From the NCBI GenBank assembly GCA_017624715.1, contig JAGAMN010000033.1, positions 1-57,935 on the forward strand: DNA of 57,935 bases. The letters are read 5' to 3'. The notes under the pieces are model-generated. The model made no database searches. It was not told the DNA's origin and saw nothing but the letters and a program-made list of their open reading frames with translations. A program made the translations under genes and the position numbers. Source of the stretch: Oscillospiraceae bacterium (GTDB lineage: Bacteria; Bacillota; Clostridia; Oscillospirales; Oscillospiraceae). Numbering within the stretch: the first letter of the stretch is position 1; each line of letters begins with the position of its first letter. This document shows, piece after piece, positions 1 through 57,935 of the stretch.

Positions 1-899
1 GATGCAGAGGAACGGAAAGAAATTTGAGAGTAAACCTTACCCTCCTGCACGGCAGTAAGAGAGTTGTAGTAAGCGGGATTTTTAGCGTAGTCTTCTTTTA
101 TAAGATTCATGCCGTTGAAGTCCAGGAAAATAATGTCCGGATTCCAACTTAGCACCTGCTCCAGGTCAATATTGAAGGCACCGCTCTGACCGGTGGTATC
201 TGCCAGATTCTTTGCACCAATCAGCTGGAACGGACCGTAGCCAGCTTCTGTGCCTTCAAATCCGTGATGACCCTTGAAGGATACACCGCCGACATACACA
301 GAGGGCTTGCTGCTTTCCGGAATGTCCTTCGTGCGGTCATCCAGATCCTTTTGTATGCCCTTTAAGTAATTGGTCAGTTCCGTTGCGCGGGTCTGCATAC
401 CATAGAGTTCACCCAAGATACGGATCGTATCGTATGCATTTTGATCCAATGTGGTATCACTGCCGGAGACAACTACAACGGGCGTGCCGGTCTTGGATTG
501 CAGGTCATCTGCTTCCACAGAAGCGGACTTGCTCATTACGATCACATCTGGGGCTAGATTGATGATCTCTTCGGTATAGGGCTGTCCGTTGGTGCCAATC
601 ACAGGAAGATCCTTGAATTTATCAAAATTCACATAGTTGTAAAGACGAGTCATGCCGGGTTTTACTTCATAGTCTTCCACGCCAACCACCAGGTCTTGCG
701 CTCCTACATAACAGGTATACCGTAGAGCGCCAACACCCACGCAGACGATAGATTCCACTTTTTCCGGCACATTTACCTGACGGCCTGCACTATCCGTGAT
801 CGTGCGGGTATTGTCGGCATTTTCGCCGGTGGTTTGGCATCCGGCAAATAGGCTAAGACAAAGAACAGCCAACAGGAAGAATGCAATAATCTTTTTCAT
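1..899 (-). CDS. BtuF/FhuD-like substrate-binding lipoprotein, partial
   Basis: This is the ligand-binding subunit of an iron-siderophore/corrinoid class ABC importer (Peripla_BP_2 fold). The frame opens at the minus-strand ATG at 899 and runs off the left edge, so about 299 codons are visible and the C-terminus is missing. Residues 1-21 are a lipoprotein signal ending in LFAGC, with Cys21 as the lipidation site. The mature protein begins with TRTITDSAGRQVNVPEK and then IVCVG, the usual opening of this family, followed by the repeated 'APDVIV' and 'NPDII' lobe motifs. It is divergent from a cobalamin-riboswitch operon, so a corrinoid ligand is attractive but not shown. Permease and ATPase genes would be expected beyond the edge. 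Confidence 0.85.
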   Translation of the reverse strand, partial: MKKIIAFFLLAVLCLSLFAGCQTTGENADNTRTITDSAGRQVNVPEKVESIVCVGVGALRYTCYVGAQDLVVGVEDYEVKPGMTRLYNYVNFDKFKDLPVIGTNGQPYTEEIINLAPDVIVMSKSASVEADDLQSKTGTPVVVVSGSDTTLDQNAYDTIRILGELYGMQTRATELTNYLKGIQKDLDDRTKDIPESSKPSVYVGGVSFKGHHGFEGTEAGYGPFQLIGAKNLADTTGQSGAFNIDLEQVLSWNPDIIFLDFNGMNLIKEDYAKNPAYYNSLTAVQEGKVYSQISFRSSA

Positions 900-1018
900 A
901 CAAATACCTCTTTCTTTTCCCGGCAGGCTGTGATATTATAACAGTGCCTGCCTTTATTTGACGATTTGGGTCGGCACGCCCCGGTTTGGTTGCAGCCAGC
1001 CGGGGCCCCTTTGTGCCC

Positions 1019-1047
1019 ATTATAGCGAATCCCCCCACACCGTACAA
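1019..1047 (-). promoter_or_regulatory. Promoter for the BtuF-like gene
   Basis: On the minus strand, TTGTAC at 1042-1047 and TATAAT at 1019-1024 are 17 bp apart. A second TATAAT at about 932-937 sits inside an inverted repeat (GGCAGGC/GCCTGCC, 924-954) and could be a second start site or an operator. The minus-strand leader also holds a GC-rich hairpin near 979-1012. I saw no riboswitch signature on this strand. Confidence 0.55.
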
Positions 1048-1090
1048 GCCGGGTGGGGGGATATAAATTTCAAAGATATCCCTTTTTCGA

Positions 1091-1119
1091 TTGACATTTG
1101 CCTTGTATTCGTGTATACT
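1091..1119 (+). promoter_or_regulatory. Promoter of the cobalamin operon
   Basis: TTGACA at 1091-1096 and TATACT at 1114-1119 are separated by exactly 17 bp, a near-consensus housekeeping promoter. Transcription would start near 1126, just before the first riboswitch, so both switches lie in one leader. Confidence 0.8.
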
Positions 1120-1141
1120 GACCGTGCAAGTGAATATTCCG

Positions 1142-1319
1142 TTTGAGTGCCTGCGGACGCGGTAACAGCCCCGTAGGAGAATAGAAAACCGGGTGCGAAT
1201 CCCGGACGGTACCGCCACTGTATGCGTGGAGGTTCTCTATTTGGCGAAAGCCGGTCATTGGGGAAACCTGAGAAGGCTATAGAGAATCGGAGAAACGCAA
1301 GTCAGGAGAACTGCTCAAA
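1142..1319 (+). promoter_or_regulatory. Cobalamin riboswitch 1 (long, RF00174-like)
   Basis: The core motifs of the classical B12 riboswitch appear in order: GGGTGCGAATCCCGG, then CCGCCACTGT, then the B12-box-like AAGTCAGGAGAACTGCTC. The ends pair as TTTGAG (1142-1147) with CTCAAA (1314-1319). A peripheral stem TTCTCTAT/ATAGAGAA lies between the core motifs. About 178 nt long and followed by a terminator, it should switch off transcription when cobalamin is bound. Confidence 0.88.
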
Positions 1320-1380
1320 TGAGGTAAAAACACAAGGGTCTGCAAGTACGGAACCTGTGGTTTTTTGTTGCGGAAAAACG

Positions 1381-1420
1381 GCTGCAGCGACTCTCTTTGT
1401 AGGGTTGCTGCAGCTTTTTT
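1381..1420 (+). terminator. Expression-platform terminator of riboswitch 1
   Basis: GCTGCAGCGAC (1381-1391) pairs with GTTGCTGCAGC (1404-1414) with one G-U pair, followed directly by six T residues. It lies 60 nt after riboswitch 1 and before riboswitch 2. Confidence 0.85.
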
Positions 1421-1421
1421 G

Positions 1422-1481
1422 CTGTGACCGTCTGTGCAGGTCTCATCCCCCTTGACCTGCTGATTGCCTGGACGGTCACAG
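1422..1481 (+). other. Extended hairpin between the two riboswitches
   Basis: CTGTGACCGTC at 1422-1432 pairs perfectly with GACGGTCACAG at 1471-1481, and inside it GCAGGTC (1436-1442) pairs with GACCTGC (1454-1460). There is no T run, so it is not a terminator. It may insulate the folding of the two switches. Confidence 0.6.
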
Positions 1482-1506
1482 TCCGCAAGCCAACTGAATA
1501 TTGCTT

Positions 1507-1600
1507 ATTGGTATAGTGAGGTGATCCGGTTAGAATCCGGAACAACCGTCCATTGCTGTGTTAGCTCTATCGCTTAAGTCAGAGAGCCTGCTATACCAAT
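1507..1600 (+). promoter_or_regulatory. Cobalamin riboswitch 2 (short form)
   Basis: A perfect 10-bp closing stem, ATTGGTATAG (1507-1516) with CTATACCAAT (1591-1600), encloses motifs in the B12-riboswitch order: TCCGGTTAGAATCCGGA (compare GGTGnnAATCC), CCATTGCTGTG (compare CCACTGT), and AAGTCAGAGAGCCTGC (compare the B12 box). At 94 nt it lacks the peripheral helices of switch 1 and resembles the compact class. The assignment rests on motif order and pairing, not on a covariance search. Confidence 0.65.
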
Positions 1601-1624
1601 TGGGTTTATCACGCTTTGACAGGA

Positions 1625-1676
1625 GAGTGTAGCCTTGTTTGTCCGTACTTGAGGGCAAACGGGTTACACTCTTTTT
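1625..1676 (+). terminator. Expression-platform terminator of riboswitch 2
   Basis: A long stem with one bulge pairs GAGTGTAGCC...TTTGTCC with GGGCAAAC...GGGTTACACTC and is followed by TTTTTATTT. It sits 25 nt after riboswitch 2 and 40 nt before the first gene's start codon. Confidence 0.85.
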
Positions 1677-1716
1677 ATTTGCGGGAAAACCACAAAACAG
1701 TAAGGGAGGGATGCAA

Positions 1717-1902
1717 GTGACACCAGAAGAGAAGAAGGCCTGGGCGGAGGACCTTCTACGCCAAAAGTACGCGGAGCTTGGAAAGCTCCCCACGAAAAAA
1801 GACTTCGATAGTGCAACTTGCGCCCAGATCAAGGCATACCTTGGGCCGTGGCCCCGCGCATTGGAGTCTGCTGGGCTGAAACAACCAAAGGACAAGAACT
1901 AA
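1717..1902 (+). CDS. 61-aa HNH-repeat (homing-endonuclease-associated) protein
   Basis: The only recognisable domain is one copy of the homing-endonuclease-associated helical repeat (HNH_repeat type), seen as ELGKLPTKKDF and then AYLGPWPRALESAGL. No nuclease motif is present, so it is probably a small DNA- or protein-binding adaptor. The start is taken as GTG at 1717 because GGGAGGG ends 6 nt upstream; ATG at 1711 abuts that Shine-Dalgarno and longer frames would start inside the terminator. It is the first gene behind the two riboswitches and precedes the surface protein by 34 nt, so it should be expressed when B12 is scarce. Its role is unknown. Confidence 0.65.
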   Translation: MTPEEKKAWAEDLLRQKYAELGKLPTKKDFDSATCAQIKAYLGPWPRALESAGLKQPKDKN

Positions 1903-1936
1903 TTTGTATTCATGCGAATTGGAGGTAATGCAAATA

Positions 1937-4900
1937 ATGAAAAAACGTATTTTAAGTATGCTGCTGGTGCTGATAATGGTAATCAGTATGATTCCGGTTT
2001 CTACATATGCAGCAACTGATGAAACGGTATATATTTCCGTCAGCTTCGATGGAAACTATTTGACAGCCGGAACAGGTACACACAAGGGCAAGCCCATGGT
2101 TTACCTGCCGGTAACAACGAAGGTCCTGAAAAATACCGTCAAGCTGGCCAGCTTTGGGCTGGAAAGCTATAGCTATGATGCTGACGGCGACGGTGCAGAG
2201 GATATTACGGCCCTGCATCTGCTGGTATATGCCCACGAGAAAATCTTCGGCACCAAGTGGAAGAATAATGTGACCATCAGCGGCGAAGCCGGAAACCTGA
2301 CCATTCAAAGCGGCCTGTTTGGCTTTGCTGCCAATATGGCATATAACCTCAACGGCGCTGTGAATTCAACATCCATTGACCGGATTGTCCTGCAGAGCGG
2401 TGATTTTATGGACCTTGCCGGTTACACCACTGGGGATTATAGTAGTGCTCCTTCTGCAGGTTTCCGTTATTTCGTGGATGACCAGAATAAAATCACCCAC
2501 AAGTACACAGCTAAGTTGAATACCCCCTTTACGGTTACTCTGACTCCTGCAGCAGAAAATGCATTGTTCTACAGCCGGACACTCCTTGACTCCAACGCCA
2601 AGACCGTAACCACAGATGCCACGGGCAAGGCCACTATTACATTGGACACCTGCGGTAGCTGGTATCTGTGGTCTTTGGGTGACAGCAATTCCGCCCCTGC
2701 TTATGCGGAAATCTTTGTTCCTTGGGAAAACACGAACAACACAACCGCTTACTGGCCTAACTTCCGCAACAGCCTCTACAACATGGCTATCACCGATGCC
2801 AAGACACCCGTTTCCGCTGCCACCACAGTGGCCAAATGGATTGTTTCCAAAGGCACAAGCTGGACCGATACGCCCAGTGGCATGATTATTGCGGATAACG
2901 CGCTGATCTTTATGGGCCAGACTACGATCACAAAGGCTGACCTGCAGACCGGTGAAGTACTGGCCACAAACAAGATGAATGGCAATGGCGGTTTTAATAT
3001 CATTTCCCCCACCTATGGCGATGGCTTGATTTTCTGCCCTCAGACCGGTGGCAGAATTGAAGCCTTTAATGCAAAGACTCTGGAATCCGTCTGGGTATTC
3101 GTCGATACGGTGGGCGGTCAGAATAACACCCCCATCACTTATCATGACGGCTATGTCTATACCGGCTACTGGAACGGTGAAGCCAAAGACGGCAACTTCG
3201 TCTGCGTCAATGCCGCTACCGGTGAACTGGTGTGGAGTAAGACTACCCTTGGCGGACACTATTGGGCTGGTTCTACCGTGATTGGCGATGCAGTCATCGT
3301 TGGTACCGACGATGGTGCCAGCGGTTGGGAGGGTGACTCCCATCTGTATGCCCTGAATCGTTTGACCGGTGAAGTGATCTCCGATATCACCCTGACCGGT
3401 ATGGGCGACCAGCGCTCCACCATCGCTTACAGTGCCGAAAAGGGTCGTGTGTACTTCACCACCAAGAATGGTTACATTGCTTCCGCCGCTGTGAATCCCG
3501 CTACTGGCGCGCTGTCCGACCTGAAGAGCAATAAGATTTCCTCTCAGGCAACGGCCACCCCCGTTGTGTACGGTGATAAGGTCTATGTTGGCGCAGGCGG
3601 CGGTATGCAGGTGGGCGCTACCAACGGTAACCTCTTTGCGGTAGACGCCAATACTCTGGAATACCTGTACGAAGTTCCGCTGTTAGGCTATCCCCAGGGC
3701 TCTATTTTGATTTCTACCGCCTATTTGGCCGAAACCGGAAAACTATACTGCTACGCCACCTACAATAGCGCACCGGGCGGCATGACCCTCATTAAAATCG
3801 ACCCCAACGCCACCACTGCCGATGGTGCTCAGCTGGAAGAGATTTTTGATGCCGGTACCCACCCCCAGTACTGCCTGATTAGTCCCATCTGCGGTCCTGA
3901 CGGCACGATTTATTACCGTAATGACAGCGGTTGCCTGTTCGCTCTGACCACCAACAATTCCTACCTGACCGGCATCTCCGCTTCTATAGGTACATTTACA
4001 AAGGAATTCGCACCAGGCCGCCACGACTATGAGTTGGTGGTGCCCGTAGGAACCCAGAGTGTCACATTGATGCCCACTGCCTGCGAAGGCGGTGTTACTC
4101 AGGCAGTTACGGCCACCCTGTTAGACGGTGCTGCTACCGCAACAATAGTCGTGACGAAGGGCAATGATTCCCGTACTTATACCGTGTCTGTGCGCTCCGT
4201 ATCCCAAAATGCTTCTTTGGGCAGTTTGAAAGTCAACCAAACCAACTCTTATGGCGGTACAGTCAGCCCGGAAGTTACACCCGAAGAGCATTATTACACC
4301 TTCCTCACCGCTGGTGCCACACGGACATTTATGAATGTATGGCCGGATGTGGCAGAAAGCCACGCTTCTTTGAAAGTATTCCTCATGGATAACGCAACAG
4401 GTAAGGATGAGAAAGAAATTGCCGAAGATGGCAGCCTGAAGGATACCGCAACCAGCAACGGCCACGACCGCTACGCGGTTTACTTTGTAGATGGGAATAA
4501 GCCTATGGCTGTTCGTATCGAGGTAACCTCTGAAAATGGCGAAGTGGACAATTATTATCTGGTCATCAGCAAGGCCGCTGCTGCAGAAGAAGGCAAAGCA
4601 CTTTTGGAAAGAATCAAAGCTGACAACAAACTGGCTGCCAATCAAGCCGTGGCTGATTCTGTAATTGCTTTGATTGATTCTATTGGCACTGTTACGCTGG
4701 ATTCTAAAACAGCTATCGAAGCAGCTCGCACCGCATACGATACATTAACCGCTGAGCAGAAGGCCTTGGTTACCAACTACGAAACCCTAACCAATGCCGA
4801 AACCGCACTGAAAGCTTTGCAGGATGCCGCTAATAAGGCTGCTGCTGATAAAGCCGCCGCTGACCCTGTGATTGAACAAATCAATGCTCTCGGCACTGTC

Positions 4901-5368
4901 ACGCTGGATTCCAAGGCAGCTATTGAAGCGGCCCGTGCTGCTTACGACGCACTGACCACTGAGCAGAAAACTTTGGTTACTAACTATGAAACCTTGACTG
5001 CTGCTGAGGCTTCTTTGAAAGCGCTGCAGGATGCCGCAGATAAAGCTGCTGCTGATAAAGCTGCCGCTGATGCGGTTACCGAAAAGATTGCCGCCATCGG
5101 TACTGTTACCAAAGATTCCAAGACTGCTATTGAGTCCGCCCGCGCTGCCTACGATGCATTAACCGCTGAGCAGAAAACCTTGGTTACCAACTACGAAACC
5201 CTGACGGCTGCCGAAAAAGTACTTACTGATTTGAATAAACCTGTTAATCCCGACAATCCCAAGACCGGTGACAGCACCAATATTATGCTATATACCACCA
5301 TTATGCTGGTATCCCTTATGGCTATTGCAGCACTGCTGCTGACTTCCAAGAAGAAGTACAACCACTAA
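1937..5368 (+). CDS. Cell-wall-anchored PQQ/YncE-like propeller protein
   Basis: A 1143-aa exported surface protein. Residues 1-25 are a signal peptide. A globular N-terminal region follows (to about 250), containing MAYNLNG, which faintly recalls the DUF4430 'YsVNG' segment. Residues 299-675 show beta-propeller repeats of the PQQ-like type, with units such as 'FNAKTLESVW' and 'VNAATGELVW'. Two cadherin-like beta-sandwich domains follow (about 676-875), then three near-identical helical repeats of about 65 aa (880-1095), and finally NPKTGD at 1107-1112, a hydrophobic segment and KKKYNH, a sortase signal. The start at 1937 is preferred because GGAGG at 1921-1925 is correctly spaced and it begins the signal peptide. 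Its place in a B12-riboswitch operon suggests corrinoid capture at the wall; that is inference. Confidence 0.8.
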   Translation: MKKRILSMLLVLIMVISMIPVSTYAATDETVYISVSFDGNYLTAGTGTHKGKPMVYLPVTTKVLKNTVKLASFGLESYSYDADGDGAEDITALHLLVYAHEKIFGTKWKNNVTISGEAGNLTIQSGLFGFAANMAYNLNGAVNSTSIDRIVLQSGDFMDLAGYTTGDYSSAPSAGFRYFVDDQNKITHKYTAKLNTPFTVTLTPAAENALFYSRTLLDSNAKTVTTDATGKATITLDTCGSWYLWSLGDSNSAPAYAEIFVPWENTNNTTAYWPNFRNSLYNMAITDAKTPVSAATTVAKWIVSKGTSWTDTPSGMIIADNALIFMGQTTITKADLQTGEVLATNKMNGNGGFNIISPTYGDGLIFCPQTGGRIEAFNAKTLESVWVFVDTVGGQNNTPITYHDGYVYTGYWNGEAKDGNFVCVNAATGELVWSKTTLGGHYWAGSTVIGDAVIVGTDDGASGWEGDSHLYALNRLTGEVISDITLTGMGDQRSTIAYSAEKGRVYFTTKNGYIASAAVNPATGALSDLKSNKISSQATATPVVYGDKVYVGAGGGMQVGATNGNLFAVDANTLEYLYEVPLLGYPQGSILISTAYLAETGKLYCYATYNSAPGGMTLIKIDPNATTADGAQLEEIFDAGTHPQYCLISPICGPDGTIYYRNDSGCLFALTTNNSYLTGISASIGTFTKEFAPGRHDYELVVPVGTQSVTLMPTACEGGVTQAVTATLLDGAATATIVVTKGNDSRTYTVSVRSVSQNASLGSLKVNQTNSYGGTVSPEVTPEEHYYTFLTAGATRTFMNVWPDVAESHASLKVFLMDNATGKDEKEIAEDGSLKDTATSNGHDRYAVYFVDGNKPMAVRIEVTSENGEVDNYYLVISKAAAAEEGKALLERIKADNKLAANQAVADSVIALIDSIGTVTLDSKTAIEAARTAYDTLTAEQKALVTNYETLTNAETALKALQDAANKAAADKAAADPVIEQINALGTVTLDSKAAIEAARAAYDALTTEQKTLVTNYETLTAAEASLKALQDAADKAAADKAAADAVTEKIAAIGTVTKDSKTAIESARAAYDALTAEQKTLVTNYETLTAAEKVLTDLNKPVNPDNPKTGDSTNIMLYTTIMLVSLMAIAALLLTSKKKYNH

Positions 5369-5380
5369 AAAAATACAATC

Positions 5381-5403
5381 GGAGGGCAGGATTCCTGCCC
5401 TCC
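5381..5403 (+). terminator. Intergenic hairpin after the surface protein
   Basis: GGAGGGCAGG (5381-5390) pairs perfectly with CCTGCCCTCC (5394-5403) around a 3-nt loop, 12 nt after the stop codon. No T run follows, so it may be a processing or mRNA-stability hairpin that lowers expression of downstream genes rather than a full terminator. Confidence 0.5.
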
Positions 5404-5518
5404 ACCTAAATCTAAATTTGAAAACTGATGCATTTGCATTTGATATATGCTATCGGTCATTTTTGACTGGTGAGTTTTGCGTTTTATCGTATGGACGAAA
5501 TATCCGGGAGGTTGCAAT

Positions 5519-7228
5519 ATGAAAAAGAAGCAGATTGCCAATTTGATTATGGTTGCCGTTATTTTGCTGATCGTGGCGGGCGGTGTTTTAGGTGTGGGTT
5601 ATATTCGGGGCTGGTTTGATACAGCGTCGGAGACTATTGCCTGTCTGACACAAATTCAAGGCACCGTCAATCTGGAACGGAGCGGTGTGATTTATCCAGT
5701 GGCAGAAGATACCGTTCTTCATGGTGGCGACAAAATTACAACAAATCCCGGTGCCACTGCAATCATTCGCAGAGGTGAGGATACTGTGGTACTGGGTGGG
5801 AATATGGAGCTGACCGTAACCGACCCGGGAACAAAGCAGTTCACCTTGAAAGTTACGAAGGGTGAGGTGTTTGTGAGCAGTCAGCAAAGCGTGCTGCTTT
5901 CTTTTGCACTGGGAGAAGCTACTGTGGAAAATGCCACCGCAGCCCTTAGTGTTCGTGACGGTGCGCAAACCGTCAGTGTCTTCCGTGGAGAGGTTGGCGA
6001 AGCAAAAGCGGGACAGGCAACAGAGTATGTTGGAGAGTCTGTCTCCACCCGAAATATGAAACTGGAAGGCATGAATGATTTCCTCCTTGCGCAGATTCGG
6101 AAAGCCAACAATACCATTACCCTTTGCTATACCAATCAGGATCTGGACAATCTGGAAGCCAAACGCCAGCAGGCGATTCAGGATATGCTGAACGGTCAGA
6201 CAAACCCGGATGCACATACCCATAGCTATACTGTTTCGGTTGTTGAACCCAACTGCAATGCAGGCGGCTATACAGAATATACCTGCGAATGCGGTGACAA
6301 ATACCGGGCAGAAGAAACTGCAGCACTGGCACATGTTTGGGGCCCCTGGACAACCCAAAAGCCTGCGACGCCCCAAGAGGAAGGCTTGCAAAAACGAACC
6401 TGTTCCAATTGTCAGGCAGCGGAAGAAAAGAAAACCGATAAACTCACTGAAAATCATACCCACAGCTATACATCTCAAGTTATCGAACCGACCTGCACTG
6501 CGGAAGGCTATACCGTTCATACCTGTGCATGCGGTCATACCTATACAAGCGATTCTGTGTCAAAAAAGAACCACAGCTATACATCCCAGGTTGTAAAGCC
6601 CACCTGCGAGAACCAAGGCTATACAGTTCACAAATGCGCTTGCGGCAAAACATATACCGATTCTGTAATCCAGCCTGCCGGTCATACCTGGGGCGATTGG
6701 AAGACGGTCAAAGAAGCTACCGAAACAGCCGAAGGTCAGAGAGAACGAACCTGCTCCGCTTGTGCAAAAAAAGAACAGCAATCCATCGCCAAGAAGGAAC
6801 CGGGAATCGCAGGTTATGTGAGCATCCAGATTCGCTGTGATACAATTCTGGGTAATATGGACGATCTGACTCCCGGCAAGGCAGAGTTTGTGCCGTCCAA
6901 TGGTATTATTCTGCCAATGGTGGAAGTGCCCTTCTACGAAAATGAAACTGTTTTTGAGGTGTTAAATCGCATTTGTAAGAAGACCAATATCCAAATTGAG
7001 TACAGCTGGACACCCCTATACGGAAGCTACTATATCGAAGGTATCAACCATCTGTATGAGTTTGATTGCGGTGAGCAATCCGGCTGGATGTATAAGGTCA
7101 ACGAATGGTTCCCCAACTATGGCTGTTCCAGCTACTATGTGGAGGATGGAGATGTAATCGTCTGGTGCTATACCTGTAAAGGCTTAGGCGTAGATGTGGG
7201 CTGCGAGTGGATGGGCCAAGAAGGATGA
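5519..7228 (+). CDS. FecR-like / Cys-repeat / DUF4430 (transcobalamin-like) membrane protein
   Basis: A 569-aa membrane-anchored surface protein. A single N-terminal membrane segment (about 7-28) is followed by a FecR-like beta domain (about 40-155: 'GTVNLERSG', 'VLHGGDKITTN'). Three Cys/His repeats of the HSYTxxVxxPTC...CxCG type and two RTCSxC units lie at 231-424. The C-terminal domain (about 430-558) is DUF4430-like: 'ETVFEVLNRI', 'QSGWMYKVNEWFP', 'VEDGDVIVWCY'. DUF4430 is related to the C-terminal domain of transcobalamin and intrinsic factor. The start at 5519 has GGGAGG 7 nt upstream. Its stop overlaps the ATG of the first EcfT gene, tying it to the transporter. A corrinoid-binding role is inferred from the domain and riboswitch. 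Confidence 0.82.
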   Translation: MKKKQIANLIMVAVILLIVAGGVLGVGYIRGWFDTASETIACLTQIQGTVNLERSGVIYPVAEDTVLHGGDKITTNPGATAIIRRGEDTVVLGGNMELTVTDPGTKQFTLKVTKGEVFVSSQQSVLLSFALGEATVENATAALSVRDGAQTVSVFRGEVGEAKAGQATEYVGESVSTRNMKLEGMNDFLLAQIRKANNTITLCYTNQDLDNLEAKRQQAIQDMLNGQTNPDAHTHSYTVSVVEPNCNAGGYTEYTCECGDKYRAEETAALAHVWGPWTTQKPATPQEEGLQKRTCSNCQAAEEKKTDKLTENHTHSYTSQVIEPTCTAEGYTVHTCACGHTYTSDSVSKKNHSYTSQVVKPTCENQGYTVHKCACGKTYTDSVIQPAGHTWGDWKTVKEATETAEGQRERTCSACAKKEQQSIAKKEPGIAGYVSIQIRCDTILGNMDDLTPGKAEFVPSNGIILPMVEVPFYENETVFEVLNRICKKTNIQIEYSWTPLYGSYYIEGINHLYEFDCGEQSGWMYKVNEWFPNYGCSSYYVEDGDVIVWCYTCKGLGVDVGCEWMGQEG

Positions 7229-8100
7229 GAGATGCGTTTTCCAAATGCCACCCGGCGGTAAACTTCCTGTTTTTCGTGGGTGCTATCGGCATGTCGGTGG
7301 TGATCCAGCATCCGGCTTACTTGCTTGTCGGGTTACTGACGGGGGCAATCTATTATCTACTCCTGAACGGCAAACGGGGCTTGAAAACAATATTGGGATT
7401 GCTGCCTGTGTTTATCATCCTAACGGTCATCAATCCACTTCTGAATACTTTGGGTGCCACACCGCTTTTTTACCTCGGAAGCAGGCCATACACACTGGAG
7501 GCTCTGCTTTACGGTGCAGTAACTGCCTGTATGTTCGTAGCGATACTGCTTTGGTTCGGCTGCTACAACAAGGTGCTGACCAGCGACAAATTTACTTGCT
7601 TGTTCGGCAATCTGATTCCCTCTATTTCATTGCTTCTTGTGATGGTATTCCGGATGGTTCCCAATTTCATCCGAAAAACACAGCAGATTATTGGAGCAAG
7701 AAAGTCCATCGGTAAAGGCATCAGCGAAACCGCAACTACAAAGGAAAAGCTGATCAGCGGCGGGACTGTATTGGGTGCCTTAACGGGCTGGGCCTTGGAG
7801 GGCAGTGTTGTCACCGGCGATTCTATGCGTGCCCGGGGCTACGGCACAGCGAAACGCAGTAGCTTTATGATTTATCGTATGACCTGGGCAGACTGGATTT
7901 TGCTGGCTGTTATGCTTACTTTGCTTGGAGTTACCATTGTTGCAGCCTGCTCGGGTCAATTTGCCGCCGAGTTTGTTCCGGCGATTGAACTTGCGCCTAT
8001 TTCTTGGGGTTTAGCAGCCTATACCTGCTATCTGCTGATTCCCCCTGCATTACATATAAAGGAGGCCATTCAATGGCACATTTCCAGATCAAAGATTTGA
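7225..8100 (+). CDS. ECF transporter T component (first copy)
   Basis: A 291-aa integral membrane protein of the EcfT family, which couples ATP hydrolysis to movement of the S component. It has several hydrophobic segments and the two EcfT coupling-helix motifs, here GARKSIGKG and SMRARGYG, which contact the ATPases. The ATG at 7225 overlaps the preceding stop (ATGA), so translation is coupled; AAGAAGG is just upstream. Its 3' end overlaps the ATPase gene by 28 nt. The N-terminus (DAFSKCHPAVNF) is very like that of the second T gene downstream (GFEKCHPAVNF), so the two are paralogues. Confidence 0.9.
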   Translation: MRDAFSKCHPAVNFLFFVGAIGMSVVIQHPAYLLVGLLTGAIYYLLLNGKRGLKTILGLLPVFIILTVINPLLNTLGATPLFYLGSRPYTLEALLYGAVTACMFVAILLWFGCYNKVLTSDKFTCLFGNLIPSISLLLVMVFRMVPNFIRKTQQIIGARKSIGKGISETATTKEKLISGGTVLGALTGWALEGSVVTGDSMRARGYGTAKRSSFMIYRMTWADWILLAVMLTLLGVTIVAACSGQFAAEFVPAIELAPISWGLAAYTCYLLIPPALHIKEAIQWHISRSKI

Positions 8101-9731
8101 GTTTTTCATATCCCACCGCCAAAGGCAAAAAGTCCCTGGATGGTGTGAGCCTGTCCATCGAAAAGGGCGAATATATTGTTTTGTGTGGTAAGTCCGGCAG
8201 CGGCAAGACCACGCTTCTGCGGCAGCTGAAATCCGTTCTTGCTCCTCACGGCAAAAAGCAAGGCGAAATTCTGTTTAATGGAACACCCATTGAGAAGGTC
8301 AATCAGCGAGTTCAATCTGCCAAAATCGGTTATGTGATGCAGAATCCCGATGACCAGATTGTCACCGATAAGGTATGGCACGAATTAGCTTTCGGCTTGG
8401 AAAGCCTCGGTTGTGACCAGAAAACTATGCGTGCTCGGGTTGCAGAAATGGCTTGCTATTTTGGTATTCAGGATTGGTTCCATCGGGATGTTGCCAATCT
8501 ATCCGGCGGTCAGAAGCAGCTTTTGAACCTGGCTTCCATTATGGCCATGCAGCCGGAGATTCTGATCCTGGACGAGCCTACCAGCCAATTAGACCCCATT
8601 GCAGCCTCCGATTTTTTGAACACAGTACGAAAAATCAATATAGAACTGGGTACCACCGTGATCATCACCGAACACCGGTTAGAGGATATTTTCCCTTATG
8701 CTGACCGGGCTGTTGTGATGGATGGCGGCAAGATCATCGCGGATGATACCCCGCGGAATATCGGCAAGCTCTTGTACAAACAGAAAAACGATATGTTCGC
8801 CGCTATGCCTACCCCCATCCGGGTGTTCTACGGCGCAGGTGGCAACGGCGATTGCCCTCTGACCGTTCGCGAGGGCAGAACCTGGCTCAGTAAGACCTAT
8901 CCCGAACCTATGGTAAACATACTGCCTGCCGAAGAATTGGATGATGAAATCGAGAAACCTGCTCTTTCTCTGAAAGAACTGTGGTTCCGATACGAAAAGG
9001 ACAGCCCGGATGTGCTCCGGGGCGTGTCAGCAGATGTTCCTGCAGGCACTCTGTACGCCATTGTGGGTGGAAACGGTGCAGGTAAGTCAACTACCTTAAA
9101 GGCTGTCTGTGGTATTTGCAAGCCCTACCGGGGTAAGGTAAAAGTGTTCGGCAAGCCGGTGGAAAAATACAAATCTACGGAGCTATTCGGTGGCTGTCTT
9201 GCCATGCTGCCCCAGGACCCCAAGAGCCTGTTCGTCAAAAAAACAGTCCGGGAAGATCTTGCGGAAATGACGAAGGACGAAAAAAGAATTGCAGAGATTG
9301 CGGCAGTTTGCGAAATAAAAAGCCTGCTGAGCAGTCATCCCTATGACCTCTCCGGAGGTGAGCAACAGCGAGCCGCTTTGGCAAAGGTTCTGTTGACCGA
9401 GCCCAGGCTTCTTCTGTTGGATGAACCTACCAAAGGTATCGACAGCTTCTTTAAGGAAAAGCTGGCTACCATTCTGTGCAAGCTGAAAGAACAAGGCATT
9501 ACCATCGTGATGGTATCTCACGATGTGGAGTTCTGCGCGAAATATGCAGATATGGTTTCTATGTTCTTCGACGGGCAGATGCTGACCACCGATACCCCTC
9601 GTCGCTTCTTTGGCAATAACAGCTTCTATACAACCGCTGCCAACCGTATGAGCCGACATGTTTTTTCTATGGCTGTCACTGCTGAAGATGTGGTGGAACT
9701 GTGCCGTCAGAACAAGGAGGCTGCAGTATGA
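8073..9731 (+). CDS. ECF transporter fused A1-A2 ATPase
   Basis: A 552-aa protein holding two complete ABC ATPase domains in one chain, replacing separate EcfA1 and EcfA2. Domain 1 has Walker A GKSGSGKTT (39-47), signature LSGGQKQ and Walker B ILILDEPTS. Domain 2 has GGNGAGKST, LSGGEQQ and LLLLDEPTK. The Q-loops (VMQNPDDQ and MLPQDPKS) are of the EcfA type. The start at 8073 has AAAGGAGG 7 nt upstream and lies inside the T gene; the stop overlaps the S gene start (ATGA). It energises the cobalamin ECF complex encoded around it. Confidence 0.93.
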   Translation: MAHFQIKDLSFSYPTAKGKKSLDGVSLSIEKGEYIVLCGKSGSGKTTLLRQLKSVLAPHGKKQGEILFNGTPIEKVNQRVQSAKIGYVMQNPDDQIVTDKVWHELAFGLESLGCDQKTMRARVAEMACYFGIQDWFHRDVANLSGGQKQLLNLASIMAMQPEILILDEPTSQLDPIAASDFLNTVRKINIELGTTVIITEHRLEDIFPYADRAVVMDGGKIIADDTPRNIGKLLYKQKNDMFAAMPTPIRVFYGAGGNGDCPLTVREGRTWLSKTYPEPMVNILPAEELDDEIEKPALSLKELWFRYEKDSPDVLRGVSADVPAGTLYAIVGGNGAGKSTTLKAVCGICKPYRGKVKVFGKPVEKYKSTELFGGCLAMLPQDPKSLFVKKTVREDLAEMTKDEKRIAEIAAVCEIKSLLSSHPYDLSGGEQQRAALAKVLLTEPRLLLLDEPTKGIDSFFKEKLATILCKLKEQGITIVMVSHDVEFCAKYADMVSMFFDGQMLTTDTPRRFFGNNSFYTTAANRMSRHVFSMAVTAEDVVELCRQNKEAAV

Positions 9732-10432
9732 AAAAATCAAACATTGCGACCCTGATCGTATTCTTTCTGCTGCTCCCTGTTACTTTATTCTTGGGCAGTA
9801 AGCTACCAGGTAGAGGCTACTACATTACCGGTACCGCGATCATCATTGAACTGATGATTCCATTCTTTATGGCCTTTGAGGGCAGACGCCCTCAGGCAAG
9901 AGAGCTGGTGGTCATCGCAGTGATGTGCGCCATTGCCATTGCAGGTCGTTCAGCGATTCCTATTCCTAATTTCAAGGCTATTTTCGCAATCATTATGCTC
10001 AGTGGAATTGCCTTCGGTCCGGAAGCAGGTTTTATGGTGGGTGCGATTTCTGCATTCGCCAGTAACTTTTTCTACGGTCAAGGTGCATATACGCCCTGGC
10101 AGATGATGGCCTACGGAGCCGGTGGTATGCTGGCCGGTTTCTGTTTTGCGAATGGCAGACTTCCAAAAAAGCCGCTTACCATTGCAGTGTTCGGTTTTTT
10201 GGCAACAATCCTCTGGGTTGGACCGCTGCTGGATTGCTCGCATATTTTCCTGATGGTGAGCGTCATCAACTGGAATTCCATAATTGCAGCATTTGTTTCC
10301 GGATTCCCAGTGAACCTCAGTCAAGGAATCTGCACCGTACTGGTTATGCTGCTGTTTGGCAGACCTTTACTTGACAAACTGGACCGGATCAAGGTTAAGT
10401 ACGGCATGATGGAGGATGAAAATGGGCTTTGA
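9728..10432 (+). CDS. ECF transporter S component, probable cobalamin (CbrT-type)
   Basis: A 234-aa membrane protein with about six hydrophobic segments, the substrate-binding component of the ECF complex. Segments such as IAFGPEAGFMVGAISAF, TPWQMMAYGAGG and FPVNLSQG are typical of the ECF_trnsprt family that includes the cobalamin S protein CbrT. AAGGAGG precedes the ATG by 7 nt, and that ATG overlaps the ATPase stop. The ligand is assigned from context (two B12 riboswitches and a DUF4430 protein in the same operon); sequence alone would not separate cobalamin from related vitamins. Confidence 0.82.
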   Translation: MKKSNIATLIVFFLLLPVTLFLGSKLPGRGYYITGTAIIIELMIPFFMAFEGRRPQARELVVIAVMCAIAIAGRSAIPIPNFKAIFAIIMLSGIAFGPEAGFMVGAISAFASNFFYGQGAYTPWQMMAYGAGGMLAGFCFANGRLPKKPLTIAVFGFLATILWVGPLLDCSHIFLMVSVINWNSIIAAFVSGFPVNLSQGICTVLVMLLFGRPLLDKLDRIKVKYGMMEDENGL

Positions 10433-11303
10433 AAAATGCCATCCTGCGGTGAATTTCATCTATTTCACCACCGTGATTGCCGGGATGATCGTATTTAAGC
10501 ATCCCATCTTTCTGCTGATATCCTTTGTCTGTGCTTTTATTTACAGCATCAAACGAAACGGCCTCAAAGCACTGGTGTTCAATGTCATTTTGCTTCCCTG
10601 CGTTGCAGCATATGCCTTTTATTACAGCAGCTACAATCATTTTGGCGTAACGGTGCTGCAGCAAAACATGATTGGTAACAACATGACCCTGGAAAGCCTT
10701 GTGTACGGTTTCGTTTTAGGTTTTGTAATCGCCGGTGTGCTGATTTGGTTTTCTTGTGTGTACTCCGTGTTTACCACAGACAAAGTAGTGTACCTCTTTG
10801 GCAAAGTCAGCCCCCGTCTTTCTCTATTTCTGGCAATTATTTTACGAATGGTGCCGAGAATTAAGAAGGAAGCCGAGAAAATCAACACTGCTCAGCGTGG
10901 CATTGGCCGGGGTGCCAATCAAGGCAATGTCTTTCAGCGGTTGCGTAACAGTATTCGTATTCTTTCCATGCTGATAACTTGGACGATTGATTCCCTGACG
11001 CTTGTTTCGGAATCCATGCGCAGCCGTGGAAGCTCGCTACGGGGCAGAAAGGCTTTTTCCATCTATCGCTTTGACAACCGGGACCGGGCTTATGTGGTGA
11101 GTAACTTTGCCTGCTTGACCGTGATTTTTATGGCGGTCATGCTGAAGCAAACAGATATTCTCTACGATCCCCGGATTCTTATGAACCCGATTACAACTAT
11201 GTCCTACCTGTTCTATGTTGGCTATGCAGTGTTCTGCCTGATGCCTCTGGGCTTGGAACTATGGACGGAATACCGCTTCTGGAAAGCAAGAAAAGTACTG
11301 TGA
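10422..11303 (+). CDS. ECF transporter T component (second copy)
   Basis: A 293-aa EcfT-family protein, paralogous to the one encoded at 7225-8100. It carries the coupling motifs TAQRGIGRG and SMRSRGSS. In the second of these, the usual ARG is SRG, while the first T has ARG. The start is placed at ATG 10422, 6 nt after GGAGG (10411-10415), and overlaps the S gene by 11 nt. Most ECF transporters use one T protein, so this complex could be a T heterodimer, or the two T proteins could serve different S proteins. Confidence 0.88.
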   Translation: MGFEKCHPAVNFIYFTTVIAGMIVFKHPIFLLISFVCAFIYSIKRNGLKALVFNVILLPCVAAYAFYYSSYNHFGVTVLQQNMIGNNMTLESLVYGFVLGFVIAGVLIWFSCVYSVFTTDKVVYLFGKVSPRLSLFLAIILRMVPRIKKEAEKINTAQRGIGRGANQGNVFQRLRNSIRILSMLITWTIDSLTLVSESMRSRGSSLRGRKAFSIYRFDNRDRAYVVSNFACLTVIFMAVMLKQTDILYDPRILMNPITTMSYLFYVGYAVFCLMPLGLELWTEYRFWKARKVL

Positions 11304-11313
11304 GAATATGGAA

Positions 11314-11350
11314 AACCGGCGGTGAGACTCAAATAATCTCACCGCCGGTT
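11314..11350 (+). terminator. Hairpin ending the cobalamin operon
   Basis: AACCGGCGGTGAGA (11314-11327) and TCTCACCGCCGGTT (11337-11350) form a perfect 14-bp stem 11 nt after the last T gene. The T run is poor on both strands, so this is a likely 3' end or mRNA-stabilising hairpin shared by convergent genes. Confidence 0.65.
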
Positions 11351-11419
11351 GCTATACGAGAACCAACTGCAACTGATATTGTTCTATGTTTGCTGTAATA
11401 AATTCTCACAAAGCCAACG

Positions 11420-11686
11420 CTATGAGCAAATAGTATTCTTACCTTTCTTCTTCGGATACTGCTCATCCATCATCATATCCACACGGTTTGCCATAAACGT
11501 GAGGAAGGTTTCTAAGTCTGGCTCTTTTCCATCGGGACAGATTTGTTTCCACAACGCTTGTGCACGCGGATCGGAGGATGACATACCCGCACGTATTGCT
11601 TCCATCATTTCGTGTTCCACTTCTTCAGAGGTAATGCCTTGTTCGGCAGCAATGGTTGCTATAATTCTTTTTGTCTTTTCAGTCAT
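11420..11686 (-). CDS. Small Spo0A-C-like helical protein
   Basis: An 88-aa, all-helical, acidic protein. The segment ITSEEVEHEMMEAIRAGM resembles the start of the Spo0A C-terminal DNA-binding domain, and small proteins of this sort are annotated as Spo0A-C-like in Clostridia. No receiver domain is present. The start at 11686 is chosen because AGGAGA lies 8 nt upstream; the ATG at 11692 is only 2 nt from it. The Shine-Dalgarno overlaps the stop of the SLOG gene, so the two are translationally linked. The function is unknown. Confidence 0.55.
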   Translation of the reverse strand: MTEKTKRIIATIAAEQGITSEEVEHEMMEAIRAGMSSSDPRAQALWKQICPDGKEPDLETFLTFMANRVDMMMDEQYPKKKGKNTICS

Positions 11687-11698
11687 TTTCATATTCTC

Positions 11699-12175
11699 CT
11701 ATGTATCTTTTTCGTCTGCAAGGTTAATTACCGTCTTTCCTTGTTTAATTGCATACTCTACCGTCTGCCAAGCACCGCCTTTTTCGTGTTCAATGTAACA
11801 GATGATCAGATTAGCCCGGTCAACCATTTCGCGGTTTCGAATTTGGATAGCAGATTTCGGATGTGCTACTGAAGCAACGTGGGAGATCTCGATGTCGGTG
11901 TAATAATCGTGAAAGTAATTCTCGTTATTAAGATACTCTGCTGTAGGATACGGCAACACCAAAACAAGGGCGCTATTATCGTCCCTGTAATTTTTTCGTA
12001 CGCGAAGCACCGAGGAAGAGACGCATTGGTCAAAGTCTCCGTTTCTCCCGACCAAAAAATCCACATACTCATTTTCGTCAATAAGTTTCCGAATCTGCTT
12101 TTCCAGAAGATTCTCTACCTTTATGATATTATCCACGTATCGGTGACCAAAAAACGCTACTGAAAAAATCTTCAT
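11699..12175 (-). CDS. SLOG-domain (DUF1273/YpsA-like) protein
   Basis: A 158-aa soluble protein of the SLOG superfamily (Rossmann-like nucleotide-binding fold). The hallmarks are the start FFGHRYV and the late glycine-containing segment EHEKGGAWQTVEYAIKQGK, with 'ANLIICY' forming the strand before it. SLOG proteins bind nucleotides or modified nucleosides, and some act as sensors in stress or defence systems; the ligand here cannot be told. AAGGAG lies 7 nt before the ATG, and directly before that is a terminator-like hairpin, so expression may be attenuated. It forms an operon with the small Spo0A-C-like gene. Confidence 0.75.
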   Translation of the reverse strand: MKIFSVAFFGHRYVDNIIKVENLLEKQIRKLIDENEYVDFLVGRNGDFDQCVSSSVLRVRKNYRDDNSALVLVLPYPTAEYLNNENYFHDYYTDIEISHVASVAHPKSAIQIRNREMVDRANLIICYIEHEKGGAWQTVEYAIKQGKTVINLADEKDT

Positions 12176-12190
12176 ACACCGCTCCTTACT

Positions 12191-12225
12191 AAAAAGCCCA
12201 CCGAACCGTTTTCGTCCGGTGGGCT
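12191..12225 (-). terminator. Leader terminator/attenuator before the SLOG gene
   Basis: On the minus strand AGCCCACCG (12225-12217) pairs with CGGTGGGCT (12203-12195) and is followed by TTTTTA, about 10 nt before the SLOG gene's Shine-Dalgarno. The nearest upstream promoter on this strand is at 12335-12363, so the terminator acts in the gene's own leader. Confidence 0.7.
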
Positions 12226-12334
12226 ATTCCAATGACTCAGCTATCTCATCATGCGTGTGTATAGCGGTCATTTAGAATCTGAATCTTACTTTCAAAAGAC
12301 TATAAGCACAGTTTTTATTGTTATAGATATTTAT

Positions 12335-12363
12335 AGTATAGCACATTCGGGAAACAATATCAA
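12335..12363 (-). promoter_or_regulatory. Promoter of the SLOG operon
   Basis: TTGATA (12358-12363, minus strand) and TATACT (12335-12340) are 17 bp apart, with an extended TGTGC before the -10. AGACTAT-type motifs flank it on both sides, which are candidate binding sites for the divergent XRE regulator. Confidence 0.65.
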
Positions 12364-12378
12364 TAGTCTGTGGAATGT

Positions 12379-12408
12379 TTGTTTCAATACTTATAGACTA
12401 TTTATAGT
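12379..12408 (+). promoter_or_regulatory. Promoter and operator of the XRE gene
   Basis: TTGTTT (12379-12384) and TATAGT (12403-12408) are 18 bp apart. The spacer holds TATAGACTATTTATAG, and copies of AGACTATA / ATAGTCT occur at 12297-12304 and 12363-12369. The same words form the perfect operator at 16990-17011. Confidence 0.5.
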
Positions 12409-12431
12409 GTGAAAAAGGATGGGCTAAAACT

Positions 12432-12770
12432 ATGAGCGATATTGTAAAAGCTGTTGGACAGCGTATTAGAAACTACAGAACACAAAAGGGACTGAGCCAG
12501 GAGAAATTGGCTGAGCTTTCCGGTTGTCATCCGACCTATATCGGTCAGCTTGAACGAGGTGAAAAGAACGCAACACTTGAAAGCATTGAACGAATCACTG
12601 CTGCTTTGGGCATTTCTCTTTCGAAGCTGTTTGAGAAGTTAGATGGTCAGGAGGGTGGCGCAAAGGATATTCCGCTTGCCTGCTATGAGTTCCTTTCTGC
12701 CAAATCAAAAGATGAGCAAGAACAGTTATATAAGATCTTGCTTGAAATGGACAAATACAAAGCCAACTGA
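12432..12770 (+). CDS. XRE-family transcriptional regulator
   Basis: A 112-aa regulator with an N-terminal Cro/CI helix-turn-helix (about 8-65): LSQEKLAELSGCHPTYIGQL, then 'ERGEKNATLESIERIT' and 'ALGISLSKLFE'. The C-terminal 40 residues are helical and probably dimerise. The Shine-Dalgarno AAAAGGA is 13 nt from the ATG, so translation is probably modest. It is divergent from the SLOG operon and shares its AT-rich control region of about 250 bp, so it probably controls both itself and that operon. Confidence 0.85.
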   Translation: MSDIVKAVGQRIRNYRTQKGLSQEKLAELSGCHPTYIGQLERGEKNATLESIERITAALGISLSKLFEKLDGQEGGAKDIPLACYEFLSAKSKDEQEQLYKILLEMDKYKAN

Positions 12771-12790
12771 TTGTTTTTCTCAAAACTATA

Positions 12791-12818
12791 TTGCAAATAA
12801 GAAAGTATATGTTATAAT
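12791..12818 (+). promoter_or_regulatory. Promoter of the GNAT leader RNA
   Basis: TTGCAA (12791-12796) and TATAAT (12813-12818) have a 16-bp spacer. Transcription would begin near 12825, about 140 nt before the GNAT start codon. Confidence 0.7.
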
Positions 12819-12825
12819 ATAGAAA

Positions 12826-12954
12826 ATGAATTGGTCATCGGAGGACAGTACACCGTAGTGTAGGGGATCGTAAGCGTTAGCTTGCAGGCCGCCTGTCAGA
12901 TAAGATGTCGAGTGAGCTCGGTTATTACTTAGGTAATGACCGAGTTTTATTTTT
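12826..12954 (+). promoter_or_regulatory. Structured leader with terminator before a GNAT gene (candidate riboswitch)
   Basis: GACAG (about 12849) and CTGTC (about 12895) can close a three-way junction that contains two hairpins, TACAC-cgta-GTGTA and GTAAGC-gtta-GCTTGC (one G-U pair), with purine-rich joining segments. Downstream, CTCGGTTATTAC pairs with GTAATGACCGAG (12917-12944), followed by TTTTATTTTT. That terminator abuts the GNAT gene's GGAGG. This aptamer-plus-terminator layout looks like a riboswitch or attenuator, but I do not recognise the family. Confidence 0.6.
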
Positions 12955-12964
12955 GGAGGTAATT

Positions 12965-13516
12965 ATGAAGAACACAAAAGTCATTCTCGTTCCCTTAACT
13001 GCGGACGACCGCGAACAATTTATTCTTGATAATCAACAGGCATTCAAGTACGGTGCAATTGAGGAGTTTGGTATGCGCGATGATCATCTTGATTTCGACG
13101 GAGAAATTATCTCTCGCAGAACCATAGAGCGTTGTATTGACGCGCCTGACAGCGAAACTTATCGTATTGTCGTCGACGGGAGAAAAGTTGGCGGTGTTAT
13201 ATTAAAAATAAATAAGGAAACCAATCATAACGAATTGGAGATCCTTTTCGTTTCTCCCGAGGAGCACACCAAGGGTATCGGATACGGTGCATGGCAAGCA
13301 GTTGAGGCTTTGCATCCCGAAACAGAGGTTTGGGAGACCTGTACACCATACTTTGAAAAACGAAATATCCACTTCTATGTCAATAAATGCGGTTTCAGAA
13401 TTGATGAGTTTTGGTGTGAGCATTTCGTTCCGGATCACGAAATGCCGGATGGGAACGAACACGACCCTGACGAGGGACCCGATGAGATGTTCCACTTTAT
13501 CAAGAAGATGAAATAA
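12965..13516 (+). CDS. GNAT-family N-acetyltransferase
   Basis: A 183-aa acetyltransferase. The acetyl-CoA pocket is seen in 'VGGVILKIN' (core strand), 'ELEILFVSPEEHTKGIGYGA' (strand 4 and the pyrophosphate loop, with GIGYGA in place of the common Q/RxxGxG/A), and 'NIHFYVNKCGFRIDEF' near the end. The last 25 residues are very acidic (DHEMPDGNEHDPDEGPDE). The substrate is unknown. The start at 12965 has GGAGG at the proper distance. The leader terminator immediately upstream suggests transcription is induced by a signal sensed in the RNA. Confidence 0.85.
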   Translation: MKNTKVILVPLTADDREQFILDNQQAFKYGAIEEFGMRDDHLDFDGEIISRRTIERCIDAPDSETYRIVVDGRKVGGVILKINKETNHNELEILFVSPEEHTKGIGYGAWQAVEALHPETEVWETCTPYFEKRNIHFYVNKCGFRIDEFWCEHFVPDHEMPDGNEHDPDEGPDEMFHFIKKMK

Positions 13517-13520
13517 GAAT

Positions 13521-13550
13521 TGAGGGCTGACGAAAGTTCATCAGCCCTCA
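13521..13550. terminator. Bidirectional terminator between convergent genes
   Basis: TGAGGGCTGA (13521-13530) and TCAGCCCTCA (13541-13550) form a perfect stem between the GNAT stop (13516) and the stop of the convergent transglutaminase gene (13557). Confidence 0.75.
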
Positions 13551-13556
13551 GTTTAA

Positions 13557-14441
13557 TCAATAGATATTCGTTATGTAATAATCCTTATCGGAAGCATAGG
13601 CACTTGTTAGTTCACGGAAGCCGTAAAGACTTTTTCCGTTGGTTGTGCTTGAGATGTCATTTGTTACGTCCAGATCCCACCATAAACCATCATAATAAAC
13701 ACGGTTCCAGGTATGGTCTTCCATTGCGCGATTATATGGTGTCCCGTCTACAACATAGCAAGGAATATTTTGACTGCGGCAGAGCGCGGCAAACAGATTG
13801 GCAAAATCATAGCAGACACCTTTACGGGTTCGCAGTGTGTGACGAACATTGAAACATTGGATGAAGGCGTTATAATCATAATCGTATTCGAAGTTATGAA
13901 TGATCCAACTATAGATCGCCTGCACTTTATCGGCATCAGTGTCATAGCCAGCACAAATTTCGTCTGCAAGTTCTTCCGTTTGTGTGTCCCACAGGGTTGC
14001 ACCACCGTTGGCGAGATAAGGGGCATCCGGTTTGTGGACGAAATTGTATGCGGAGAGCATCGTGACCAACATAAGGCCGGTTATTACTAAAACCGGAATT
14101 TTCGTCACCAAACTATCCTTGCGAGGTTGATTTGCGAAAGTAATGAAATACATCAGCTCAACAACAATGAATACCATTGTCATAACCGGGAGCAATCGAC
14201 GGCAGCTTATGAAATAGATTAAGTTCATAAGTATATCGAGCACCAGGATAATATAAACGATTGTCCTCATAGCCTTTGAGCGCGGCTCTATTGGCAGAAA
14301 GAGTGTAGGCAACACCGATAACAAGTAGAATGCCGTCAAGGTTTTTGAGAGGACGAGGAAGTCCTTAAGGTACAAACCCAACAACAGGTTGTATGTAATT
14401 GCGATAGCAAAGAAAATGATTCTTGATTTTGTAGTCTTCAT
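13557..14441 (-). CDS. Membrane protein with extracytoplasmic transglutaminase-like domain
   Basis: A 294-aa protein. The N-terminal half holds about five hydrophobic segments (residues 8-125). The C-terminal half (about 145-294) is a transglutaminase/protease-like fold with an intact catalytic triad: Cys in RKGVCYDFANLFAALC, His in EDHTWNRVYYDG and Asp in LWWDLDVTND. Such proteins act on cell-surface peptides or proteins; the substrate cannot be told. AAAGGAGA lies 7 nt before the ATG at 14441. It sits downstream of tRNA-Arg on the same strand but is separated from it by hairpins. Confidence 0.85.
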   Translation of the reverse strand: MKTTKSRIIFFAIAITYNLLLGLYLKDFLVLSKTLTAFYLLSVLPTLFLPIEPRSKAMRTIVYIILVLDILMNLIYFISCRRLLPVMTMVFIVVELMYFITFANQPRKDSLVTKIPVLVITGLMLVTMLSAYNFVHKPDAPYLANGGATLWDTQTEELADEICAGYDTDADKVQAIYSWIIHNFEYDYDYNAFIQCFNVRHTLRTRKGVCYDFANLFAALCRSQNIPCYVVDGTPYNRAMEDHTWNRVYYDGLWWDLDVTNDISSTTNGKSLYGFRELTSAYASDKDYYITNIY

Positions 14442-14481
14442 TTCAAATCTCCTTTATGTAAGAAATCCTTTAAAACGAAGA

Positions 14482-14515
14482 AGTGGTCGTACAGAGCGTT
14501 CACTCTGCACGACCA
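14482..14515 (-). terminator. Hairpin upstream of the transglutaminase gene
   Basis: GTGGTCGT (14482-14489) pairs with ACGACCAC (14508-14515), with an inner CAGAG/CTCTG stem. On the minus strand a pyrimidine-rich tract follows. It may be a second terminator for the tRNA transcript or a leader structure of the membrane-protein gene. Confidence 0.45.
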
Positions 14516-14548
14516 CAAACAAAGACTCAATTCAAATCATTTAAGAAA

Positions 14549-14592
14549 ACAACAAACCCGAACGTTTCACCAATCGGTAAAAGGTTCGGGTT
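14549..14592 (-). terminator. tRNA-Arg terminator
   Basis: AAACCCGAAC (14554-14563) pairs with GTTCGGGTTT (14583-14592), and the minus strand continues with a T-rich tract (GTTTGTTGTTTTC), just downstream of tRNA-Arg. Confidence 0.75.
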
Positions 14593-14600
14593 TGAATGTT

Positions 14601-14678
14601 TTGGTACGCCGAAAGGGACTCGAACCCCCGACCTACTGATTCGTAGTCAGTCACTCTATCCAACTGAGCTATCGGCGC
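14601..14678 (-). tRNA. tRNA-Arg (ACG)
   Basis: A cloverleaf can be drawn on the minus strand. The acceptor GCGCCGA pairs with TCGGCGT (first pair G-U), followed by discriminator A and an encoded CCA. The anticodon arm is ACTGA-CTACGAA-TCAGT with anticodon ACG, and the T loop is GTTCGAGTC-like. The wobble A would be deaminated to inosine by TadA. Confidence 0.95.
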
Positions 14679-14796
14679 ATGTGCGCTTTCCTGAAGCGCC
14701 TGTATATATTAGCACAGCAGTTTTGAAAATGCAAGCCTTTTTTTCAAAAAATGCAGATATTTTTTATTTATGCTTTTTGTCTTGATTTTCCCACTA

Positions 14797-14826
14797 TTGA
14801 CACCGTCCGTGCCCTTGATGTAAAAT
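14797..14826 (+). promoter_or_regulatory. mutY-hisJ promoter
   Basis: TTGACA (14797-14802) and TAAAAT (14821-14826) have an 18-bp spacer. The start codon follows at 14852 after AAAGGA. Confidence 0.65.
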
Positions 14827-14851
14827 AAGAAAAAAGCAAAGGACGGTAGCC

Positions 14852-15898
14852 ATGGAGCGGACAATATTGGAGAAATTACCCGGCGCCCTGCTCCCCTGGT
14901 ACCGGGAAAACAAACGGGATTTGCCCTGGCGGAAAGATCGCAACCCCTACCACATTTGGCTGTCGGAGATCATGCTCCAGCAGACCCGAGTAGAGGCGGT
15001 AAAGGGCTACTACGCCCGGTTTCTTTCTGCCCTGCCCACAATTGAAGCCTTGGCTGCCTGCGACGATGATGCCCTGCATAAGCTGTGGGAAGGCTTGGGT
15101 TACTATTCCCGGGTGCGGAATCTGAAAAAGGCCGCCCAGGTGATCATGACCGACCACGCCGGGCAGTTCCCTACCCAATATGCAGATATCCTGGCCCTGC
15201 CGGGTATCGGTGAATACACCGCCGGAGCCATCTGCTCCATCGCCTTTGACCAGCCCCGGGCCGCTGTGGACGGCAACGTGTTGCGCGTAGTTTCGCGGAT
15301 CCTGGACGATGCCACCCCCATTGACCAACCGGCTTTCAAAGCCGCTGTCCGTGCGGCACTGGAAGAGGTTTATCCTGTTCAAGCCGGGGATTTTACCCAG
15401 GCACTGATGGAGCTGGGCGCTACGGTCTGCGGCCCCAACCGTCAACCGGACTGCGCCGTCTGCCCCTGTAAGGACTTCTGCCTGGGGTATCAGCATAACA
15501 CCGCCGAACAGCTACCGGCCAAGTCACCGAAAAAGCAGCGAAAAGCCGAGGATATGACGGTTTTTATTCTGTCCTGTGACGGAAAATACGCCATTCAAAA
15601 GCGCCCCGACACCGGCCTTTTGGCTGATCTGTGGCAATTTCCGAATGTGCCAGGACATTTGGAAGCGCAAGATGCTCTGACTGCCTTAGAGCAATGGAGT
15701 TTGCATCCCCGGGCGCTGCACCGTCAGGTACTGCGCAAGCACATTTTTACCCACATTCAGTGGCAAATGCTGGGCTATTATCTGGAAGTGGCAGAACCCG
15801 CCGGCGATTTCGTTTGGATGACCGGGAGCGAGATCAACGCCACCGCCGCCCTGCCCACCGCATTTCGACAATTTTGGGAGGAAATTTCCAATGTTTGA
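14852..15898 (+). CDS. mutY: A/G-specific adenine DNA glycosylase MutY
   Basis: This enzyme removes adenine paired with 8-oxoguanine or guanine, preventing G-to-T mutations. The 348-aa protein has the helix-hairpin-helix/GPD core: IWLSEIMLQQTRV with the general acid Glu39, LPGIGEYTAGAI (hairpin), and VDGNVLRV with the catalytic Asp. Four cysteines, CGPNRQPDCAVCPCKDFC, form the [4Fe-4S] site in the C-x6-C-x2-C-x5-C pattern. The C-terminal part (about 225-348) is the NUDIX-like 8-oxoG recognition domain. It overlaps the next gene by 8 nt. Confidence 0.96.
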   Translation: MERTILEKLPGALLPWYRENKRDLPWRKDRNPYHIWLSEIMLQQTRVEAVKGYYARFLSALPTIEALAACDDDALHKLWEGLGYYSRVRNLKKAAQVIMTDHAGQFPTQYADILALPGIGEYTAGAICSIAFDQPRAAVDGNVLRVVSRILDDATPIDQPAFKAAVRAALEEVYPVQAGDFTQALMELGATVCGPNRQPDCAVCPCKDFCLGYQHNTAEQLPAKSPKKQRKAEDMTVFILSCDGKYAIQKRPDTGLLADLWQFPNVPGHLEAQDALTALEQWSLHPRALHRQVLRKHIFTHIQWQMLGYYLEVAEPAGDFVWMTGSEINATAALPTAFRQFWEEISNV

Positions 15899-16676
15899 TT
15901 TTCATATGCACAGCACCGTGTCCTGCGACGGTCACGATACCCCCGAAAAAATGGTGGCCGCTGCCCGAAAGATGGGTCTGAAGGAGATCTGCTTCACCGA
16001 CCATGTGGATGATGACCCTCTGGGAGATTCTTCTCACCTGCAGTATACCCTGGCTGAGTACGAAGCGGGCTACGGCCATTTGACCGACGACCAGGTAAAG
16101 CTGCGCTTCGGCATGGAATTCGGCCTGCTGTCCAATAATCAGCCCCTGCTTGCACAACGGTCCCGGGAGCGCAATTATGATTTTATTATTGGCTCGGTGC
16201 ATTTTGCAGACAATGTGGATGTGTATTTTAAGGAATACTGGAAGGGCAAAACCGTCCTGCAGGCGGAGCAGACCTATCTGCAGACCACCCTGGACTGTGT
16301 CACCGCCCATGAAGATTTTGACATTCTGGGCCACCTGACCTTTTTGAGCAAGGCTCGGGTCCACCCCACCCACATCCCTGTAAACCTGGAAACCCACAAG
16401 GAAATCGTTGCAGAGATCTTCAAGGTGCTGATCGCCAAGGGCAAGGGTATCGAGATCAACACCAGCGGTGTGGACCGCTGCGGTGCGTACCTGCCGGCAC
16501 CGGAATATCTGCGCCTATTCAAAGACTTGGGCGGCAACATCGTCACCGTGGGTTCCGATGCCCACACCCACGATCGGGTGGGTCAGTATTGCTTTGAGGC
16601 CTGCCGGATCGTACAGGATATCTTCGGCCATGTCTGCACCTTTGAAAACAGACAGCCCATATTCCATAAACTGTAA
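15891..16676 (+). CDS. Histidinol-phosphatase, PHP family (HisJ/HisK type)
   Basis: This is a metal-dependent phosphatase of the PHP superfamily, most likely hydrolysing histidinol phosphate in histidine synthesis. The 261-aa protein shows the PHP metal ligands: DFHMHS at the N-terminus, FTDHVDDD, GMEFGL, SVHFADN, and VGSDAHTHDRVG near the end. Length and motif spacing match the HisJ/HisK class. No other his gene is visible in the window, so the pathway assignment rests on family resemblance. Its start overlaps mutY, so the two are co-transcribed. Confidence 0.85.
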   Translation: MFDFHMHSTVSCDGHDTPEKMVAAARKMGLKEICFTDHVDDDPLGDSSHLQYTLAEYEAGYGHLTDDQVKLRFGMEFGLLSNNQPLLAQRSRERNYDFIIGSVHFADNVDVYFKEYWKGKTVLQAEQTYLQTTLDCVTAHEDFDILGHLTFLSKARVHPTHIPVNLETHKEIVAEIFKVLIAKGKGIEINTSGVDRCGAYLPAPEYLRLFKDLGGNIVTVGSDAHTHDRVGQYCFEACRIVQDIFGHVCTFENRQPIFHKL

Positions 16677-16685
16677 AAAATGATT

Positions 16686-16716
16686 CAGCCGCTGCATTTT
16701 TGCAGCGGCTGATTTT
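16686..16716. terminator. Shared terminator of the hisJ and XRE genes
   Basis: CAGCCGCTGCA (16686-16696) and TGCAGCGGCTG (16701-16711) form a perfect stem followed by ATTTTAT on the plus strand and AATCATTTTTT on the minus strand. It lies between two convergent stop codons. Confidence 0.85.
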
Positions 16717-16933
16717 ATAGCATTTGGTCGTCCTCACTTGGGACATATTCCATTACATCCGAAACCTTGCAGTTTAAAATACGGCACAAGTCATTCACCG
16801 TTGTAGTGTTTAACGGCTTGTTCTTTCGCAGCTTATCGATGGTAGAGCTGGAAATCCGGTGGTTTTTGATCAGCGTATAGGTGGACTCCTTCGAGGAACG
16901 CAAGGTAGCCCAAAAGGGCGCATATGAGATCAC
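16715..16933 (-). CDS. Small XRE-family regulator
   Basis: A 72-aa protein made almost entirely of one Cro/CI helix-turn-helix: 'ISSSTIDKLRKNKPLNTTTV' then 'DLCRILNCKVSDVMEYV'. This one-domain type is common in Clostridia. The start is GTG at 16933 with AGGAGG 7 nt upstream; an ATG just before it runs straight into TGA. It is divergent from the BspA-like surface-protein gene and almost certainly binds the palindrome in the shared promoter region. Confidence 0.85.
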   Translation of the reverse strand: MISYAPFWATLRSSKESTYTLIKNHRISSSTIDKLRKNKPLNTTTVNDLCRILNCKVSDVMEYVPSEDDQML

Positions 16934-16984
16934 ATTGCCACCTCCTGCTGTATGATAGTTTTATCTTATTCTATGTTTTTTATC

Positions 16985-17013
16985 TTGACTATAGTCTGTA
17001 AATAGACTATAAT
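16985..17013 (+). promoter_or_regulatory. Promoter with embedded palindromic operator
   Basis: TTGACT (16985-16990) and TATAAT (17008-17013) are 17 bp apart. The spacer is a perfect inverted repeat, TATAGTCT (16990-16997) and AGACTATA (17004-17011), covering the space between -10 and -35, the classic position for a repressor site. Confidence 0.85.
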
Positions 17014-17098
17014 ATAAACAGAATTTCACTCGTCCCTTGTCAAGAGGTGAAATTCGATGTACAATAATCTTAAGAGTCGAAGAAAGGACGTGATCTTT

Positions 17099-18652
17099 AT
17101 GAAAAGACGGCTCAGTATGTGTTTGATCTGTGTGTTGTGTTTGATGGTGGTGCTGACGGCATTTCCTGTGGCTGCTGCCCCGATCAGCGGCACTTGCGGC
17201 GATAATTTGTCCTGGACATTGGATGGCGGCGTGCTGACGATCTCCGGCAGCGGCGAAATGACCAGCGCCCCTTGGAAGGATTACGCCAACGATATCATAA
17301 AAGTGGTGATTGAAGAAGGTGTAACCAGCGTTTCCAACAGCGCATTCTCCAGCCTCACTTCTTTGACAACCGTAACTTTCCCGGCCACATTGACCTCTCT
17401 GGGGGATTATGCGTTTTATAATTGCACCGCCTTGAAAAAGCTATATTTTCAGGGTGATGCACCTGCCGTACAGAATTTTACATTCAAGGGCGTAACCGCC
17501 TCTGCCTTTTATCCCCTGGGAAATGAAAGCTGGCTTTCCGGCGGTATGGGCTACCATAGTGGCACCATCCTGGAGCAGCCCAATTTCGGCGATAAGAATG
17601 TCTGCGGCGATAATCTAATTTGGGAATATGCCGACGGTGTTCTGACCATCTCCGGAACCGGCGAAATGTATGATGCCGGTGATTACGACCTTTGGGCGGA
17701 TCACCGGAGCGACATTAAGAAGGTCGTGATTGAAAGCGGCGTAACCACCATCTCTCACTGGGCATTTACATACTGCACTGCATTGACAGACGTTACGATC
17801 CCGGAAACTGTTGTGTCCATTGACCCCTTGGCGTTCAGTATGTGCACTTCGCTGAAAACAATCGTCATTCCCGATAGCGTTAAGACGATTGACGGCGGAT
17901 GCTTTGATAGTTGCTCTGCGCTGGAGACAGTATATTTCGGCAGTGGGGTTTCGCAGCTTGAGGCGGATAATTTCGATGGTTGCACCCAGCTCAAACAGAT
18001 ATATTTCTACGGTGATGCACCGCGGGTATTTATGAGCACATTAACCAATATGGCGATTACGGCATATTATCCCGCCGGTAACGAAACTTGGACCGAGGAT
18101 GTTCGTAAGAGTTACGGTGACAATATCACCTGGGTTGCGTTTTGCGCCAACGGACATAACGAAGTAACCGTTACGGGCAAGGGTGCCACCTGCACAGAGG
18201 AGGGCTTGACCGACGGCAAGCAATGTTCGGTTTGCGGTGTAGTGACCGTCAAGCAGGAAAAGATCCCTGTGACCGATCACAGCTACGGCAACTGGGTCAC
18301 CGTGAAGGACGCCACGGAGCAGGAAGAGGGCCTGCAGGAGCGGACCTGCGCAGACTGCGGCAAAAAGGATCAGCAGAAGCTGGACAAGCTGCCGCCCCAG
18401 GAAACCGAGCCTAGCACCGAGCCGCCCACAGTGCCCCCAACAGAAGCTCCTACTGCTCCGCCTACCGAAGCCCCCACGGAAGCTCCCACCAATCCCCCGG
18501 TAACAGAGCCGCCCGTCAGTGAGCCGCCAGCGACCACACCTGCGGAAGCAATGCCGGAAGAGAATGGAGATTCCTTATGGATCCTATGGGTCGGACTTGC
18601 AGTCGTTGCAATCGCCACAGTTGCGGTTCTGCTTCTGAAACGCAAGAATTAA
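17099..18652 (+). CDS. BspA-type leucine-rich-repeat surface protein
   Basis: A 517-aa exported protein. A signal peptide (1-27) is followed by two modules that each begin CGDNL.W and contain 'GVLTISGSGEM', with leucine-rich repeats of the BspA/LRR_5 type ('ALTDVTIPETVVSIDPLAF'). A Cys repeat (HSYGNWVTVKDATEQEEG, RTCADCG) comes next, then a Pro/Thr/Glu wall-spanning stretch, and finally one membrane helix with KRKN. No LPxTG-like motif is seen, so it is membrane anchored. The start at 17099 is chosen because AGGACGTGATC matches the anti-Shine-Dalgarno well; ATG 17057, with AGAGGTGA, would add 14 residues. It is probably an adhesin-like protein repressed by the divergent XRE protein. Confidence 0.8.
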   Translation: MKRRLSMCLICVLCLMVVLTAFPVAAAPISGTCGDNLSWTLDGGVLTISGSGEMTSAPWKDYANDIIKVVIEEGVTSVSNSAFSSLTSLTTVTFPATLTSLGDYAFYNCTALKKLYFQGDAPAVQNFTFKGVTASAFYPLGNESWLSGGMGYHSGTILEQPNFGDKNVCGDNLIWEYADGVLTISGTGEMYDAGDYDLWADHRSDIKKVVIESGVTTISHWAFTYCTALTDVTIPETVVSIDPLAFSMCTSLKTIVIPDSVKTIDGGCFDSCSALETVYFGSGVSQLEADNFDGCTQLKQIYFYGDAPRVFMSTLTNMAITAYYPAGNETWTEDVRKSYGDNITWVAFCANGHNEVTVTGKGATCTEEGLTDGKQCSVCGVVTVKQEKIPVTDHSYGNWVTVKDATEQEEGLQERTCADCGKKDQQKLDKLPPQETEPSTEPPTVPPTEAPTAPPTEAPTEAPTNPPVTEPPVSEPPATTPAEAMPEENGDSLWILWVGLAVVAIATVAVLLLKRKN

Positions 18653-18658
18653 TCCTCA

Positions 18659-18692
18659 CCGCCACTATCCACAACGGATAGTGGCGGTTTTT
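18659..18692 (+). terminator. Terminator of the surface-protein gene
   Basis: CCGCCACTATCC (18659-18670) and GGATAGTGGCGG (18676-18687) form a perfect stem followed by TTTTT. Confidence 0.92.
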
Positions 18693-18723
18693 GCCATAAA
18701 TGGGCATATCTTGTTGGGAGCAG

Positions 18724-18752
18724 TTGACTTTATGCCCAAAATTGCATATAAT
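18724..18752 (+). promoter_or_regulatory. Promoter of the topoisomerase pair
   Basis: TTGACT (18724-18729) and TATAAT (18747-18752) are separated by 17 bp. The gene begins at 18792. Confidence 0.75.
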
Positions 18753-18791
18753 ATAGGATGCTAAAATGGATAAGTATGGCAGGTAAACATT

Positions 18792-20783
18792 ATGGCTATC
18801 AAAAAACAGGAACAATACGGAAACAGCAGTATTTCCATGCTCAAAGGCGAGGAGCGCGTCCGCAAGCGCCCTGCTGTTATTTTCGGCTCTGACGACCTGG
18901 AAGGCTGCAAGCACGCGGTCTTCGAGATCCTCTCCAATGCCATTGACGAGGCCCGGGAAGGTCACGGCGATCTGATCATCGTCACCCGTTACGAGGACCT
19001 CAGTGTCGAAGTTGAGGACTTTGGCCGCGGCTGTCCCGTGGACTATAACGAAAAAGAAAAGCGCTACAACTGGGAGCTGGTGTTCTGCGAAATGTACGCC
19101 GGCGGCAAGTATGGCGAAAACGGTGAGAACTACGAGTACTCTCTGGGCTTAAACGGCCTGGGTTCCTGTGCTACACAGTACGCATCGGAATTCTTCGATG
19201 CCACCATCCGCAGAGACGGCTTCCGCTACGATCTGCATTTCGAAAAGGGCCGCAACAAGGGCGGTCTGAAGAAGACCGAAACCGACCGGGGCCGCAAAAC
19301 CGGCTCTCTGTTCCACTGGAAGCCGGACAAGCAGGTCTTTACCGATATCAATATTCCGGCTGATTACTACCGGGATGTGCTGCGCCGTCAGGCTGTGGTA
19401 AATAAGGGCATTACCTTCCGTTTCCGTAACCAGGTTGGCAGCAAATTCGAAACCGAAGAATTCTGCTACAATGACGGCATCAAGCAGTATATCGAAGAGC
19501 TGGTGGGCGACAACGCCTTTACTATGCCCACCTACTGGGAGACCGAGCGCCGTGGCCGGGATGCCGAAAGCCGCCCGGAAATGAAGCTGAAGATCACCGC
19601 TTCTTTCTGCTTCTCCAAGCAGGTCAGCCATGTAGAATACTATCACAACTCCTCCTGGCTGGAATACGGCGGCAGCCCCGACCGGGCTGTGCGCTTAGGC
19701 TTCACCGCCGCTTTCGACAAATTCCTCCGGGACAGCAACAAGTACACCAAAAACGAGAGCAAGATCATCTACCAGGATATCCAGGATTCCCTGGTGATGG
19801 TTACCAACTGCTTCTCCACCATCGGCTGCTTTGAAAACCAGACCAAGAAGTCCGTCAACTCCAAGTTTACCCAGGAGGCCATGACCAACTTCTTCAAAGA
19901 GCAGCTGCAGGTTTGGTTCATCGAGAACAAGCAGGAAGCCGAGCGAGCCGCCGAGCAGATTCTCATCAACAAACGGGCAAGAGAATCCGCCGAAAAGACC
20001 AAGAGCAACATCAAGAAGAACCTCAGCGCCAAGGTGGACATCGCCAACCGGGTGCAGAAGTTCGTCGACTGCCGCACAAAAGACACCAACATCCGCGAGC
20101 TGTATATCGTGGAGGGCGACTCCGCATTGGGCAGCGTTAAGCTGAGCCGTGACGCGGAGTTCCAGGGCATCATGCCTGTCCGCGGTAAGATCCTCAACTG
20201 TCTGAAGGCGGACTACAACAAGATCTTCGCCTCCCCCATTATCACCGATCTCATCAAGGTCTTGGGCTGCGGCGTGGAAATCCAGGGTAAAAAAGCTAAG
20301 GACTTAAGCAGCTTTGACATTGACAATCTGCGTTGGAGCAAGGTCGTTATATGTACCGATGCTGACGTGGACGGTTTCCAGATCCGCACCCTGATTCTGA
20401 CCATGCTCTACCGGCTCTGCCCCACGCTGATTCGGGACGGCTATGTGTATATCGCAGAATCCCCCCTGTTTGAAATCACCTATAAGGACAAGACCTGGTT
20501 TGCCTACAACGAGGCAGAAAAGGTTAAAATTCTCCGGGATGACCTGGGTGGCAAGAAGCCTACCAGCATCCAGCGGTCCAAGGGTCTCGGCGAAAACGAC
20601 CCGGAGATGATGTGGATGACCACCATGAACCCGGAGACCCGCCGGCTGATCAAGGTCATGCCCGAAGACGCAGAGCGTACCGCCCATTATTTTGACGTTC
20701 TGTTGGGCGACGCACTGAATGAAAGAAAGAACTTTATCGCGGAAAACGGCGCCAAGTATCTGGATTTGGCCGATATTTCCTAA
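18792..20783 (+). CDS. parE: Type II topoisomerase subunit B (ParE/GyrB-like)
   Basis: This is the ATPase subunit of a DNA gyrase/topoisomerase IV pair. The 663-aa protein has the GHKL ATPase region (FEILSNAIDEA, DFGRGCPV, LGLNGLGSC), a transducer, and a TOPRIM domain with YIVEGDSALGS, PVRGKILN and the metal-binding CTDADVDG. The length is typical of ParE. GyrB/ParE naming is by context only: this is a stand-alone B-A operon rather than the dnaA-linked gyr locus, so topoisomerase IV is more likely. The Shine-Dalgarno (GGCAGG) is weak. The A subunit follows 13 nt later. Confidence 0.88.
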   Translation: MAIKKQEQYGNSSISMLKGEERVRKRPAVIFGSDDLEGCKHAVFEILSNAIDEAREGHGDLIIVTRYEDLSVEVEDFGRGCPVDYNEKEKRYNWELVFCEMYAGGKYGENGENYEYSLGLNGLGSCATQYASEFFDATIRRDGFRYDLHFEKGRNKGGLKKTETDRGRKTGSLFHWKPDKQVFTDINIPADYYRDVLRRQAVVNKGITFRFRNQVGSKFETEEFCYNDGIKQYIEELVGDNAFTMPTYWETERRGRDAESRPEMKLKITASFCFSKQVSHVEYYHNSSWLEYGGSPDRAVRLGFTAAFDKFLRDSNKYTKNESKIIYQDIQDSLVMVTNCFSTIGCFENQTKKSVNSKFTQEAMTNFFKEQLQVWFIENKQEAERAAEQILINKRARESAEKTKSNIKKNLSAKVDIANRVQKFVDCRTKDTNIRELYIVEGDSALGSVKLSRDAEFQGIMPVRGKILNCLKADYNKIFASPIITDLIKVLGCGVEIQGKKAKDLSSFDIDNLRWSKVVICTDADVDGFQIRTLILTMLYRLCPTLIRDGYVYIAESPLFEITYKDKTWFAYNEAEKVKILRDDLGGKKPTSIQRSKGLGENDPEMMWMTTMNPETRRLIKVMPEDAERTAHYFDVLLGDALNERKNFIAENGAKYLDLADIS

Positions 20784-20796
20784 GTGAGGTGCAGTT

Positions 20797-23046
20797 ATGG
20801 CACGAAAGAAGAAAGAACCGGAGCAGATCAAGAAAAAGATCAACACCGACCATGTGGTAGGTCTGGTGGGCTCTACCTATGAACAGGCGATCTCTGAGAC
20901 TCTGGAGATCAACTACATGCCCTACGCCATGTCGGTGATCGTATCCCGTGCGATTCCGGAGATCGACGGCTTTAAGCCCTCCCACCGGAAGCTCCTGTAC
21001 ACCATGTACAAAATGGGCCTGCTCAACGGCAGTCGTACCAAATCTGCAAACATCGTGGGTCAGACCATGAAGCTGAATCCCCATGGCGACGCAGCCATTT
21101 ACGAAACCATGGTGCGTCTTGCCCGGGGCAACGAGACTCTGCTGCACCCCTTTGTGGATTCCAAGGGTAACTTCGGTAAGGTCTACTCCCGGGATATGGC
21201 TTACGCCGCCTCCCGTTACACCGAGGCCAAGCTGGACAGTATCTGCGGCGAACTTTTCCGGGATATCGATTCCGATACCGTAGAGATGGTGGACAACTAC
21301 GACGGCAGCATGAAAGAACCCAGTTTGCTTCCCACCACCTTCCCCAATGTGCTGGTGTCTGCTAACCAGGGCATCGCCGTCGGTATGGCAAGCAATATCT
21401 GCTCTTTCAACCTGAAAGAAGTGTGTGACACCACCATCGCCCTGATAGAAAATCCCGATCATGACATTTTGGAAACGCTGCCCGGCCCGGACTTTTCCAC
21501 CGGTGCTGAGCTAATCTTTGACGAGGCAACCACCCGGGAAATTTATTCCAACGGCCGCGGCAGCTTTAAGCTTCGGGCAAAGTGGCGCTACGTCAAAGAA
21601 GGCAACCTCATCGAGGTGTATGAGATCCCCTACTCCACAACCAGCGAAGCCATTATGGACAAGGTTGCAGAGCTCATCAAATCCGGCAAGATCAAAGAGA
21701 TCACCGACATGCGCGATGAGACCGACCTGAACGGTCTGAAATTGGCCATTGACCTCAAGCGTGGTGTCGAACCGGAAAAGCTGATGCAAAAGCTGTACCG
21801 GCTGACCCCCCTGCAGGATAGCTTTGCCTGCAATTTCAATGTGCTGATCGCCGGTATGCCCCGGGTCATGGGTATCGGTGAAATTCTGGAGGAGTGGACC
21901 GCCTGGCGTACTGAGTGCGTCAAGCGTCGTCTTTACTACCAGATTCAAAAGAAAGAAGACCGCCTGCACCTGCTGAAGGGTCTGGAGCGGATTCTGCTGG
22001 ATATCGATAAGGCTATCCGCATCATCCGGGAAACCGAACTGGAAAATGAAGTTATTCCCAACTTGATGATCGGGTTTGGAATTGACGAAATTCAGGCAAA
22101 CTATGTAGCAGAGATCAAGCTGCGCAACATCAACAAGGAATACATTCTGAAGCAAACAAAGGCTATTTCCGAATTGGAAAAAGAGATTGCTGAGTTGACC
22201 TCCACTCTGAAAAGCCATACAAAGCTCCAGAAGCTGATCATTTCCGAGTTAAAACAGGTTTCTGAGAAATTCGGTCAGCCCAGAAAAACGGAAATTGTTT
22301 ACGACTCCACTCAGGCTGAACCCGAAGATGAAGAAGACGACATTCCTGACTATCCTGTAACGCTGTTTATTTCTAAAGAGGGCTACCTGAAGAAGATCAC
22401 CGCCCAATCTTTGAGAATGAGCGGTGAGCAGAAGTTCAAGGAAGGCGACAGCCTGGCATTTAGTGTAGAAACCTCCAACAAGGCAGAAATCCTGGTCTTT
22501 ACCGATAAGTTCCAGTGCTACAAGTCCCGTCTGTCTGATTTTGAAGACGGCAAAGCTTCCCAGCTGGGTGATTACCTGCCTCAGAAGTTGAACATGGAGC
22601 AGGGAGAAAATGTGATCCAGGTGCTGCTGCCCGGGGATTATAAGGGCTTTGTGTTGTTCTTCTTCGAAAACGGCAAGGCTGCCAAGGTGCCGCTGAACGC
22701 CTATGAAACAAAGACAAACCGCAAGAAACTCACAGGTGCCTACTCCGATAAGAGTCCCCTGAAAACCGCTATGGCTATGCAGGCAGACGAGCAAGTGGCT
22801 GTCTACACCACCGACGGACGGGCTGTGATCTTCTCCACTGCGCAGCTGCTGCCTAAGACCACCCGAAACACCCAGGGTGTGGGCGTGGTGTCTGTGAAAA
22901 AGAAAGCCGCCGTCAGCCACGCGGTAAAGGCTGCCGACTGCGGTATCGTAAACCAAAGCCGTTACCGCACCAGAACGCTGCCCTCTGCCGGCGCGATTCT
23001 GAAGCCGGAGGATGCTCCGGAAAAACAAATCAGCTTTGAGGTTTGA
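20797..23046 (+). CDS. parC: Type II topoisomerase subunit A (ParC/GyrA-like)
   Basis: This is the DNA-cleaving subunit of the type IIA topoisomerase. The 749-aa protein has the winged-helix core 'ISETLEINYMPYAMSVIVSR', the active-site Tyr141 in AASRYTEAKL, a long coiled coil (about 375-490) and a C-terminal beta-pinwheel domain without a clear GyrA box, in line with topoisomerase IV. The quinolone-binding segment reads NPHGDAAIYE: the residue equivalent to E. coli GyrA Ser83 is Ala99, with Glu103 at the Asp87 position. GAGGTG is 6 nt before the ATG. Confidence 0.9.
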   Translation: MARKKKEPEQIKKKINTDHVVGLVGSTYEQAISETLEINYMPYAMSVIVSRAIPEIDGFKPSHRKLLYTMYKMGLLNGSRTKSANIVGQTMKLNPHGDAAIYETMVRLARGNETLLHPFVDSKGNFGKVYSRDMAYAASRYTEAKLDSICGELFRDIDSDTVEMVDNYDGSMKEPSLLPTTFPNVLVSANQGIAVGMASNICSFNLKEVCDTTIALIENPDHDILETLPGPDFSTGAELIFDEATTREIYSNGRGSFKLRAKWRYVKEGNLIEVYEIPYSTTSEAIMDKVAELIKSGKIKEITDMRDETDLNGLKLAIDLKRGVEPEKLMQKLYRLTPLQDSFACNFNVLIAGMPRVMGIGEILEEWTAWRTECVKRRLYYQIQKKEDRLHLLKGLERILLDIDKAIRIIRETELENEVIPNLMIGFGIDEIQANYVAEIKLRNINKEYILKQTKAISELEKEIAELTSTLKSHTKLQKLIISELKQVSEKFGQPRKTEIVYDSTQAEPEDEEDDIPDYPVTLFISKEGYLKKITAQSLRMSGEQKFKEGDSLAFSVETSNKAEILVFTDKFQCYKSRLSDFEDGKASQLGDYLPQKLNMEQGENVIQVLLPGDYKGFVLFFFENGKAAKVPLNAYETKTNRKKLTGAYSDKSPLKTAMAMQADEQVAVYTTDGRAVIFSTAQLLPKTTRNTQGVGVVSVKKKAAVSHAVKAADCGIVNQSRYRTRTLPSAGAILKPEDAPEKQISFEV

Positions 23047-23060
23047 TCCTCGGAGGAAGC

Positions 23061-23924
23061 ATGAAGAAAGTCTATCAATCCGGATTGTGGTTCGGTAAGA
23101 TCATCTTGGGCAGTGTCATTTTTGCCCTGGGATTCAACCTGTTTTTGGGGCCCAACGCTCTGAATGCCGGCGGTATTTCCGGCCTTGCCATGATCCTTGT
23201 GCACCTGCTGGGCTTCGGTTCTGTAGGCTTGATTACCTTTATAGTAAACCTACCCCTGTTTATCCTGGGCGGTGTTAAAATCGGCAGAAAGTTTCTGATC
23301 GGTTCTTTAGCCGGTATGCTGGCCACTTCCATCGCCCTGGATGCATTGGTATTTCTGCCCTCCCCCCAGGTGGATCCCCTGCTGGCAGCCCTCTATGGCG
23401 GCCTGGTCTGCGGACTGGGTCTTGGCATGGTGTTTTCTACCGGCGGTTCTACCGGCGGCTCGGATATCATCGTCCGGGTTCTGAAACTGCGCTGGGCCAA
23501 TGTTCCCATTGGCATCATCAATTCCGTTTTCGACTTTACGGTTGCCGTGCTGACCGGTCTTGCCTTCTGGGACATGTCCCGGACGCTATACAGTGGTGTG
23601 GCCATCTTCGTTACCGGCCGCATTATCGACGCAGTGGTCTATCGCTTCGACTACTCCAAGGTAGCCCTGATCATCTCTGACCGGCACGAGGAAATCACCA
23701 GCATGATCAATCACGACCTGGATCGGGGTGCCACCTATCTTCATGGCGAGGGCAGTTACTCTCACCAGGACAAAAAGGTCGTGCTGACGGTAGTGAAAAA
23801 GCAGCAAATTGCCGAATTGAAGCGGCTGGTAGTCGAGATCGACCCCAATGCCTTTATTGTGGTGCAGGAAGCCCACCAGGTACTGGGCGAAGGTTTTGCA
23901 CGGTATAGTCACGATTCCCTGTAA
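23061..23924 (+). CDS. YitT-family membrane protein
   Basis: A 287-aa protein with five or six hydrophobic segments in the first 200 residues (DUF161/YitT fold: 'LGFNLFLGPNALNAGGISGL', 'STGGSTGGSDII') and a soluble C-terminal DUF2179 domain ('TYLHGEGSYSHQDKKVVLTV', 'VEIDPNAFIVV'). The family is widespread in Firmicutes; its transported substrate is not settled. The start at 23061 has GGAGG 4 nt upstream. It follows parC by 14 nt and probably shares its transcript. Confidence 0.9.
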   Translation: MKKVYQSGLWFGKIILGSVIFALGFNLFLGPNALNAGGISGLAMILVHLLGFGSVGLITFIVNLPLFILGGVKIGRKFLIGSLAGMLATSIALDALVFLPSPQVDPLLAALYGGLVCGLGLGMVFSTGGSTGGSDIIVRVLKLRWANVPIGIINSVFDFTVAVLTGLAFWDMSRTLYSGVAIFVTGRIIDAVVYRFDYSKVALIISDRHEEITSMINHDLDRGATYLHGEGSYSHQDKKVVLTVVKKQQIAELKRLVVEIDPNAFIVVQEAHQVLGEGFARYSHDSL

Positions 23925-23939
23925 ACAAGGAGCAATATT

Positions 23940-25016
23940 ATGAAAAAAACCGCAGCATTGCTATTGGCCCTGTGCCTTTTGCTCAGCGGCTGCAGTACTC
24001 TGTTTGATGGCAGTTATTCCCACGAAGAGCCCCACACAAATCAAGGAGGGCAGCTGCCCCACGAAAATATCATCGCGTCCAATTACGACGGCCTGTGCAA
24101 AGCTCTGGCAGGCTTGGTGGAAAGTGGCTCGCAAAGCGGCATTATTTCCGTACCCAACTATGACCAATCCACCATATATACCGACCTGAATCAGGCAGTC
24201 AATCAAGTTCGCACCACCAACCCCATCGCCGCCTGGGCCGTCAATGATATCCAATGTGAATTAGGCTCCAACGGTGGACAGCTTTCCGTAGCTGTAACCG
24301 TTACCTACTTGCATGATCGGTCGGAAATTCGCAAAGTACACCGGGTATCCACTATGGAGGGTGCAAAGAATGTCATTGCCGGCGTATTGGACGATCACGG
24401 TACCGGCGTCCAGCTGCTGATCCCTAACTATTCTGCCACAGACTTCCAGCAATTGGTTGACAACTATGTGGATACCCATCCCCAATCTGTTATGGAACAT
24501 CCCCATGTGGTGGCAAATATTTTCCCGGAAACCGGCACAAGCCGATTGGTGGAGCTGAAATTTACTTGCCAAAACAGCCGGGACGCTTTGCGGGCTATGC
24601 AGAAGCAGGTACAGACTGTGTTTGAATCCGCAGCTGTGTATGTCAGCAGTTACAGCAAAGAGTCTGAGAAATTCGAGCAGCTCTACGCATTTCTGATGGA
24701 ATTCCTGGTAGAAGGCGATTATCTGCTGGAAACCTCCATTACCCCGGCATATAGCCTGCTCCGCCACGGTGTTGGCGACAAAAAAGCATTTGCAACTGTC
24801 TACGCTGCCATGTGCCGGGAAGCCGGTCTGGATTGCCAAATCGTAACCGGCACCCGTAACGGTGTCCCCTGGATATGGAATCTAGTCAAAGTAGACGGTG
24901 CATATCGCCACCTGGATCTGCTGCGATGCAGTGAACGGGGCGGATACACAACATATCTGGACAGTCAAATGGAGGGCTATGTCTGGGATTATTCCGGATA
25001 TCCTGCATCTGAATAA
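23940..25016 (+). CDS. Lipoprotein with degenerate transglutaminase-like domain
   Basis: A 358-aa lipoprotein with signal and lipobox LLSGCS (Cys18). The C-terminal 110 residues have the transglutaminase-like fold: 'AYSLLRHGVGDKKAFATVYAAMCREAGL', then 'NGVPWIWNLVKVDGAYRHLD'. The catalytic positions look lost. The expected GVC is GVGDK, and the His of HaWN is replaced (WIWN), while the Asp side (HLD) is kept. This suggests a non-enzymatic, binding role, in contrast to the intact homologue at 13557-14441. It probably forms an operon with the YitT gene. Confidence 0.75.
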   Translation: MKKTAALLLALCLLLSGCSTLFDGSYSHEEPHTNQGGQLPHENIIASNYDGLCKALAGLVESGSQSGIISVPNYDQSTIYTDLNQAVNQVRTTNPIAAWAVNDIQCELGSNGGQLSVAVTVTYLHDRSEIRKVHRVSTMEGAKNVIAGVLDDHGTGVQLLIPNYSATDFQQLVDNYVDTHPQSVMEHPHVVANIFPETGTSRLVELKFTCQNSRDALRAMQKQVQTVFESAAVYVSSYSKESEKFEQLYAFLMEFLVEGDYLLETSITPAYSLLRHGVGDKKAFATVYAAMCREAGLDCQIVTGTRNGVPWIWNLVKVDGAYRHLDLLRCSERGGYTTYLDSQMEGYVWDYSGYPASE

Positions 25017-25019
25017 AAT

Positions 25020-25045
25020 AAGGGCGTGCCTGTTGGCACGCCCTT
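25020..25045. terminator. Bidirectional terminator between convergent genes
   Basis: AAGGGCGTGCC (25020-25030) and GGCACGCCCTT (25035-25045) form a perfect 11-bp stem between the lipoprotein stop (25016) and the efflux-protein stop (25059). Confidence 0.8.
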
Positions 25046-25058
25046 GTGCTATGTACAA

Positions 25059-26222
25059 TCAATCCACCAGATCGAATGTGATCACCGTGTGATAAACGCC
25101 CCCGCCTTCCTTTTGGAGGGTATCATCAATGCGTTTTTTAATGCCCGCTTTTTGCCCTGCCATATCATGGGGCATAGCGACGTCGAAGATCAGATTGCTA
25201 TGGCCCGTGCCCCGGACCATTCGGAAATCATGCAGGGTCAGCCGGGGGTCAAAGGCTGTCAGAATGGCTTCTATTGCTTCTTTCGTCGCCTGGATCTCCG
25301 GGTCATCGGTGACCACGGGGTCGTAATGAATCACCAAATGGACCTGGTGCTTTTCCAGGCATAACCGCTCCATATCATCGATAATTTCATGGCATACCAG
25401 AGGATCTTCCTTCTGATCCATTTCCACATGGATGCTGGCGAACCGCTGGCCCGGGCCGTAGTCATGGACCATCAGATCGTGCCAGCCAAGGACACGGTCA
25501 TTGCCCTCCAGCACCTTGACGATGTTCTGCCGCAGCTCCGGGCTGGCAGCCTCACCCAGCAGGGGGCTGATGGTCTGCTTGGCCAGGTTGGCCCCGCTGT
25601 ACAGGATGAACAGCGCCACGGCCATACCCATGTAGCCGTCAACCGGCAGGCTGGTCAGCTTCTCCACCAGGGCTGCAACCAGCACTGCGCCGGTGGCAAT
25701 CACATCGTTGCGGCTGTCTGCGGATACCGCCAGCAAGGCGGTGGAATCAATGAGTTTGCCCAGCTTGCGGTTGAACAGGCACATCCAGAGTTTTACAGCC
25801 ATAGAGGCAACCAGCACCAGCATCAGCTGCAGGGATACCGCCACCGCGGTGGGGTTCAGAATTTTGTTCAGGGAGGTCTTTGCCAATTCAAAGCCGATGA
25901 CCACGATCAAAGCGGCAACAGCCAGGCCGGATAAGTACTCAAATCTTGCGTGGCCGTAGGGATGCTCGCTGTCCGCCGGTTTTTCCGCCAGCTTGAAGCC
26001 CACCAATGTCACAATTGAACTTGCCGCATCGGTAAAGTTATTCATAGCATCGGCCATAACGGAAACGGCACCGGCCAGGATACCTATCGCCAGCTTTGCC
26101 GCCGCCAACAGCAGATTGCAGACGATGCCCACTACGCCGGAGAGCTTGCCGATGGCCGCCCGGGTACTCGGTTCCTGGGGATTCTGATTTCGGATAAACA
26201 TTCTTAGTAATAGCTTTGTCAC
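25059..26222 (-). CDS. Cation diffusion facilitator (CDF) metal efflux protein
   Basis: A 387-aa divalent-metal/proton antiporter of the CDF family. It has six hydrophobic segments; the metal site in helix 2 is SVMADAMNNFTDAASS and in helix 5 'AVSADSRNDVIATG'. A cytoplasmic C-terminal domain (about 295-387) holds 'HDLMVHDYGPGQRFASIHVEMD'. Metal specificity (Zn, Mn or Fe) cannot be fixed from sequence alone; Asn in place of one Asp in helix 2 argues against a pure Zn transporter. The start is placed at GTG 26222 with a G-rich Shine-Dalgarno 6 nt upstream; ATG 26240 has poorer spacing. Confidence 0.9.
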   Translation of the reverse strand: MTKLLLRMFIRNQNPQEPSTRAAIGKLSGVVGIVCNLLLAAAKLAIGILAGAVSVMADAMNNFTDAASSIVTLVGFKLAEKPADSEHPYGHARFEYLSGLAVAALIVVIGFELAKTSLNKILNPTAVAVSLQLMLVLVASMAVKLWMCLFNRKLGKLIDSTALLAVSADSRNDVIATGAVLVAALVEKLTSLPVDGYMGMAVALFILYSGANLAKQTISPLLGEAASPELRQNIVKVLEGNDRVLGWHDLMVHDYGPGQRFASIHVEMDQKEDPLVCHEIIDDMERLCLEKHQVHLVIHYDPVVTDDPEIQATKEAIEAILTAFDPRLTLHDFRMVRGTGHSNLIFDVAMPHDMAGQKAGIKKRIDDTLQKEGGGVYHTVITFDLVD

Positions 26223-26290
26223 ACAAGTCCCCCCACGCATTACTCCGCCCGTAAGGACAGAGTAAACGGTTTCAAATGTAGGCTAAGCCC

Positions 26291-26725
26291 TTAAAACATC
26301 TTTTTAAGGTTTAGCTGCTTTTTATCTCCTGCATATCCGCAGCTATGATAAAACATATGAGCTTCTGTTCTCGTCATTCCAGAGACCAGCCGTACTCCTG
26401 CTGCACCTGTAGAATGTGCCCATTCTTCAACTTGTTGCAGTAACGCCTTTCCTATTCCATGATGTTTATGGCTTGATAATACTGCAATACCCATGATATT
26501 TTTCATATGTGGTGCATAGATCGCATCATAATCATTGGCGTGAATGTATCCGACCACAGTCTCCTCAGAAACGGCTACATATATTTTATCTGTTTTGCTG
26601 TTAAGCAGCCTGTTCATTTTTTGAATTGTTGCATCGAGCGGATATTGATATCCCATCTCTAAAGCATTCAGCTTCCAAATTGCAGATACATCGGATTCGT
26701 GTGCTTCACGAATAAGAACATTCAT
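26291..26725 (-). CDS. GNAT-family N-acetyltransferase
   Basis: A 144-aa single-domain acetyltransferase. It has 'ESDVSAIWKLNALEMGYQYP' at the N-terminus, 'GIAVLSSHKHHGIGKALLQQ' with the HxGIGKAL acetyl-CoA loop, and the C-terminal 'AHMFYHSCGYAGDKKQ'. The substrate is unknown. The ATG at 26725 overlaps the stop of the four-helix-bundle gene (ATGA) and AAAGGAGA precedes it, so the two genes are translationally coupled. Confidence 0.88.
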   Translation of the reverse strand: MNVLIREAHESDVSAIWKLNALEMGYQYPLDATIQKMNRLLNSKTDKIYVAVSEETVVGYIHANDYDAIYAPHMKNIMGIAVLSSHKHHGIGKALLQQVEEWAHSTGAAGVRLVSGMTRTEAHMFYHSCGYAGDKKQLNLKKMF

Positions 26726-27075
26726 TTCACATTCTCCTTTGCGGTTTTGCAAGAGGCGATGAGCAATCTGCGAATATTGCCGCACAGTTTCTCGGTGTAT
26801 TGATAGGTTGTACTATCGATTCTTTTGGTTTCATGCATCAATTTTAACCAATAACTCGTTTCGTTTGATTCTTTCAATGCGATTTCCAACTTTGCAACAA
26901 AGTCTTTCTTGCTCTGTGCGTACTGTGCTTCGTGAATATTAGCTCCAACCGATGTACCAGCCCTTGCAAGCTGATCGGTCATATAAGAACTTTTCGGTGC
27001 AGTGATACCATCCGCAAGATTCACAATCGCAACCGCAAATTCAAAAGACAACTCAAGTAATTTGTTTTCAGACAT
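26722..27075 (-). CDS. Four-helix-bundle protein (S23/IVP family)
   Basis: A 117-aa protein of the four-helix-bundle family first known from proteins encoded in 23S rRNA intervening sequences and related to the Avd accessory protein of diversity-generating retroelements. Signature segments are 'ELSFEFAVAIVNLADGI', 'LARAGTSVGANIHEAQYAQS', KKDFVAKLEIALKESNETSYW and 'LLIAS'. Such proteins form basic pentamers that bind nucleic acid. The start at 27075 follows AAGGTGATTGT. Directly upstream is a nested palindrome array, and no retroelement reverse transcriptase is present nearby. Confidence 0.85.
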   Translation of the reverse strand: MSENKLLELSFEFAVAIVNLADGITAPKSSYMTDQLARAGTSVGANIHEAQYAQSKKDFVAKLEIALKESNETSYWLKLMHETKRIDSTTYQYTEKLCGNIRRLLIASCKTAKENVK

Positions 27076-27120
27076 ACAATCACCTTCTTTCATGATCGTT
27101 ATAACACAATTCCTTGCGTT

Positions 27121-27299
27121 TTGCAATGATATATCGCATTCGCGATATGATATACGGCAATGCCGTGTGATATATTTGCGATGCAAATACGATATAATAT
27201 CCGTTCCTTCATATGCCGAAGGCATATATCATCGCATAACATTGCGATATCATATCGAAGATATATCACCCGTTCCGAAAGGAACGGATATCATTGCAA
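27121..27299. repeat. Nested palindrome array with TGATAT spacers
   Basis: TTGCAATGATAT (27121-27132) and ATATCATTGCAA (27288-27299) are a perfect 12-bp inverted repeat closing a 179-bp block. Inside are small hairpins (ATCGC/GCGAT, ACGGC/GCCGT, ATTTGC/GCAAAT, ATATGCC/GGCATAT, CCGTTCC/GGAACGG), each separated by a TGATAT-like spacer or its complement. The block sits 46 nt upstream of the four-helix-bundle gene and ends at the tRNA-Gly terminator. It is not a CRISPR: the hairpin arms differ and spacers are only 7 bp. Confidence 0.85.
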
Positions 27300-27336
27300 A
27301 AAGCCCCTTTTGTCTGATAGACAAAAGGGGCTTTTT
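27298..27336 (-). terminator. tRNA-Gly terminator
   Basis: AAAAAGCCCCTTTTGTC (27298-27314) and GACAAAAGGGGCTTTTT (27320-27336) form a perfect 17-bp stem with T runs on both strands, directly after the tRNA 3' end. Confidence 0.92.
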
Positions 27337-27339
27337 GCA

Positions 27340-27415
27340 TGGAGCGGGTGACGAGGCTCGAACTCGCTACCTCCACCTTGGCAAGGTGGCGCTCTACCGG
27401 ATGAGCTACACCCGC
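27340..27415 (-). tRNA. tRNA-Gly (GCC)
   Basis: On the minus strand the acceptor GCGGGTG pairs with CACCCGC, the anticodon arm is CCACC-TTGCCAA-GGTGG with anticodon GCC, the T loop has the usual GTTCGAG, and CCA is encoded after discriminator T. Confidence 0.97.
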
Positions 27416-27427
27416 GGAACAAGTGAC

Positions 27428-27455
27428 ATTATAGCACTAATTTTCATTTTGTCAA
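27428..27455 (-). promoter_or_regulatory. tRNA-Gly promoter
   Basis: TTGACA (27450-27455, minus strand) and TATAAT (27428-27433) have a 16-bp spacer and lie 13 nt before the tRNA 5' end. Confidence 0.85.
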
Positions 27456-27527
27456 CAAGAAATTTCGCTTTTTTTGAAAAACATTTTGCAGGGCCAGGGA
27501 CTCTCTCCCCCGCCCTGCAAAAATGCA

Positions 27528-27809
27528 TCAATCCTTCTTTTCTTTGCGCAAAAGCTTTGCGTATCCTGTGCCGTACTGGACACACCGGGACACCCGGCTC
27601 AAGGTCGCTGAGGAAATATCCCCCTGGGCAATGACCTGGTTATAGGTATTGCCATCCAGCAGCAGCCGCGCCGCCCGGACACGCTCCGCCATATTCTCAA
27701 TTTCCTTCTGTGTGCACAGATCCGCAAACAGCGCCTCACAATCCTCCACAGATTCCAGGCTGGTAATCAGCTCGTATAGTTCCTGAATACGCACTTGCTT
27801 ATCCGTCAT
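27528..27809 (-). CDS. YerC/YecD-family TrpR-like regulator
   Basis: A 93-aa TrpR-fold protein of the YerC/YecD family. The helix-turn-helix is 'AERVRAARLLLDGNTYNQVI' then 'DISSATLSRVSRCVQYG', the usual pattern with ISSATLSRV as the recognition helix. Family members occur across Firmicutes, often near tryptophan or helicase genes; the target is unknown here. GGAGGAG precedes the ATG at 27809. It lies 15 nt after the ABC ATPase stop on the same strand, so it may be the last gene of the amino-acid transporter operon. Confidence 0.9.
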   Translation of the reverse strand: MTDKQVRIQELYELITSLESVEDCEALFADLCTQKEIENMAERVRAARLLLDGNTYNQVIAQGDISSATLSRVSRCVQYGTGYAKLLRKEKKD

Positions 27810-27824
27810 GGCAGATCTCCTCCG

Positions 27825-28535
27825 TTATTCCGCGTCAAAACGACGGGTCAAAAATGCCCGGGTCTTTTCACTTTTCGGGTTATCAAAGACTTCCTCCGGG
27901 GTGCCCATTTCCTCGATGACCCCGTCTGCCATATATATTACCACATCTGCCACACATTTTGCAAATGCCATTTCGTGTGTAACCACGATCATGGTGTGAT
28001 TTTTTTGCTTTAAGCCCCGAATGACCCGCAAAACCTCATCTGTCAGCTCCGGATCCAGAGCGCTGGTGGGCTCATCAAAGCACAAAATCTCCGGCTGCAT
28101 GGCCAATGCCCGGGCGATGGCCACCCGCTGCTGCTGGCCGCCGGACAGCTGCCAGGGGTAGGCATCCAGCTTATCCGCCAGCCCCACTTGCCCCAGCAGA
28201 TTTTCCGCCCGGGTCTGAATATCGGATTTGTTACCGATTTTTAGCAATTTGGGTGCAAGGGCCACATTTTCCAGCGCCGTATACTGAGGAAACAGATTGA
28301 AATTCTGAAACACCAGTCCAAACTGCTGCCGACTTGCCGGTTTTCCTCCTACAAGGATTTCTCCGGAATCCGGTGTCTCTAAAAAGTTCAGACACCGCAG
28401 CAGCGTTGTCTTGCCGCTGCCGGAAGATCCGATGATTGCCAGCACCTGACCCTGCTCCAGGGTAAAGCTGACGCCCCGCAGCACCTGGGCTTTATCAAAT
28501 TGCTTTTGAAGTCCGTTTACCTGCAACAGTGCCAT
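27825..28535 (-). CDS. Polar amino-acid ABC transporter ATPase (GlnQ/ArtP type)
   Basis: The 236-aa ATP-binding subunit of a polar amino-acid importer. It has Walker A GSSGSGKTT, Q-loop GLVFQNFNLFPQYTALENV (the PxFNLFP signature of this subfamily), LSGGQQQRVAIARAL, Walker B ILCFDEPTSALDPEL and switch VTHEM. Its start lies 3 nt after the permease stop. With the two genes upstream on the same strand it makes a complete SBP-permease-ATPase importer. Confidence 0.95.
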   Translation of the reverse strand: MALLQVNGLQKQFDKAQVLRGVSFTLEQGQVLAIIGSSGSGKTTLLRCLNFLETPDSGEILVGGKPASRQQFGLVFQNFNLFPQYTALENVALAPKLLKIGNKSDIQTRAENLLGQVGLADKLDAYPWQLSGGQQQRVAIARALAMQPEILCFDEPTSALDPELTDEVLRVIRGLKQKNHTMIVVTHEMAFAKCVADVVIYMADGVIEEMGTPEEVFDNPKSEKTRAFLTRRFDAE

Positions 28536-28538
28536 ATT

Positions 28539-29186
28539 TTAACCTCTGAAATAGTTTAGCTTCTTTTCTGCGGTGCTGAACAGGATGGTCAGCAAACCGT
28601 TGAATACCAAATAAAATGCGCCTGTGTAGAACAGCGGCCAGATCAGACCGCTCTTAATAAAGGACTCTCCGGCCCAGATCACCTCGTACACCGCAATAAT
28701 CCGCGCCAACGCTGTATCCTTGACCAGGGTGATGATCTCATTGCTCATAGGTGGCAAAATCCGCTTGACCACCTGCAACAGCACCACCCGGAAGAAGGTC
28801 TGGGATCTGCTCAGCCCCAGCACCTGCCCGGCTTCCCATTGACCCTGGCTGATGCTTTCGATGCCGCCCCGGTAAATCTCTGCAAAATAGCAGGCATAGT
28901 TGATGGAAAATGCCACGATCACCGCTGTGAATCTGGGCAGTGCCCGCATATGGAACATCAAGCCCGGGCCATAAAAGATCACCATCAGCTGCAGCATCAG
29001 CGGTGTACCCCGGATGACCCATATGAACCCCCGGATCAGCCACCGCAGGGGCTTGATCCGGCTCATCGAACCGAAGCACACCAAAAGTCCCAAGGGAATG
29101 GAAAACACCAAAGTCAAAGCAAAGACTTTTAGTGTTTCCTCAAATCCCTGCAAAAGCTGCAGCGTTACCGACAAGAACTGCTCCAT
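28539..29186 (-). CDS. Polar amino-acid ABC transporter permease
   Basis: The 215-aa permease of the HisM/GlnP class. It has five hydrophobic segments with 'FIWVIRGTPLMLQLMVIFYG' near residue 60 and the EAA loop QGQWEAGQVLGLSRSQTFFRV (20 of these residues are family-conserved), which docks on the ATPase. 'INYACYFAEIYRGGIESI' is also typical of the family. It is predicted to form a homodimer because only one permease gene is present. It sits 5 nt after the substrate-binding gene. Confidence 0.95.
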   Translation of the reverse strand: MEQFLSVTLQLLQGFEETLKVFALTLVFSIPLGLLVCFGSMSRIKPLRWLIRGFIWVIRGTPLMLQLMVIFYGPGLMFHMRALPRFTAVIVAFSINYACYFAEIYRGGIESISQGQWEAGQVLGLSRSQTFFRVVLLQVVKRILPPMSNEIITLVKDTALARIIAVYEVIWAGESFIKSGLIWPLFYTGAFYLVFNGLLTILFSTAEKKLNYFRG

Positions 29187-29191
29187 AGCTT

Positions 29192-29977
29192 TTATTTGAT
29201 GTCCGCCAGGGTCAGATCGTACTTATCCGCAAGAGCCTGCAGCGTGCCGTCCTGCATCAGCTTTTTCAGAAAATCATTCAACTTAGCTGTCACATCGGAA
29301 TCCTTGCGGAAGCCAACGCCGTACTCTTCCTCGGTCAGGGAGAAGCTCTTGCCCAGGTCCGCATAGCTGGTGCCGGCGCCGGTCATATTGTTGGCCATGG
29401 TAATGTCGATGACACAGGCATCAGCGGTACCGGCGGCCACTTCCATCAGCGCATTGTCCTGATACTGTACCTCGATCAGATTGGTAAAGCCTGCAGCCTT
29501 GGCGGCATCTTCACCGGCAGAGTCATTCTCCACCGCAACAGTCAGATTCTTCATGCTGGCCACATCGGGATACTGGGCGATCTTGTCGGCCTTCATGACG
29601 ATGACCTGAGCATTCAGCACATAAGGAATGGAGCAGGAGGTGTTGTTCAGTACATCATCACTGATGGTCATGCCATTCCAGATCACATCGATCTGCTTGG
29701 TTTCCAGCTCCACAAATTTCTTACCCCAGTCGGCGATGACGAAAAATTCGATCTCCACACCCAATTCCTTTGCAAACAGGGTTGCCAGTTCTGCGTCAAA
29801 ACCGGTCCAGTTGCCGTTTTCATCCTTGAAATCCATGGGTGCATACTCGGTGATGCCGACGACGATCTTGCCTTTATTCTGAATATCCTTCAGATCCGAG
29901 CCGGACTCCTGGACACAACCTGCAAAGCAGCTCAGTGTAAGCAGCACAGCCATTACCATTGCAAACAGTTTTTTCAT
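29192..29977 (-). CDS. Polar amino-acid ABC transporter substrate-binding lipoprotein
   Basis: A 261-aa SBP_bac_3 (type II periplasmic-binding fold) lipoprotein, with signal peptide and lipobox SCFAGC (Cys20). It contains 'GKIVVGITEYAPMDFKDENG', 'FDAELATLFAKELGVEIEF', 'QIDVIWNGMTISDDV' and the hinge 'AVENDSAGEDAAKAAGF'. The ligand is probably a polar or charged amino acid; which one cannot be told. It is the first gene of the operon behind a good promoter. Confidence 0.94.
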   Translation of the reverse strand: MKKLFAMVMAVLLTLSCFAGCVQESGSDLKDIQNKGKIVVGITEYAPMDFKDENGNWTGFDAELATLFAKELGVEIEFFVIADWGKKFVELETKQIDVIWNGMTISDDVLNNTSCSIPYVLNAQVIVMKADKIAQYPDVASMKNLTVAVENDSAGEDAAKAAGFTNLIEVQYQDNALMEVAAGTADACVIDITMANNMTGAGTSYADLGKSFSLTEEEYGVGFRKDSDVTAKLNDFLKKLMQDGTLQALADKYDLTLADIK

Positions 29978-30024
29978 AAGAATCCATCCTTTCGTCCCCT
30001 GTGGGGATTTGTGTTGATGGCCGT

Positions 30025-30053
30025 ATTATACTTTATCGCTTTATCGTTGTAAA
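30025..30053 (-). promoter_or_regulatory. Promoter of the amino-acid transporter operon
   Basis: TTTACA (30048-30053, minus strand) and TATAAT (30025-30030) are 17 bp apart, with the ATG at 29977. The repeated GCGATAAAG words in the spacer could be an operator. Confidence 0.75.
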
Positions 30054-30176
30054 GTGCTAATTTGCAGTTTTTCTATCTTTTGTAGCCCTGCACAAAATCC
30101 GCTTTTGCTTTAGCGCTTTAGTTTGGTAAAGTTATACTGTTTACGAAATGTTTACAATTCCCGGCCCTTGCATCCG

Positions 30177-30205
30177 TTGACGGGCAATAATAATTATGCT
30201 ATATT
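30177..30205 (+). promoter_or_regulatory. Promoter of a 28-aa ORF
   Basis: TTGACG (30177-30182) and TATATT (30200-30205) are 17 bp apart, 32 nt before the short ORF's start codon. Confidence 0.65.
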
Positions 30206-30236
30206 GATAATGAAATCCAAGCAGGAGGTGGTTGCC

Positions 30237-30323
30237 ATGGTAAACGCAGCAAGCCGGGGGCTTTTGCGCGCAACTGTGGGACACCGCTCTGAAAGAAATA
30301 AAACGAGCATCGTAAGCGCATAA
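30237..30323 (+). CDS. 28-aa small ORF with promoter, RBS and terminator
   Basis: The predicted peptide is MVNAASRGLLRATVGH followed by RSERNKTSIVSA. It is basic (five Arg, one Lys, one His) with no signal peptide. GCAGGAGGTGG sits 8 nt before the ATG. A promoter lies upstream, and the stop codon falls in the first arm of an intrinsic terminator (30315-30354). This makes a compact monocistronic unit: either a small protein gene or a regulatory RNA with a translated leader. I do not recognise the family. It is divergent from the amino-acid transporter. Confidence 0.55.
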   Translation: MVNAASRGLLRATVGHRSERNKTSIVSA

Positions 30324-30358
30324 GCTGCACCGAAGAAGGGACAGCTTATGCGCTTTTT
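30315..30358 (+). terminator. Terminator overlapping the small ORF stop
   Basis: AGCGCATAAGCTG (30315-30327) and CAGCTTATGCGCT (30342-30354) form a perfect 13-bp stem followed by TTTTG. The ORF's TAA lies within the first arm. Confidence 0.88.
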
Positions 30359-30370
30359 GATATTCAAGCA

Positions 30371-30510
30371 AAAGCCTCCCTTGTGTAAAGGGAGGTGGCA
30401 CGGCCAAAGCCGTGACGGAGGGATTGTAGTTAACGTCAATCCGCGATGCAGATATTTACAACCCCTCAGTCAGCCTATCGGCTGACAGCTCCCCTTACAC
30501 AGGGGAGCCG
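30371..30510. repeat. MITE/REP-like hairpin repeat
   Basis: This is a block of short stems: CCTCCCTTGTGTAAAGGGAGG, CACGGC-caaa-GCCGTG, TCAGCC-tatc-GGCTGA and CTCCCCTTACACAGGGGAG. Blocks of this design (CTCCC..GGGAG plus GGCACGGC..GCCGTGAC) are dispersed non-coding repeats in Oscillospiraceae genomes. Related pieces occur at 42355-42480 and 45105-45135. No ORF or transposase is inside. Confidence 0.75.
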
Positions 30511-30624
30511 TGGATTGGGTTTTGAATTTTTCAAATATTTACAATTTATTCACAAAAGTTTGTATTGAATTGGGGAAGCATCTCACTCTATATATGTAGA
30601 GACAAACACGGGGAGGTGTTTCCG

Positions 30625-30648
30625 ATGAAGCAATCTACCCGGCGCTGA
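30625..30648 (+). CDS. Seven-codon leader ORF
   Basis: ATG AAG CAA TCT ACC CGG CGC TGA encodes MKQSTRR and is preceded at 8 nt by GGGGAGG, one of the strongest Shine-Dalgarno sequences in the window. It ends 53 nt before the lipoprotein gene. A promoter-like TTGAAT/TATATA pair (18-bp spacer) lies near 30569-30598. It may be a leader peptide that controls the downstream pair. Nothing beyond RBS strength and position supports translation. Confidence 0.4.
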   Translation: MKQSTRR

Positions 30649-30701
30649 TGGATGCAAAATTGCACCCCAGTGTCAAACAGTATTATTTTGGAGGTATTGT
30701 T

Positions 30702-31172
30702 ATGAAAAAAGTTTGTTGGTTTTTGATCCTTGTTCTTCTGCTGGGCTGCTTTGCGGGATGTCACCAGCAGCCGGCAGCAGGAGCTGCATTGACCCATGCT
30801 CAGAAGAGCGAAATTGAAGATGCATGGAAAAAGGCACACTCAGGAAAATTCCCCGGTTGGTATAACAAAGAGAGTGGTGATGCCGGCGGTTTCGTATGTT
30901 ATGGCACAGATAATGGCTATACCATCCTAATGAAAAACCCCAATGGCGGCTTTGATATGTTAACTAGCAATGATGTTGCTGGCTATACATTCAAGATGCC
31001 CCACCCTTTTTCTATGTACGCATATAAAGGCGGTGAATTTCATGACCTAAATGACGCTTATAGAAAAGGGTTTATCAGTCAAGACGCCATTGCAGCAGCC
31101 TTTCAGGCCCATAAAGAATATGTTTGTTCTGCTTATCCCGAACTGGCAACAATCTGGGACTATGATAAATGA
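30702..31172 (+). CDS. Small lipoprotein of unknown function
   Basis: A 156-aa lipoprotein with a signal ending in CFAGC (Cys20). The mature part has no domain I recognise. It is mixed alpha/beta with a Trp/Gly/Tyr-rich stretch (KFPGWYNKESGDAGGFVCYG) and a helical C-terminus. GGAGG is 7 nt before the ATG. The subtilase gene follows 23 nt later on the same transcript, so this may be a partner, substrate or inhibitor of that protease. Confidence 0.7.
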   Translation: MKKVCWFLILVLLLGCFAGCHQQPAAGAALTHAQKSEIEDAWKKAHSGKFPGWYNKESGDAGGFVCYGTDNGYTILMKNPNGGFDMLTSNDVAGYTFKMPHPFSMYAYKGGEFHDLNDAYRKGFISQDAIAAAFQAHKEYVCSAYPELATIWDYDK

Positions 31173-31195
31173 GCACAGCTACGGAGGAAATAATA

Positions 31196-32836
31196 ATGAA
31201 ACAACGAGTATTGACCGTTTTGTTAGTTTTTGTATTTATAATTATCTGTATAAACCCTATTGCAACACAAGCATTTGAATCACAAACCCAAAGTGTTAGT
31301 CAACCAGTAAACTTGGAAGAGAAAATTTTTTCTACTGCAACGTTGGAAGATGATTTTACCGAAGATTGTGTCCTTGTTGTATTAACCAATACGGCAAGCC
31401 TGGAATGTTTTGACTATGGTGTTGCGGATTTCCCCGAGATAGACTGCACAGATGTAATTAATCTATCCAGCGCCATGACCGAGCGTGTAGAGTCCTACTT
31501 GGCAGGGGAGAACATCGAGGAAAAGTTTGGAGCAGAGGAAACAGATGTTGTTCCCCAGGATTTTTACGATGTAGACATCCACACATTTCATCAGATTTTA
31601 TTGCTTAAGATTGCAAACGGAAGCAAGGAAAAAGTTTTGACATCTATAAAAGCATTGGAGCCAAGAGTTGACATTCTATATGTCGGACCAGACTATACCA
31701 TTCCTCTTGATGATAATATCTTTTGTGTTGCGACCCCAAATGATACATATGCAGGAGCACAATGGGCTATCGACAACATTGACTTGCGCGACGCGTGGAA
31801 CATTTGCATTGGAAATAATTCTGTAACCGTAGGCGTAATTGACTCGGGAATTGACGCCACACACGAAGAAATGCTATATAAAATTGATGTCGGCAAATCC
31901 GTTCTTTGCAATGATGATAGGCAGTATCAACACGTCCAAAGCGTTACAGACCCCTCGGGGCACGGCACTATGGTTGCTGGTATCATTGGTGCTTTTACCA
32001 ATAACCAAAAAGGTATAAGCGGTGTTAACTGGAATGTAAAGCTGGCATCTTTAAGTATTTGGGGAGATCATTACGATGACGACCAGAATCACTGGAATGT
32101 CATGGCTGCACTTGATGCCGCCACTGCACTGAATATTCCAATCGTTAACATAAGCCTTAGTACCCCAACATACGAACCAGCATTTTTATTAGCAGTACAA
32201 AACTATCCTGGTTTGATTGTTTGTGCAGCAGGAAATTTGGGCCAGGATTTAGAAAGCAATCCCAGATATCCGGCAGTATATTCAGGTAACAACATAATTA
32301 CTGTTGGTGCGTCAACAATGTTTAATGCTCCGTGCGAATGGTCTAATTTCGGAAATACGGAAGTCGATCTTTTCGCTCCCGGAGCTACGATAATTACAAG
32401 TTTTCCGCGCTATTTCTGTGATCAACCCGACAATGATCCAAACGACGACAAACGCCCATGCGAAGCAAATGCCTCAATTCATTATGATACCGGTTACCAT
32501 GTAACTAATGGAACTTCATTTTCAACCCCATATGTTACAGGCGTAGCAGCATTGATTATGGCTGAATATCCCAATCTGACTGTTGCAGAAGTTAAAACCA
32601 GGATTTTGTACTCCGTTGATGTGTCAAGCAGTTTTGTTGGCAAATGCGCAACAGACGGCAGGCTGAACGCATATAAAGCATTGCATAATCACACTTTGAC
32701 CGTTTCGTGTGAATACATCGATACTACACATCATAAAGGCTATTGTGTATGCGGTGCGTACGATTATGTGACGCACACTTGGGCGGAAATGGATGATTAT
32801 TGGTACTGTACAGGCTGTGGCTATCGGCAATATTAA
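31196..32836 (+). CDS. Secreted subtilisin-like serine protease (S8)
   Basis: A 546-aa exported protease. It has a signal peptide (about 1-25) and a propeptide region (to about 170). The S8 catalytic domain carries Asp216 in VGVIDSGID, His256 in DPSGHGTMVAGI and Ser441 in NGTSFSTPYVTG, with the oxyanion Asn in 'VCAAGNLG'. The last 50 residues hold paired Cys motifs (YCVCGAYD, YWYCTGCGYRQY), similar to the Cys repeats of other exported proteins in this window and possibly metal-binding. No wall anchor is seen. The start at 31196 follows GGAGG by 8 nt; an upstream frame start has no RBS. It is in an operon with the lipoprotein. Confidence 0.92.
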   Translation: MKQRVLTVLLVFVFIIICINPIATQAFESQTQSVSQPVNLEEKIFSTATLEDDFTEDCVLVVLTNTASLECFDYGVADFPEIDCTDVINLSSAMTERVESYLAGENIEEKFGAEETDVVPQDFYDVDIHTFHQILLLKIANGSKEKVLTSIKALEPRVDILYVGPDYTIPLDDNIFCVATPNDTYAGAQWAIDNIDLRDAWNICIGNNSVTVGVIDSGIDATHEEMLYKIDVGKSVLCNDDRQYQHVQSVTDPSGHGTMVAGIIGAFTNNQKGISGVNWNVKLASLSIWGDHYDDDQNHWNVMAALDAATALNIPIVNISLSTPTYEPAFLLAVQNYPGLIVCAAGNLGQDLESNPRYPAVYSGNNIITVGASTMFNAPCEWSNFGNTEVDLFAPGATIITSFPRYFCDQPDNDPNDDKRPCEANASIHYDTGYHVTNGTSFSTPYVTGVAALIMAEYPNLTVAEVKTRILYSVDVSSSFVGKCATDGRLNAYKALHNHTLTVSCEYIDTTHHKGYCVCGAYDYVTHTWAEMDDYWYCTGCGYRQY

Positions 32837-32884
32837 GTTTTTCACAGGTGGCACATCTGAACACATTTGTATATAGCTAGATAT

Positions 32885-32926
32885 CACTCAGGCATTCCCG
32901 GGGACGAAAGCCCCCGGGAGTGATTT
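32885..32926 (+). terminator. Terminator of the subtilase operon
   Basis: A GC-rich stem TCCCGGGG/CCCCGGGA, extended by CACTC/GAGTG around an internal loop, is followed by ATTTTG. Confidence 0.7.
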
Positions 32927-32993
32927 TGCGTCAAGCATATTTTCTCAGGATGGATTGCCAAAAGCATGCGGCCAGGTTTTTCGTTTTCCCCTC

Positions 32994-33022
32994 TTGTTTT
33001 TTAGAAGATTAGCGGTTATAAT
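32994..33022 (+). promoter_or_regulatory. Promoter of the DUF1858 gene
   Basis: TTGTTT (32994-32999) and TATAAT (33017-33022) are 17 bp apart, 30 nt before the ATG at 33053. Confidence 0.65.
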
Positions 33023-33052
33023 ACAACAAGAAACCAATAAGGAGGTCATATT

Positions 33053-33283
33053 ATGGCTGTTAAGATTGAAAAAGAAACCATCATTGGTGATGTGCTGGAT
33101 ATCGCACCCCACGCCGCTCCCCTGTTTTTCGCCATTGGCATGCACTGCCTGGGCTGCCCCTCTTCCCGGGGTGAGACTGTGGAGGAGGCCTGCATGGTCC
33201 ACGGCATCGACTCCGATGCTTTCCTGGCACAGCTGAACCACTTCCTGGAGGCTTACGAGGCCGACCAGCAGAGCAAGGCTTAA
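33053..33283 (+). CDS. DUF1858 small redox-type protein
   Basis: A 76-aa cytosolic protein of the DUF1858 family, with the conserved core 'IGDVLDIAPHAAPLFFAIGM', then HCLGCPSSRGETVEEACMVH. The CLGC pair is the family's Cys-x2-Cys motif, and members often accompany iron-sulfur or hydroxylamine-reductase-type proteins. The exact role is unknown. AAGGAGG precedes the ATG by 7 nt, and it has its own promoter and terminator, so it is monocistronic. Confidence 0.88.
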   Translation: MAVKIEKETIIGDVLDIAPHAAPLFFAIGMHCLGCPSSRGETVEEACMVHGIDSDAFLAQLNHFLEAYEADQQSKA

Positions 33284-33295
33284 TTTGCCGGCAAC

Positions 33296-33330
33296 GCCGT
33301 CCCGCACAGCCGGGACGGCATTTCATTTTT
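33296..33330 (+). terminator. Terminator of the DUF1858 gene
   Basis: GCCGTCCCG (33296-33304) and CGGGACGGC (33311-33319) form a perfect stem followed by ATTTCATTTTT. The trmK Shine-Dalgarno starts just after it, so some readthrough may drive trmK. Confidence 0.82.
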
Positions 33331-33342
33331 GGGAGGAAACCT

Positions 33343-34017
33343 ATGAAAATTCCCTTGTCTGACCGCCTGATGGCCTGCTGCAATTTCATATCCCCCGGTG
33401 ACCGGGTGGCAGACATCGGCTGCGACCACGGATATTTAAGCATTTACCTGCTGACCCAAGGCATTGCTTCTTCTGTTATCGCCTCCGACATTAACGAAGG
33501 CCCTCTGCAAAGCGCAAAGGTCAATGCGCAGAGGTACGGCGTCCGGGAAAAGATTGCCTTTTACTTAAGCGACGGTGTGCAAAATATCCCCCGGGATTTT
33601 GACACTTTGGTCTGTGCCGGCATGGGCGCGGACACTATGATCTCCATTTTGGAGGCTGCCCCCTGGCTGCAAAACAACCAATACCGGCTGATCCTGCAGT
33701 GCCAGAGTAAGCGGCCCATGCTGCGGCGGTACTTATCCGATCACGGCTGGCACATCACCCGGGAAACACTGGTAAAAGAAGGCAAATTCTTCTATCCCGT
33801 TATGGAGGTCATTTATGAGCCCGGTCACTTACTGACAGATGCCCAGTGCTACATTGCCCCTGCCCTGCTGGCTGACGGCTCACCTCTGCTGCCGGAATTT
33901 ATCCAATGGGTCACCGACGCTCTGCAGACCGCGGTCACCGGTCTTGCCCGTAACGGCGGTAAAAAATACGAAGAGCTGCAAAAGATCCTGCAGGAACTAA
34001 AATCTCTCAATATTTAA
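33343..34017 (+). CDS. trmK: tRNA (adenine(22)-N1)-methyltransferase TrmK
   Basis: This enzyme methylates A22 in the D-loop of some tRNAs using S-adenosylmethionine. The 224-aa protein has Rossmann motif I 'VADIGCDHGYLSIYL', 'VIASDINEGPLQSAKVNA' (SAM ribose contact), 'DTLVCAGMGADTMISIL' and the C-terminal 'ETLVKEGKFFYPVMEV', all typical of the TrmK/DUF633 family. It is followed 16 nt later by the Nif3-like gene, a pair conserved in Firmicutes. Confidence 0.93.
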   Translation: MKIPLSDRLMACCNFISPGDRVADIGCDHGYLSIYLLTQGIASSVIASDINEGPLQSAKVNAQRYGVREKIAFYLSDGVQNIPRDFDTLVCAGMGADTMISILEAAPWLQNNQYRLILQCQSKRPMLRRYLSDHGWHITRETLVKEGKFFYPVMEVIYEPGHLLTDAQCYIAPALLADGSPLLPEFIQWVTDALQTAVTGLARNGGKKYEELQKILQELKSLNI

Positions 34018-34033
34018 AAATGGAGGTCTTGCT

Positions 34034-34825
34034 ATGACGACCGTAGCTGATATTTTGAAATACATCGAATCCATCGCCCCGGGCTATATGAAAGAAAGCT
34101 GGGACAATATCGGTCTGCTCTGCGGCAGCCGCTGCACCCCCGTGAAGAAGGTTTTGGTGGCGCTTGATCCTTTCGAGGGCGTTTGCCGGGAAGCCGCTGA
34201 TTGGGGTGCGGAGCTAATCGTCACCCACCATCCACTGATCTTCCAGGCGCCCAAGGCTGTGACGGATGAAACTTCCGTCGGCAGGGCCATCATGGCACTG
34301 TGTGCCGCCGGCATCAGCGCCATCAATGCCCACACCAATTTGGACTGTGCCCCCGGCGGTGTCAATGATGTTTTAGCCACCACCCTGGGGCTGAAAGATA
34401 CGGAAGTCATTGCCCCGGCAGGCACCAACGAGGAGGGCCTGCCTTACGGTCTGCTGCGTTGTGGCCGTGTAAACGAGCAGCCTTTGGAAGATTTCCTGGC
34501 GCATATTAAGACCGCCCTGGGCTGCGCTGGTATGCGTTATGTAAACTCCGGCAAGCCGGTTTCCAAGGTGGCTGTGGGTGGAGGTAGCTGTGCAGGTGCT
34601 ATGCTGGACGCCATTGCCGCAGGCTGTGACACCTTCGTTACCGCCGATGTGCGGTACAATCAGTTCTGGGATGCTAACGACCTGGGTCTGAATCTCATCG
34701 ACGCAGGACATTTCTGTACCGAAAATCCGGTGGTCCCCGTTTTGGCAGCAAAAATTGCCGCCGCATTCCCGGATGTGACGGTAAAAATCTCCGAATCCCA
34801 CTCCGATTGCATGAAATTCTATTGA
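34034..34825 (+). CDS. Nif3-like dinuclear metal-centre protein
   Basis: A 263-aa Nif3/YqfO family protein, which forms toroidal hexamers with a two-metal site; some members are called GTP cyclohydrolase I type 2, but the cell role is unsettled. Metal-ligand motifs are 'LIVTHHPLIFQ', 'NAHTNLD' and, near the C-terminus, 'DAGHFCTENPVV' with His and Glu. The short length shows it lacks the middle insert of longer family members. GGAGG precedes the ATG. It forms an operon with trmK. Confidence 0.92.
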   Translation: MTTVADILKYIESIAPGYMKESWDNIGLLCGSRCTPVKKVLVALDPFEGVCREAADWGAELIVTHHPLIFQAPKAVTDETSVGRAIMALCAAGISAINAHTNLDCAPGGVNDVLATTLGLKDTEVIAPAGTNEEGLPYGLLRCGRVNEQPLEDFLAHIKTALGCAGMRYVNSGKPVSKVAVGGGSCAGAMLDAIAAGCDTFVTADVRYNQFWDANDLGLNLIDAGHFCTENPVVPVLAAKIAAAFPDVTVKISESHSDCMKFY

Positions 34826-34897
34826 TTTTTGCTGGATTTGGTGCTAAAATAGATTGGAATTTTTGAAAAGACCACTTAACGAAGGGAAGAAATAAAC

Positions 34898-35632
34898 ATG
34901 TCCGGACATTCCAAATGGCATAACATTCAAAAAACCAAGGGCGCACAGGACGCTAAGCGCGCTGCTGCCTTTACCAAGATCGCTAAGGAGCTGATCGTGG
35001 CAGTTAAGGAAGGCGGCGGCATCACCGATCCTGCCAATAACTCCCGCCTGGCCACCGTCATCACCAAGGCCAAGGCCGCCAACATGCCCAACGACAACAT
35101 CAAGCGCTGCCTGGAGAAGGCTGCCGGTGCCGGCGGCGGTGACAACTATGAATCCATCACCTACGAAGGCTACGGTCCCGGCGGTGTTGCCGTTATCGTA
35201 GAAACCATGACCGACAACCGCAACCGTACTGCTGGCTCCATGCGTCACCACTTTGACAAGTTTGGCGGCAACCTGGGTGCTTCCGGCTGCGTCAGCTGGT
35301 CCTTCGACAAGAAGGGCGTGCTGGTCATCGACAACGAGGACGGCGACTACGATGAAGACACCGTCATGATGGACGCCATGGACTGCGGTGCTGACGATTT
35401 CGAAGCTGAGGAAGATTGCTTCACCATTTACACCGATCCCGATGACTTCAATGCTGTGGCCGATGCAATGGCCGCTAAGAAGTACACCTTTGCTTCCGCT
35501 CAGATCGAGATGGTTCCCCAGAACTATCAGAAGCTGGAAAACGAGGAGCACATCAAGCTGATGGAAAAGCTCATCGACATCATGGAAGAAGATGACGATG
35601 TGCAGAACATCTGGCACAACTGGGAAGAATAA
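34898..35632 (+). CDS. yebC: YebC/PmpR-family translation/transcription factor
   Basis: A 244-aa YebC-family protein. It has the invariant start MSGHSKWHNIQKTKGAQDAK, 'IVAVKEGGGITDPANNSRL', 'YEGYGPGGVAVIVETMTDN' and the acidic late segment 'DNEDGDYDEDTVMMDAMDCG'. Members were named as regulators, and recent work links some to easing ribosome stalls. AAGGGAAG precedes the ATG. It has its own terminator. Confidence 0.96.
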   Translation: MSGHSKWHNIQKTKGAQDAKRAAAFTKIAKELIVAVKEGGGITDPANNSRLATVITKAKAANMPNDNIKRCLEKAAGAGGGDNYESITYEGYGPGGVAVIVETMTDNRNRTAGSMRHHFDKFGGNLGASGCVSWSFDKKGVLVIDNEDGDYDEDTVMMDAMDCGADDFEAEEDCFTIYTDPDDFNAVADAMAAKKYTFASAQIEMVPQNYQKLENEEHIKLMEKLIDIMEEDDDVQNIWHNWEE

Positions 35633-35642
35633 TCGTATAAAA

Positions 35643-35671
35643 ATCACCCTGCCGGCGGCAGGGTGATTTTA
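35643..35671. terminator. Terminator after yebC
   Basis: ATCACCCTGCC (35643-35653) and GGCAGGGTGAT (35657-35667) form a perfect stem followed by TTTAC on the plus strand and TTTTTATACG on the minus strand. It serves both convergent genes. Confidence 0.88.
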
Positions 35672-35675
35672 CTTT

Positions 35676-36683
35676 TCATGTAGTTTCCGGGGCCACAGAT
35701 TCCGTAGGCTCAATACTCACCGTGGGTTCGACGCTCTCCGTCGGTTCGACGCTCTCCGTCGGTTCGACGCTCTCTGTCGGTTCGACGCTCTCTGTCGGTT
35801 CGATGCTCTCTGTGGGTTCGATGCTCTCGGACGGTTCAACACTTTCCGAGGGTTCGACGCTTTCAGAAGGTTCGATGCTTTCGGAAGGCTCTGTGCTTTC
35901 GCCAGGCTCTGTGCCTTCAGAGGGTTCTGTACCTCCAGAGGGCTCTGTGCTCTCAGAAGGATCGCTGGGATCGGAGGGCTCCGTCTCGCCACCCACAGGA
36001 CGGGTTTCCACAGTAGAACAGGTGCTGCAGGTCCGGGTCTCCTTGGTCTCATCCGCGGGATCGAGGGCCCACTCCCCAAAGGCATGGCCAGATGCAGTAA
36101 TGGTCTTCACATTCTTCGTTCTGCCACAAGCGGTGCATCTATCCCGATCATAGCCGTTTTCCGTACAGGTGGCATCCTTATGCTCGGCCTGATAGTTGTG
36201 GGCAACGGTGGCAATGGGATCCTTCAAATCCGTCAGCTTGCAGCGCCGGCAGGTGAACAAATTGCCGCCCTGCTCAGTGCAGGTGGGCGATTTCTGAACG
36301 CCACCATCCCAGTCATGGCCCAAAGGATCCACCATATCCATGATCTTGGACTGGCCGCATTCACACAGGTAAATGCCGTAACCGGGACCGGTACAAGTAG
36401 CCTCCGCTTTGCGGATCAAAGTAGTGTAGGCGTGCTCATGACCCGTTTCGGTGGGCTGTGTTACCTCTGTTGTAGGCTCAATGCTTTCAGTAGGCTCAAT
36501 GCTCTCGGTAGGCGTAACACTTTCAGAAGGCTCGGTGCTTTCCGCCTGAGGCGGAGTGATAGAGGGTGTAGCCATCATAGCCTGGAGCATCGGTGCGATC
36601 CGGCCGATAACAACGCAGCCAATAACGATTGTCATCAACAAAAAGCCGCACATGATGACCGTAAGAATTTTCTTTAAAGACAT
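35676..36683 (-). CDS. Membrane-anchored protein with Cys repeats and Glu/Pro/Ser tail
   Basis: A 335-aa exported protein. One N-terminal membrane segment (about 5-28) is followed by a Pro/Thr/Glu spacer. Cys/His repeats (about 80-215) come next, with HEHAYTTLIRKAEATC, LCECG, CTACGR and 'RTCSTCSTVETRP', likely Zn-binding. The last 115 residues are a low-complexity tail of six-residue units such as SVEPTE and SIEPSE. The start at 36683 has AAAGGAGT 8 nt upstream; the frame extends 6 codons further without an RBS. The function is unknown. The Cys repeats resemble those in the DUF4430 protein at 5519-7228. Confidence 0.75.
   Translation of the reverse strand: MSLKKILTVIMCGFLLMTIVIGCVVIGRIAPMLQAMMATPSITPPQAESTEPSESVTPTESIEPTESIEPTTEVTQPTETGHEHAYTTLIRKAEATCTGPGYGIYLCECGQSKIMDMVDPLGHDWDGGVQKSPTCTEQGGNLFTCRRCKLTDLKDPIATVAHNYQAEHKDATCTENGYDRDRCTACGRTKNVKTITASGHAFGEWALDPADETKETRTCSTCSTVETRPVGGETEPSDPSDPSESTEPSGGTEPSEGTEPGESTEPSESIEPSESVEPSESVEPSESIEPTESIEPTESVEPTESVEPTESVEPTESVEPTVSIEPTESVAPETT
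35705..35950. repeat. 18-bp tandem repeat encoding the Glu/Pro/Ser tail
   Basis: Units of the form GGTTCGACGCTCTCCGTC recur with an 18-bp period. The copies around 35727-35810 are nearly identical and those to 35950 are more divergent. The period is a multiple of three, so copy-number change keeps the reading frame. Confidence 0.85.
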
Positions 36684-36772
36684 TTGGGGCACTCCTTTCA
36701 ATTTCTATCATTATAGCGCTAAAAAAACGCAATTGCAACCCCGAGAATCCATTTACGCGTAAAATCCCAAAC

Positions 36773-36801
36773 TTGACAATACTTTACACCAGAGGTATAA
36801 T
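36773..36801 (+). promoter_or_regulatory. Promoter of the zinc-ribbon genes
   Basis: TTGACA (36773-36778) and TATAAT (36796-36801) are 17 bp apart, a perfect consensus pair. The ATG follows at 36839. Confidence 0.9.
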
Positions 36802-36838
36802 TTCCTTGTGTACCTATAAAGAAAGAGAGGCTTGTTTC

Positions 36839-38632
36839 ATGTTTTGTGAAAAATGTGGTGCCCAGGTTGAGAACGACAGCAAGTTCTGCTTAAACTGCGG
36901 CACTCCCGTTACCCCCCAGGCCGCACCTGCGGCAGCTGCTCCTGCCGGTCCTTCCGCTTTGGCCAAGTTCTTCTCCAACAAGAAGAATGTGACCATCACT
37001 GCCATTGCCGCCGCCGTTGTTGTGGTTGCCATCGTGGTGATTTGCATCATCGCCGGTCTGCCTACCCCCATCTATTTGGATGAATACATGGTAATCGAGT
37101 ACTCCGGTCTTGATGGCATGGGCCACGCCTATATGGACGGTGATGGTGAAAAGCTACAGGAAGCACTCCTGGAGCATATGTCCGAAGAGGACATGGAGGT
37201 CATGATGACCCGGCTGGCGAAAAAAGGCATGAACTTTGAGTTGGGCAAAACCGAAGAGCTGTCCAACGGCGACAAAATTCCTCTGATTCTGGAAGTGGAT
37301 AACGATATCGCCAAAGAGTACGGCATCGTATTTAAGCTGAAAAACGAAACCGTCACCGTCAGCGGTCTGCGCGAGTCCACACCTTTGGATCTGTTCGCTG
37401 ACCTGGTCATTACATATGAAGGCTTTGCTCCCAACGCTTATGTTCGGATCGAGTCCACCTCTACCAACGAGTTTATTCAGAACTATGTCAGTTACGGCAT
37501 TTCCGGCAGCTATCATGTGGAAGAGGGTTCTACCTTCACGGTTGAAGCCTATTTCTCCGAATCCGCTGCCATCGAGCAGGGCTACCTGATCAAGGAGTCT
37601 TCCAAGACCTACACCGCAACCAATGTTCCTGTTCCTGTGGAGCTGGACCTGTTTGCCGATCTGGAGATCACCTATACCGGCTGTGAGCCCTACGCCAAGG
37701 TTACCGTTACCTCCAAGTCTGACAACGAGTTCATAAAGGACTATGTTTCCTACTATGTCTCTAACGGCAAGAACCTGAGCGAAGGCGATACCTTCACCGT
37801 CAGTGCCAGCTACTCTTCCTATACCGCTGAGCAGTACGGCTACATCATCAATTCGGACACCAAGGAGTACACCGCCACTAACCTGCCCGAACCCGTGGAG
37901 CTGAATGTTTTCGACCATGTGGAAGTTATCTTCACTGGCATTGCCGAAAACGGCCGGGCAACCTACAAGGTAACTACCGACGATGCATTCGTCAAGAACT
38001 ATGTCCGCTTCCAGTTTAACAAGTCCTCCGGTCTGGCTGAAGGTGAAACCATCGCTCTGATGTATACCGTCAGTTCCTATGTGGATCCTTTGGAATACGG
38101 CTATACGCTCCCGGATGTAACTTCTAAGAACTATACTGTTCCTGCCCTGGGCCAAAAGCTCACCGACTTCACTCAGTTCAGCAGCGAAGAGCAGACCAGA
38201 TTGCTGGACTACATTCTGAGCGAAGCTGAGGGTTACCTGACCAAGGAAGGCGCTGCCGCCTCCGGTATGTCCCTGTACAACACCGGTTATTCTGCCGGCA
38301 ATCAGCTGAGCTATGCCACTTCCCTGTCCAACCTGAAGGTTCAGTCCGTAATCGTAGGTCAGCGTGGCAGCTGGATCACCACTGACTATTTGGTATTTGT
38401 GGTTACCGTAGATGTCGCCGGTCACCCCAATCTGCCTGCTACCAACGGCAGCGCTACCGGTCATTTCTACTTCTATCTGTCCAGCCCCATCGTCAAGGCT
38501 GACGGCACTCTGGAAAATGATCTGGAAGGCAGCCTGTACCGAGCCAACTACTGCTATAAGAGCTACGAAGACCTCTGCGAGTTCTATCTGAATGATGTGA
38601 ATAACCAGGTTGTTTATAATCCGAACACCTGA
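36839..38632 (+). CDS. Zinc-ribbon membrane protein with three beta repeats
   Basis: A 597-aa protein. The N-terminus is a zinc ribbon (MFCEKCGAQVENDSKFCLNCG, Cys3/6/17/20). An Ala/Pro linker and one membrane segment (about 60-78) follow, then a large extracytoplasmic part with three related beta domains of about 85 aa: 'LDLFADLVITYEGFAPNAYV', 'LDLFADLEITYTGCEPYAKV' and 'LNVFDHVEVIFTGIAENGRA'. The C-terminal domain is unrecognised. Cytosolic zinc ribbon plus a membrane helix is a common Clostridial design for membrane stress sensors, but the function here is unknown. A second zinc-ribbon gene follows 22 nt later. Confidence 0.78.
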   Translation: MFCEKCGAQVENDSKFCLNCGTPVTPQAAPAAAAPAGPSALAKFFSNKKNVTITAIAAAVVVVAIVVICIIAGLPTPIYLDEYMVIEYSGLDGMGHAYMDGDGEKLQEALLEHMSEEDMEVMMTRLAKKGMNFELGKTEELSNGDKIPLILEVDNDIAKEYGIVFKLKNETVTVSGLRESTPLDLFADLVITYEGFAPNAYVRIESTSTNEFIQNYVSYGISGSYHVEEGSTFTVEAYFSESAAIEQGYLIKESSKTYTATNVPVPVELDLFADLEITYTGCEPYAKVTVTSKSDNEFIKDYVSYYVSNGKNLSEGDTFTVSASYSSYTAEQYGYIINSDTKEYTATNLPEPVELNVFDHVEVIFTGIAENGRATYKVTTDDAFVKNYVRFQFNKSSGLAEGETIALMYTVSSYVDPLEYGYTLPDVTSKNYTVPALGQKLTDFTQFSSEEQTRLLDYILSEAEGYLTKEGAAASGMSLYNTGYSAGNQLSYATSLSNLKVQSVIVGQRGSWITTDYLVFVVTVDVAGHPNLPATNGSATGHFYFYLSSPIVKADGTLENDLEGSLYRANYCYKSYEDLCEFYLNDVNNQVVYNPNT

Positions 38633-38654
38633 TAATTGAAAGGAGAAACCCGTT

Positions 38655-39512
38655 ATGTTCTGTAAGTATTGTGGAAATCAAGTCCCCGACGGTTACGTAT
38701 GTAACTGCCCCGAAGCTCAGGCTGCCCGTGCCGCTGCCGCTGCTCCCGTAGCTACCGCTGCTCCCGCTGCTGCTCCCGCTGCTGCTCCCGCTGCTGCTCC
38801 CGCTGCTGCTCCTGCCGCAAGCAGCGCCATTGGTGACGCTTTCAAGGCTCTGCCTGCCTCTGCCAAGTCCCTGCTGGGCAACGCCGAAGGCCCCGGCACC
38901 AATGTGATCACCGGCGCCATTTATGCTGTTGGCAGCCTGATCCTGAACATCCTGGCTTGGGTTCTGATCGTTGCCGGTCTGCTGGGCAGCCTGGAGAACG
39001 AAGTCGGTTCCATGGTTTGGGACTACATGAAGGATATGTTTGAAGGCATTTATGGCTACGCCATTCTGGGTGGCCTGTGGACCTGCGTCATTCCTGTTGC
39101 TCTGTCTATGGCTATCATCATCGTTGGTCAGCTGGTTCGTAAGGAAAAGGTTGATGTTATCCCTGCTTTCACCACCGCAGCTTGCATCAACGTTGCTCCT
39201 TCCGTCATCTTCCTGGTTGGCTCTCTGCTCTCCATGCTGCTGGCCGAAGTTGGTATCTTCGTAATTTTGGTTGGCATCATCATGGCTATGGCTGCCAACT
39301 ACAAGCTGGTCGGTAAGTTTGTTGCCAACACCACCGGCATTGTCGGCGGTCTGATCGCTGCTGCCATTGTTGCTGCTGTCATCGGCATTATGTACCTGGT
39401 CATCGGCGGCGTTATCACCGGTTATGTTGAGGGTCCCATGGCTGAGAACCTGGGCGCCAGCATCGGCGATCTGCTGGGCCTGATCATGGGCGGCGGCAGC
39501 GGCCTGTTCTAA
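38655..39512 (+). CDS. Zinc-ribbon polytopic membrane protein
   Basis: A 285-aa protein. A half zinc ribbon (MFCKYCGNQVPDGYVCNC) is followed by an Ala/Pro linker built from four near-identical 12-bp DNA repeats (38760-38815), then about five hydrophobic segments (residues 95-275) of Yip1/DUF-type appearance with no motif I can name. AAAGGAGA precedes the ATG. It shares the transcript of the preceding zinc-ribbon protein, and the two probably work together. Confidence 0.75.
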   Translation: MFCKYCGNQVPDGYVCNCPEAQAARAAAAAPVATAAPAAAPAAAPAAAPAAAPAASSAIGDAFKALPASAKSLLGNAEGPGTNVITGAIYAVGSLILNILAWVLIVAGLLGSLENEVGSMVWDYMKDMFEGIYGYAILGGLWTCVIPVALSMAIIIVGQLVRKEKVDVIPAFTTAACINVAPSVIFLVGSLLSMLLAEVGIFVILVGIIMAMAANYKLVGKFVANTTGIVGGLIAAAIVAAVIGIMYLVIGGVITGYVEGPMAENLGASIGDLLGLIMGGGSGLF

Positions 39513-39532
39513 GTCCATATTTCCAAACTGCA

Positions 39533-39568
39533 AATCAGCCTTTCCCATCCGGGAAAGGCTGATTTTTT
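39533..39568 (+). terminator. Terminator of the zinc-ribbon operon
   Basis: AATCAGCCTTTCCC (39533-39546) and GGGAAAGGCTGATT (39551-39564) form a perfect stem followed by TTTT. Confidence 0.93.
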
Positions 39569-39584
39569 AATTCGCTTGTAGTGA

Positions 39585-39665
39585 CGAGCACTGCTCGTAC
39601 ATTCTTCCATAAACAAGAATACGGATTCTTCGACTTTGCAGCCTATGGCTGCTTCGCTCAGAACG
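39585..39665. repeat. Remnant of a dispersed hairpin repeat
   Basis: The stretch GGATTCTTCGACTTTGCAGC...GCTGCTTCGCTCAGAACGAC resembles the 'GGATTCTTCGCTTCGCTCAGAATGAC' type of interspersed repeat common in gut Clostridia. No ORF is supported between 39512 and 39835. Confidence 0.45.
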
Positions 39666-39776
39666 ACAAAACGGGCGCTTTGTGAATCGCCGCCCCATAA
39701 AAACAACTCATTTCGAATAAATCGAGGAGTAATTATTAGTGGGGCGGGCTGTGTCCGGAAGCGCATTCTTGCTGCC

Positions 39777-39805
39777 TTGACAGCACCAACAAGTTATACT
39801 ATACT
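39777..39805 (+). promoter_or_regulatory. Promoter of the 242-aa membrane-protein gene
   Basis: TTGACA (39777-39782) and TATACT (39800-39805) are 17 bp apart, 30 nt before the ATG. Confidence 0.85.
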
Positions 39806-39834
39806 GAATTTACAATACAGTGGGAGGTAAGCGT

Positions 39835-40563
39835 ATGACAAAAAAGCTGTCTGCATTTATTTTGACTTTACTTTTGGTCTTTGTTCTGCCGATATCTGTC
39901 AGCGCCAACTCTGCGGAGCCGCCAGGAATGACCATCATTGTAGAAGGTGCTCCGGACGACATCTCCTTGTCTCTGGAACTGACGGAGGAGCCGGAATATG
40001 AGATCCGCATCCATAAAGCCCAGAAAAACTGGGAAATCTATTTTTATCTGTACTATTATTTTGCGCCCGGTACGCTGGATGGCGCTGTTATCCGGGTAGA
40101 AAGCAGCGAAAAAAGCTTCTCCTGTCCATTGCCGGAAGATGTGCCCGGCAGGTACAATAATCTATTAACCCTGGATTTTGAAACACAAACCCTTACCCTT
40201 GGGCAGCGTTGGTGGCGGCAGCCGGTGCTGACGGCGGTGCGCATCACGCTGACCCTTCTGGTGGAGGGACTGATTTTCTTTGCCTTTGGATTCCGAAACA
40301 AGCGCAGCTGGATTGTATTCTTTGCTGTTAATCTGGTCACTCAAGGGTGGCTGAATTATATTATTAATGGTTCCGCATTTTCCAGCGGCTACTGGGTTCT
40401 GGGACTTTACCTTGCGGAATTTGTAATCTTCAACGCCGAGGCCATTGCGTTCACGCTGGCCACCAAGGAAAAGAAAAAATGGCAGTGTCTGCTGTATGCC
40501 CTGGCGGCAAATACTGCCAGTCTGATCGCCGGTCATCTGCTGATCCGTTACTTGCCTATTTAA
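39835..40563 (+). CDS. Membrane protein of unknown function
   Basis: A 242-aa protein. A cleavable signal peptide (about 1-24, ending VSANS) is followed by an extracytoplasmic beta-rich domain (25-130) and four hydrophobic segments (about 138-235). I recognise no domain. The topology (signal, outside domain, helical bundle) is that of many Firmicutes proteins of unknown function. GGAGG lies 6 nt before the ATG at 39835. Immediately downstream is a displaced GGGtGRT gene tail with its terminator, so this gene marks the outer edge of the integration hot spot. Confidence 0.72.
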   Translation: MTKKLSAFILTLLLVFVLPISVSANSAEPPGMTIIVEGAPDDISLSLELTEEPEYEIRIHKAQKNWEIYFYLYYYFAPGTLDGAVIRVESSEKSFSCPLPEDVPGRYNNLLTLDFETQTLTLGQRWWRQPVLTAVRITLTLLVEGLIFFAFGFRNKRSWIVFFAVNLVTQGWLNYIINGSAFSSGYWVLGLYLAEFVIFNAEAIAFTLATKEKKKWQCLLYALAANTASLIAGHLLIRYLPI

Positions 40564-40595
40564 TTAGGCGCATACTTAGCGCTTGACTTGTAGGG

Positions 40596-40660
40596 GCCGG
40601 CCTCCCGGACGGTCCGCGGATATCGCAAAAAGGACCGTCGAGGACGCCGGTCCCTGCAAA
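40596..40660. repeat. Dispersed GC-rich hairpin repeat
   Basis: GGCCGGCCTCCCGGACGGTCC is followed by its partly complementary arm GGACCGTCGAGGACGCCGGTCC. The same left arm (CCGGCCTCCCGGACGGTCC) recurs at about 45073-45092. This is a short dispersed repeat of a sort frequent in Oscillospiraceae. Confidence 0.6.
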
Positions 40661-40663
40661 CAA

Positions 40664-40689
40664 CACCCCGGTTCATTTGAACCGGGGTG
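40664..40689 (-). terminator. Terminator belonging to GGGtGRT tail copy A
   Basis: CACCCCGGTTC (40664-40674) and GAACCGGGGTG (40679-40689) form a perfect stem. On the minus strand it follows a displaced GGGtGRT gene end, with a conserved 20-nt linker also found at 45.2 and 46.2 kb. Confidence 0.8.
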
Positions 40690-40710
40690 TGATAATTTGG
40701 TAGGATTATC

Positions 40711-40795
40711 TTACTTCAGGGCCTCTTCCACAGTAGCAGTAACACGAACGGTCATGCCGACCATGGGGTAGTTGCCAGCGCCCAGGAAGCCCATC
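40711..40795 (-). pseudogene. Displaced 3' end of a GGGtGRT gene (copy A, oldest)
   Basis: On the minus strand this encodes KMGFLGAGNYPMVGMTV and then RVTATVEEALK-stop, matching the C-terminus of the intact GGGtGRT protein encoded at 54829-55827 (MGFLGAGNNPMVGMTV...VEEALK). Nothing upstream of this tail matches the gene. It is the most diverged of three copies and the furthest from the intact gene, as expected for the oldest remnant of repeated site-specific insertion. Confidence 0.85.
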
Positions 40796-40816
40796 TTCTT
40801 GCAAATGAAGCATGGA

Positions 40817-42094
40817 TCACTTAGCCGTAGGCGTAACTTTTTCATGGGTGAGTTCATCCATGGAAATAGCAACATTGTGCTCGATTGGCTTCCATTCCAC
40901 CTTGACAAACAGCGCTTGGATGGAAATGGGAATATAGGTCATCATAAACAGAGGGAAAGTGAAGAAAGACAGTATCTTACGGCAGGTTGAGCAGTGGATC
41001 TGTTTCCATTCGCTGATGCCAGTTGCAACGCCAACTACAAGCAGCAGCAGGTAAGCAGACAGAACCGTATATACCAAGCTGTTTACTATCGTACCAACAA
41101 AAGCGGTGTCGCAAATAAAGGCATATACCAGGGCAGACAGATTCGCAATCAGGCAAAAAATGGTGATCAAAAAAGCCGGTGCAATGGTCATCAGCATATC
41201 AAAGGCAGAAAAGCTTTTAAATCGAACGCTCTGCTTAGACAGGGAAAGACCATAGTTGCGCATAACTTGCAGGAACCCCTTGGACCAACGCAACCGCTGT
41301 CGCCAGGCGACTTTAAAGCTGGACGGCTGCTCGTCATACAATATGGCGGTGTGGCAATAGCCGATCTTTTCTCCTTGTAAAACATTGTCTACCGAGAATT
41401 CGATGTCCTCCGTAAGCAGGAAATGCTTCCATCCCTTTTGCTGATTCAGGATATCCCGGTGGATCAGAAAGCCGGTTCCGGAGATAGCGCAGCTGGTCCC
41501 CAAAAGAGAACGGGGGTTGTTAAGGAATTTTGCTTCCCGCAAAAACCAGAGCGCATAGCCGGCAGAAATCCAGTTGTCTCCGTAATTTTTGGAATTCCGG
41601 TAGCTTGTAAGGATTCGGTTTCCGGCGCTAAAGCATTTATCCATTTCGGTGATATAATGCTTGTCCAAAAGATTATCCGCATCAAATACAAAAAAGCCAT
41701 CGTAATATTCCATTCCGTGCAGATCGGTAATATGAGAATACAGCTCATTGAGTGCGTAACCTTTTCCAATCAGTTTTTGATTGAACCGTTGGTATACTGT
41801 AGCTCCGTTATCTGCGGCTATTTGTGCAGTTGCATCCGTACAGTTGTCCGCTATAACGTAGATGTCTACCAATTCTGACGGATAGTCGCAAGCTTTGATG
41901 CTTTGCAGCAAATGTCCGATTACTTTCTCCTCATTTCTTGCTGAAATCATAACAGCATATCGGTTTGTCTGTTCGGTCGGGGCATATTTTTTGGGAGATA
42001 CAAAAATTGCATATATTAAATAAAAGAATTGATAAGCATAACACAGTGTAAACAAGATGCTGATACAGGTGTTGACGATTATGATCCAATTCAC
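40817..42094 (-). CDS. Membrane glycosyltransferase, family 2
   Basis: A 425-aa processive-type GT2 enzyme. One N-terminal membrane segment is followed by the GT-A domain with 'YAVMISARNEEKVIGHLLQS', 'VYVIADNCTDATA'-like nucleotide-sugar contacts, the DxD region FFVFDADNLLD, 'HFLLTEDIEFSV' and the RQRLRW motif, then three C-terminal membrane segments. Such enzymes make and export polysaccharides. The neighbouring NagB and GH20 genes hint at amino-sugar chemistry, without proof. The start is placed at GTG 42094 (GGCGGTG 6 nt upstream); a TTG at 42151 would add 19 residues. It sits inside the insertion hot spot. Confidence 0.85.
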   Translation of the reverse strand: MNWIIIVNTCISILFTLCYAYQFFYLIYAIFVSPKKYAPTEQTNRYAVMISARNEEKVIGHLLQSIKACDYPSELVDIYVIADNCTDATAQIAADNGATVYQRFNQKLIGKGYALNELYSHITDLHGMEYYDGFFVFDADNLLDKHYITEMDKCFSAGNRILTSYRNSKNYGDNWISAGYALWFLREAKFLNNPRSLLGTSCAISGTGFLIHRDILNQQKGWKHFLLTEDIEFSVDNVLQGEKIGYCHTAILYDEQPSSFKVAWRQRLRWSKGFLQVMRNYGLSLSKQSVRFKSFSAFDMLMTIAPAFLITIFCLIANLSALVYAFICDTAFVGTIVNSLVYTVLSAYLLLLVVGVATGISEWKQIHCSTCRKILSFFTFPLFMMTYIPISIQALFVKVEWKPIEHNVAISMDELTHEKVTPTAK

Positions 42095-42160
42095 AAAAAA
42101 CACCGCCTTTTTTGTCGCCTTGTGTTGGCTGATGACGTGCACTCTGCGCAAGCCACAGAA

Positions 42161-42189
42161 AGCATACAGTCTAAAAAACGGGTTGTCAA
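42161..42189 (-). promoter_or_regulatory. Promoter of the glycosyltransferase gene
   Basis: TTGACA (42184-42189, minus strand) and TATGCT (42161-42166) are 17 bp apart. Confidence 0.7.
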
Positions 42190-42354
42190 GGAATCTGGTG
42201 TCATTTTAATGAAGAATTAATAAGTATGGAAAAAGCAGGAAAACGCCACGGATACTGCCCGTAGTAGCGGTCGTTTTACAGATTTCGGATTTTTTGTTCG
42301 CGTGTCCTACCCTGCCACAGCAAATACTAAATCACTGTAGGTGCGATTCATGAA

Positions 42355-42480
42355 TCGGCCGCAAAGCCTTCCCCTTTGGGGAAGGTGGATTCAAATTTGC
42401 CCGGCAAATTTGAAGACAGATGTGGGTCTGTCCTCCTGAGCGACCCGCAGGGGAGCGGAATCGAGTGAAATGTCTCATGC
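42355..42480. repeat. MITE/REP-like hairpin repeat
   Basis: AAAGCCTTCCCCTTTGGGGAAGGTGG is followed by a second perfect stem, CAAATTTGCC/GGCAAATTTG, and GCGACCCGCAGGGGAGCGGAATCGAGTG-like sequence, all typical of dispersed Oscillospiraceae repeats. No gene is supported from 42190 to 42590. Confidence 0.65.
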
Positions 42481-42595
42481 TCATATTATCGTCGAAAATG
42501 ATAAAAACATTATTAAATTTCCTATATATCTTCCTAATAGCAAGTGATATCATGGTCTAAATTGGTAGATTATCTGCGCAGTATAAATTCGAGAA

Positions 42596-42623
42596 TTGTA
42601 TTACCTGTCCCAAATAATATAAT
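42596..42623 (+). promoter_or_regulatory. Promoter of the nagB-GH20 pair
   Basis: TTGTAT (42596-42601) and TATAAT (42618-42623) have a 16-bp spacer and precede nagB by 22 nt. Confidence 0.7.
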
Positions 42624-42644
42624 TAGAACAGAGAGGCAGTCGTT

Positions 42645-43370
42645 ATGAGAATTATTCGAGCAACCAACCCTACCGAAGCCGGGCGACATACTGCAACCAT
42701 CATCGCATCCCAAGTGACCCTAAAACCTGACAGCGTGCTGGGTTTGGCCACCGGAAGTTCACCGATCGAAACTTACAAATATTTAGTGGAGTGGTACAAA
42801 CAGGGTAACCTTGACTTTTCTCAGGTTTACACCGTCAATCTGGACGAATATATCGGTCTTCCTGCCGATCACGAACAGAGCTATGCCCGGTTCATGTATA
42901 ATCATCTGTTTGACCACATTAACATCCGTCCTGATCATGTATACATACCTAACGGCCTTGCCCCAGAAAACGCCGCTGAAGGAGCCCGCTACGACGGCAT
43001 CATCAAGGATTTGGGCGGCGTGGATCTACAGCTGCTTGGCATTGGCACCAACGGTCACATTGGCTTCAACGAACCAGGTGAAGCGTTTATTACCGGTACG
43101 CACTGTGTGGATCTGAGCGAGGCTACCATTCTTGCTAACTCTCGTTTTTTTGAGAGCGCTGATATGGTTCCCAAGCAGGCATATTCCGTAGGTGTGCAGA
43201 CAATTATGCAAGCAAAACGGGTAGTGATGGTTGCTACTGGCAAGAATAAGGCGTCTGCAATCCGTGATGCTTTCTGCGGCCCTGTGACCCCCAAAGTACC
43301 CGCTTCTATCCTGCAGCTGCACCCCGACTTTGTTTTGGTCGCAGATGAGGAAGCGCTGTCCTTGATGTGA
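42645..43370 (+). CDS. nagB: Glucosamine-6-phosphate deaminase
   Basis: This enzyme converts glucosamine 6-phosphate to fructose 6-phosphate and ammonia. The 241-aa protein has 'LGLATGSSPIETYKYLVEWY' (phosphate loop), 'TVNLDEYIGLPADHEQSY' with catalytic Asp, 'LLGIGTNGHIGFNEPG' with the His-Glu pair, and a late 'VMVATGKNKASAI'. The length matches the family's short form. GAGAGG precedes the ATG. It is followed by a GH20 gene, so the pair can degrade GlcNAc-containing sugars, although no GlcNAc-6-P deacetylase is seen here. Confidence 0.95.
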   Translation: MRIIRATNPTEAGRHTATIIASQVTLKPDSVLGLATGSSPIETYKYLVEWYKQGNLDFSQVYTVNLDEYIGLPADHEQSYARFMYNHLFDHINIRPDHVYIPNGLAPENAAEGARYDGIIKDLGGVDLQLLGIGTNGHIGFNEPGEAFITGTHCVDLSEATILANSRFFESADMVPKQAYSVGVQTIMQAKRVVMVATGKNKASAIRDAFCGPVTPKVPASILQLHPDFVLVADEEALSLM

Positions 43371-43430
43371 GGGTGCTTTTTACCTGAACTGTGCCAAACA
43401 GCCCACCTGCGTCACAAGAAAGGAGAATAT

Positions 43431-45047
43431 ATGGAAGATTTTGATACCTTTGGCGTTATGATCGATATGTCCAGAAACGCCGTCATGCATCTGGACGGAC
43501 TAAAACGACTTTTCGTTCTGTTGAAGAAAATGGGATATAACTGCGTTCTACTTTATACAGAGGACACCTACGAGGTCGACGGTGAGCCTTACTTTGGCTA
43601 CATGCGGGGACGCTACACCAAAGAGGAAATGAAGGAGATCGACCGGTTTGCTGCAGAAATCGGTATGACCGCTATTCCCTGCATCCAGACCCTTGCGCAC
43701 CTGAACGCAATTTTCCGCTGGGGTCAATTTCCATTGGATTGCGATGACATTTTGTTGACAGATGATCCTCGTACCTATGAACTCATTGACCGCATGTTTG
43801 CAACACTTTCCGAGTGTTTCCGCTCCCGGAGAATTCATATTGGCATGGACGAGGCGCATAAACTCGGCAGGGGTAAACACCTGGATATTCACGGCCACGA
43901 AAACACCATTGATATTATGAAGCGCCATTTGGAAAGGGTGCTTCAGATTGCCCAAAAGTATGACTATGAGGTCATGCTTTGGTCTGATATGTATTTCCGT
44001 TCATGGAACAATGGCGCTGCCCGTATTCCAAAATGTATTATCCCCCAGGAAATCGTTGCGTCCGTACCGAGCGATGTGATCCCCGTATATTGGGACTACT
44101 ATCAGACAGACGAATCCGCATACGCAGATATGCTTGAGAACCACAAACAGCTTTCGGCTCAGACCTGGTTTGCAGGAGGTGCTTGGTGCTGGTATGGTAT
44201 GATTCCTTATAATCGCTACACACTTCAGTCGATGCTGCCCGCTCTGGATGCCTGCAGAAAGCACGGTACTCGCAATGTGTTTATGACGATGTGGGGAGAC
44301 GATGGCGGGGAGTGTTCTCATTTTTCTCAGCTTCCGTCCCTGTTTTATCTTGCTGAGTATGCCCGCGGCAACCGTGATGAAGCCAAAATCAAGGCAAAAT
44401 TTAAGCGGTTGGTAGGAATTGATTTCGACGAGTTTATGCAGATCGATTGCCCCAATGACGTGGTTCCCTATGAGGGCAAACCCCGTAATCCTTCCAAATA
44501 TATGCTGTATTCTGATTACTTTAACGGCTTCCTCGACTATACCGTCCAAGAAGGCGCGGGCAGCAAGTATAGCGACTATGCGAAACAGCTTTATGCCACA
44601 GCAAAGAAAAGTCGTCAATACGGCTATGTCTTCGACACAGCGGCAAAGCTGTGTGATGTGCTGGCAATCAAGTATGAACTGGGTGTTCGCACCCGAAAAG
44701 CTTATGCCGAAGGAAACAAGGAAGCGCTGGAACGTTTGGCCCGAAATGAGTATGTGCAGGTTGCAAAGCGAATCGACATCTATGCCAGAGCCTTCGAACA
44801 GCAGTGGTTTCGCGACAATAAACCCCACGGTTTTGATGTGCAGGATCACCGAATCGGCGCCCTGCTGCGCCGTACGGATTCCTGCCGAAGAAGAATTCTG
44901 GATTACTGCGCAGGAAAGATTTCCCGTATCGATGAGCTGGAAGAAGAGCTGTTGCCTTTTGGCGAGCAAGGGCAAAGCACCAGCATTAACAAAGCCCCGC
45001 TGTACGCAACAGCAAACATTATTCACTTTTCTTCTGTGCCCGGATAA
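43431..45047 (+). CDS. Cytosolic GH20 beta-N-acetylhexosaminidase-like enzyme
   Basis: A 538-aa glycoside hydrolase of the GH20 family (intracellular GH20C-like type). It has no signal peptide. The TIM-barrel core shows 'KRLFVLLKKMGYNCVLLYTE', 'IPCIQTLAHLNA', and the catalytic Asp140-Glu141 pair in RRIHIGMDEAHKLGRGK, with the usual Trp-rich binding residues ('YWDYYQTD', 'TWFAGGAWCWYG'). Substrate would be short GlcNAc- or GalNAc-tipped oligosaccharides or glycopeptide pieces imported into the cell. GGAGA precedes the ATG. It forms an operon with nagB. Confidence 0.9.
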   Translation: MEDFDTFGVMIDMSRNAVMHLDGLKRLFVLLKKMGYNCVLLYTEDTYEVDGEPYFGYMRGRYTKEEMKEIDRFAAEIGMTAIPCIQTLAHLNAIFRWGQFPLDCDDILLTDDPRTYELIDRMFATLSECFRSRRIHIGMDEAHKLGRGKHLDIHGHENTIDIMKRHLERVLQIAQKYDYEVMLWSDMYFRSWNNGAARIPKCIIPQEIVASVPSDVIPVYWDYYQTDESAYADMLENHKQLSAQTWFAGGAWCWYGMIPYNRYTLQSMLPALDACRKHGTRNVFMTMWGDDGGECSHFSQLPSLFYLAEYARGNRDEAKIKAKFKRLVGIDFDEFMQIDCPNDVVPYEGKPRNPSKYMLYSDYFNGFLDYTVQEGAGSKYSDYAKQLYATAKKSRQYGYVFDTAAKLCDVLAIKYELGVRTRKAYAEGNKEALERLARNEYVQVAKRIDIYARAFEQQWFRDNKPHGFDVQDHRIGALLRRTDSCRRRILDYCAGKISRIDELEEELLPFGEQGQSTSINKAPLYATANIIHFSSVPG

Positions 45048-45164
45048 GCGGCCCTGGCGCAGATATGTAGAGACCGGCCTCCCGGACGGTCCCCGAACCA
45101 AAAAAGCCTTCTCCTTGAGGAGAAGCCTTTGCAGGTAATTCACAAATCGCCCCACAGCAAAAAC

Positions 45165-45238
45165 CACCCTGGTTCTTTCAAACCGGGGTGTAATTATTTG
45201 GTAAGATAGGCTTACTTCAGAGATTTCTCAATCGCAAC
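45165..45238 (-). pseudogene. Displaced GGGtGRT gene tail (copy B, truncated) with terminator
   Basis: The minus strand encodes VAIEKSLK-stop (45238-45212), equivalent to the final VAVEEALK of the GGGtGRT protein. It is followed by the same linker seen in the other copies and a terminator stem CCACCCTGGTT/AACCGGGGTG (45165-45190). Homology stops abruptly at 45238, before the 47-bp core that marks the attachment site, so the left part has been lost. Confidence 0.75.
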
Positions 45239-45246
45239 AGGATATA

Positions 45247-45275
45247 TTGCAATGCGGAAACTGATTTGATATACT
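45247..45275 (+). promoter_or_regulatory. Promoter of the phosphoesterase gene
   Basis: TTGCAA (45247-45252) and TATACT (45270-45275) are 17 bp apart, 28 nt before the GTG start. Confidence 0.7.
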
Positions 45276-45302
45276 AAAAAGACAAATGGAGGTGATGATC
45301 CT

Positions 45303-46208
45303 GTGTCGGAGCGAACACCAAGTCCTTGCAAAAAGCGGTTTGTTGGCAAGCAAATGCTTTTCGTAGCGACGATCCTTATGGTGTTGGCGATCGCGCTGGA
45401 TGCTCGTATGATCGTGCAATTCTATGAAATTGATGCTCCGGAAGTTTCCTCACAGATCCGCATTGTGTTGGTAACGGATCTTCATTCCTGCTATTATGGC
45501 AAAGGACAGGAAAAACTCATCCGCGCCATAGACGCGCAAGCACCTGATCTACTCCTGCTGGGTGGCGATATTTTTGACGATGAGATGTCAGACACCAATA
45601 CAGAGCATTTTCTGGCCGGAATTTCCGGTCGGTATCCCTGCTATTATGTGACAGGAAATCATGAGTATTGGAGCGGGACAGAGAAATTCGAGCATAAAAT
45701 GTCCATTCTAAAGAAATATGGGATCGCAATTTTGTCTAATGTCTGCAAAACTATCCAGATCCATGGTGAAACACTCAATCTTTGCGGTGTGGACGATCCG
45801 GATTCCTACATGATCCGCTTTGACAAGGCTCTGAATCCGCAAGGGTATAAAACCGCAAAAAGCCAAAAGATCAATACCTTCGATCAGAAACTTGATGCGG
45901 TAAGATCACAGGCGCCACAGGCGCATTTCACGATTCTTCTTTCTCATCGCTCGGAATTGTTTGCGCACTATGCGTCCAGAGGGTTCGATTTGGTTTTGTG
46001 CGGTCACGCCCACGGCGGACAGTGGCGGATCCCCGGCGTATTGAATGGCTTATACGCCCCCAATCAGGGTTTGTTTCCGCCCTATGCCGGAGGCAGATAC
46101 GAAAAGGACGGCACCACCATGATCGTCAGCCGCGGTCTGGCGAGGGAAAGCACCTTTGTGCCCCGAATTTTCAACCCTCCGGAGCTTGTGGTCATTACTA
46201 TTTGCTAA
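45303..46208 (+). CDS. Membrane-anchored metallophosphoesterase (YkuE/YaeI type)
   Basis: A 301-aa calcineurin-like phosphoesterase with one N-terminal membrane segment (about 17-33). Metal-ligand motifs are LVTDLHSC, LLLGGDIFDDE, YVTGNHEYWSG, LLSHRSE and CGHAHGGQWR. The family includes UDP-diacylglucosamine-type and other phospho-hydrolases acting at the membrane; the substrate is unknown. The start is GTG 45303 with GGAGG 10 nt upstream; the next in-frame ATG would remove the basic N-terminus. It is the only gene between two displaced GGGtGRT tails, so it is probably cargo of a former integrative element. Confidence 0.9.
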   Translation: MSERTPSPCKKRFVGKQMLFVATILMVLAIALDARMIVQFYEIDAPEVSSQIRIVLVTDLHSCYYGKGQEKLIRAIDAQAPDLLLLGGDIFDDEMSDTNTEHFLAGISGRYPCYYVTGNHEYWSGTEKFEHKMSILKKYGIAILSNVCKTIQIHGETLNLCGVDDPDSYMIRFDKALNPQGYKTAKSQKINTFDQKLDAVRSQAPQAHFTILLSHRSELFAHYASRGFDLVLCGHAHGGQWRIPGVLNGLYAPNQGLFPPYAGGRYEKDGTTMIVSRGLARESTFVPRIFNPPELVVITIC

Positions 46209-46212
46209 AAAA

Positions 46213-46352
46213 CGCCCCGGTTCAAACGAACCGGGGTGTAATTGTTTGGTAAGACAAGCTTACTTCAGGGACTCCTCAACAGCGACAGCCACGGAAACGG
46301 TCATACCGACCATGGGGTTGTTGCCTGCGCCCAGGAAGCCCATCATTTCCAC
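46213..46352 (-). pseudogene. Displaced GGGtGRT gene tail (copy C, attR) with original terminator
   Basis: The minus strand encodes the C-terminal 31 residues of GGGtGRT (MMGFLGAGNNPMVGMTV then SVAVAVEESLK-stop, 46352-46260), then the conserved linker and terminator CGCCCCGGTTC/GAACCGGGGTG (46213-46238) with a TTTTTT run. Bases 46306-46352 are identical to 54875-54921. This copy is the original gene end pushed away by insertion of the 8.57-kb element; element DNA starts at 46353. Confidence 0.92.
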
Positions 46353-46831
46353 ATGAAAGCCGCCTTCGGCGTCTTTCTGCCTACGGCTGGGCGGGACGAA
46401 CCATGTCTTTTCTTAAAATAGAACTCATGTCGTTCAGAAATATTTGACATGGTTATTATATAGCTTATGTTGGAGTATGTCAAGGCGTTTCTCATCATCT
46501 TTAATCAAGCCTGAACAACAGACAACAAACCATCACAAGGTATCAACTTTTGGTAACTTTGGCCGCCCGTTTGCAAAAATGGGCGGTATTTTTTACAACA
46601 TTTTTGCAATTTGCAATTCTTTGAGCCGCCGGCAATTTTAATAGCTCAAAGTGGATATAAAAACAATCTAAAATTTATTTCAAAGAAAATAGCAAAGGCA
46701 CAATAACACGCCCAAGCTAATTTTCGTTATGGTATAATAAGGGCGTAAACAAGAGGTGAACACAAAACCTCAAAACAAAAAATAAGGGTTGCGACCTATC
46801 CGCAAGGCCATTGAGCCAGAAAGGTATTACC
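46353..46831 (+). other. Left end of the element, non-coding
   Basis: No ORF is supported here. It contains a terminator-like stem CCGCCC/GGGCGG followed by TATTTTTT (46562-46594) and an extended -10 (TGGTATAAT, ending 46738) for the first element gene. The region is AT-rich and may also hold integrase arm sites. Confidence 0.6.
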
Positions 46832-47239
46832 ATGAAGAAGCAGATTGTTTTTATTTCCAAGGACGAGGCAAGAGTTACTAAGGCTTTTAAGAAGCAGGCT
46901 TGCATTTTCGGCACTGACGAGTTCAAGCTGTGGAGAGAGTACAAGCAGGAATTTCCTGATGCCGTGATGGTTGTTAAGTCCATCAACAAGAATCCTAACA
47001 AGAAAACCAACCGGAACAAGAAGTATGATAACATGGTCGAGTTTATCAGCACCTTGCCCAATAGCGAGAAGCTGATGGAGCAATTCGAGGTTATCAAGCA
47101 GCGTTCCAAGATTCAGAATCATCCTTACGGCTATGTACTGGATTGGTTTGAGGCCTATGTTGAGCCTCTTGGAAATTTTGAAACCTTTATCGTAGACAAG
47201 GCTGCCAAGGCGGAGGCCGATACCTCCGCCGCAGCGTAA
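46832..47239 (+). CDS. Element protein of unknown function (paralogue 1)
   Basis: A 135-aa protein, homologous to the next gene product. Shared features are a FP(D/N)-x-x-VVVK strand (here QEFPDAVMVVKSI), a TN/TK-rich basic patch, 'YDNMVEFISTLPNSEKLMEQ', and a late YGYVLDWFEAYV that matches YKYVRDWFQAQF. It is basic in the middle and acidic at the end, consistent with a DNA-associated protein. AGAAAGG precedes the ATG at 46832. It is first in a three-gene operon with its paralogue and a winged-helix protein. I do not recognise the family. Confidence 0.7.
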   Translation: MKKQIVFISKDEARVTKAFKKQACIFGTDEFKLWREYKQEFPDAVMVVKSINKNPNKKTNRNKKYDNMVEFISTLPNSEKLMEQFEVIKQRSKIQNHPYGYVLDWFEAYVEPLGNFETFIVDKAAKAEADTSAAA

Positions 47240-47272
47240 ACACCCGCCACCAAAAGAAAGGAGTTTTGACTT

Positions 47273-47740
47273 ATGAAAACCGTTCGTACTGATGATGTTA
47301 AGGGCTACAAGATTGACTTTGCCACCAATACGCTGACCATCAATTACAAGTTCCACAAGGCATTGAGCGACTACGGCTCACCTGAGTATAACCGCTACCA
47401 TGCCATTATGACAGACTTTCCTAACCTGACGGTAGTTGTCAAGGCAGGCCGGGAAATTACCACTACCCGCCCCACAAAGCGTCTGACCTATCCCAACATG
47501 GAGGCATACATGGGCTGCTTTGAGAACGCCGACGCTCTGTTGAATAGATTTGCCATCGTGCAGCAGAGTTCCAAGGTTTTGGCAAGTCCCTATAAGTATG
47601 TGCGGGATTGGTTTCAGGCACAATTTCCGGACTATAAGGATTCCACCACCTTTGAGGAAAGCAAGCCCGCTGTTCCGTTAGCTCCCATCCCTGACGCTGC
47701 CTTGTACAACAGCAAGGACAAGGCAGCTCAGGCAGCATAG
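47273..47740 (+). CDS. Element protein of unknown function (paralogue 2)
   Basis: A 155-aa protein, a diverged paralogue of the preceding one. 'DFPNLTVVVKAGREITTTRP' aligns with QEFPDAVMVVKSINKNPN, 'YPNMEAYMGCFENADALLNR' with YDNMVEFISTLPNSEKLMEQ, and SPYKYVRDWFQAQF with HPYGYVLDWFEAYV. The C-terminal 25 residues are Pro/Ala-rich and probably disordered. AAAGGAG precedes the ATG. It lies 12 nt before the winged-helix gene. The function is unknown. Confidence 0.7.
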   Translation: MKTVRTDDVKGYKIDFATNTLTINYKFHKALSDYGSPEYNRYHAIMTDFPNLTVVVKAGREITTTRPTKRLTYPNMEAYMGCFENADALLNRFAIVQQSSKVLASPYKYVRDWFQAQFPDYKDSTTFEESKPAVPLAPIPDAALYNSKDKAAQAA

Positions 47741-47751
47741 GAGGTGCAATT

Positions 47752-48312
47752 ATGGATGACCGAATTACTTTGTACCGGGAGTGGCTTCCCTTAGAGAAAA
47801 AGCAGTTCCGTATTTTGGCTATGCTTGCGGATAAGGGAGAGTATACCGGAAATCTATCAACCCTCTGCGATTACTTTTCCTTATCCCGCCAACAACACAA
47901 CCGGAACGCCTTGCGTACTGCGATTGAACAGCTTGCCGCCACCGGATATATTACTTATACAACCGAGGGACGCACATACCGCATTACGGCTATTCCAAAA
48001 GCAACAGCAATCACAATTCCCCGTGAGTGGCTGCAAAGGCTGATAGCCCATGATTATTCCTCCGAAGATGTAGCATGGGAGCAAGTACTAAAGGTACTTC
48101 TTTGGGTGTGCGATAACAAAAAGCCCGTGATTCAAAATCAGATGATTGCAGATGATTTGCAAGTGTCTGTTTCAACTATCGGCTATGCTAAAAATGTGCT
48201 TCAATATGAGTATGCGGCAATCCGGCGCAGAAAGGTATCGGAGAAAATAGGTGATGATTTCTTCCGTACAATAGGACAGGAACTTGCGGCAAGTGCATGG
48301 TGGAGCAATTAA
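47752..48312 (+). CDS. Winged-helix protein, possible replication initiator-like
   Basis: A 186-aa protein with two winged-helix-like halves. The first, 'EKKQFRILAMLADKGEYTGN' then 'SLSRQQHNRNALRTAIEQLA' and 'TGYITYTTEGRTYRI', is a clear wHTH with wing. The second is 'VIQNQMIADDLQVSVSTIGY'. Paired wHTH domains occur in plasmid replication initiators and in element regulators; which applies is not clear. AGGAGG lies 7 nt before the ATG. It is the last gene of the operon, followed by a strong hairpin. Confidence 0.7.
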   Translation: MDDRITLYREWLPLEKKQFRILAMLADKGEYTGNLSTLCDYFSLSRQQHNRNALRTAIEQLAATGYITYTTEGRTYRITAIPKATAITIPREWLQRLIAHDYSSEDVAWEQVLKVLLWVCDNKKPVIQNQMIADDLQVSVSTIGYAKNVLQYEYAAIRRRKVSEKIGDDFFRTIGQELAASAWWSN

Positions 48313-48380
48313 AACAGTTACTTTTTCCTGAATAATAGAGATTGTATCTATTACTGAGGGAAAAGTAACTGTTTTTTCTT
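48311..48380 (+). terminator. Long terminator after the winged-helix gene
   Basis: AAAACAGTTACTTTTTCC (48311-48328) pairs with GGGAAAAGTAACTGTTTT (48358-48375), with an inner AATAG/TATT stem, and ends in TTTTTTCTT. Confidence 0.85.
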
Positions 48381-48441
48381 AATCAAATTCAGTTAATCTA
48401 CCTTGCCCAAAACTGATATATCTATGAAAGAAACATCCGTC

Positions 48442-48518
48442 GTTGCTTGCGTTGGAATGCCGCAACAGCGGCTTCCACGCAAGACAACTCCGGCGAAATA
48501 GCCGCAAGCGGCTATTTC
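48442..48518. other. Hairpin pair, candidate origin or transfer site
   Basis: GTTGCTTGCGTTGGAATGCCG can pair with CGGCTTCCACGCAAGACAAC (48442-48487, with bulges). Directly after it GAAATAGCCGC and GCGGCTATTTC form a perfect 11-bp stem with a 2-nt loop (48495-48518). There is no T run, so these are not terminators. Such paired stems next to a wHTH gene can be replication or nicking sites. Confidence 0.4.
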
Positions 48519-48545
48519 GACCAATAGCAAAAGGAGAGAAAGAAT

Positions 48546-48776
48546 ATGACAAACGCCGATGTAATGCGATATATGATACATCACCAACAGCAGATTAGAA
48601 AAGGAATTGCCGACCCGTCAGACGAAACACGGGCAATATGGAGGGTCGAGGATGCCAAGCAGCAATTCCTACTCAAATACTACGAGCAAGAGGAAGCTGC
48701 CGCAAGAGCCAAGGCCGAAGCTGAGGCTGAGGATGATTATACTTTCAGCATCACAAGTGAGGTGAAGTTGAAATGA
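48546..48776 (+). CDS. Small element protein with acidic coiled coil
   Basis: A 76-aa hydrophilic protein. Its N-terminus is 'TNADVMRYMIHHQQQIRKGI', and a helical, charged stretch 'EEAAARAKAEAEAEDDYTFS' follows. I recognise no domain. AAGGAGAG precedes the ATG by 8 nt. Its stop overlaps the ATG of the next small frame (ATGA), so the two were translated together before that frame acquired an amber codon. Confidence 0.6.
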   Translation: MTNADVMRYMIHHQQQIRKGIADPSDETRAIWRVEDAKQQFLLKYYEQEEAAARAKAEAEAEDDYTFSITSEVKLK

Positions 48777-48910
48777 CCGAGCAAGAGCGCAAGAAGAAAA
48801 AGAAGAAGCAGCAATCCATCATTTAGGCAGAACTTAACCGGATTGTAGAAAAGAGCCTAAAGGCTGCAATCGACAAAGCAATGGATGATATTTTCAAGGA
48901 TTGGAAATAA
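48773..48910 (+). pseudogene. Small ORF interrupted by an in-frame amber codon
   Basis: From ATG 48773 the frame reads MTEQERKKKKKKQQSII, then TAG at 48824-48826, and continues without further stops as AELNRIVEKSLKAAID and KAMDDIFKDWK to TAA at 48908-48910. Both halves are helical and charged and look like one small protein. The expected codon is CAG (Gln), so one C-to-T change would explain it. The coupled start (ATGA) shows it was a real gene. Readthrough is possible but TAG serves as a normal stop elsewhere in this element. Confidence 0.65.
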
Positions 48911-48915
48911 ACAAG

Positions 48916-48985
48916 AGCGGCAGCCCGCTCCGGTGCGATTTATCCCCAACAAAAGGAAACGCCGGAACGGGCTGCCGCTATTTTT
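48916..48985 (+). terminator. Terminator with a large loop
   Basis: AGCGGCAGCCCG (48916-48927) pairs perfectly with CGGGCTGCCGCT (48968-48979), with inner CCGG/CCGG contacts, and is followed by ATTTTTCG. Confidence 0.8.
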
Positions 48986-48989
48986 CGTT

Positions 48990-49250
48990 ATTGTCCGTCT
49001 GACGGTGTGTTTTTCTTCTGGACGATGACGGCCATAAAAACCGTCAGGGAAAACAAAAATCCCGTTTGGAAAGGGAATTGCCCACCCCATTTGACAAAAG
49101 CGGAAACGAAAACAGAGCTTCCCAAAACCCACCCCCGGAGGGGGCAATGTCCACAAAAGGGTGGCCGCAATTACCTGAACAGAAACCGGGCGTTTTGACC
49201 GCTATTTCCGGCCTTTTGGAGCTGCCCCGGATTGTTCACGGAAACAGATG
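48990..49250. other. Non-coding stretch in the element
   Basis: I see no supported gene between the terminator at 48985 and the XRE stop at 49253. The region holds purine-rich sequence and a CCCACCCCCGGAGGGGGC stem near 49128-49147. It could carry a transfer origin or a decayed gene. Confidence 0.35.
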
Positions 49251-49252
49251 TT

Positions 49253-49465
49253 TTACTGAACGCCCTCCCGCACATACTCCATCAGGTCTGCGGGCTGACA
49301 ATCCAACACATCACAAATCTTTTCCAACGCATCCACGGGCAAGTGCTTCACAGAACCCACACAGATGGCAGACACCGTAGGCGGACGGATACCCGTCTTT
49401 TCTGCCAGTTCCTTTTGGGTCATACCCCGCAGGGCAAGCATCACTTTGACTTTGAATTTTATCAC
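49253..49465 (-). CDS. XRE-family element regulator
   Basis: A 70-aa one-domain Cro/CI regulator: 'GMTQKELAEKTGIRPPTVSA' then 'ALEKICDVLDCQPADLMEYV'. The start is GTG 49465 with AGGGGTGAAAG upstream. It is divergent from the element's right-hand operon and faces a control region with several TTTCGTA/TACGAAA words, one of which is a perfect palindrome between the -35 and -10 of the divergent promoter. It is probably the repressor that keeps the element quiet. Confidence 0.85.
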   Translation of the reverse strand: MIKFKVKVMLALRGMTQKELAEKTGIRPPTVSAICVGSVKHLPVDALEKICDVLDCQPADLMEYVREGVQ

Positions 49466-49507
49466 AGGCTTTCACCCCTTTCCTTTTGGCTATTGTATCA
49501 CGCTTTT

Positions 49508-49603
49508 CGTAGTAAAGCAATACGAAAAACGAAAAAATATTTCGATTTTCGTAAAAGAAATTACGAATTGCGTATTGACAAACTACGATTTTCGTAGTAT
49601 AAT
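49508..49603 (+). promoter_or_regulatory. Element promoter with operator cluster
   Basis: TTGACA (49575-49580) and TATAAT (49598-49603) are 17 bp apart. CTACGA-ttt-TCGTAG (49583-49597) lies in the spacer. Further copies, TTTTCGTA...TACGAAAA (about 49504-49529) and TTTCGATTTTCGTAA (about 49540-49554), lie upstream, towards the XRE gene. Confidence 0.82.
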
Positions 49604-49730
49604 AAAGGAGCAATGAAGGACAGCCCAATTTCAACACCGCCTGTTGTAAGTCCTACATCAAACACAAAAGAGCGGAGGCAGCACGGAAAGACGGCACACC
49701 AAAACTACTATCCAAAAGGAGAAATGAAAA

Positions 49731-50009
49731 ATGTCTGCAAACGAAATCACCACCAAAATTGAAGCCCTGCGGGAACTGGAAGAACTTATCGAGGAAGCCA
49801 AGGTCGAGGCCGAAAGCCTCCGGGACGAAATCAAGGCCGAAATGCTCAGCCGCAACACCGAGGAAATGAGCGTGGGTCAGTACATCGTCCGCTTTACCTC
49901 TATTCTTTCCAACCGCTTTGACACTACTGGATTTAAGAGAGCATACGGTGAGCTTTACAAGGAGTTTACCAAGCAGACCGCAAGCCGCCGCTTCACCATC
50001 AGCGCATAA
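49731..50009 (+). CDS. Small phage/element-type protein
   Basis: A 92-aa protein. A coiled-coil N-terminus ('IEALRELEELIEEAKVEAES') is followed by a compact domain with 'EEMSVGQYIVRFTSILSNRF' and the basic end 'KEFTKQTASRRFTIS'. Proteins of this pattern recur in Clostridial mobile elements; the function is not known. AAAGGAGA lies 9 nt before the ATG. It is the first well-supported gene behind the repressed promoter at 49575-49603 and precedes the resolvase gene by 42 nt. Confidence 0.7.
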   Translation: MSANEITTKIEALRELEELIEEAKVEAESLRDEIKAEMLSRNTEEMSVGQYIVRFTSILSNRFDTTGFKRAYGELYKEFTKQTASRRFTISA

Positions 50010-50051
50010 CGGGCGGGGCAACAGCCCCGCCACCCAATAGGAGGTAGCATT

Positions 50052-50639
50052 ATGAAATACGGATACGCCCGCTGCTCCACCAATGAGAGCAAGCAAGATA
50101 TTAACCGCCAAGTGCGGGAACTGAAAGCCGCCGGAGCGGAAGAAATCTATCTGGAATACGAACACGGCGACAGCAAGGTAAAGCCGCAGCAGGAGGCTAT
50201 GTTTGCGGCAGCCGCACCGGGCGATACGGTTATCGTTCTGGAAGTCCCCCGTCTTGCCAGAAGTACACAGCAGCTTTGCCAGATAATTGATACCATCCGG
50301 GAAAAGCACTTGCGGCTTGTCATTGTTGGGTCAATCACACTTGATTGCCGCAGCGGCCATGCAGACCCTATGAGCGAGGCGTTTTTGCAAATGGCGGGTG
50401 TATTCAGCCAGTTGGAGCTTGCTATGATACGGGAGCGTGTGCGGTCTGGGATGGCCAATGCCAGAGCAAAAGGGCGGCAAATCGGGCGGCCGCAAACAAC
50501 CAAAGACGAAATCCCCGCCACCTTTTTCCGGCATTATCCGGCCTACAAATCCGGCGGTCTGAATGTCAGCGAGCTTGCAAGGGTCTGCAATATGAGCCGC
50601 ACAACCGTCTATAAATACATTTCTCTTTTGGAGGCATAA
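50052..50639 (+). CDS. Serine recombinase (resolvase/invertase type)
   Basis: A 195-aa small serine recombinase. The catalytic domain starts MKYGYARCSTNESKQDINRQ with nucleophile Ser9. It has 'DTVIVLEVPRLARSTQQLCQ', 'MSEAFLQMAGVFSQLELAMI' and 'RERVRSGMANARAKGRQIGR' (E-helix), then a C-terminal helix-turn-helix 'LNVSELARVCNMSRTTVYKY'. This is the Tn3-resolvase/Hin size class, so it probably resolves multimers or inverts DNA rather than integrating the element, a job better suited to the tyrosine integrase. GGAGGTAGC precedes the ATG. Confidence 0.92.
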   Translation: MKYGYARCSTNESKQDINRQVRELKAAGAEEIYLEYEHGDSKVKPQQEAMFAAAAPGDTVIVLEVPRLARSTQQLCQIIDTIREKHLRLVIVGSITLDCRSGHADPMSEAFLQMAGVFSQLELAMIRERVRSGMANARAKGRQIGRPQTTKDEIPATFFRHYPAYKSGGLNVSELARVCNMSRTTVYKYISLLEA

Positions 50640-50643
50640 AGAT

Positions 50644-50667
50644 ACCGGGAGCAAATCTGCTCCCGGT
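50644..50667. terminator. Terminator after the resolvase gene
   Basis: ACCGGGAGCA (50644-50653) and TGCTCCCGGT (50658-50667) form a perfect stem followed by TAATTGTTT. It lies between the resolvase stop and the convergent coiled-coil gene. Confidence 0.8.
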
Positions 50668-50685
50668 TAATTGTTTGCAAGTGTG

Positions 50686-52233
50686 TCACTTGATTTTATA
50701 ATAGTAATCCGTGCCTACTAATATTTTTGTTAGTTTTTCCTCAATCATTAACATTTCTACCGCATGTTGAAATTCAAGCCTAACCAGTGTTGCATTTGCT
50801 GTGGCTAAACAAGGATATTCTGCTTTTGCTCTTTCAATAATTTCGTTTAATGTTAACTTGTCTGCCTGGGCAACAAAATCATAGCATATTTGCGGCGCTT
50901 TAGTAATAGTTCGCTCAATTTCGGCCTTTATCCTTGTATCTACAACCTGATGCTTAGTTTCCACTAACCACAGATGGTGCGGCGCAAATTCAATTTTGTA
51001 GTTTTCTGCTTGTTCCGATATACTGGTACAGATACAATCAATATTATGTCTTTTGTATGCACCTTCATATCCAATAGAGGCAACTGTTGTTCCAACAACT
51101 TTCTCTCCAATTTTCAGCAGAACTGCAACGCTGCCATCGACTACAGCAGGAACATTATCATAAATATGCAAATCAGGTGTTGCATTAACTTCAATTTGGA
51201 TTTTTGCAGCACCGGTCAGGCTGTTTTCTACTTTAAGCACATTAAGGTGTAGCTTGGAAAGTAAATCTGCTCTATTGCTATCGTCTATAAGCAAGAGCTT
51301 CGCGGATTCTAATTCCCGTGTCCAACTTTCAATGTTACTTTGAGCACCGGCTTTTCGTACACGAAAGTCTTTTGTTTCAAGAGCGGCGAGCGTAATAACA
51401 TCGCTTGTTAATTGCGCGTTATGTTGCCGTTTTGCTTGATTTTGTCTCTCAACATCAATCGCTACTGCTAATCCGGCAGCACCGCCCGCAATCCCGTTTG
51501 CAATGCCTCCTAAAATAGCCCAACTGTGTTCTTTTTGCGTTCCTTTTGTATGAATATCAGCAGCATTCCCACAAATACGACTTATCTCAGCATCACATTG
51601 CGCAATAATATGTCTGTTATAAGCTATTTGTTCATTACAGTAACATATAGATTTTTCACGCCCAACACAATCCGCATAGCGATTAAATTCTTTTTCCATT
51701 TCTGCTTCTTCAATTCGTAAAGCAGCAATCTTTCTCTCTGTTTCTATTTGTGCAGCAGTTTGCTTTTTTCTGTTTATTTCAGCAAGATACTGAGAAAGTC
51801 TTTCTCTGGTTGCATACTGCATTTGGTGTTCCTTAGGGATGCCTATTCTATCCATAACTGTTTCAGCAATCAACTTAGCTTTTTGATAGTTCGCTTCGTT
51901 TGCAATGCTGGTGATTTTGCATTTGTCGCATTCTTGTTCAAATTTATCCAAAGGCATTTCCCATGTACCATTTGCCCACGACAATCGTTCTAATCGGAGT
52001 TCTTCTGCCCGTTCTTCTTCTCTGCATTTCATATCATTTTTGCTGTGTTTTGTCATAAGAAGAAAAGATGAGACTGTGATAATTACACCTACAAAAGCTA
52101 CAGCCATACCAACCGCCATATCTCCTATAGTAATTGCGAGGCCGATAAGCATTATAACTATTCCGAACAACAATCCTTTCATAGTGCGTCTAGCTTGTTT
52201 CTTTCTCTTTTCGGCTGCTTGTGTCGTGTCCAT
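50686..52233 (-). CDS. Coiled-coil membrane protein of unknown function (element cargo)
   Basis: A 515-aa protein. A basic N-terminus is followed by two close membrane segments (about 19-60), a long Glu/Arg-rich coiled coil (about 68-230), a glycine-rich hydrophobic patch (WAILGGIANGIAGGAAGLAV), a second helical stretch, and a C-terminal mixed domain (about 335-515) with DLHIYDNVPAVVDGSVAVLL and HHLWLVETKHQVVDTRIK. I recognise no enzymatic motif. The start at 52233 is preferred because AGAGG lies 7 nt upstream; ATG 52380 has no RBS and would place a terminator inside the coding region. It is divergent from a WYL-domain regulator in the cargo segment of the element, a setting typical of phage-defence genes. 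Confidence 0.65.
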   Translation of the reverse strand: MDTTQAAEKRKKQARRTMKGLLFGIVIMLIGLAITIGDMAVGMAVAFVGVIITVSSFLLMTKHSKNDMKCREEERAEELRLERLSWANGTWEMPLDKFEQECDKCKITSIANEANYQKAKLIAETVMDRIGIPKEHQMQYATRERLSQYLAEINRKKQTAAQIETERKIAALRIEEAEMEKEFNRYADCVGREKSICYCNEQIAYNRHIIAQCDAEISRICGNAADIHTKGTQKEHSWAILGGIANGIAGGAAGLAVAIDVERQNQAKRQHNAQLTSDVITLAALETKDFRVRKAGAQSNIESWTRELESAKLLLIDDSNRADLLSKLHLNVLKVENSLTGAAKIQIEVNATPDLHIYDNVPAVVDGSVAVLLKIGEKVVGTTVASIGYEGAYKRHNIDCICTSISEQAENYKIEFAPHHLWLVETKHQVVDTRIKAEIERTITKAPQICYDFVAQADKLTLNEIIERAKAEYPCLATANATLVRLEFQHAVEMLMIEEKLTKILVGTDYYYKIK

Positions 52234-52265
52234 GAGAATTCCTCTTTTCGGTATAAAATAAAAAA

Positions 52266-52289
52266 GTGCGGCTACCGAAGTAACCGCAC
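52266..52289. terminator. Terminator hairpin in the leader of the coiled-coil gene
   Basis: GTGCGGCTAC (52266-52275) and GTAACCGCAC (52280-52289, one G-U pair) form a stem with A/T runs on both sides, 33 nt before the coiled-coil gene's start. It may attenuate that gene or block transcription entering from the WYL side. Confidence 0.75.
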
Positions 52290-52502
52290 AAAAAACGCAA
52301 ACTCCGATAGTCGCCAAACTAACTGAGATAGCAAGAGCCTTGCTTATACACAGAGGAATTTGCATTTTTATCAAATTCATAATGTATAAGACAAAAAGGG
52401 TATACTACCCCTATGGCTCTTGGATAAACTATTCAGTTAGTTTGGCATAGATATAATACCACGCCCATCAAGAAAATTCAATAGAATTTGGAAAACTGCG
52501 GC

Positions 52503-52531
52503 TTTTCTCTTTGCTTTTGGTATGATATACT
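52503..52531 (+). promoter_or_regulatory. Promoter of the WYL regulator gene
   Basis: TTTTCT (52503-52508) and TATACT (52526-52531) are 17 bp apart, 31 nt before the ATG. The -35 is weak, as is common for activator-dependent or autoregulated genes. Another TATAAT lies near 52451. Confidence 0.5.
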
Positions 52532-52561
52532 TACAGAAAACCCGCCACGGGAGGGGAAACG

Positions 52562-53650
52562 ATGGCAGAGAAGAAAGTAAAGCAGTACGGCAGAAAGTAT
52601 AAATCCCTATTGGTGATTCAATATCTACTGAAACACGCCGACGAGGAAACCCCGGTCTCCACGATTGCAATTCAAAAGCATTTAGATAAATATGGCATTG
52701 ACGCAGACCGCCACTCTATCTACCGGGATATTTATGATTTTCTTGACCTGATAAACATAGAGCAGAACGAGGCTAACGAGATTCCGGAAAGAGACCGCCT
52801 GAAATATGACATAACCTTTACCCGCAAGCCCCATAAGGACGCACCCACGGGAGGCTACTTAGTGACCGCCCGCCCGTATGATTATAAGGAATTGCGGCTG
52901 TTGGCTGAGTGCGTCAACGCTGCCCGGTTTTTGTCGGAGAACCAAGCAAGGAATCTGCGCCGGACAATCAGCGGTTTATGCAGCGTCCAGCAGGCCAAGG
53001 AAGTCAACACAGAGAGCAGCGTTGTCAACCGCTCCAAAACGGCAAACCAATCTGTTATTGAATATATTGCGACAATCAATAAGGCCATCCGCCACGGCCA
53101 CCAAATCCGCTTTAAGTATCTTTCCTATTCGTTTAATAACCTCCGTACGCAAGTGGAACGCAGAGCCGGAAAATTCTATGTTGCACACCCGTACAAGCTG
53201 CTGATTGATAACGGCTTTTTCTATGTGCTGACCTATGACGGAAATCGCAAGGGAAACAAAACGATTGCATACCGTATTGACCGTATGAAAGAGGTTAAGG
53301 AGCTGCCGCTTGCAAGGGAATGGGATGAAGAATTTGCGGCCAATGTGAATATGGATAATTACACCCGCCGGGTATTCTCAATGTTTGGTGGAGAGCGGGA
53401 GCGGGTAACTATCCGCTTCATTGACCAACGCTTAGATACCGTTGTAGACCAATTTGGTATCGAGGGCGTGAAGTATGAAAAGGTGGATGATAAGCACTTC
53501 ACCGCACAAGCAGAAGTAGAATTGAGCGATATGTTCTATGCGTGGGTATGTGGCTTTGGCAGACGGGCTAAAATCATTGACCCGCCTCATGTCGTGGAAA
53601 GTATGCGGGAATATGTCAAGAAAATATCGGATATGTACGAGCCAAGATAG
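52562..53650 (+). CDS. WYL-domain transcriptional regulator
   Basis: A 362-aa regulator. An N-terminal winged helix ('SLLVIQYLLKHADEETPVST', then 'ADRHSIYRDIYDFLDL') is followed by a helical linker and a WYL domain (about 175-290) with 'AHPYKLLIDNGFFYVLTYDG' and the YRIDRMKEV strand, then the C-terminal WCX-type extension ('GFGRRAKIIDPPHVVESMRE'). WYL proteins bind nucleic acid or nucleotide ligands, and homologues (BrxR, CapW) control phage-defence operons. GGGAGGGG precedes the ATG. It faces the divergent coiled-coil membrane gene across about 330 bp. Confidence 0.9.
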   Translation: MAEKKVKQYGRKYKSLLVIQYLLKHADEETPVSTIAIQKHLDKYGIDADRHSIYRDIYDFLDLINIEQNEANEIPERDRLKYDITFTRKPHKDAPTGGYLVTARPYDYKELRLLAECVNAARFLSENQARNLRRTISGLCSVQQAKEVNTESSVVNRSKTANQSVIEYIATINKAIRHGHQIRFKYLSYSFNNLRTQVERRAGKFYVAHPYKLLIDNGFFYVLTYDGNRKGNKTIAYRIDRMKEVKELPLAREWDEEFAANVNMDNYTRRVFSMFGGERERVTIRFIDQRLDTVVDQFGIEGVKYEKVDDKHFTAQAEVELSDMFYAWVCGFGRRAKIIDPPHVVESMREYVKKISDMYEPR

Positions 53651-53655
53651 CAAAA

Positions 53656-53680
53656 CGCCGGGAGTATTGCACTCCCGGCG
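53656..53680. terminator. Terminator between the WYL and integrase genes
   Basis: CGCCGGGAGT (53656-53665) and ACTCCCGGCG (53671-53680) form a perfect stem followed by AAAAGTTT. Confidence 0.8.
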
Positions 53681-53733
53681 AAAAGTTTATAGAAGTTAAT
53701 AAAAGTTGATACCGTGTGATGATTTAATCCAGC

Positions 53734-54681
53734 TTATACCGCTTTGTTTACCTTTATGTGTTCTTGTTTCAAACTGCGAATAATGTTGATTTCCTCCAAA
53801 TCCTTTTTCAAATCGGAGGTCAGAACATTCAGGTAGTTTTCCGTAATGGCAAGGCTGCTGTGTCCGAGTATCTTTTGGAGCGTAACCACCGAGCCGCCCA
53901 TAATAACCCACTTCTTAGCAAAGGTATGACGGAAGCGGTGAACGCCCGTTTTATCCAGCCCCCGCAAGTGGCAGTAATCCCAAATGGCGTGGTAACTGCT
54001 GCTGCGGGTCAACTGTTCTCCATAAGTGGAGCAAAACAGCCAATCATCCGATACGCCGCCACGGTATTTCAGGTACTCTTGGAGAACCTTAACAATGTCC
54101 TCATTCAGCGGGATAATCAGCGGCTTGCGGTTTTTGGTAACATTCACATAGACAATGTTATTATCAAAATCCAAGTCTTTAATCTTGATATTTACAAGGC
54201 TGTTTTGCCGGATTCCAGTAGATAGCAGAAAGTTAATCACCGCCCAACTGCGGTATGTGGCAAAGTTGCACCGCCGTACATCCGGCTTTTTGAGCAACAG
54301 CCGCAATTCCTTATCTGTGTATGTTTCTATTGGATGGCGGTCTGCTTTTGGTATCTGTATTTCAAAGTACGGGAGGTATTCGCACTTCATAAAGAATCGC
54401 ATGAGCGTCTTTAGGTCTCTTGCGTATGTTCCCATAGAAACCTCATTGAGATTTGGGTCATCCCGCAGAGTGATAATAAATTCAGGCATTGTCTTTTCAT
54501 TAAGTGCTGAGATAGGCGTTTCCGGCGGCAGCCTTTTATATATCTGTTTGACCGCCTCTTGGTAGTGTGCAATCGTTCCTTGCCGCAAATTCCGTGCTTT
54601 ACAATCAAGCAAGTATTCCGCCACACCCTCCGCAAAGGTTTTCTCTGTTACTGCACACATCTTCATTTTCTTTTTTGCCAT
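53734..54681 (-). CDS. Tyrosine recombinase/integrase
   Basis: A 315-aa phage-type integrase that should insert and excise the element. A SAM-like N-terminal core-binding domain (about 14-105) is followed by the catalytic domain with the full set of active-site residues: Arg158 (LLSTGIRQNSL), Lys183, His248-x2-Arg251 (VHRFRHTF), His274 (ILGHSSLAIT) and nucleophile Tyr283 (ENYLNV). Its start lies 148 nt from the GGGtGRT stop at the element's right end, in the same direction as the target gene. The Shine-Dalgarno is GAGGTC, 9 nt from the ATG. Confidence 0.95.
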   Translation of the reverse strand: MAKKKMKMCAVTEKTFAEGVAEYLLDCKARNLRQGTIAHYQEAVKQIYKRLPPETPISALNEKTMPEFIITLRDDPNLNEVSMGTYARDLKTLMRFFMKCEYLPYFEIQIPKADRHPIETYTDKELRLLLKKPDVRRCNFATYRSWAVINFLLSTGIRQNSLVNIKIKDLDFDNNIVYVNVTKNRKPLIIPLNEDIVKVLQEYLKYRGGVSDDWLFCSTYGEQLTRSSSYHAIWDYCHLRGLDKTGVHRFRHTFAKKWVIMGGSVVTLQKILGHSSLAITENYLNVLTSDLKKDLEEINIIRSLKQEHIKVNKAV

Positions 54682-54714
54682 AGTTTTGACCTCTTTTCTG
54701 CCTGAAACGACGAA

Positions 54715-54766
54715 ATCCGGGAATCATGTCATCAGGATTTTTCCTGAAATAACATGATTCCCGGAT
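54715..54766. repeat. Long palindrome between integrase gene and att site
   Basis: ATCCGGGAATCATGT (54715-54729) and ACATGATTCCCGGAT (54752-54766) form a perfect 15-bp stem with an inner TCAGG/CCTGA stem. It lies between the integrase gene and the GGGtGRT stop. It may end GGGtGRT transcripts (no strong T run) or be an integrase/excisionase binding site. TTGAC words at 54783 and 54812 flank it. Confidence 0.6.
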
Positions 54767-54828
54767 AGGTTTTTAAGAAAAGGTCAATTCGTGAACTTTT
54801 GGAACACGAAAGTCAAGGTTTTACCCTC

Positions 54829-55827
54829 TTACTTCAGAGCCTCTTCCACAGCAACAGCAACGCTAACGGTCATGCCGACCATGGGGTTGTTGCCTGCGCC
54901 CAGGAAGCCCATCATTTCCACGTGGGCAGGGACGGAGGAAGAACCGGCAAACTGAGCATCACCGTGCATACGACCCATAGTATCGGTCAGGCCGTAGGAA
55001 GCGGGGCCAGCTGCCATATTGTCGGGGTGCAGAGTACGGCCGGTGCCGCCGCCGGAAGCAACGGAGAAGTACTTCTTGCCCTGCTCGATGCACTCCTTCT
55101 TGTAAGTGCCGGCAACGGGGTGCTGGAACCGGGTGGGGTTGGTGGAGTTACCGGTGATGGAAACGTCCACGCCCTCGTGGTGCATAACAGCAACGCCCTC
55201 GCGGACATCGTCACAGCCGTAGCAGTTAACAGCAGCGCGCTCGCCGGTGGAGTAAGGAATCTTCTTGACGATCTTCAGCTCGCCGGTGTAGTAGTCGAAC
55301 TGAGTCTGCACATAGGTGAAGCCGTTGATACGGCTGATGATCTGAGCAGCGTCCTTACCCAGGCCGTTCAGGATGACCCGCAGGGGCTCCTTACGAGCCT
55401 TGTTGGCGGAGCGAGCAATACCGATAGCGCCTTCAGCAGCAGCGAAGGACTCGTGACCAGCCAGGAAAGCGAAGCACTTGGTCTCGTCGCGCAGCAGCAT
55501 TGCGCCCAGATTGCCGTGGCCCAGACCGACCTTGCGGTCCTCAGCAACAGAGCCGGGGATGCAGAAAGCCTGCAGGCCGATGCCGATAGCCTCAGCAGCC
55601 TCAGCAGCGTTCTTAACGCCCTTCTTGATGGCAATGGCAGCGCCAACGCAGTAAGCCCATGCCACGTCCTCGAAAGCGATGGGCTGAATGCCCTTAACGA
55701 TCTCGTAGGGATCAAAGCCCTTAGCCACGCAGATCTCGCGGCACTCTTCAACGGAATTCAGGCCGTACTGTGCCAGGACACCGTTGATTTTGTCGATTTT
55801 TCTCTCGTAACCTTCAAACAAAGCCAT
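54829..55827 (-). CDS. GGGtGRT protein
   Basis: A 332-aa protein of the GGGtGRT family, named for the motif here seen as SVASGGGTGRTLHPDN. Other conserved parts are 'LGHGNLGAMLLRDETKCFAF', 'ERAAVNCYGCDDVREGVAVM' and the C-terminus MGFLGAGNNPMVGMTVSVAV. It always travels with an Fe-S scaffold-like protein, encoded 15 nt upstream here. The biochemical role is not known. GAGGAGG precedes the ATG. The last 15 codons (54829-54874) derive from the integrated element; the displaced native end is at 46260-46305. Confidence 0.92.
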   Translation of the reverse strand: MALFEGYERKIDKINGVLAQYGLNSVEECREICVAKGFDPYEIVKGIQPIAFEDVAWAYCVGAAIAIKKGVKNAAEAAEAIGIGLQAFCIPGSVAEDRKVGLGHGNLGAMLLRDETKCFAFLAGHESFAAAEGAIGIARSANKARKEPLRVILNGLGKDAAQIISRINGFTYVQTQFDYYTGELKIVKKIPYSTGERAAVNCYGCDDVREGVAVMHHEGVDVSITGNSTNPTRFQHPVAGTYKKECIEQGKKYFSVASGGGTGRTLHPDNMAAGPASYGLTDTMGRMHGDAQFAGSSSVPAHVEMMGFLGAGNNPMVGMTVSVAVAVEEALK

Positions 55828-55842
55828 TTTTGTGTCCTCCTC

Positions 55843-56535
55843 TTATTCGTGGCGGGGATCGATGTACTTGGCAGCACCGGCGAAGCGGCCGTAGGAGCCC
55901 TTGGCCTTCTCCAGAGCGGTGGCGGCATCGTCGCCCTTCTTGATGAAGTCCATCATCTTACCCAGATTGATGAACTCGTAACCGATGATCAGGTTGTCCT
56001 CGTCCAGAGCGCAGCGGGTAACATAGCCCTCTGCCATCTCCAGGTAACGGGGGCCCTTGACCTTGGTGGCAAACATGGTGCCAACCTGGCTGCGCAGGCC
56101 CTTACCCAGGTCTTCCAGGGAAGCACCGACGGCCAGACCGTCCTCAGAGAATGCGGACTGGCTGCGGCCGTAAACGATCTGCAGAAACAGCTCGCGCATA
56201 GCGGTGTTGATGGCGTCACATACCAGGTCGGTGTTCAGAGCCTCCAGGAGGGTCTTGCCGATCAGGATCTCGGAAGCCATAGCGGCAGAGTGGGTCATGC
56301 CGGAGCAACCCAGAGTCTCTACCAGAGCCTCTTCAATGATGCCTTCCTTCACGTTCAGGGTCAGCTTGCAGCAGCCCTGCTGAGGAGCGCACCAGCCGAT
56401 GCCGTGGGTGAAACCGCTGACATCTTTAATCTCCTTGACCTGAACCCACTTGCCCTCTTCGGGAATGGGAGCGGGGCCGTGATAAGCACCCTTGGCCACG
56501 GAGCACATATGTTGTACTTCGCTACTGTAAATCAT
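55843..56535 (-). CDS. Iron-sulfur cluster assembly scaffold-like protein
   Basis: A 230-aa NifU-N/IscU-related protein of the type paired with GGGtGRT. Cys residues in 'IGWCAPQQGCCKLTLNVKEG', 'VETLGCSGMTHSAAMASE' and 'NTDLVCDAIN' are candidate cluster ligands, with GCSGMTHS matching the IscU GCxxx motif region. A helical C-terminal extension is typical of this subgroup. AAAGGA lies 8 nt before the ATG. It is the first gene of a two-gene operon with the GGGtGRT gene. Confidence 0.88.
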   Translation of the reverse strand: MIYSSEVQHMCSVAKGAYHGPAPIPEEGKWVQVKEIKDVSGFTHGIGWCAPQQGCCKLTLNVKEGIIEEALVETLGCSGMTHSAAMASEILIGKTLLEALNTDLVCDAINTAMRELFLQIVYGRSQSAFSEDGLAVGASLEDLGKGLRSQVGTMFATKVKGPRYLEMAEGYVTRCALDEDNLIIGYEFINLGKMMDFIKKGDDAATALEKAKGSYGRFAGAAKYIDPRHE

Positions 56536-56591
56536 GGCAAAATTCCTTTCTTTTCAAAGGCGGTGATCCGCCTTTATGATTTTCCGCAAAT

Positions 56592-56620
56592 ATTATACTC
56601 TCCCCGACCAGAATTGTCAA
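56592..56620 (-). promoter_or_regulatory. Promoter of the Fe-S scaffold/GGGtGRT operon
   Basis: TTGACA (56615-56620, minus strand) and TATAAT (56592-56597) are 17 bp apart, full consensus, so the operon should be strongly expressed. Confidence 0.9.
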
Positions 56621-56706
56621 TCGTCCCACAAAGAAAGTCGGCCTGATTTTGCATAATTCCACTACTTTTCTACTCCGCACAATTCTACTATTTTCCCTGC
56701 CATCCC

Positions 56707-56735
56707 TTGCAATCCCCACTTTTTCCTTTTATAAT
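56707..56735 (+). promoter_or_regulatory. Promoter of the PHP-domain gene
   Basis: TTGCAA (56707-56712) and TATAAT (56730-56735) are 17 bp apart, 35 nt before the ATG. Confidence 0.75.
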
Positions 56736-56770
56736 GACACTTAAGTAACAAGACAAGGGAGGTCCTCATT

Positions 56771-57778
56771 ATGCGACGTTATCTGCTTCCTCAATCCGGC
56801 AATTTTTACAAAGCAAATATGCACTGCCACACCACCGTTTCCGACGGCAGAATGACCCCTCAGGAAGTCAAAGAGCATTATATGGCGAACGGCTACAGCA
56901 TTGTGGCTTTTACAGACCATCACGTTCTGGTTCCTCACCCCGAACTGAAGGAAGAAACCTTCCTCCCTCTGTACGGCGTGGAGCTGAATGTGGATGAAAT
57001 CGAGGGCCCTGAGCGTGCCAACGGCAAGACCTGCCATTTCAACCTTATCGCCTTGGAAGAGGACAATCTGATCCAGCCCTGCTATCACCGCACCAAGTAC
57101 ATGGGCGGACACGCTGAAGAACATCGCTGCGAGGTGCGTTTCGACGAGAGTCTTCCGGACTACGAGCGGATCTACACCTGCGAATGTCTGACAGAAATGA
57201 TGGAAACCGCCCGAAAGCAAGGCTTTTTTGTCACCTACAACCACCCTACCTGGTCCCGGGAGCGCTATCCCCAGTACATGAACTACCACGGAATGCACGC
57301 CCTGGAAATTATCAATTACGGCTGCCTGGTAACTGGCTATGAAGACTACAATCCCCGGGTCTACGACGACCTGCTCAGCGATGGGCGGCGGATCTATGCG
57401 GTAGCCGGCGATGATAACCACAAGCTGGCCCACACCTGCGGTGGATTTACCATGATCAAGGCGGACAAATTGGAATACCGGGCCATCACTTCCGCCTTGG
57501 AGCAGGGTCATTTTTATGCATCCTACGGTCCGCTGATCCATGAACTGTGGGTAGAGGACGGAAAAATCCACATCACCTGCTCCGGTGCTTATCAGGTTTC
57601 CTGCCATAAGCAAATGCCCCACCGGGACAAAGCCTGCCGTGCTGAACCTGGGCAGCAGATCACCGAAGCAGAATTTGACATTGCCCCCGGCGACGGCTAT
57701 GTGCGCCTGACGGTTACCGATGACCGGGGACGCCATGCTGTGACCAATGCCTACTTCCCCGATCAACTGTTTGACTAA
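56771..57778 (+). CDS. PHP-domain phosphoesterase-like protein
   Basis: A 335-aa protein with an N-terminal PHP domain: 'FYKANMHCHTTVSDGRMTPQ' (HxH ligands), 'FTDHHVL', 'GVELNVDEIEG', a later 'FVTYNHPTWSRERY' and 'AVAGDDNHKLA'. The C-terminal 80 residues form a beta-sandwich-like tail. The family includes nucleotide and phosphate-ester hydrolases; it is distinct from the histidinol phosphatase at 15891. The substrate is unknown. GGGAGG precedes the ATG by 9 nt. Its 3' region is cut short by an insertion sequence 25 nt after the stop. Confidence 0.88.
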   Translation: MRRYLLPQSGNFYKANMHCHTTVSDGRMTPQEVKEHYMANGYSIVAFTDHHVLVPHPELKEETFLPLYGVELNVDEIEGPERANGKTCHFNLIALEEDNLIQPCYHRTKYMGGHAEEHRCEVRFDESLPDYERIYTCECLTEMMETARKQGFFVTYNHPTWSRERYPQYMNYHGMHALEIINYGCLVTGYEDYNPRVYDDLLSDGRRIYAVAGDDNHKLAHTCGGFTMIKADKLEYRAITSALEQGHFYASYGPLIHELWVEDGKIHITCSGAYQVSCHKQMPHRDKACRAEPGQQITEAEFDIAPGDGYVRLTVTDDRGRHAVTNAYFPDQLFD

Positions 57779-57803
57779 ATAAAAAGAACCGTCAAGGTGC
57801 ATT

Positions 57804-57935
57804 TGTCAAGCAAAAGTAGACACTAAAAAACCCCATAATATTAGAAGCCCAGTTCGGTCTTGTACTGAACTGGGCTTTTATAGCCCAGAGCGGCCGCAGG
57901 CCGCCTGTTATTAAAGTAATATACATACTCGTCCA
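57804..57935 (-). mobile_element. IS3-type insertion sequence, right end (partial)
   Basis: TGTCAAGCAAAAGTAGACAC at 57804-57823 is a typical IS3-group terminal sequence beginning TG. It is followed inward by the transposase 3' end. The rest of the IS lies outside the window. Confidence 0.75.
57841..57935 (-). CDS. IS3-family transposase (OrfB) C-terminus, partial
   Basis: The minus strand encodes DEYVYYFNNRRPAAALGYKS and then PVQYKTELGF-stop. This is the conserved end of the rve-type DDE transposase OrfB of IS3-family elements (compare 'YYNNRRPQRALGYKTPVQY'). The catalytic Glu region lies outside the window. A hairpin AGCCCAGTTC/GAACTGGGCT overlaps the stop and may terminate the gene. Confidence 0.9.
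   Translation of the reverse strand, partial: DEYVYYFNNRRPAAALGYKSPVQYKTELGF

What the first reader, a model, noticed from the sequence alone, without database searches (positions are those of the whole stretch)
1091..11350. Complete Gram-positive B12 capture-and-import locus under double riboswitch control
Seen: two cobalamin-riboswitch-like elements, then a sortase-anchored propeller protein, a membrane-anchored DUF4430 protein, and ECF T, A-A, S and T genes with overlapping starts and stops, plus a divergent BtuF-like lipoprotein. Known: DUF4430 is related to the transcobalamin/intrinsic-factor C-terminal domain, and CbrT-type ECF transporters import cobalamin. Inference: wall protein and DUF4430 protein pass corrinoids to the ECF complex.
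Basis: partly seen in the sequence, partly recalled or inferred. Interest (0 to 1): 0.8.

Follow-up and report, generated by a model that had tools for sequence, protein, structure and literature searches.

The report
Gram-positive vitamin B12 capture-and-import operon
This is a bacterial gene set, probably switched by two RNA sensors of vitamin B12, that very probably catches B12-type molecules at the cell surface with relatives of our own B12-carrier proteins and imports them; the general idea was predicted in 2007, but the build of this version is unusual and testable.

Summary
A promoter-like site and a strong cobalamin riboswitch (RF00174, 87 bits) with terminator are followed by a second, compact cobalamin-type riboswitch with its own terminator-like hairpin. 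The second is below Rfam's cut-off in the window, but its stem covaries in 10 aligned sequences. The S protein's best solved relative is the B12 transporter CbrT (6fnp, E 1.8e-8).

In 80 named relatives found by DUF4430, a cobalamin-riboswitch hit lies in 59 (42 of 46 loci of at least 15 kb) and ECF genes in 68. Neighbours include CobT, CobS, CobU, CbiR-like and CbiZ. In the loci scanned with all of Rfam, no other riboswitch leads the operon.

Burroughs et al. (2007) already predicted this kind of system. New here: 47 of 80 relatives carry a transcobalamin-like toroid; the propeller may take its place (rarely together, though both occur in this genome's sister locus). Sister loci use cohesin/dockerin. 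The two riboswitches carry complementary hairpin loops. The divergent "BtuF" has no shown B12 link. No binding was tested.

The parts
1091..1119 (+). sigma-70-like promoter TTGACA-17-TATACT
   Evidence: 11 of 12 matches, consensus scan
1128..1332 (+). cobalamin riboswitch 1 (R1)
   Evidence: RF00174 87.0 bits, E 4e-20
1343..1352 (+). loop decamer CAAGTACGGA of the hairpin after R1, reverse complement of 1642-1651
   Evidence: motif CTGCAAGTACGG also after R1-type switches in loci without an R2 hit
1380..1421 (+). intrinsic terminator of R1
   Evidence: 15-pair stem and T run
1490..1620 (+). compact cobalamin-type riboswitch 2 (R2)
   Evidence: RF01482 27.3 bits, sub-threshold; 8 of 32 pairs with double-sided change in 10 sequences; related elements in L070 pass RF00174 cut-off
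1626..1676 (+). terminator-like hairpin of R2; loop TCCGTACTTG at 1642-1651
   Evidence: fold, coordinates; loop CCGTACTTG in 11 of 11 genomes whose R2 keeps this hairpin, window included
1717..1902 (+). HNH_repeat mini-protein (61 aa, GTG start after GGAGG)
   Evidence: PF18780 E 4e-11 (scanned from 1711); follows R2 in the tandem relatives; in 15 of 80 named loci
1937..5368 (+). cell-wall surface protein, 1143 aa: N-domain, PQQ-type beta-propeller, cadherin-like, three helical repeats, NPKTG sorting signal
2753..3946 (+). beta-propeller part (aa 273-670)
   Evidence: PQQ_2 E 1.6e-13; aa 273-670 conserved in L037 and L069 proteins
5255..5365 (+). NPKTG sortase-type sorting signal
   Evidence: TIGR01167 19.9 bits (cut-off 15.9), TIGR03063 19.0 (cut-off 18.15)
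5519..7228 (+). membrane-anchored DUF4430 (transcobalamin C-terminal / SLBB clade) protein, 569 aa
   Evidence: PF14478 E 3.8e-18; FecR-like part only E 0.048
6944..7174 (+). DUF4430 domain (aa 476-552)
   Evidence: alignment A4 of 24 sequences, SGW..N..P invariant
7225..8100 (+). ECF T component 1
   Evidence: T1 homologues also match T2 at about 30% identity; no Pfam family over cut-off
8073..9731 (+). fused duplicated ECF ATPase A-A'
   Evidence: TIGR04520 349.6 bits, cut-off 315
9728..10432 (+). ECF S component, CbrT-like
   Evidence: best PDB sequence match 6fnp_A E 1.8e-8 (6FNP is ECF-CbrT); PF07155 E 4e-13 and PF12822 E 6e-10, both over cut-off
10422..11303 (+). ECF T component 2 (CbiQ family)
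   Evidence: PF02361 25.9 bits, cut-off 25
11314..11350 (+). perfect inverted repeat after the last gene, probable operon end
   Evidence: AACCGGCGGTGAGA...TCTCACCGCCGGTT read
3..899 (-). divergent FecB/PF01497-type lipoprotein, cut by contig end; B12 role not shown
   Evidence: PF01497 E 1.3e-24; relative locus carries FecCD, ABC and FmdE beside it

Best explanation
When internal cobalamin is low, two tandem transcription-terminating cobalamin riboswitches let transcription through to the surface and transport genes (inferred from the anatomy). A sortase-linked beta-propeller wall protein and a membrane-anchored DUF4430 protein (the transcobalamin/intrinsic-factor beta-domain family) catch corrinoids outside the membrane (inferred), and pass them to the CbrT-like S component (inferred), which the A-A'/T module drives across the membrane (family knowledge). 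In 47 of 80 relatives a transcobalamin-type alpha/alpha toroid accompanies DUF4430; here the propeller may fill that place. Sister loci add CobT-CobU-CobS-CobC-like and CbiR-like genes, so imported cobamides or cobinamide are probably completed or remodelled.
For: R1 is strong and R2 covaries. S has CbrT as its best solved relative. Of 80 named loci found by DUF4430 alone, 59 carry a cobalamin-riboswitch hit and 68 have ECF genes; in loci of at least 15 kb, 42 of 46 and 42 of 46. In 49 of 80 the switch lies upstream (up to 9 kb) of a DUF4430 gene on its strand without an opposing gene between. Of the 100 of 259 neighbour proteins scanned, 7 are CobT, 6 CobS, 5 CobU, 2 CbiZ and 8 CbiR-like. Toroid and DUF4430 sit in one protein in L050, L051, L054, L161 and L188 in transcobalamin order. 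Propeller and DUF4430 are fused in L067, L128, L134, L138, L149, L158, L169 and L171. Toroid and propeller rarely share a locus: 5 both, 42 toroid only, 16 propeller only, 17 neither, of 80 (Fisher p 2.3e-4). The genome has a corrinoid methyltransferase cluster, no CbiD match, and a second such locus with CobT-CobU-CobS.
Against: No ligand-binding or transport data. DUF4430 alignment A4 found no solved relative by sequence (best E 0.5), so the tie to transcobalamin rests on Pfam membership and on papers. The toroid's clear sequence relatives are terpene cyclases; Pfam's eukaryotic cobalamin-binding family matched only 1 of 35 at E 0.022. R1-model hits are absent in 21 of 80 loci (some cut by contig ends), and 3 of 7 weak-scoring loci re-tested with Rfam had no cobalamin match at gathering; of 38 loci around S homologues only 17 had one over cut-off. 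Against the replacement idea: this genome's own sister locus L037, and L069, carry both a propeller and a toroid; in 53 window-side loci 2 have both, 14 toroid only, 4 propeller only, 33 neither, too few propellers to test. Loci are related by descent, so the p-values overstate independence.
Confidence: 0.8

Rival explanations
1. Same operon, but the surface proteins do not clamp the corrinoid: the propeller wall protein is an adhesin or structural scaffold that merely rides in the operon, and only DUF4430 plus the S component handle B12.
For: Large surface proteins of these loci vary greatly in body (propeller, toroid, LRR, Big_2, SLH, dockerin); the sister locus L037 has propeller and toroid together, so the propeller need not be the clamp; propellers of the PQQ_2 type are common all-purpose scaffolds (family knowledge).
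Against: Propeller and DUF4430 are fused in one chain in several relatives; the propeller is rarely found with the toroid in the 80 named loci; in L043 the wall gene lies directly behind a riboswitch, divergent from the transporter.
Confidence: 0.35
2. The system imports a different tetrapyrrole or cofactor precursor (cobinamide, benzimidazole-type lower ligands, haem or cobalt) rather than complete cobamides.
For: CbrT itself also carries cobinamide (PMC5997447, passages); CobU/CobS/CobT/CobC-like genes next to the transporter would complete cobinamide; CbiQ-family T proteins are named for cobalt transport.
Against: A transcobalamin-type capture module points to a whole corrinoid; S resembles CbrT above all other solved S components. 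Cobinamide is a sub-case rather than a contradiction.
Confidence: 0.2
3. R2 is a degenerate, non-functional riboswitch remnant, so control is single rather than double.
For: 27.3 bits, below the RF01482 cut-off, and not listed by RF00174 or RF01482 in the genome search; shorter than R1.
Against: Stem kept by double-sided changes in 10 aligned sequences; its terminator-like hairpin and loop are conserved in 11 genomes; related elements in L070 pass the RF00174 cut-off.
Confidence: 0.1

Closest known systems
Bacterial transcobalamin-clade SLBB (DUF4430) surface proteins with CbiO/CbiQ genes (Burroughs et al. 2007, PMC1796856; passages read)
   Same: Transcobalamin-clade domain on surface proteins, fused to an alpha/alpha toroid or a beta-propeller, in operons with CbiO-like ATPase and CbiQ-like membrane protein; predicted to scavenge B12.
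   Different: In the passages seen there is no riboswitch, CbrT-type S component, HNH_repeat gene, CobTSU/CbiR linkage, cohesin-dockerin, or toroid/propeller exclusivity.
ECF-CbrT (Lactobacillus delbrueckii; PMC5997447, passages); CbrUVT of gut genomes (PMC6593275, passages)
   Same: S component most similar to CbrT among solved structures; B12 import context.
   Different: L. delbrueckii CbrT shares one ECF module with other S components (group II); here a dedicated A-A' fusion and two T genes lie in the operon, with surface capture proteins in front.
'Additional lipoprotein component of putative cobalamin ECF transporter' (annotation seen in PMC9963975, passages); the same paper places a DUF4430 gene near rtpR
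   Same: A lipoprotein was already annotated as part of a cobalamin ECF transporter, and a DUF4430 gene was noted near rtpR; the passages do not say that these are one protein.
   Different: Here the DUF4430 protein has a membrane anchor and long extra regions, and a wall-anchored partner.
Animal transcobalamin / intrinsic factor
   Same: DUF4430 family in the C-terminal region (PMC4350170, passage); relatives L050 and L054 have toroid then DUF4430, the same order.
   Different: The window operon has no toroid; sequence similarity of toroids is at the terpene-cyclase superfamily level only.
Bacteroidetes BtuG/BtuH surface B12 binders (PMC8941943, search listing only; BtuG as a propeller is recalled)
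   Same: Works like: surface capture of B12 before an importer, with a propeller in BtuG (recalled).
   Different: Gram-negative outer-membrane system; no sequence relation was tested here.

Membership tests
Class-I cobalamin riboswitch (RF00174) | covariance model match over cut-off | tested here: met
   R1 87.0 bits vs 31.5
Class-I cobalamin riboswitch (RF00174) | ligand-dependent switching | not testable with these tools
   needs in-line probing or transcription assay
AdoCbl riboswitch RF01482 (R2) | covariance model match over cut-off | tested here: not met
   27.3 bits vs 50; so R2 is described as cobalamin-type, not filed as RF01482
Compact cobalamin-type riboswitch (R2) | conserved core and covarying stem in relatives | tested here: met
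   8 of 32 pairs with double-sided change, 10 sequences; related elements over RF00174 cut-off
ECF transporter | A-A', T and S subunits | tested here: met
   TIGR04520 over cut-off for A-A'; CbiQ PF02361 over cut-off for T2, PF07155 and PF12822 over cut-off for S
CbrT-type cobalamin ECF | S component closest to CbrT | tested here: met
   6fnp_A E 1.8e-8, next solved match 0.034; 6FNP is ECF-CbrT
CbrT-type cobalamin ECF | imports cobalamin | not testable with these tools
   no assay
Transcobalamin-clade SLBB / DUF4430 | PF14478 domain | tested here: met
   66.1 bits vs 23.8
Transcobalamin-like two-domain binder (toroid + DUF4430) | alpha/alpha toroid in the same protein or locus | tested here: not met
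   none among the window operon's proteins by Pfam; present in 47 of 80 relatives and in the own-genome sister locus
Sortase-anchored wall protein | sorting motif and C-terminal anchor | tested here: met
   NPKTG; TIGR01167 and TIGR03063 over cut-off; a sortase gene in the genome was not sought
BtuF (divergent gene) | B12-specific binding protein, with BtuCD or B12 control | tested here: inconclusive
   generic PF01497; relative has FecCD, ABC and FmdE; no riboswitch on its strand in the window

The most novel reading that the evidence does not exclude
A Gram-positive 'transcobalamin' in which a wall-anchored beta-propeller has replaced the alpha/alpha toroid as the second half of the corrinoid clamp opposite DUF4430; its transcription is gated by two cobalamin riboswitches that touch each other through kissing of their perfectly complementary (9-10 nt) hairpin loops; and the sister locus of the same genome builds the capture layer as a cohesin-dockerin assembly.
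Probability: 0.15. Interest if true: 0.85.

Novelty: new variant of a known kind. Interest (0 to 1): 0.55.

Why it matters
Identification of B12 transport systems in many gut genomes was called an open problem in PMC6593275 (passage read), and animal transcobalamin was proposed in 2007 to have come from Gram-positive bacteria (PMC1796856, passages). This family gives concrete proteins (for example the 554-aa toroid-DUF4430 protein of L050/L188, next to a CbrT-like S gene) with which to test whether bacteria use intrinsic-factor-like carriers, how a carrier hands B12 to an ECF transporter, and whether a propeller can take the toroid's place. It would also bear on competition for B12 in the gut.

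Tried and rejected
The idea that the wall protein's N-domain is a hidden DUF4430 was tested by profile comparison and dropped (probability 11%); the N-domain found no convincing solved relative (best E 0.22). A direct sequence link of DUF4430 or the toroid to solved transcobalamin was sought and not found. The FecR-like part of the DUF4430 protein is weak (E 0.048) and is not claimed. Cross-kissing of the two riboswitches as the sole reason for the R1 loop was rejected: the same R1 loop occurs in loci where no R2 was found. Absence of corrin synthesis rests on one family, CbiD, in a genome 86% complete. Searches for tandem cobalamin riboswitches in print found none (six phrases), and for cohesin + dockerin + cobalamin only 7 papers, judged by listing alone; the library lacks most subscription papers and all preprints.

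Counts to weigh: A8 holds 100 of 259 neighbour proteins, all on the + strand and chosen by me; A9 holds 34 of the 80 large proteins listed plus the window's. L121, L122, L150, L164 and L191 have the contig lengths and genes of L108, L043, L042, L040 and L067, so the two locus sets overlap. The DUF4430, toroid, propeller and N-domain profiles were built wholly or mainly from window-side loci and then applied to the 80 (the toroid profile was iterated over both sets).

Full report
WHAT IS THERE. The window is contig C23 of a 2.27-Mb genome, 86% complete. On the + strand, 1091-11350 holds a promoter-like site, a class-I cobalamin riboswitch (RF00174, 87 bits) with a terminator, a second compact cobalamin-type element with its own terminator-like hairpin, a 61-aa HNH_repeat gene, a 1143-aa propeller wall protein with an NPKTG tail, a 569-aa membrane-anchored DUF4430 protein, and T, A-A', S and T genes with overlapping ends. 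On the minus strand a PF01497 lipoprotein gene is cut by the contig end.

THE SECOND RIBOSWITCH. R2 scores 27.3 bits against RF01482, below its cut-off of 50, and the genome-wide searches with RF00174 and RF01482 did not list it. A search of 136 genomes of the genus with the leader DNA gave R2 relatives with the same hairpin in 10 further genomes, some of them cut at a contig end. In 10 aligned copies (window and 9 relatives), 8 of 32 predicted pairs change on both sides and stay paired. Two related elements in another family of the order (L070) pass the RF00174 cut-off. R2 is therefore treated as a real cobalamin-type switch, without filing it under RF01482.

A POSSIBLE LINK BETWEEN THE TWO SWITCHES. 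The hairpin loop after R1 (CAAGTACGGA, 1343-1352) is the exact reverse complement of the R2 hairpin loop (TCCGTACTTG, 1642-1651). It is the only such 10-mer pair in 1120-1700 outside two hairpin stems. All 9 complete tandem leaders that I compared keep 9 nt or more of it, with duplex energies of -14.4 to -19.3 kcal/mol, against -1.0 to -5.2 for each loop with its own aptamer loop L5. The R1 aptamer loop with the R2 hairpin loop gives -2.5 to -8.3, so other cross-contacts are possible too. Shuffled loops reach 9 nt in 47 of 200,000 trials. The R2 loop is kept in 11 of 11 genomes that have the hairpin and is absent from the two R2-like elements of L070 and from the shortened R2 of L117. Against: the R1 loop motif also occurs behind R1-type switches in loci where no R2 was found, and neither loop varies enough to covary. 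That class-I switches use an L5-L13 loop contact is recalled, not tested.

RELATIVES IN THE SAME ORDER. S homologues occur in 56 of 99 genomes searched, the own genome included. Of 38 fetched loci around them (L037, L039-L075), 17 carry an RF00174 match over cut-off; several of the loci are cut by contig ends. The other Rfam families found in these 38 were a TPP switch downstream of the cob genes in L037, a T-box leader in L054, a pemK element in L047 and tRNAs; by position none leads the operon.

NAMED RELATIVES. My model of the cobalamin core (built from 20 Rfam-recognised copies on window-side loci) hits 59 of the 80, worst E 0.004; in loci of at least 15 kb, 42 of 46. ECF genes are in 68 of 80, and 42 of 46. 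Rfam itself, run on 15 of the 21 loci without a model hit, found two tRNAs and no riboswitch. Run on 7 loci with low-scoring hits, it confirmed 4 and gave no cobalamin match in 3. The remaining 58 of the 80 were not scanned with the other Rfam families. For scale, riboswitches of this family number 166 in 61 genomes of the genus, about 0.03 per 20 kb.

NEIGHBOURS. Of 100 of 259 neighbour proteins, 7 are CobT, 6 CobS, 5 CobU and 2 CbiZ, 5 carry cohesins, and 12 are TIM-barrel proteins; 8 proteins match CbiR (the one CbiR score shown, 46 bits, is below the cut-off of 105). One of 35 large proteins scanned matches class II B12-dependent ribonucleotide reductase. In L188 the order is T, AA, TIM barrel, CobT, CobU, CobS, CobC-like, HNH_repeat, then a 554-aa toroid-DUF4430 protein, S and T.

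TOROID AND PROPELLER. A toroid profile grown from the 332-aa lipoprotein of L037 finds one in 47 of the 80 loci; the propeller profile finds 21; both occur in 5 and neither in 17. Fisher's test gives p 2.3e-4 for all 80, and 2e-6 for the 57 loci of at least 12 kb (3 both, 34 toroid only, 14 propeller only, 6 neither); relatedness is not corrected. In 53 window-side loci, 2 have both (L037, the own genome's sister locus, and L069), 14 toroid only, 4 propeller only and 33 neither, so the two can occur side by side. DUF4430 shares a chain with the toroid (A-D in 5 proteins, D-A in 9, others) or with the propeller (D-P in 5, D-P-A in 2, W-P-D in 2 that are one contig). The toroid is of the Prenyltrans/SQHop superfamily (31 of 35 members match SQHop_cyclase_C at E 0.1 or better; best solved relative E 1.7e-12). 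A link to eukaryotic cobalamin binders is only 1 of 35 at E 0.022.

THE SAME GENOME. Contig C43 carries three RF00174 matches, two of them over cut-off, at 35111-36725. Behind them lies a row of + strand genes: a dockerin protein with a weak N-domain match, a cohesin protein, a dockerin protein, a cohesin-dockerin protein, a repeat protein, a 1229-aa protein with a weak DUF4430 profile match and no Pfam hit, MoxR, DUF58-like (below cut-off), transglutaminase, a 1507-aa propeller-dockerin protein, a toroid lipoprotein, a DUF4430 lipoprotein, T, AA'-S fusion, CobT, CobU, CobS and a CobC-like phosphatase. Whether this is one transcript is not known. The genome also has a corrinoid protein with two URO-D methyltransferase-type genes and a RACo-type activator and no CbiD match. 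This fits a corrinoid user that does not make the ring, with the caution of 86% completeness.

THE DIVERGENT GENE. In the relative G143 the lipoprotein gene (89% identical) is followed by FecCD, an ABC ATPase and an FmdE protein. With no riboswitch on its strand in the window, its substrate is open; iron, haem, metal or corrinoid are all possible.

WHAT IS KNOWN. Burroughs et al. 2007 (PMC1796856, passages) already describe the transcobalamin-clade domain on Gram-positive surfaces, fused to a toroid or propeller, in operons with CbiO/CbiQ genes, predict B12 scavenging, and propose that animals obtained transcobalamin from these bacteria. PMC4350170 (passage) ties DUF4430 to the transcobalamin C-terminus. 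PMC9963975 (passages) shows an existing annotation 'Additional lipoprotein component of putative cobalamin ECF transporter' and a DUF4430 gene near rtpR. PMC5997447 (passages) shows that CbrT transports cobalamin and cobinamide. The tandem-switch leader with HNH_repeat gene, the toroid/propeller exclusivity, the link with CobTSU/CbiR-like genes and the cohesin-dockerin sister island were not in the passages I read; searches listed no paper that I recognised as describing them in this open-licence library, judged by listings.

VERDICT. A well-supported corrinoid capture-and-import operon (0.8); corrinoid binding and hand-over by the surface proteins are inferred. New variant of a known kind; interest 0.55.

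Noticed in passing
same genome, contig C43, about 35111-69000 (L036, L207, L037): Cobalamin-riboswitch-led row of surface genes with cohesins, dockerins, MoxR/DUF58-like/transglutaminase, propeller-dockerin, toroid and DUF4430 lipoproteins, ECF genes and CobT-CobU-CobS-CobC-like: a possible cohesin-dockerin B12 capture layer.
   Followed up: partly
window 1717-1902; L050 6496-6687, L070 14184-14480, L071 2150-2389 and 15 of 80 named loci: HNH_repeat mini-protein recurring at the head of, or inside, cobalamin-riboswitch operons; function unknown, perhaps a DNA-binding regulator.
   Followed up: partly
same genome, contig C64:65652-65872 (L038 5653-6957): A further riboswitch locus: cobalamin riboswitch, then a small lipoprotein and a small membrane protein, neither with a Pfam match; by eye they resemble a DUF4430-like lipoprotein and an ECF S component.
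   Followed up: partly
L071 5268-5891 and L113 9701-10327 (lower strand): Small cohesin genes between a dockerin-bearing wall protein and the DUF4430 lipoprotein.
   Followed up: partly
window 27221-27296 (minus): Gut-1 sRNA (RF01706), 53 bits against a cut-off of 50, next to tRNA-Gly.
   Followed up: no
L201 5288-8680 (G143:C80): FecB-type lipoprotein, FecCD, ABC ATPase and FmdE in a row, divergent from the B12 leader.
   Followed up: partly
L067 / L191: 1705-aa protein with N-domain, propeller and DUF4430 in one chain, directly behind a cobalamin riboswitch.
   Followed up: yes
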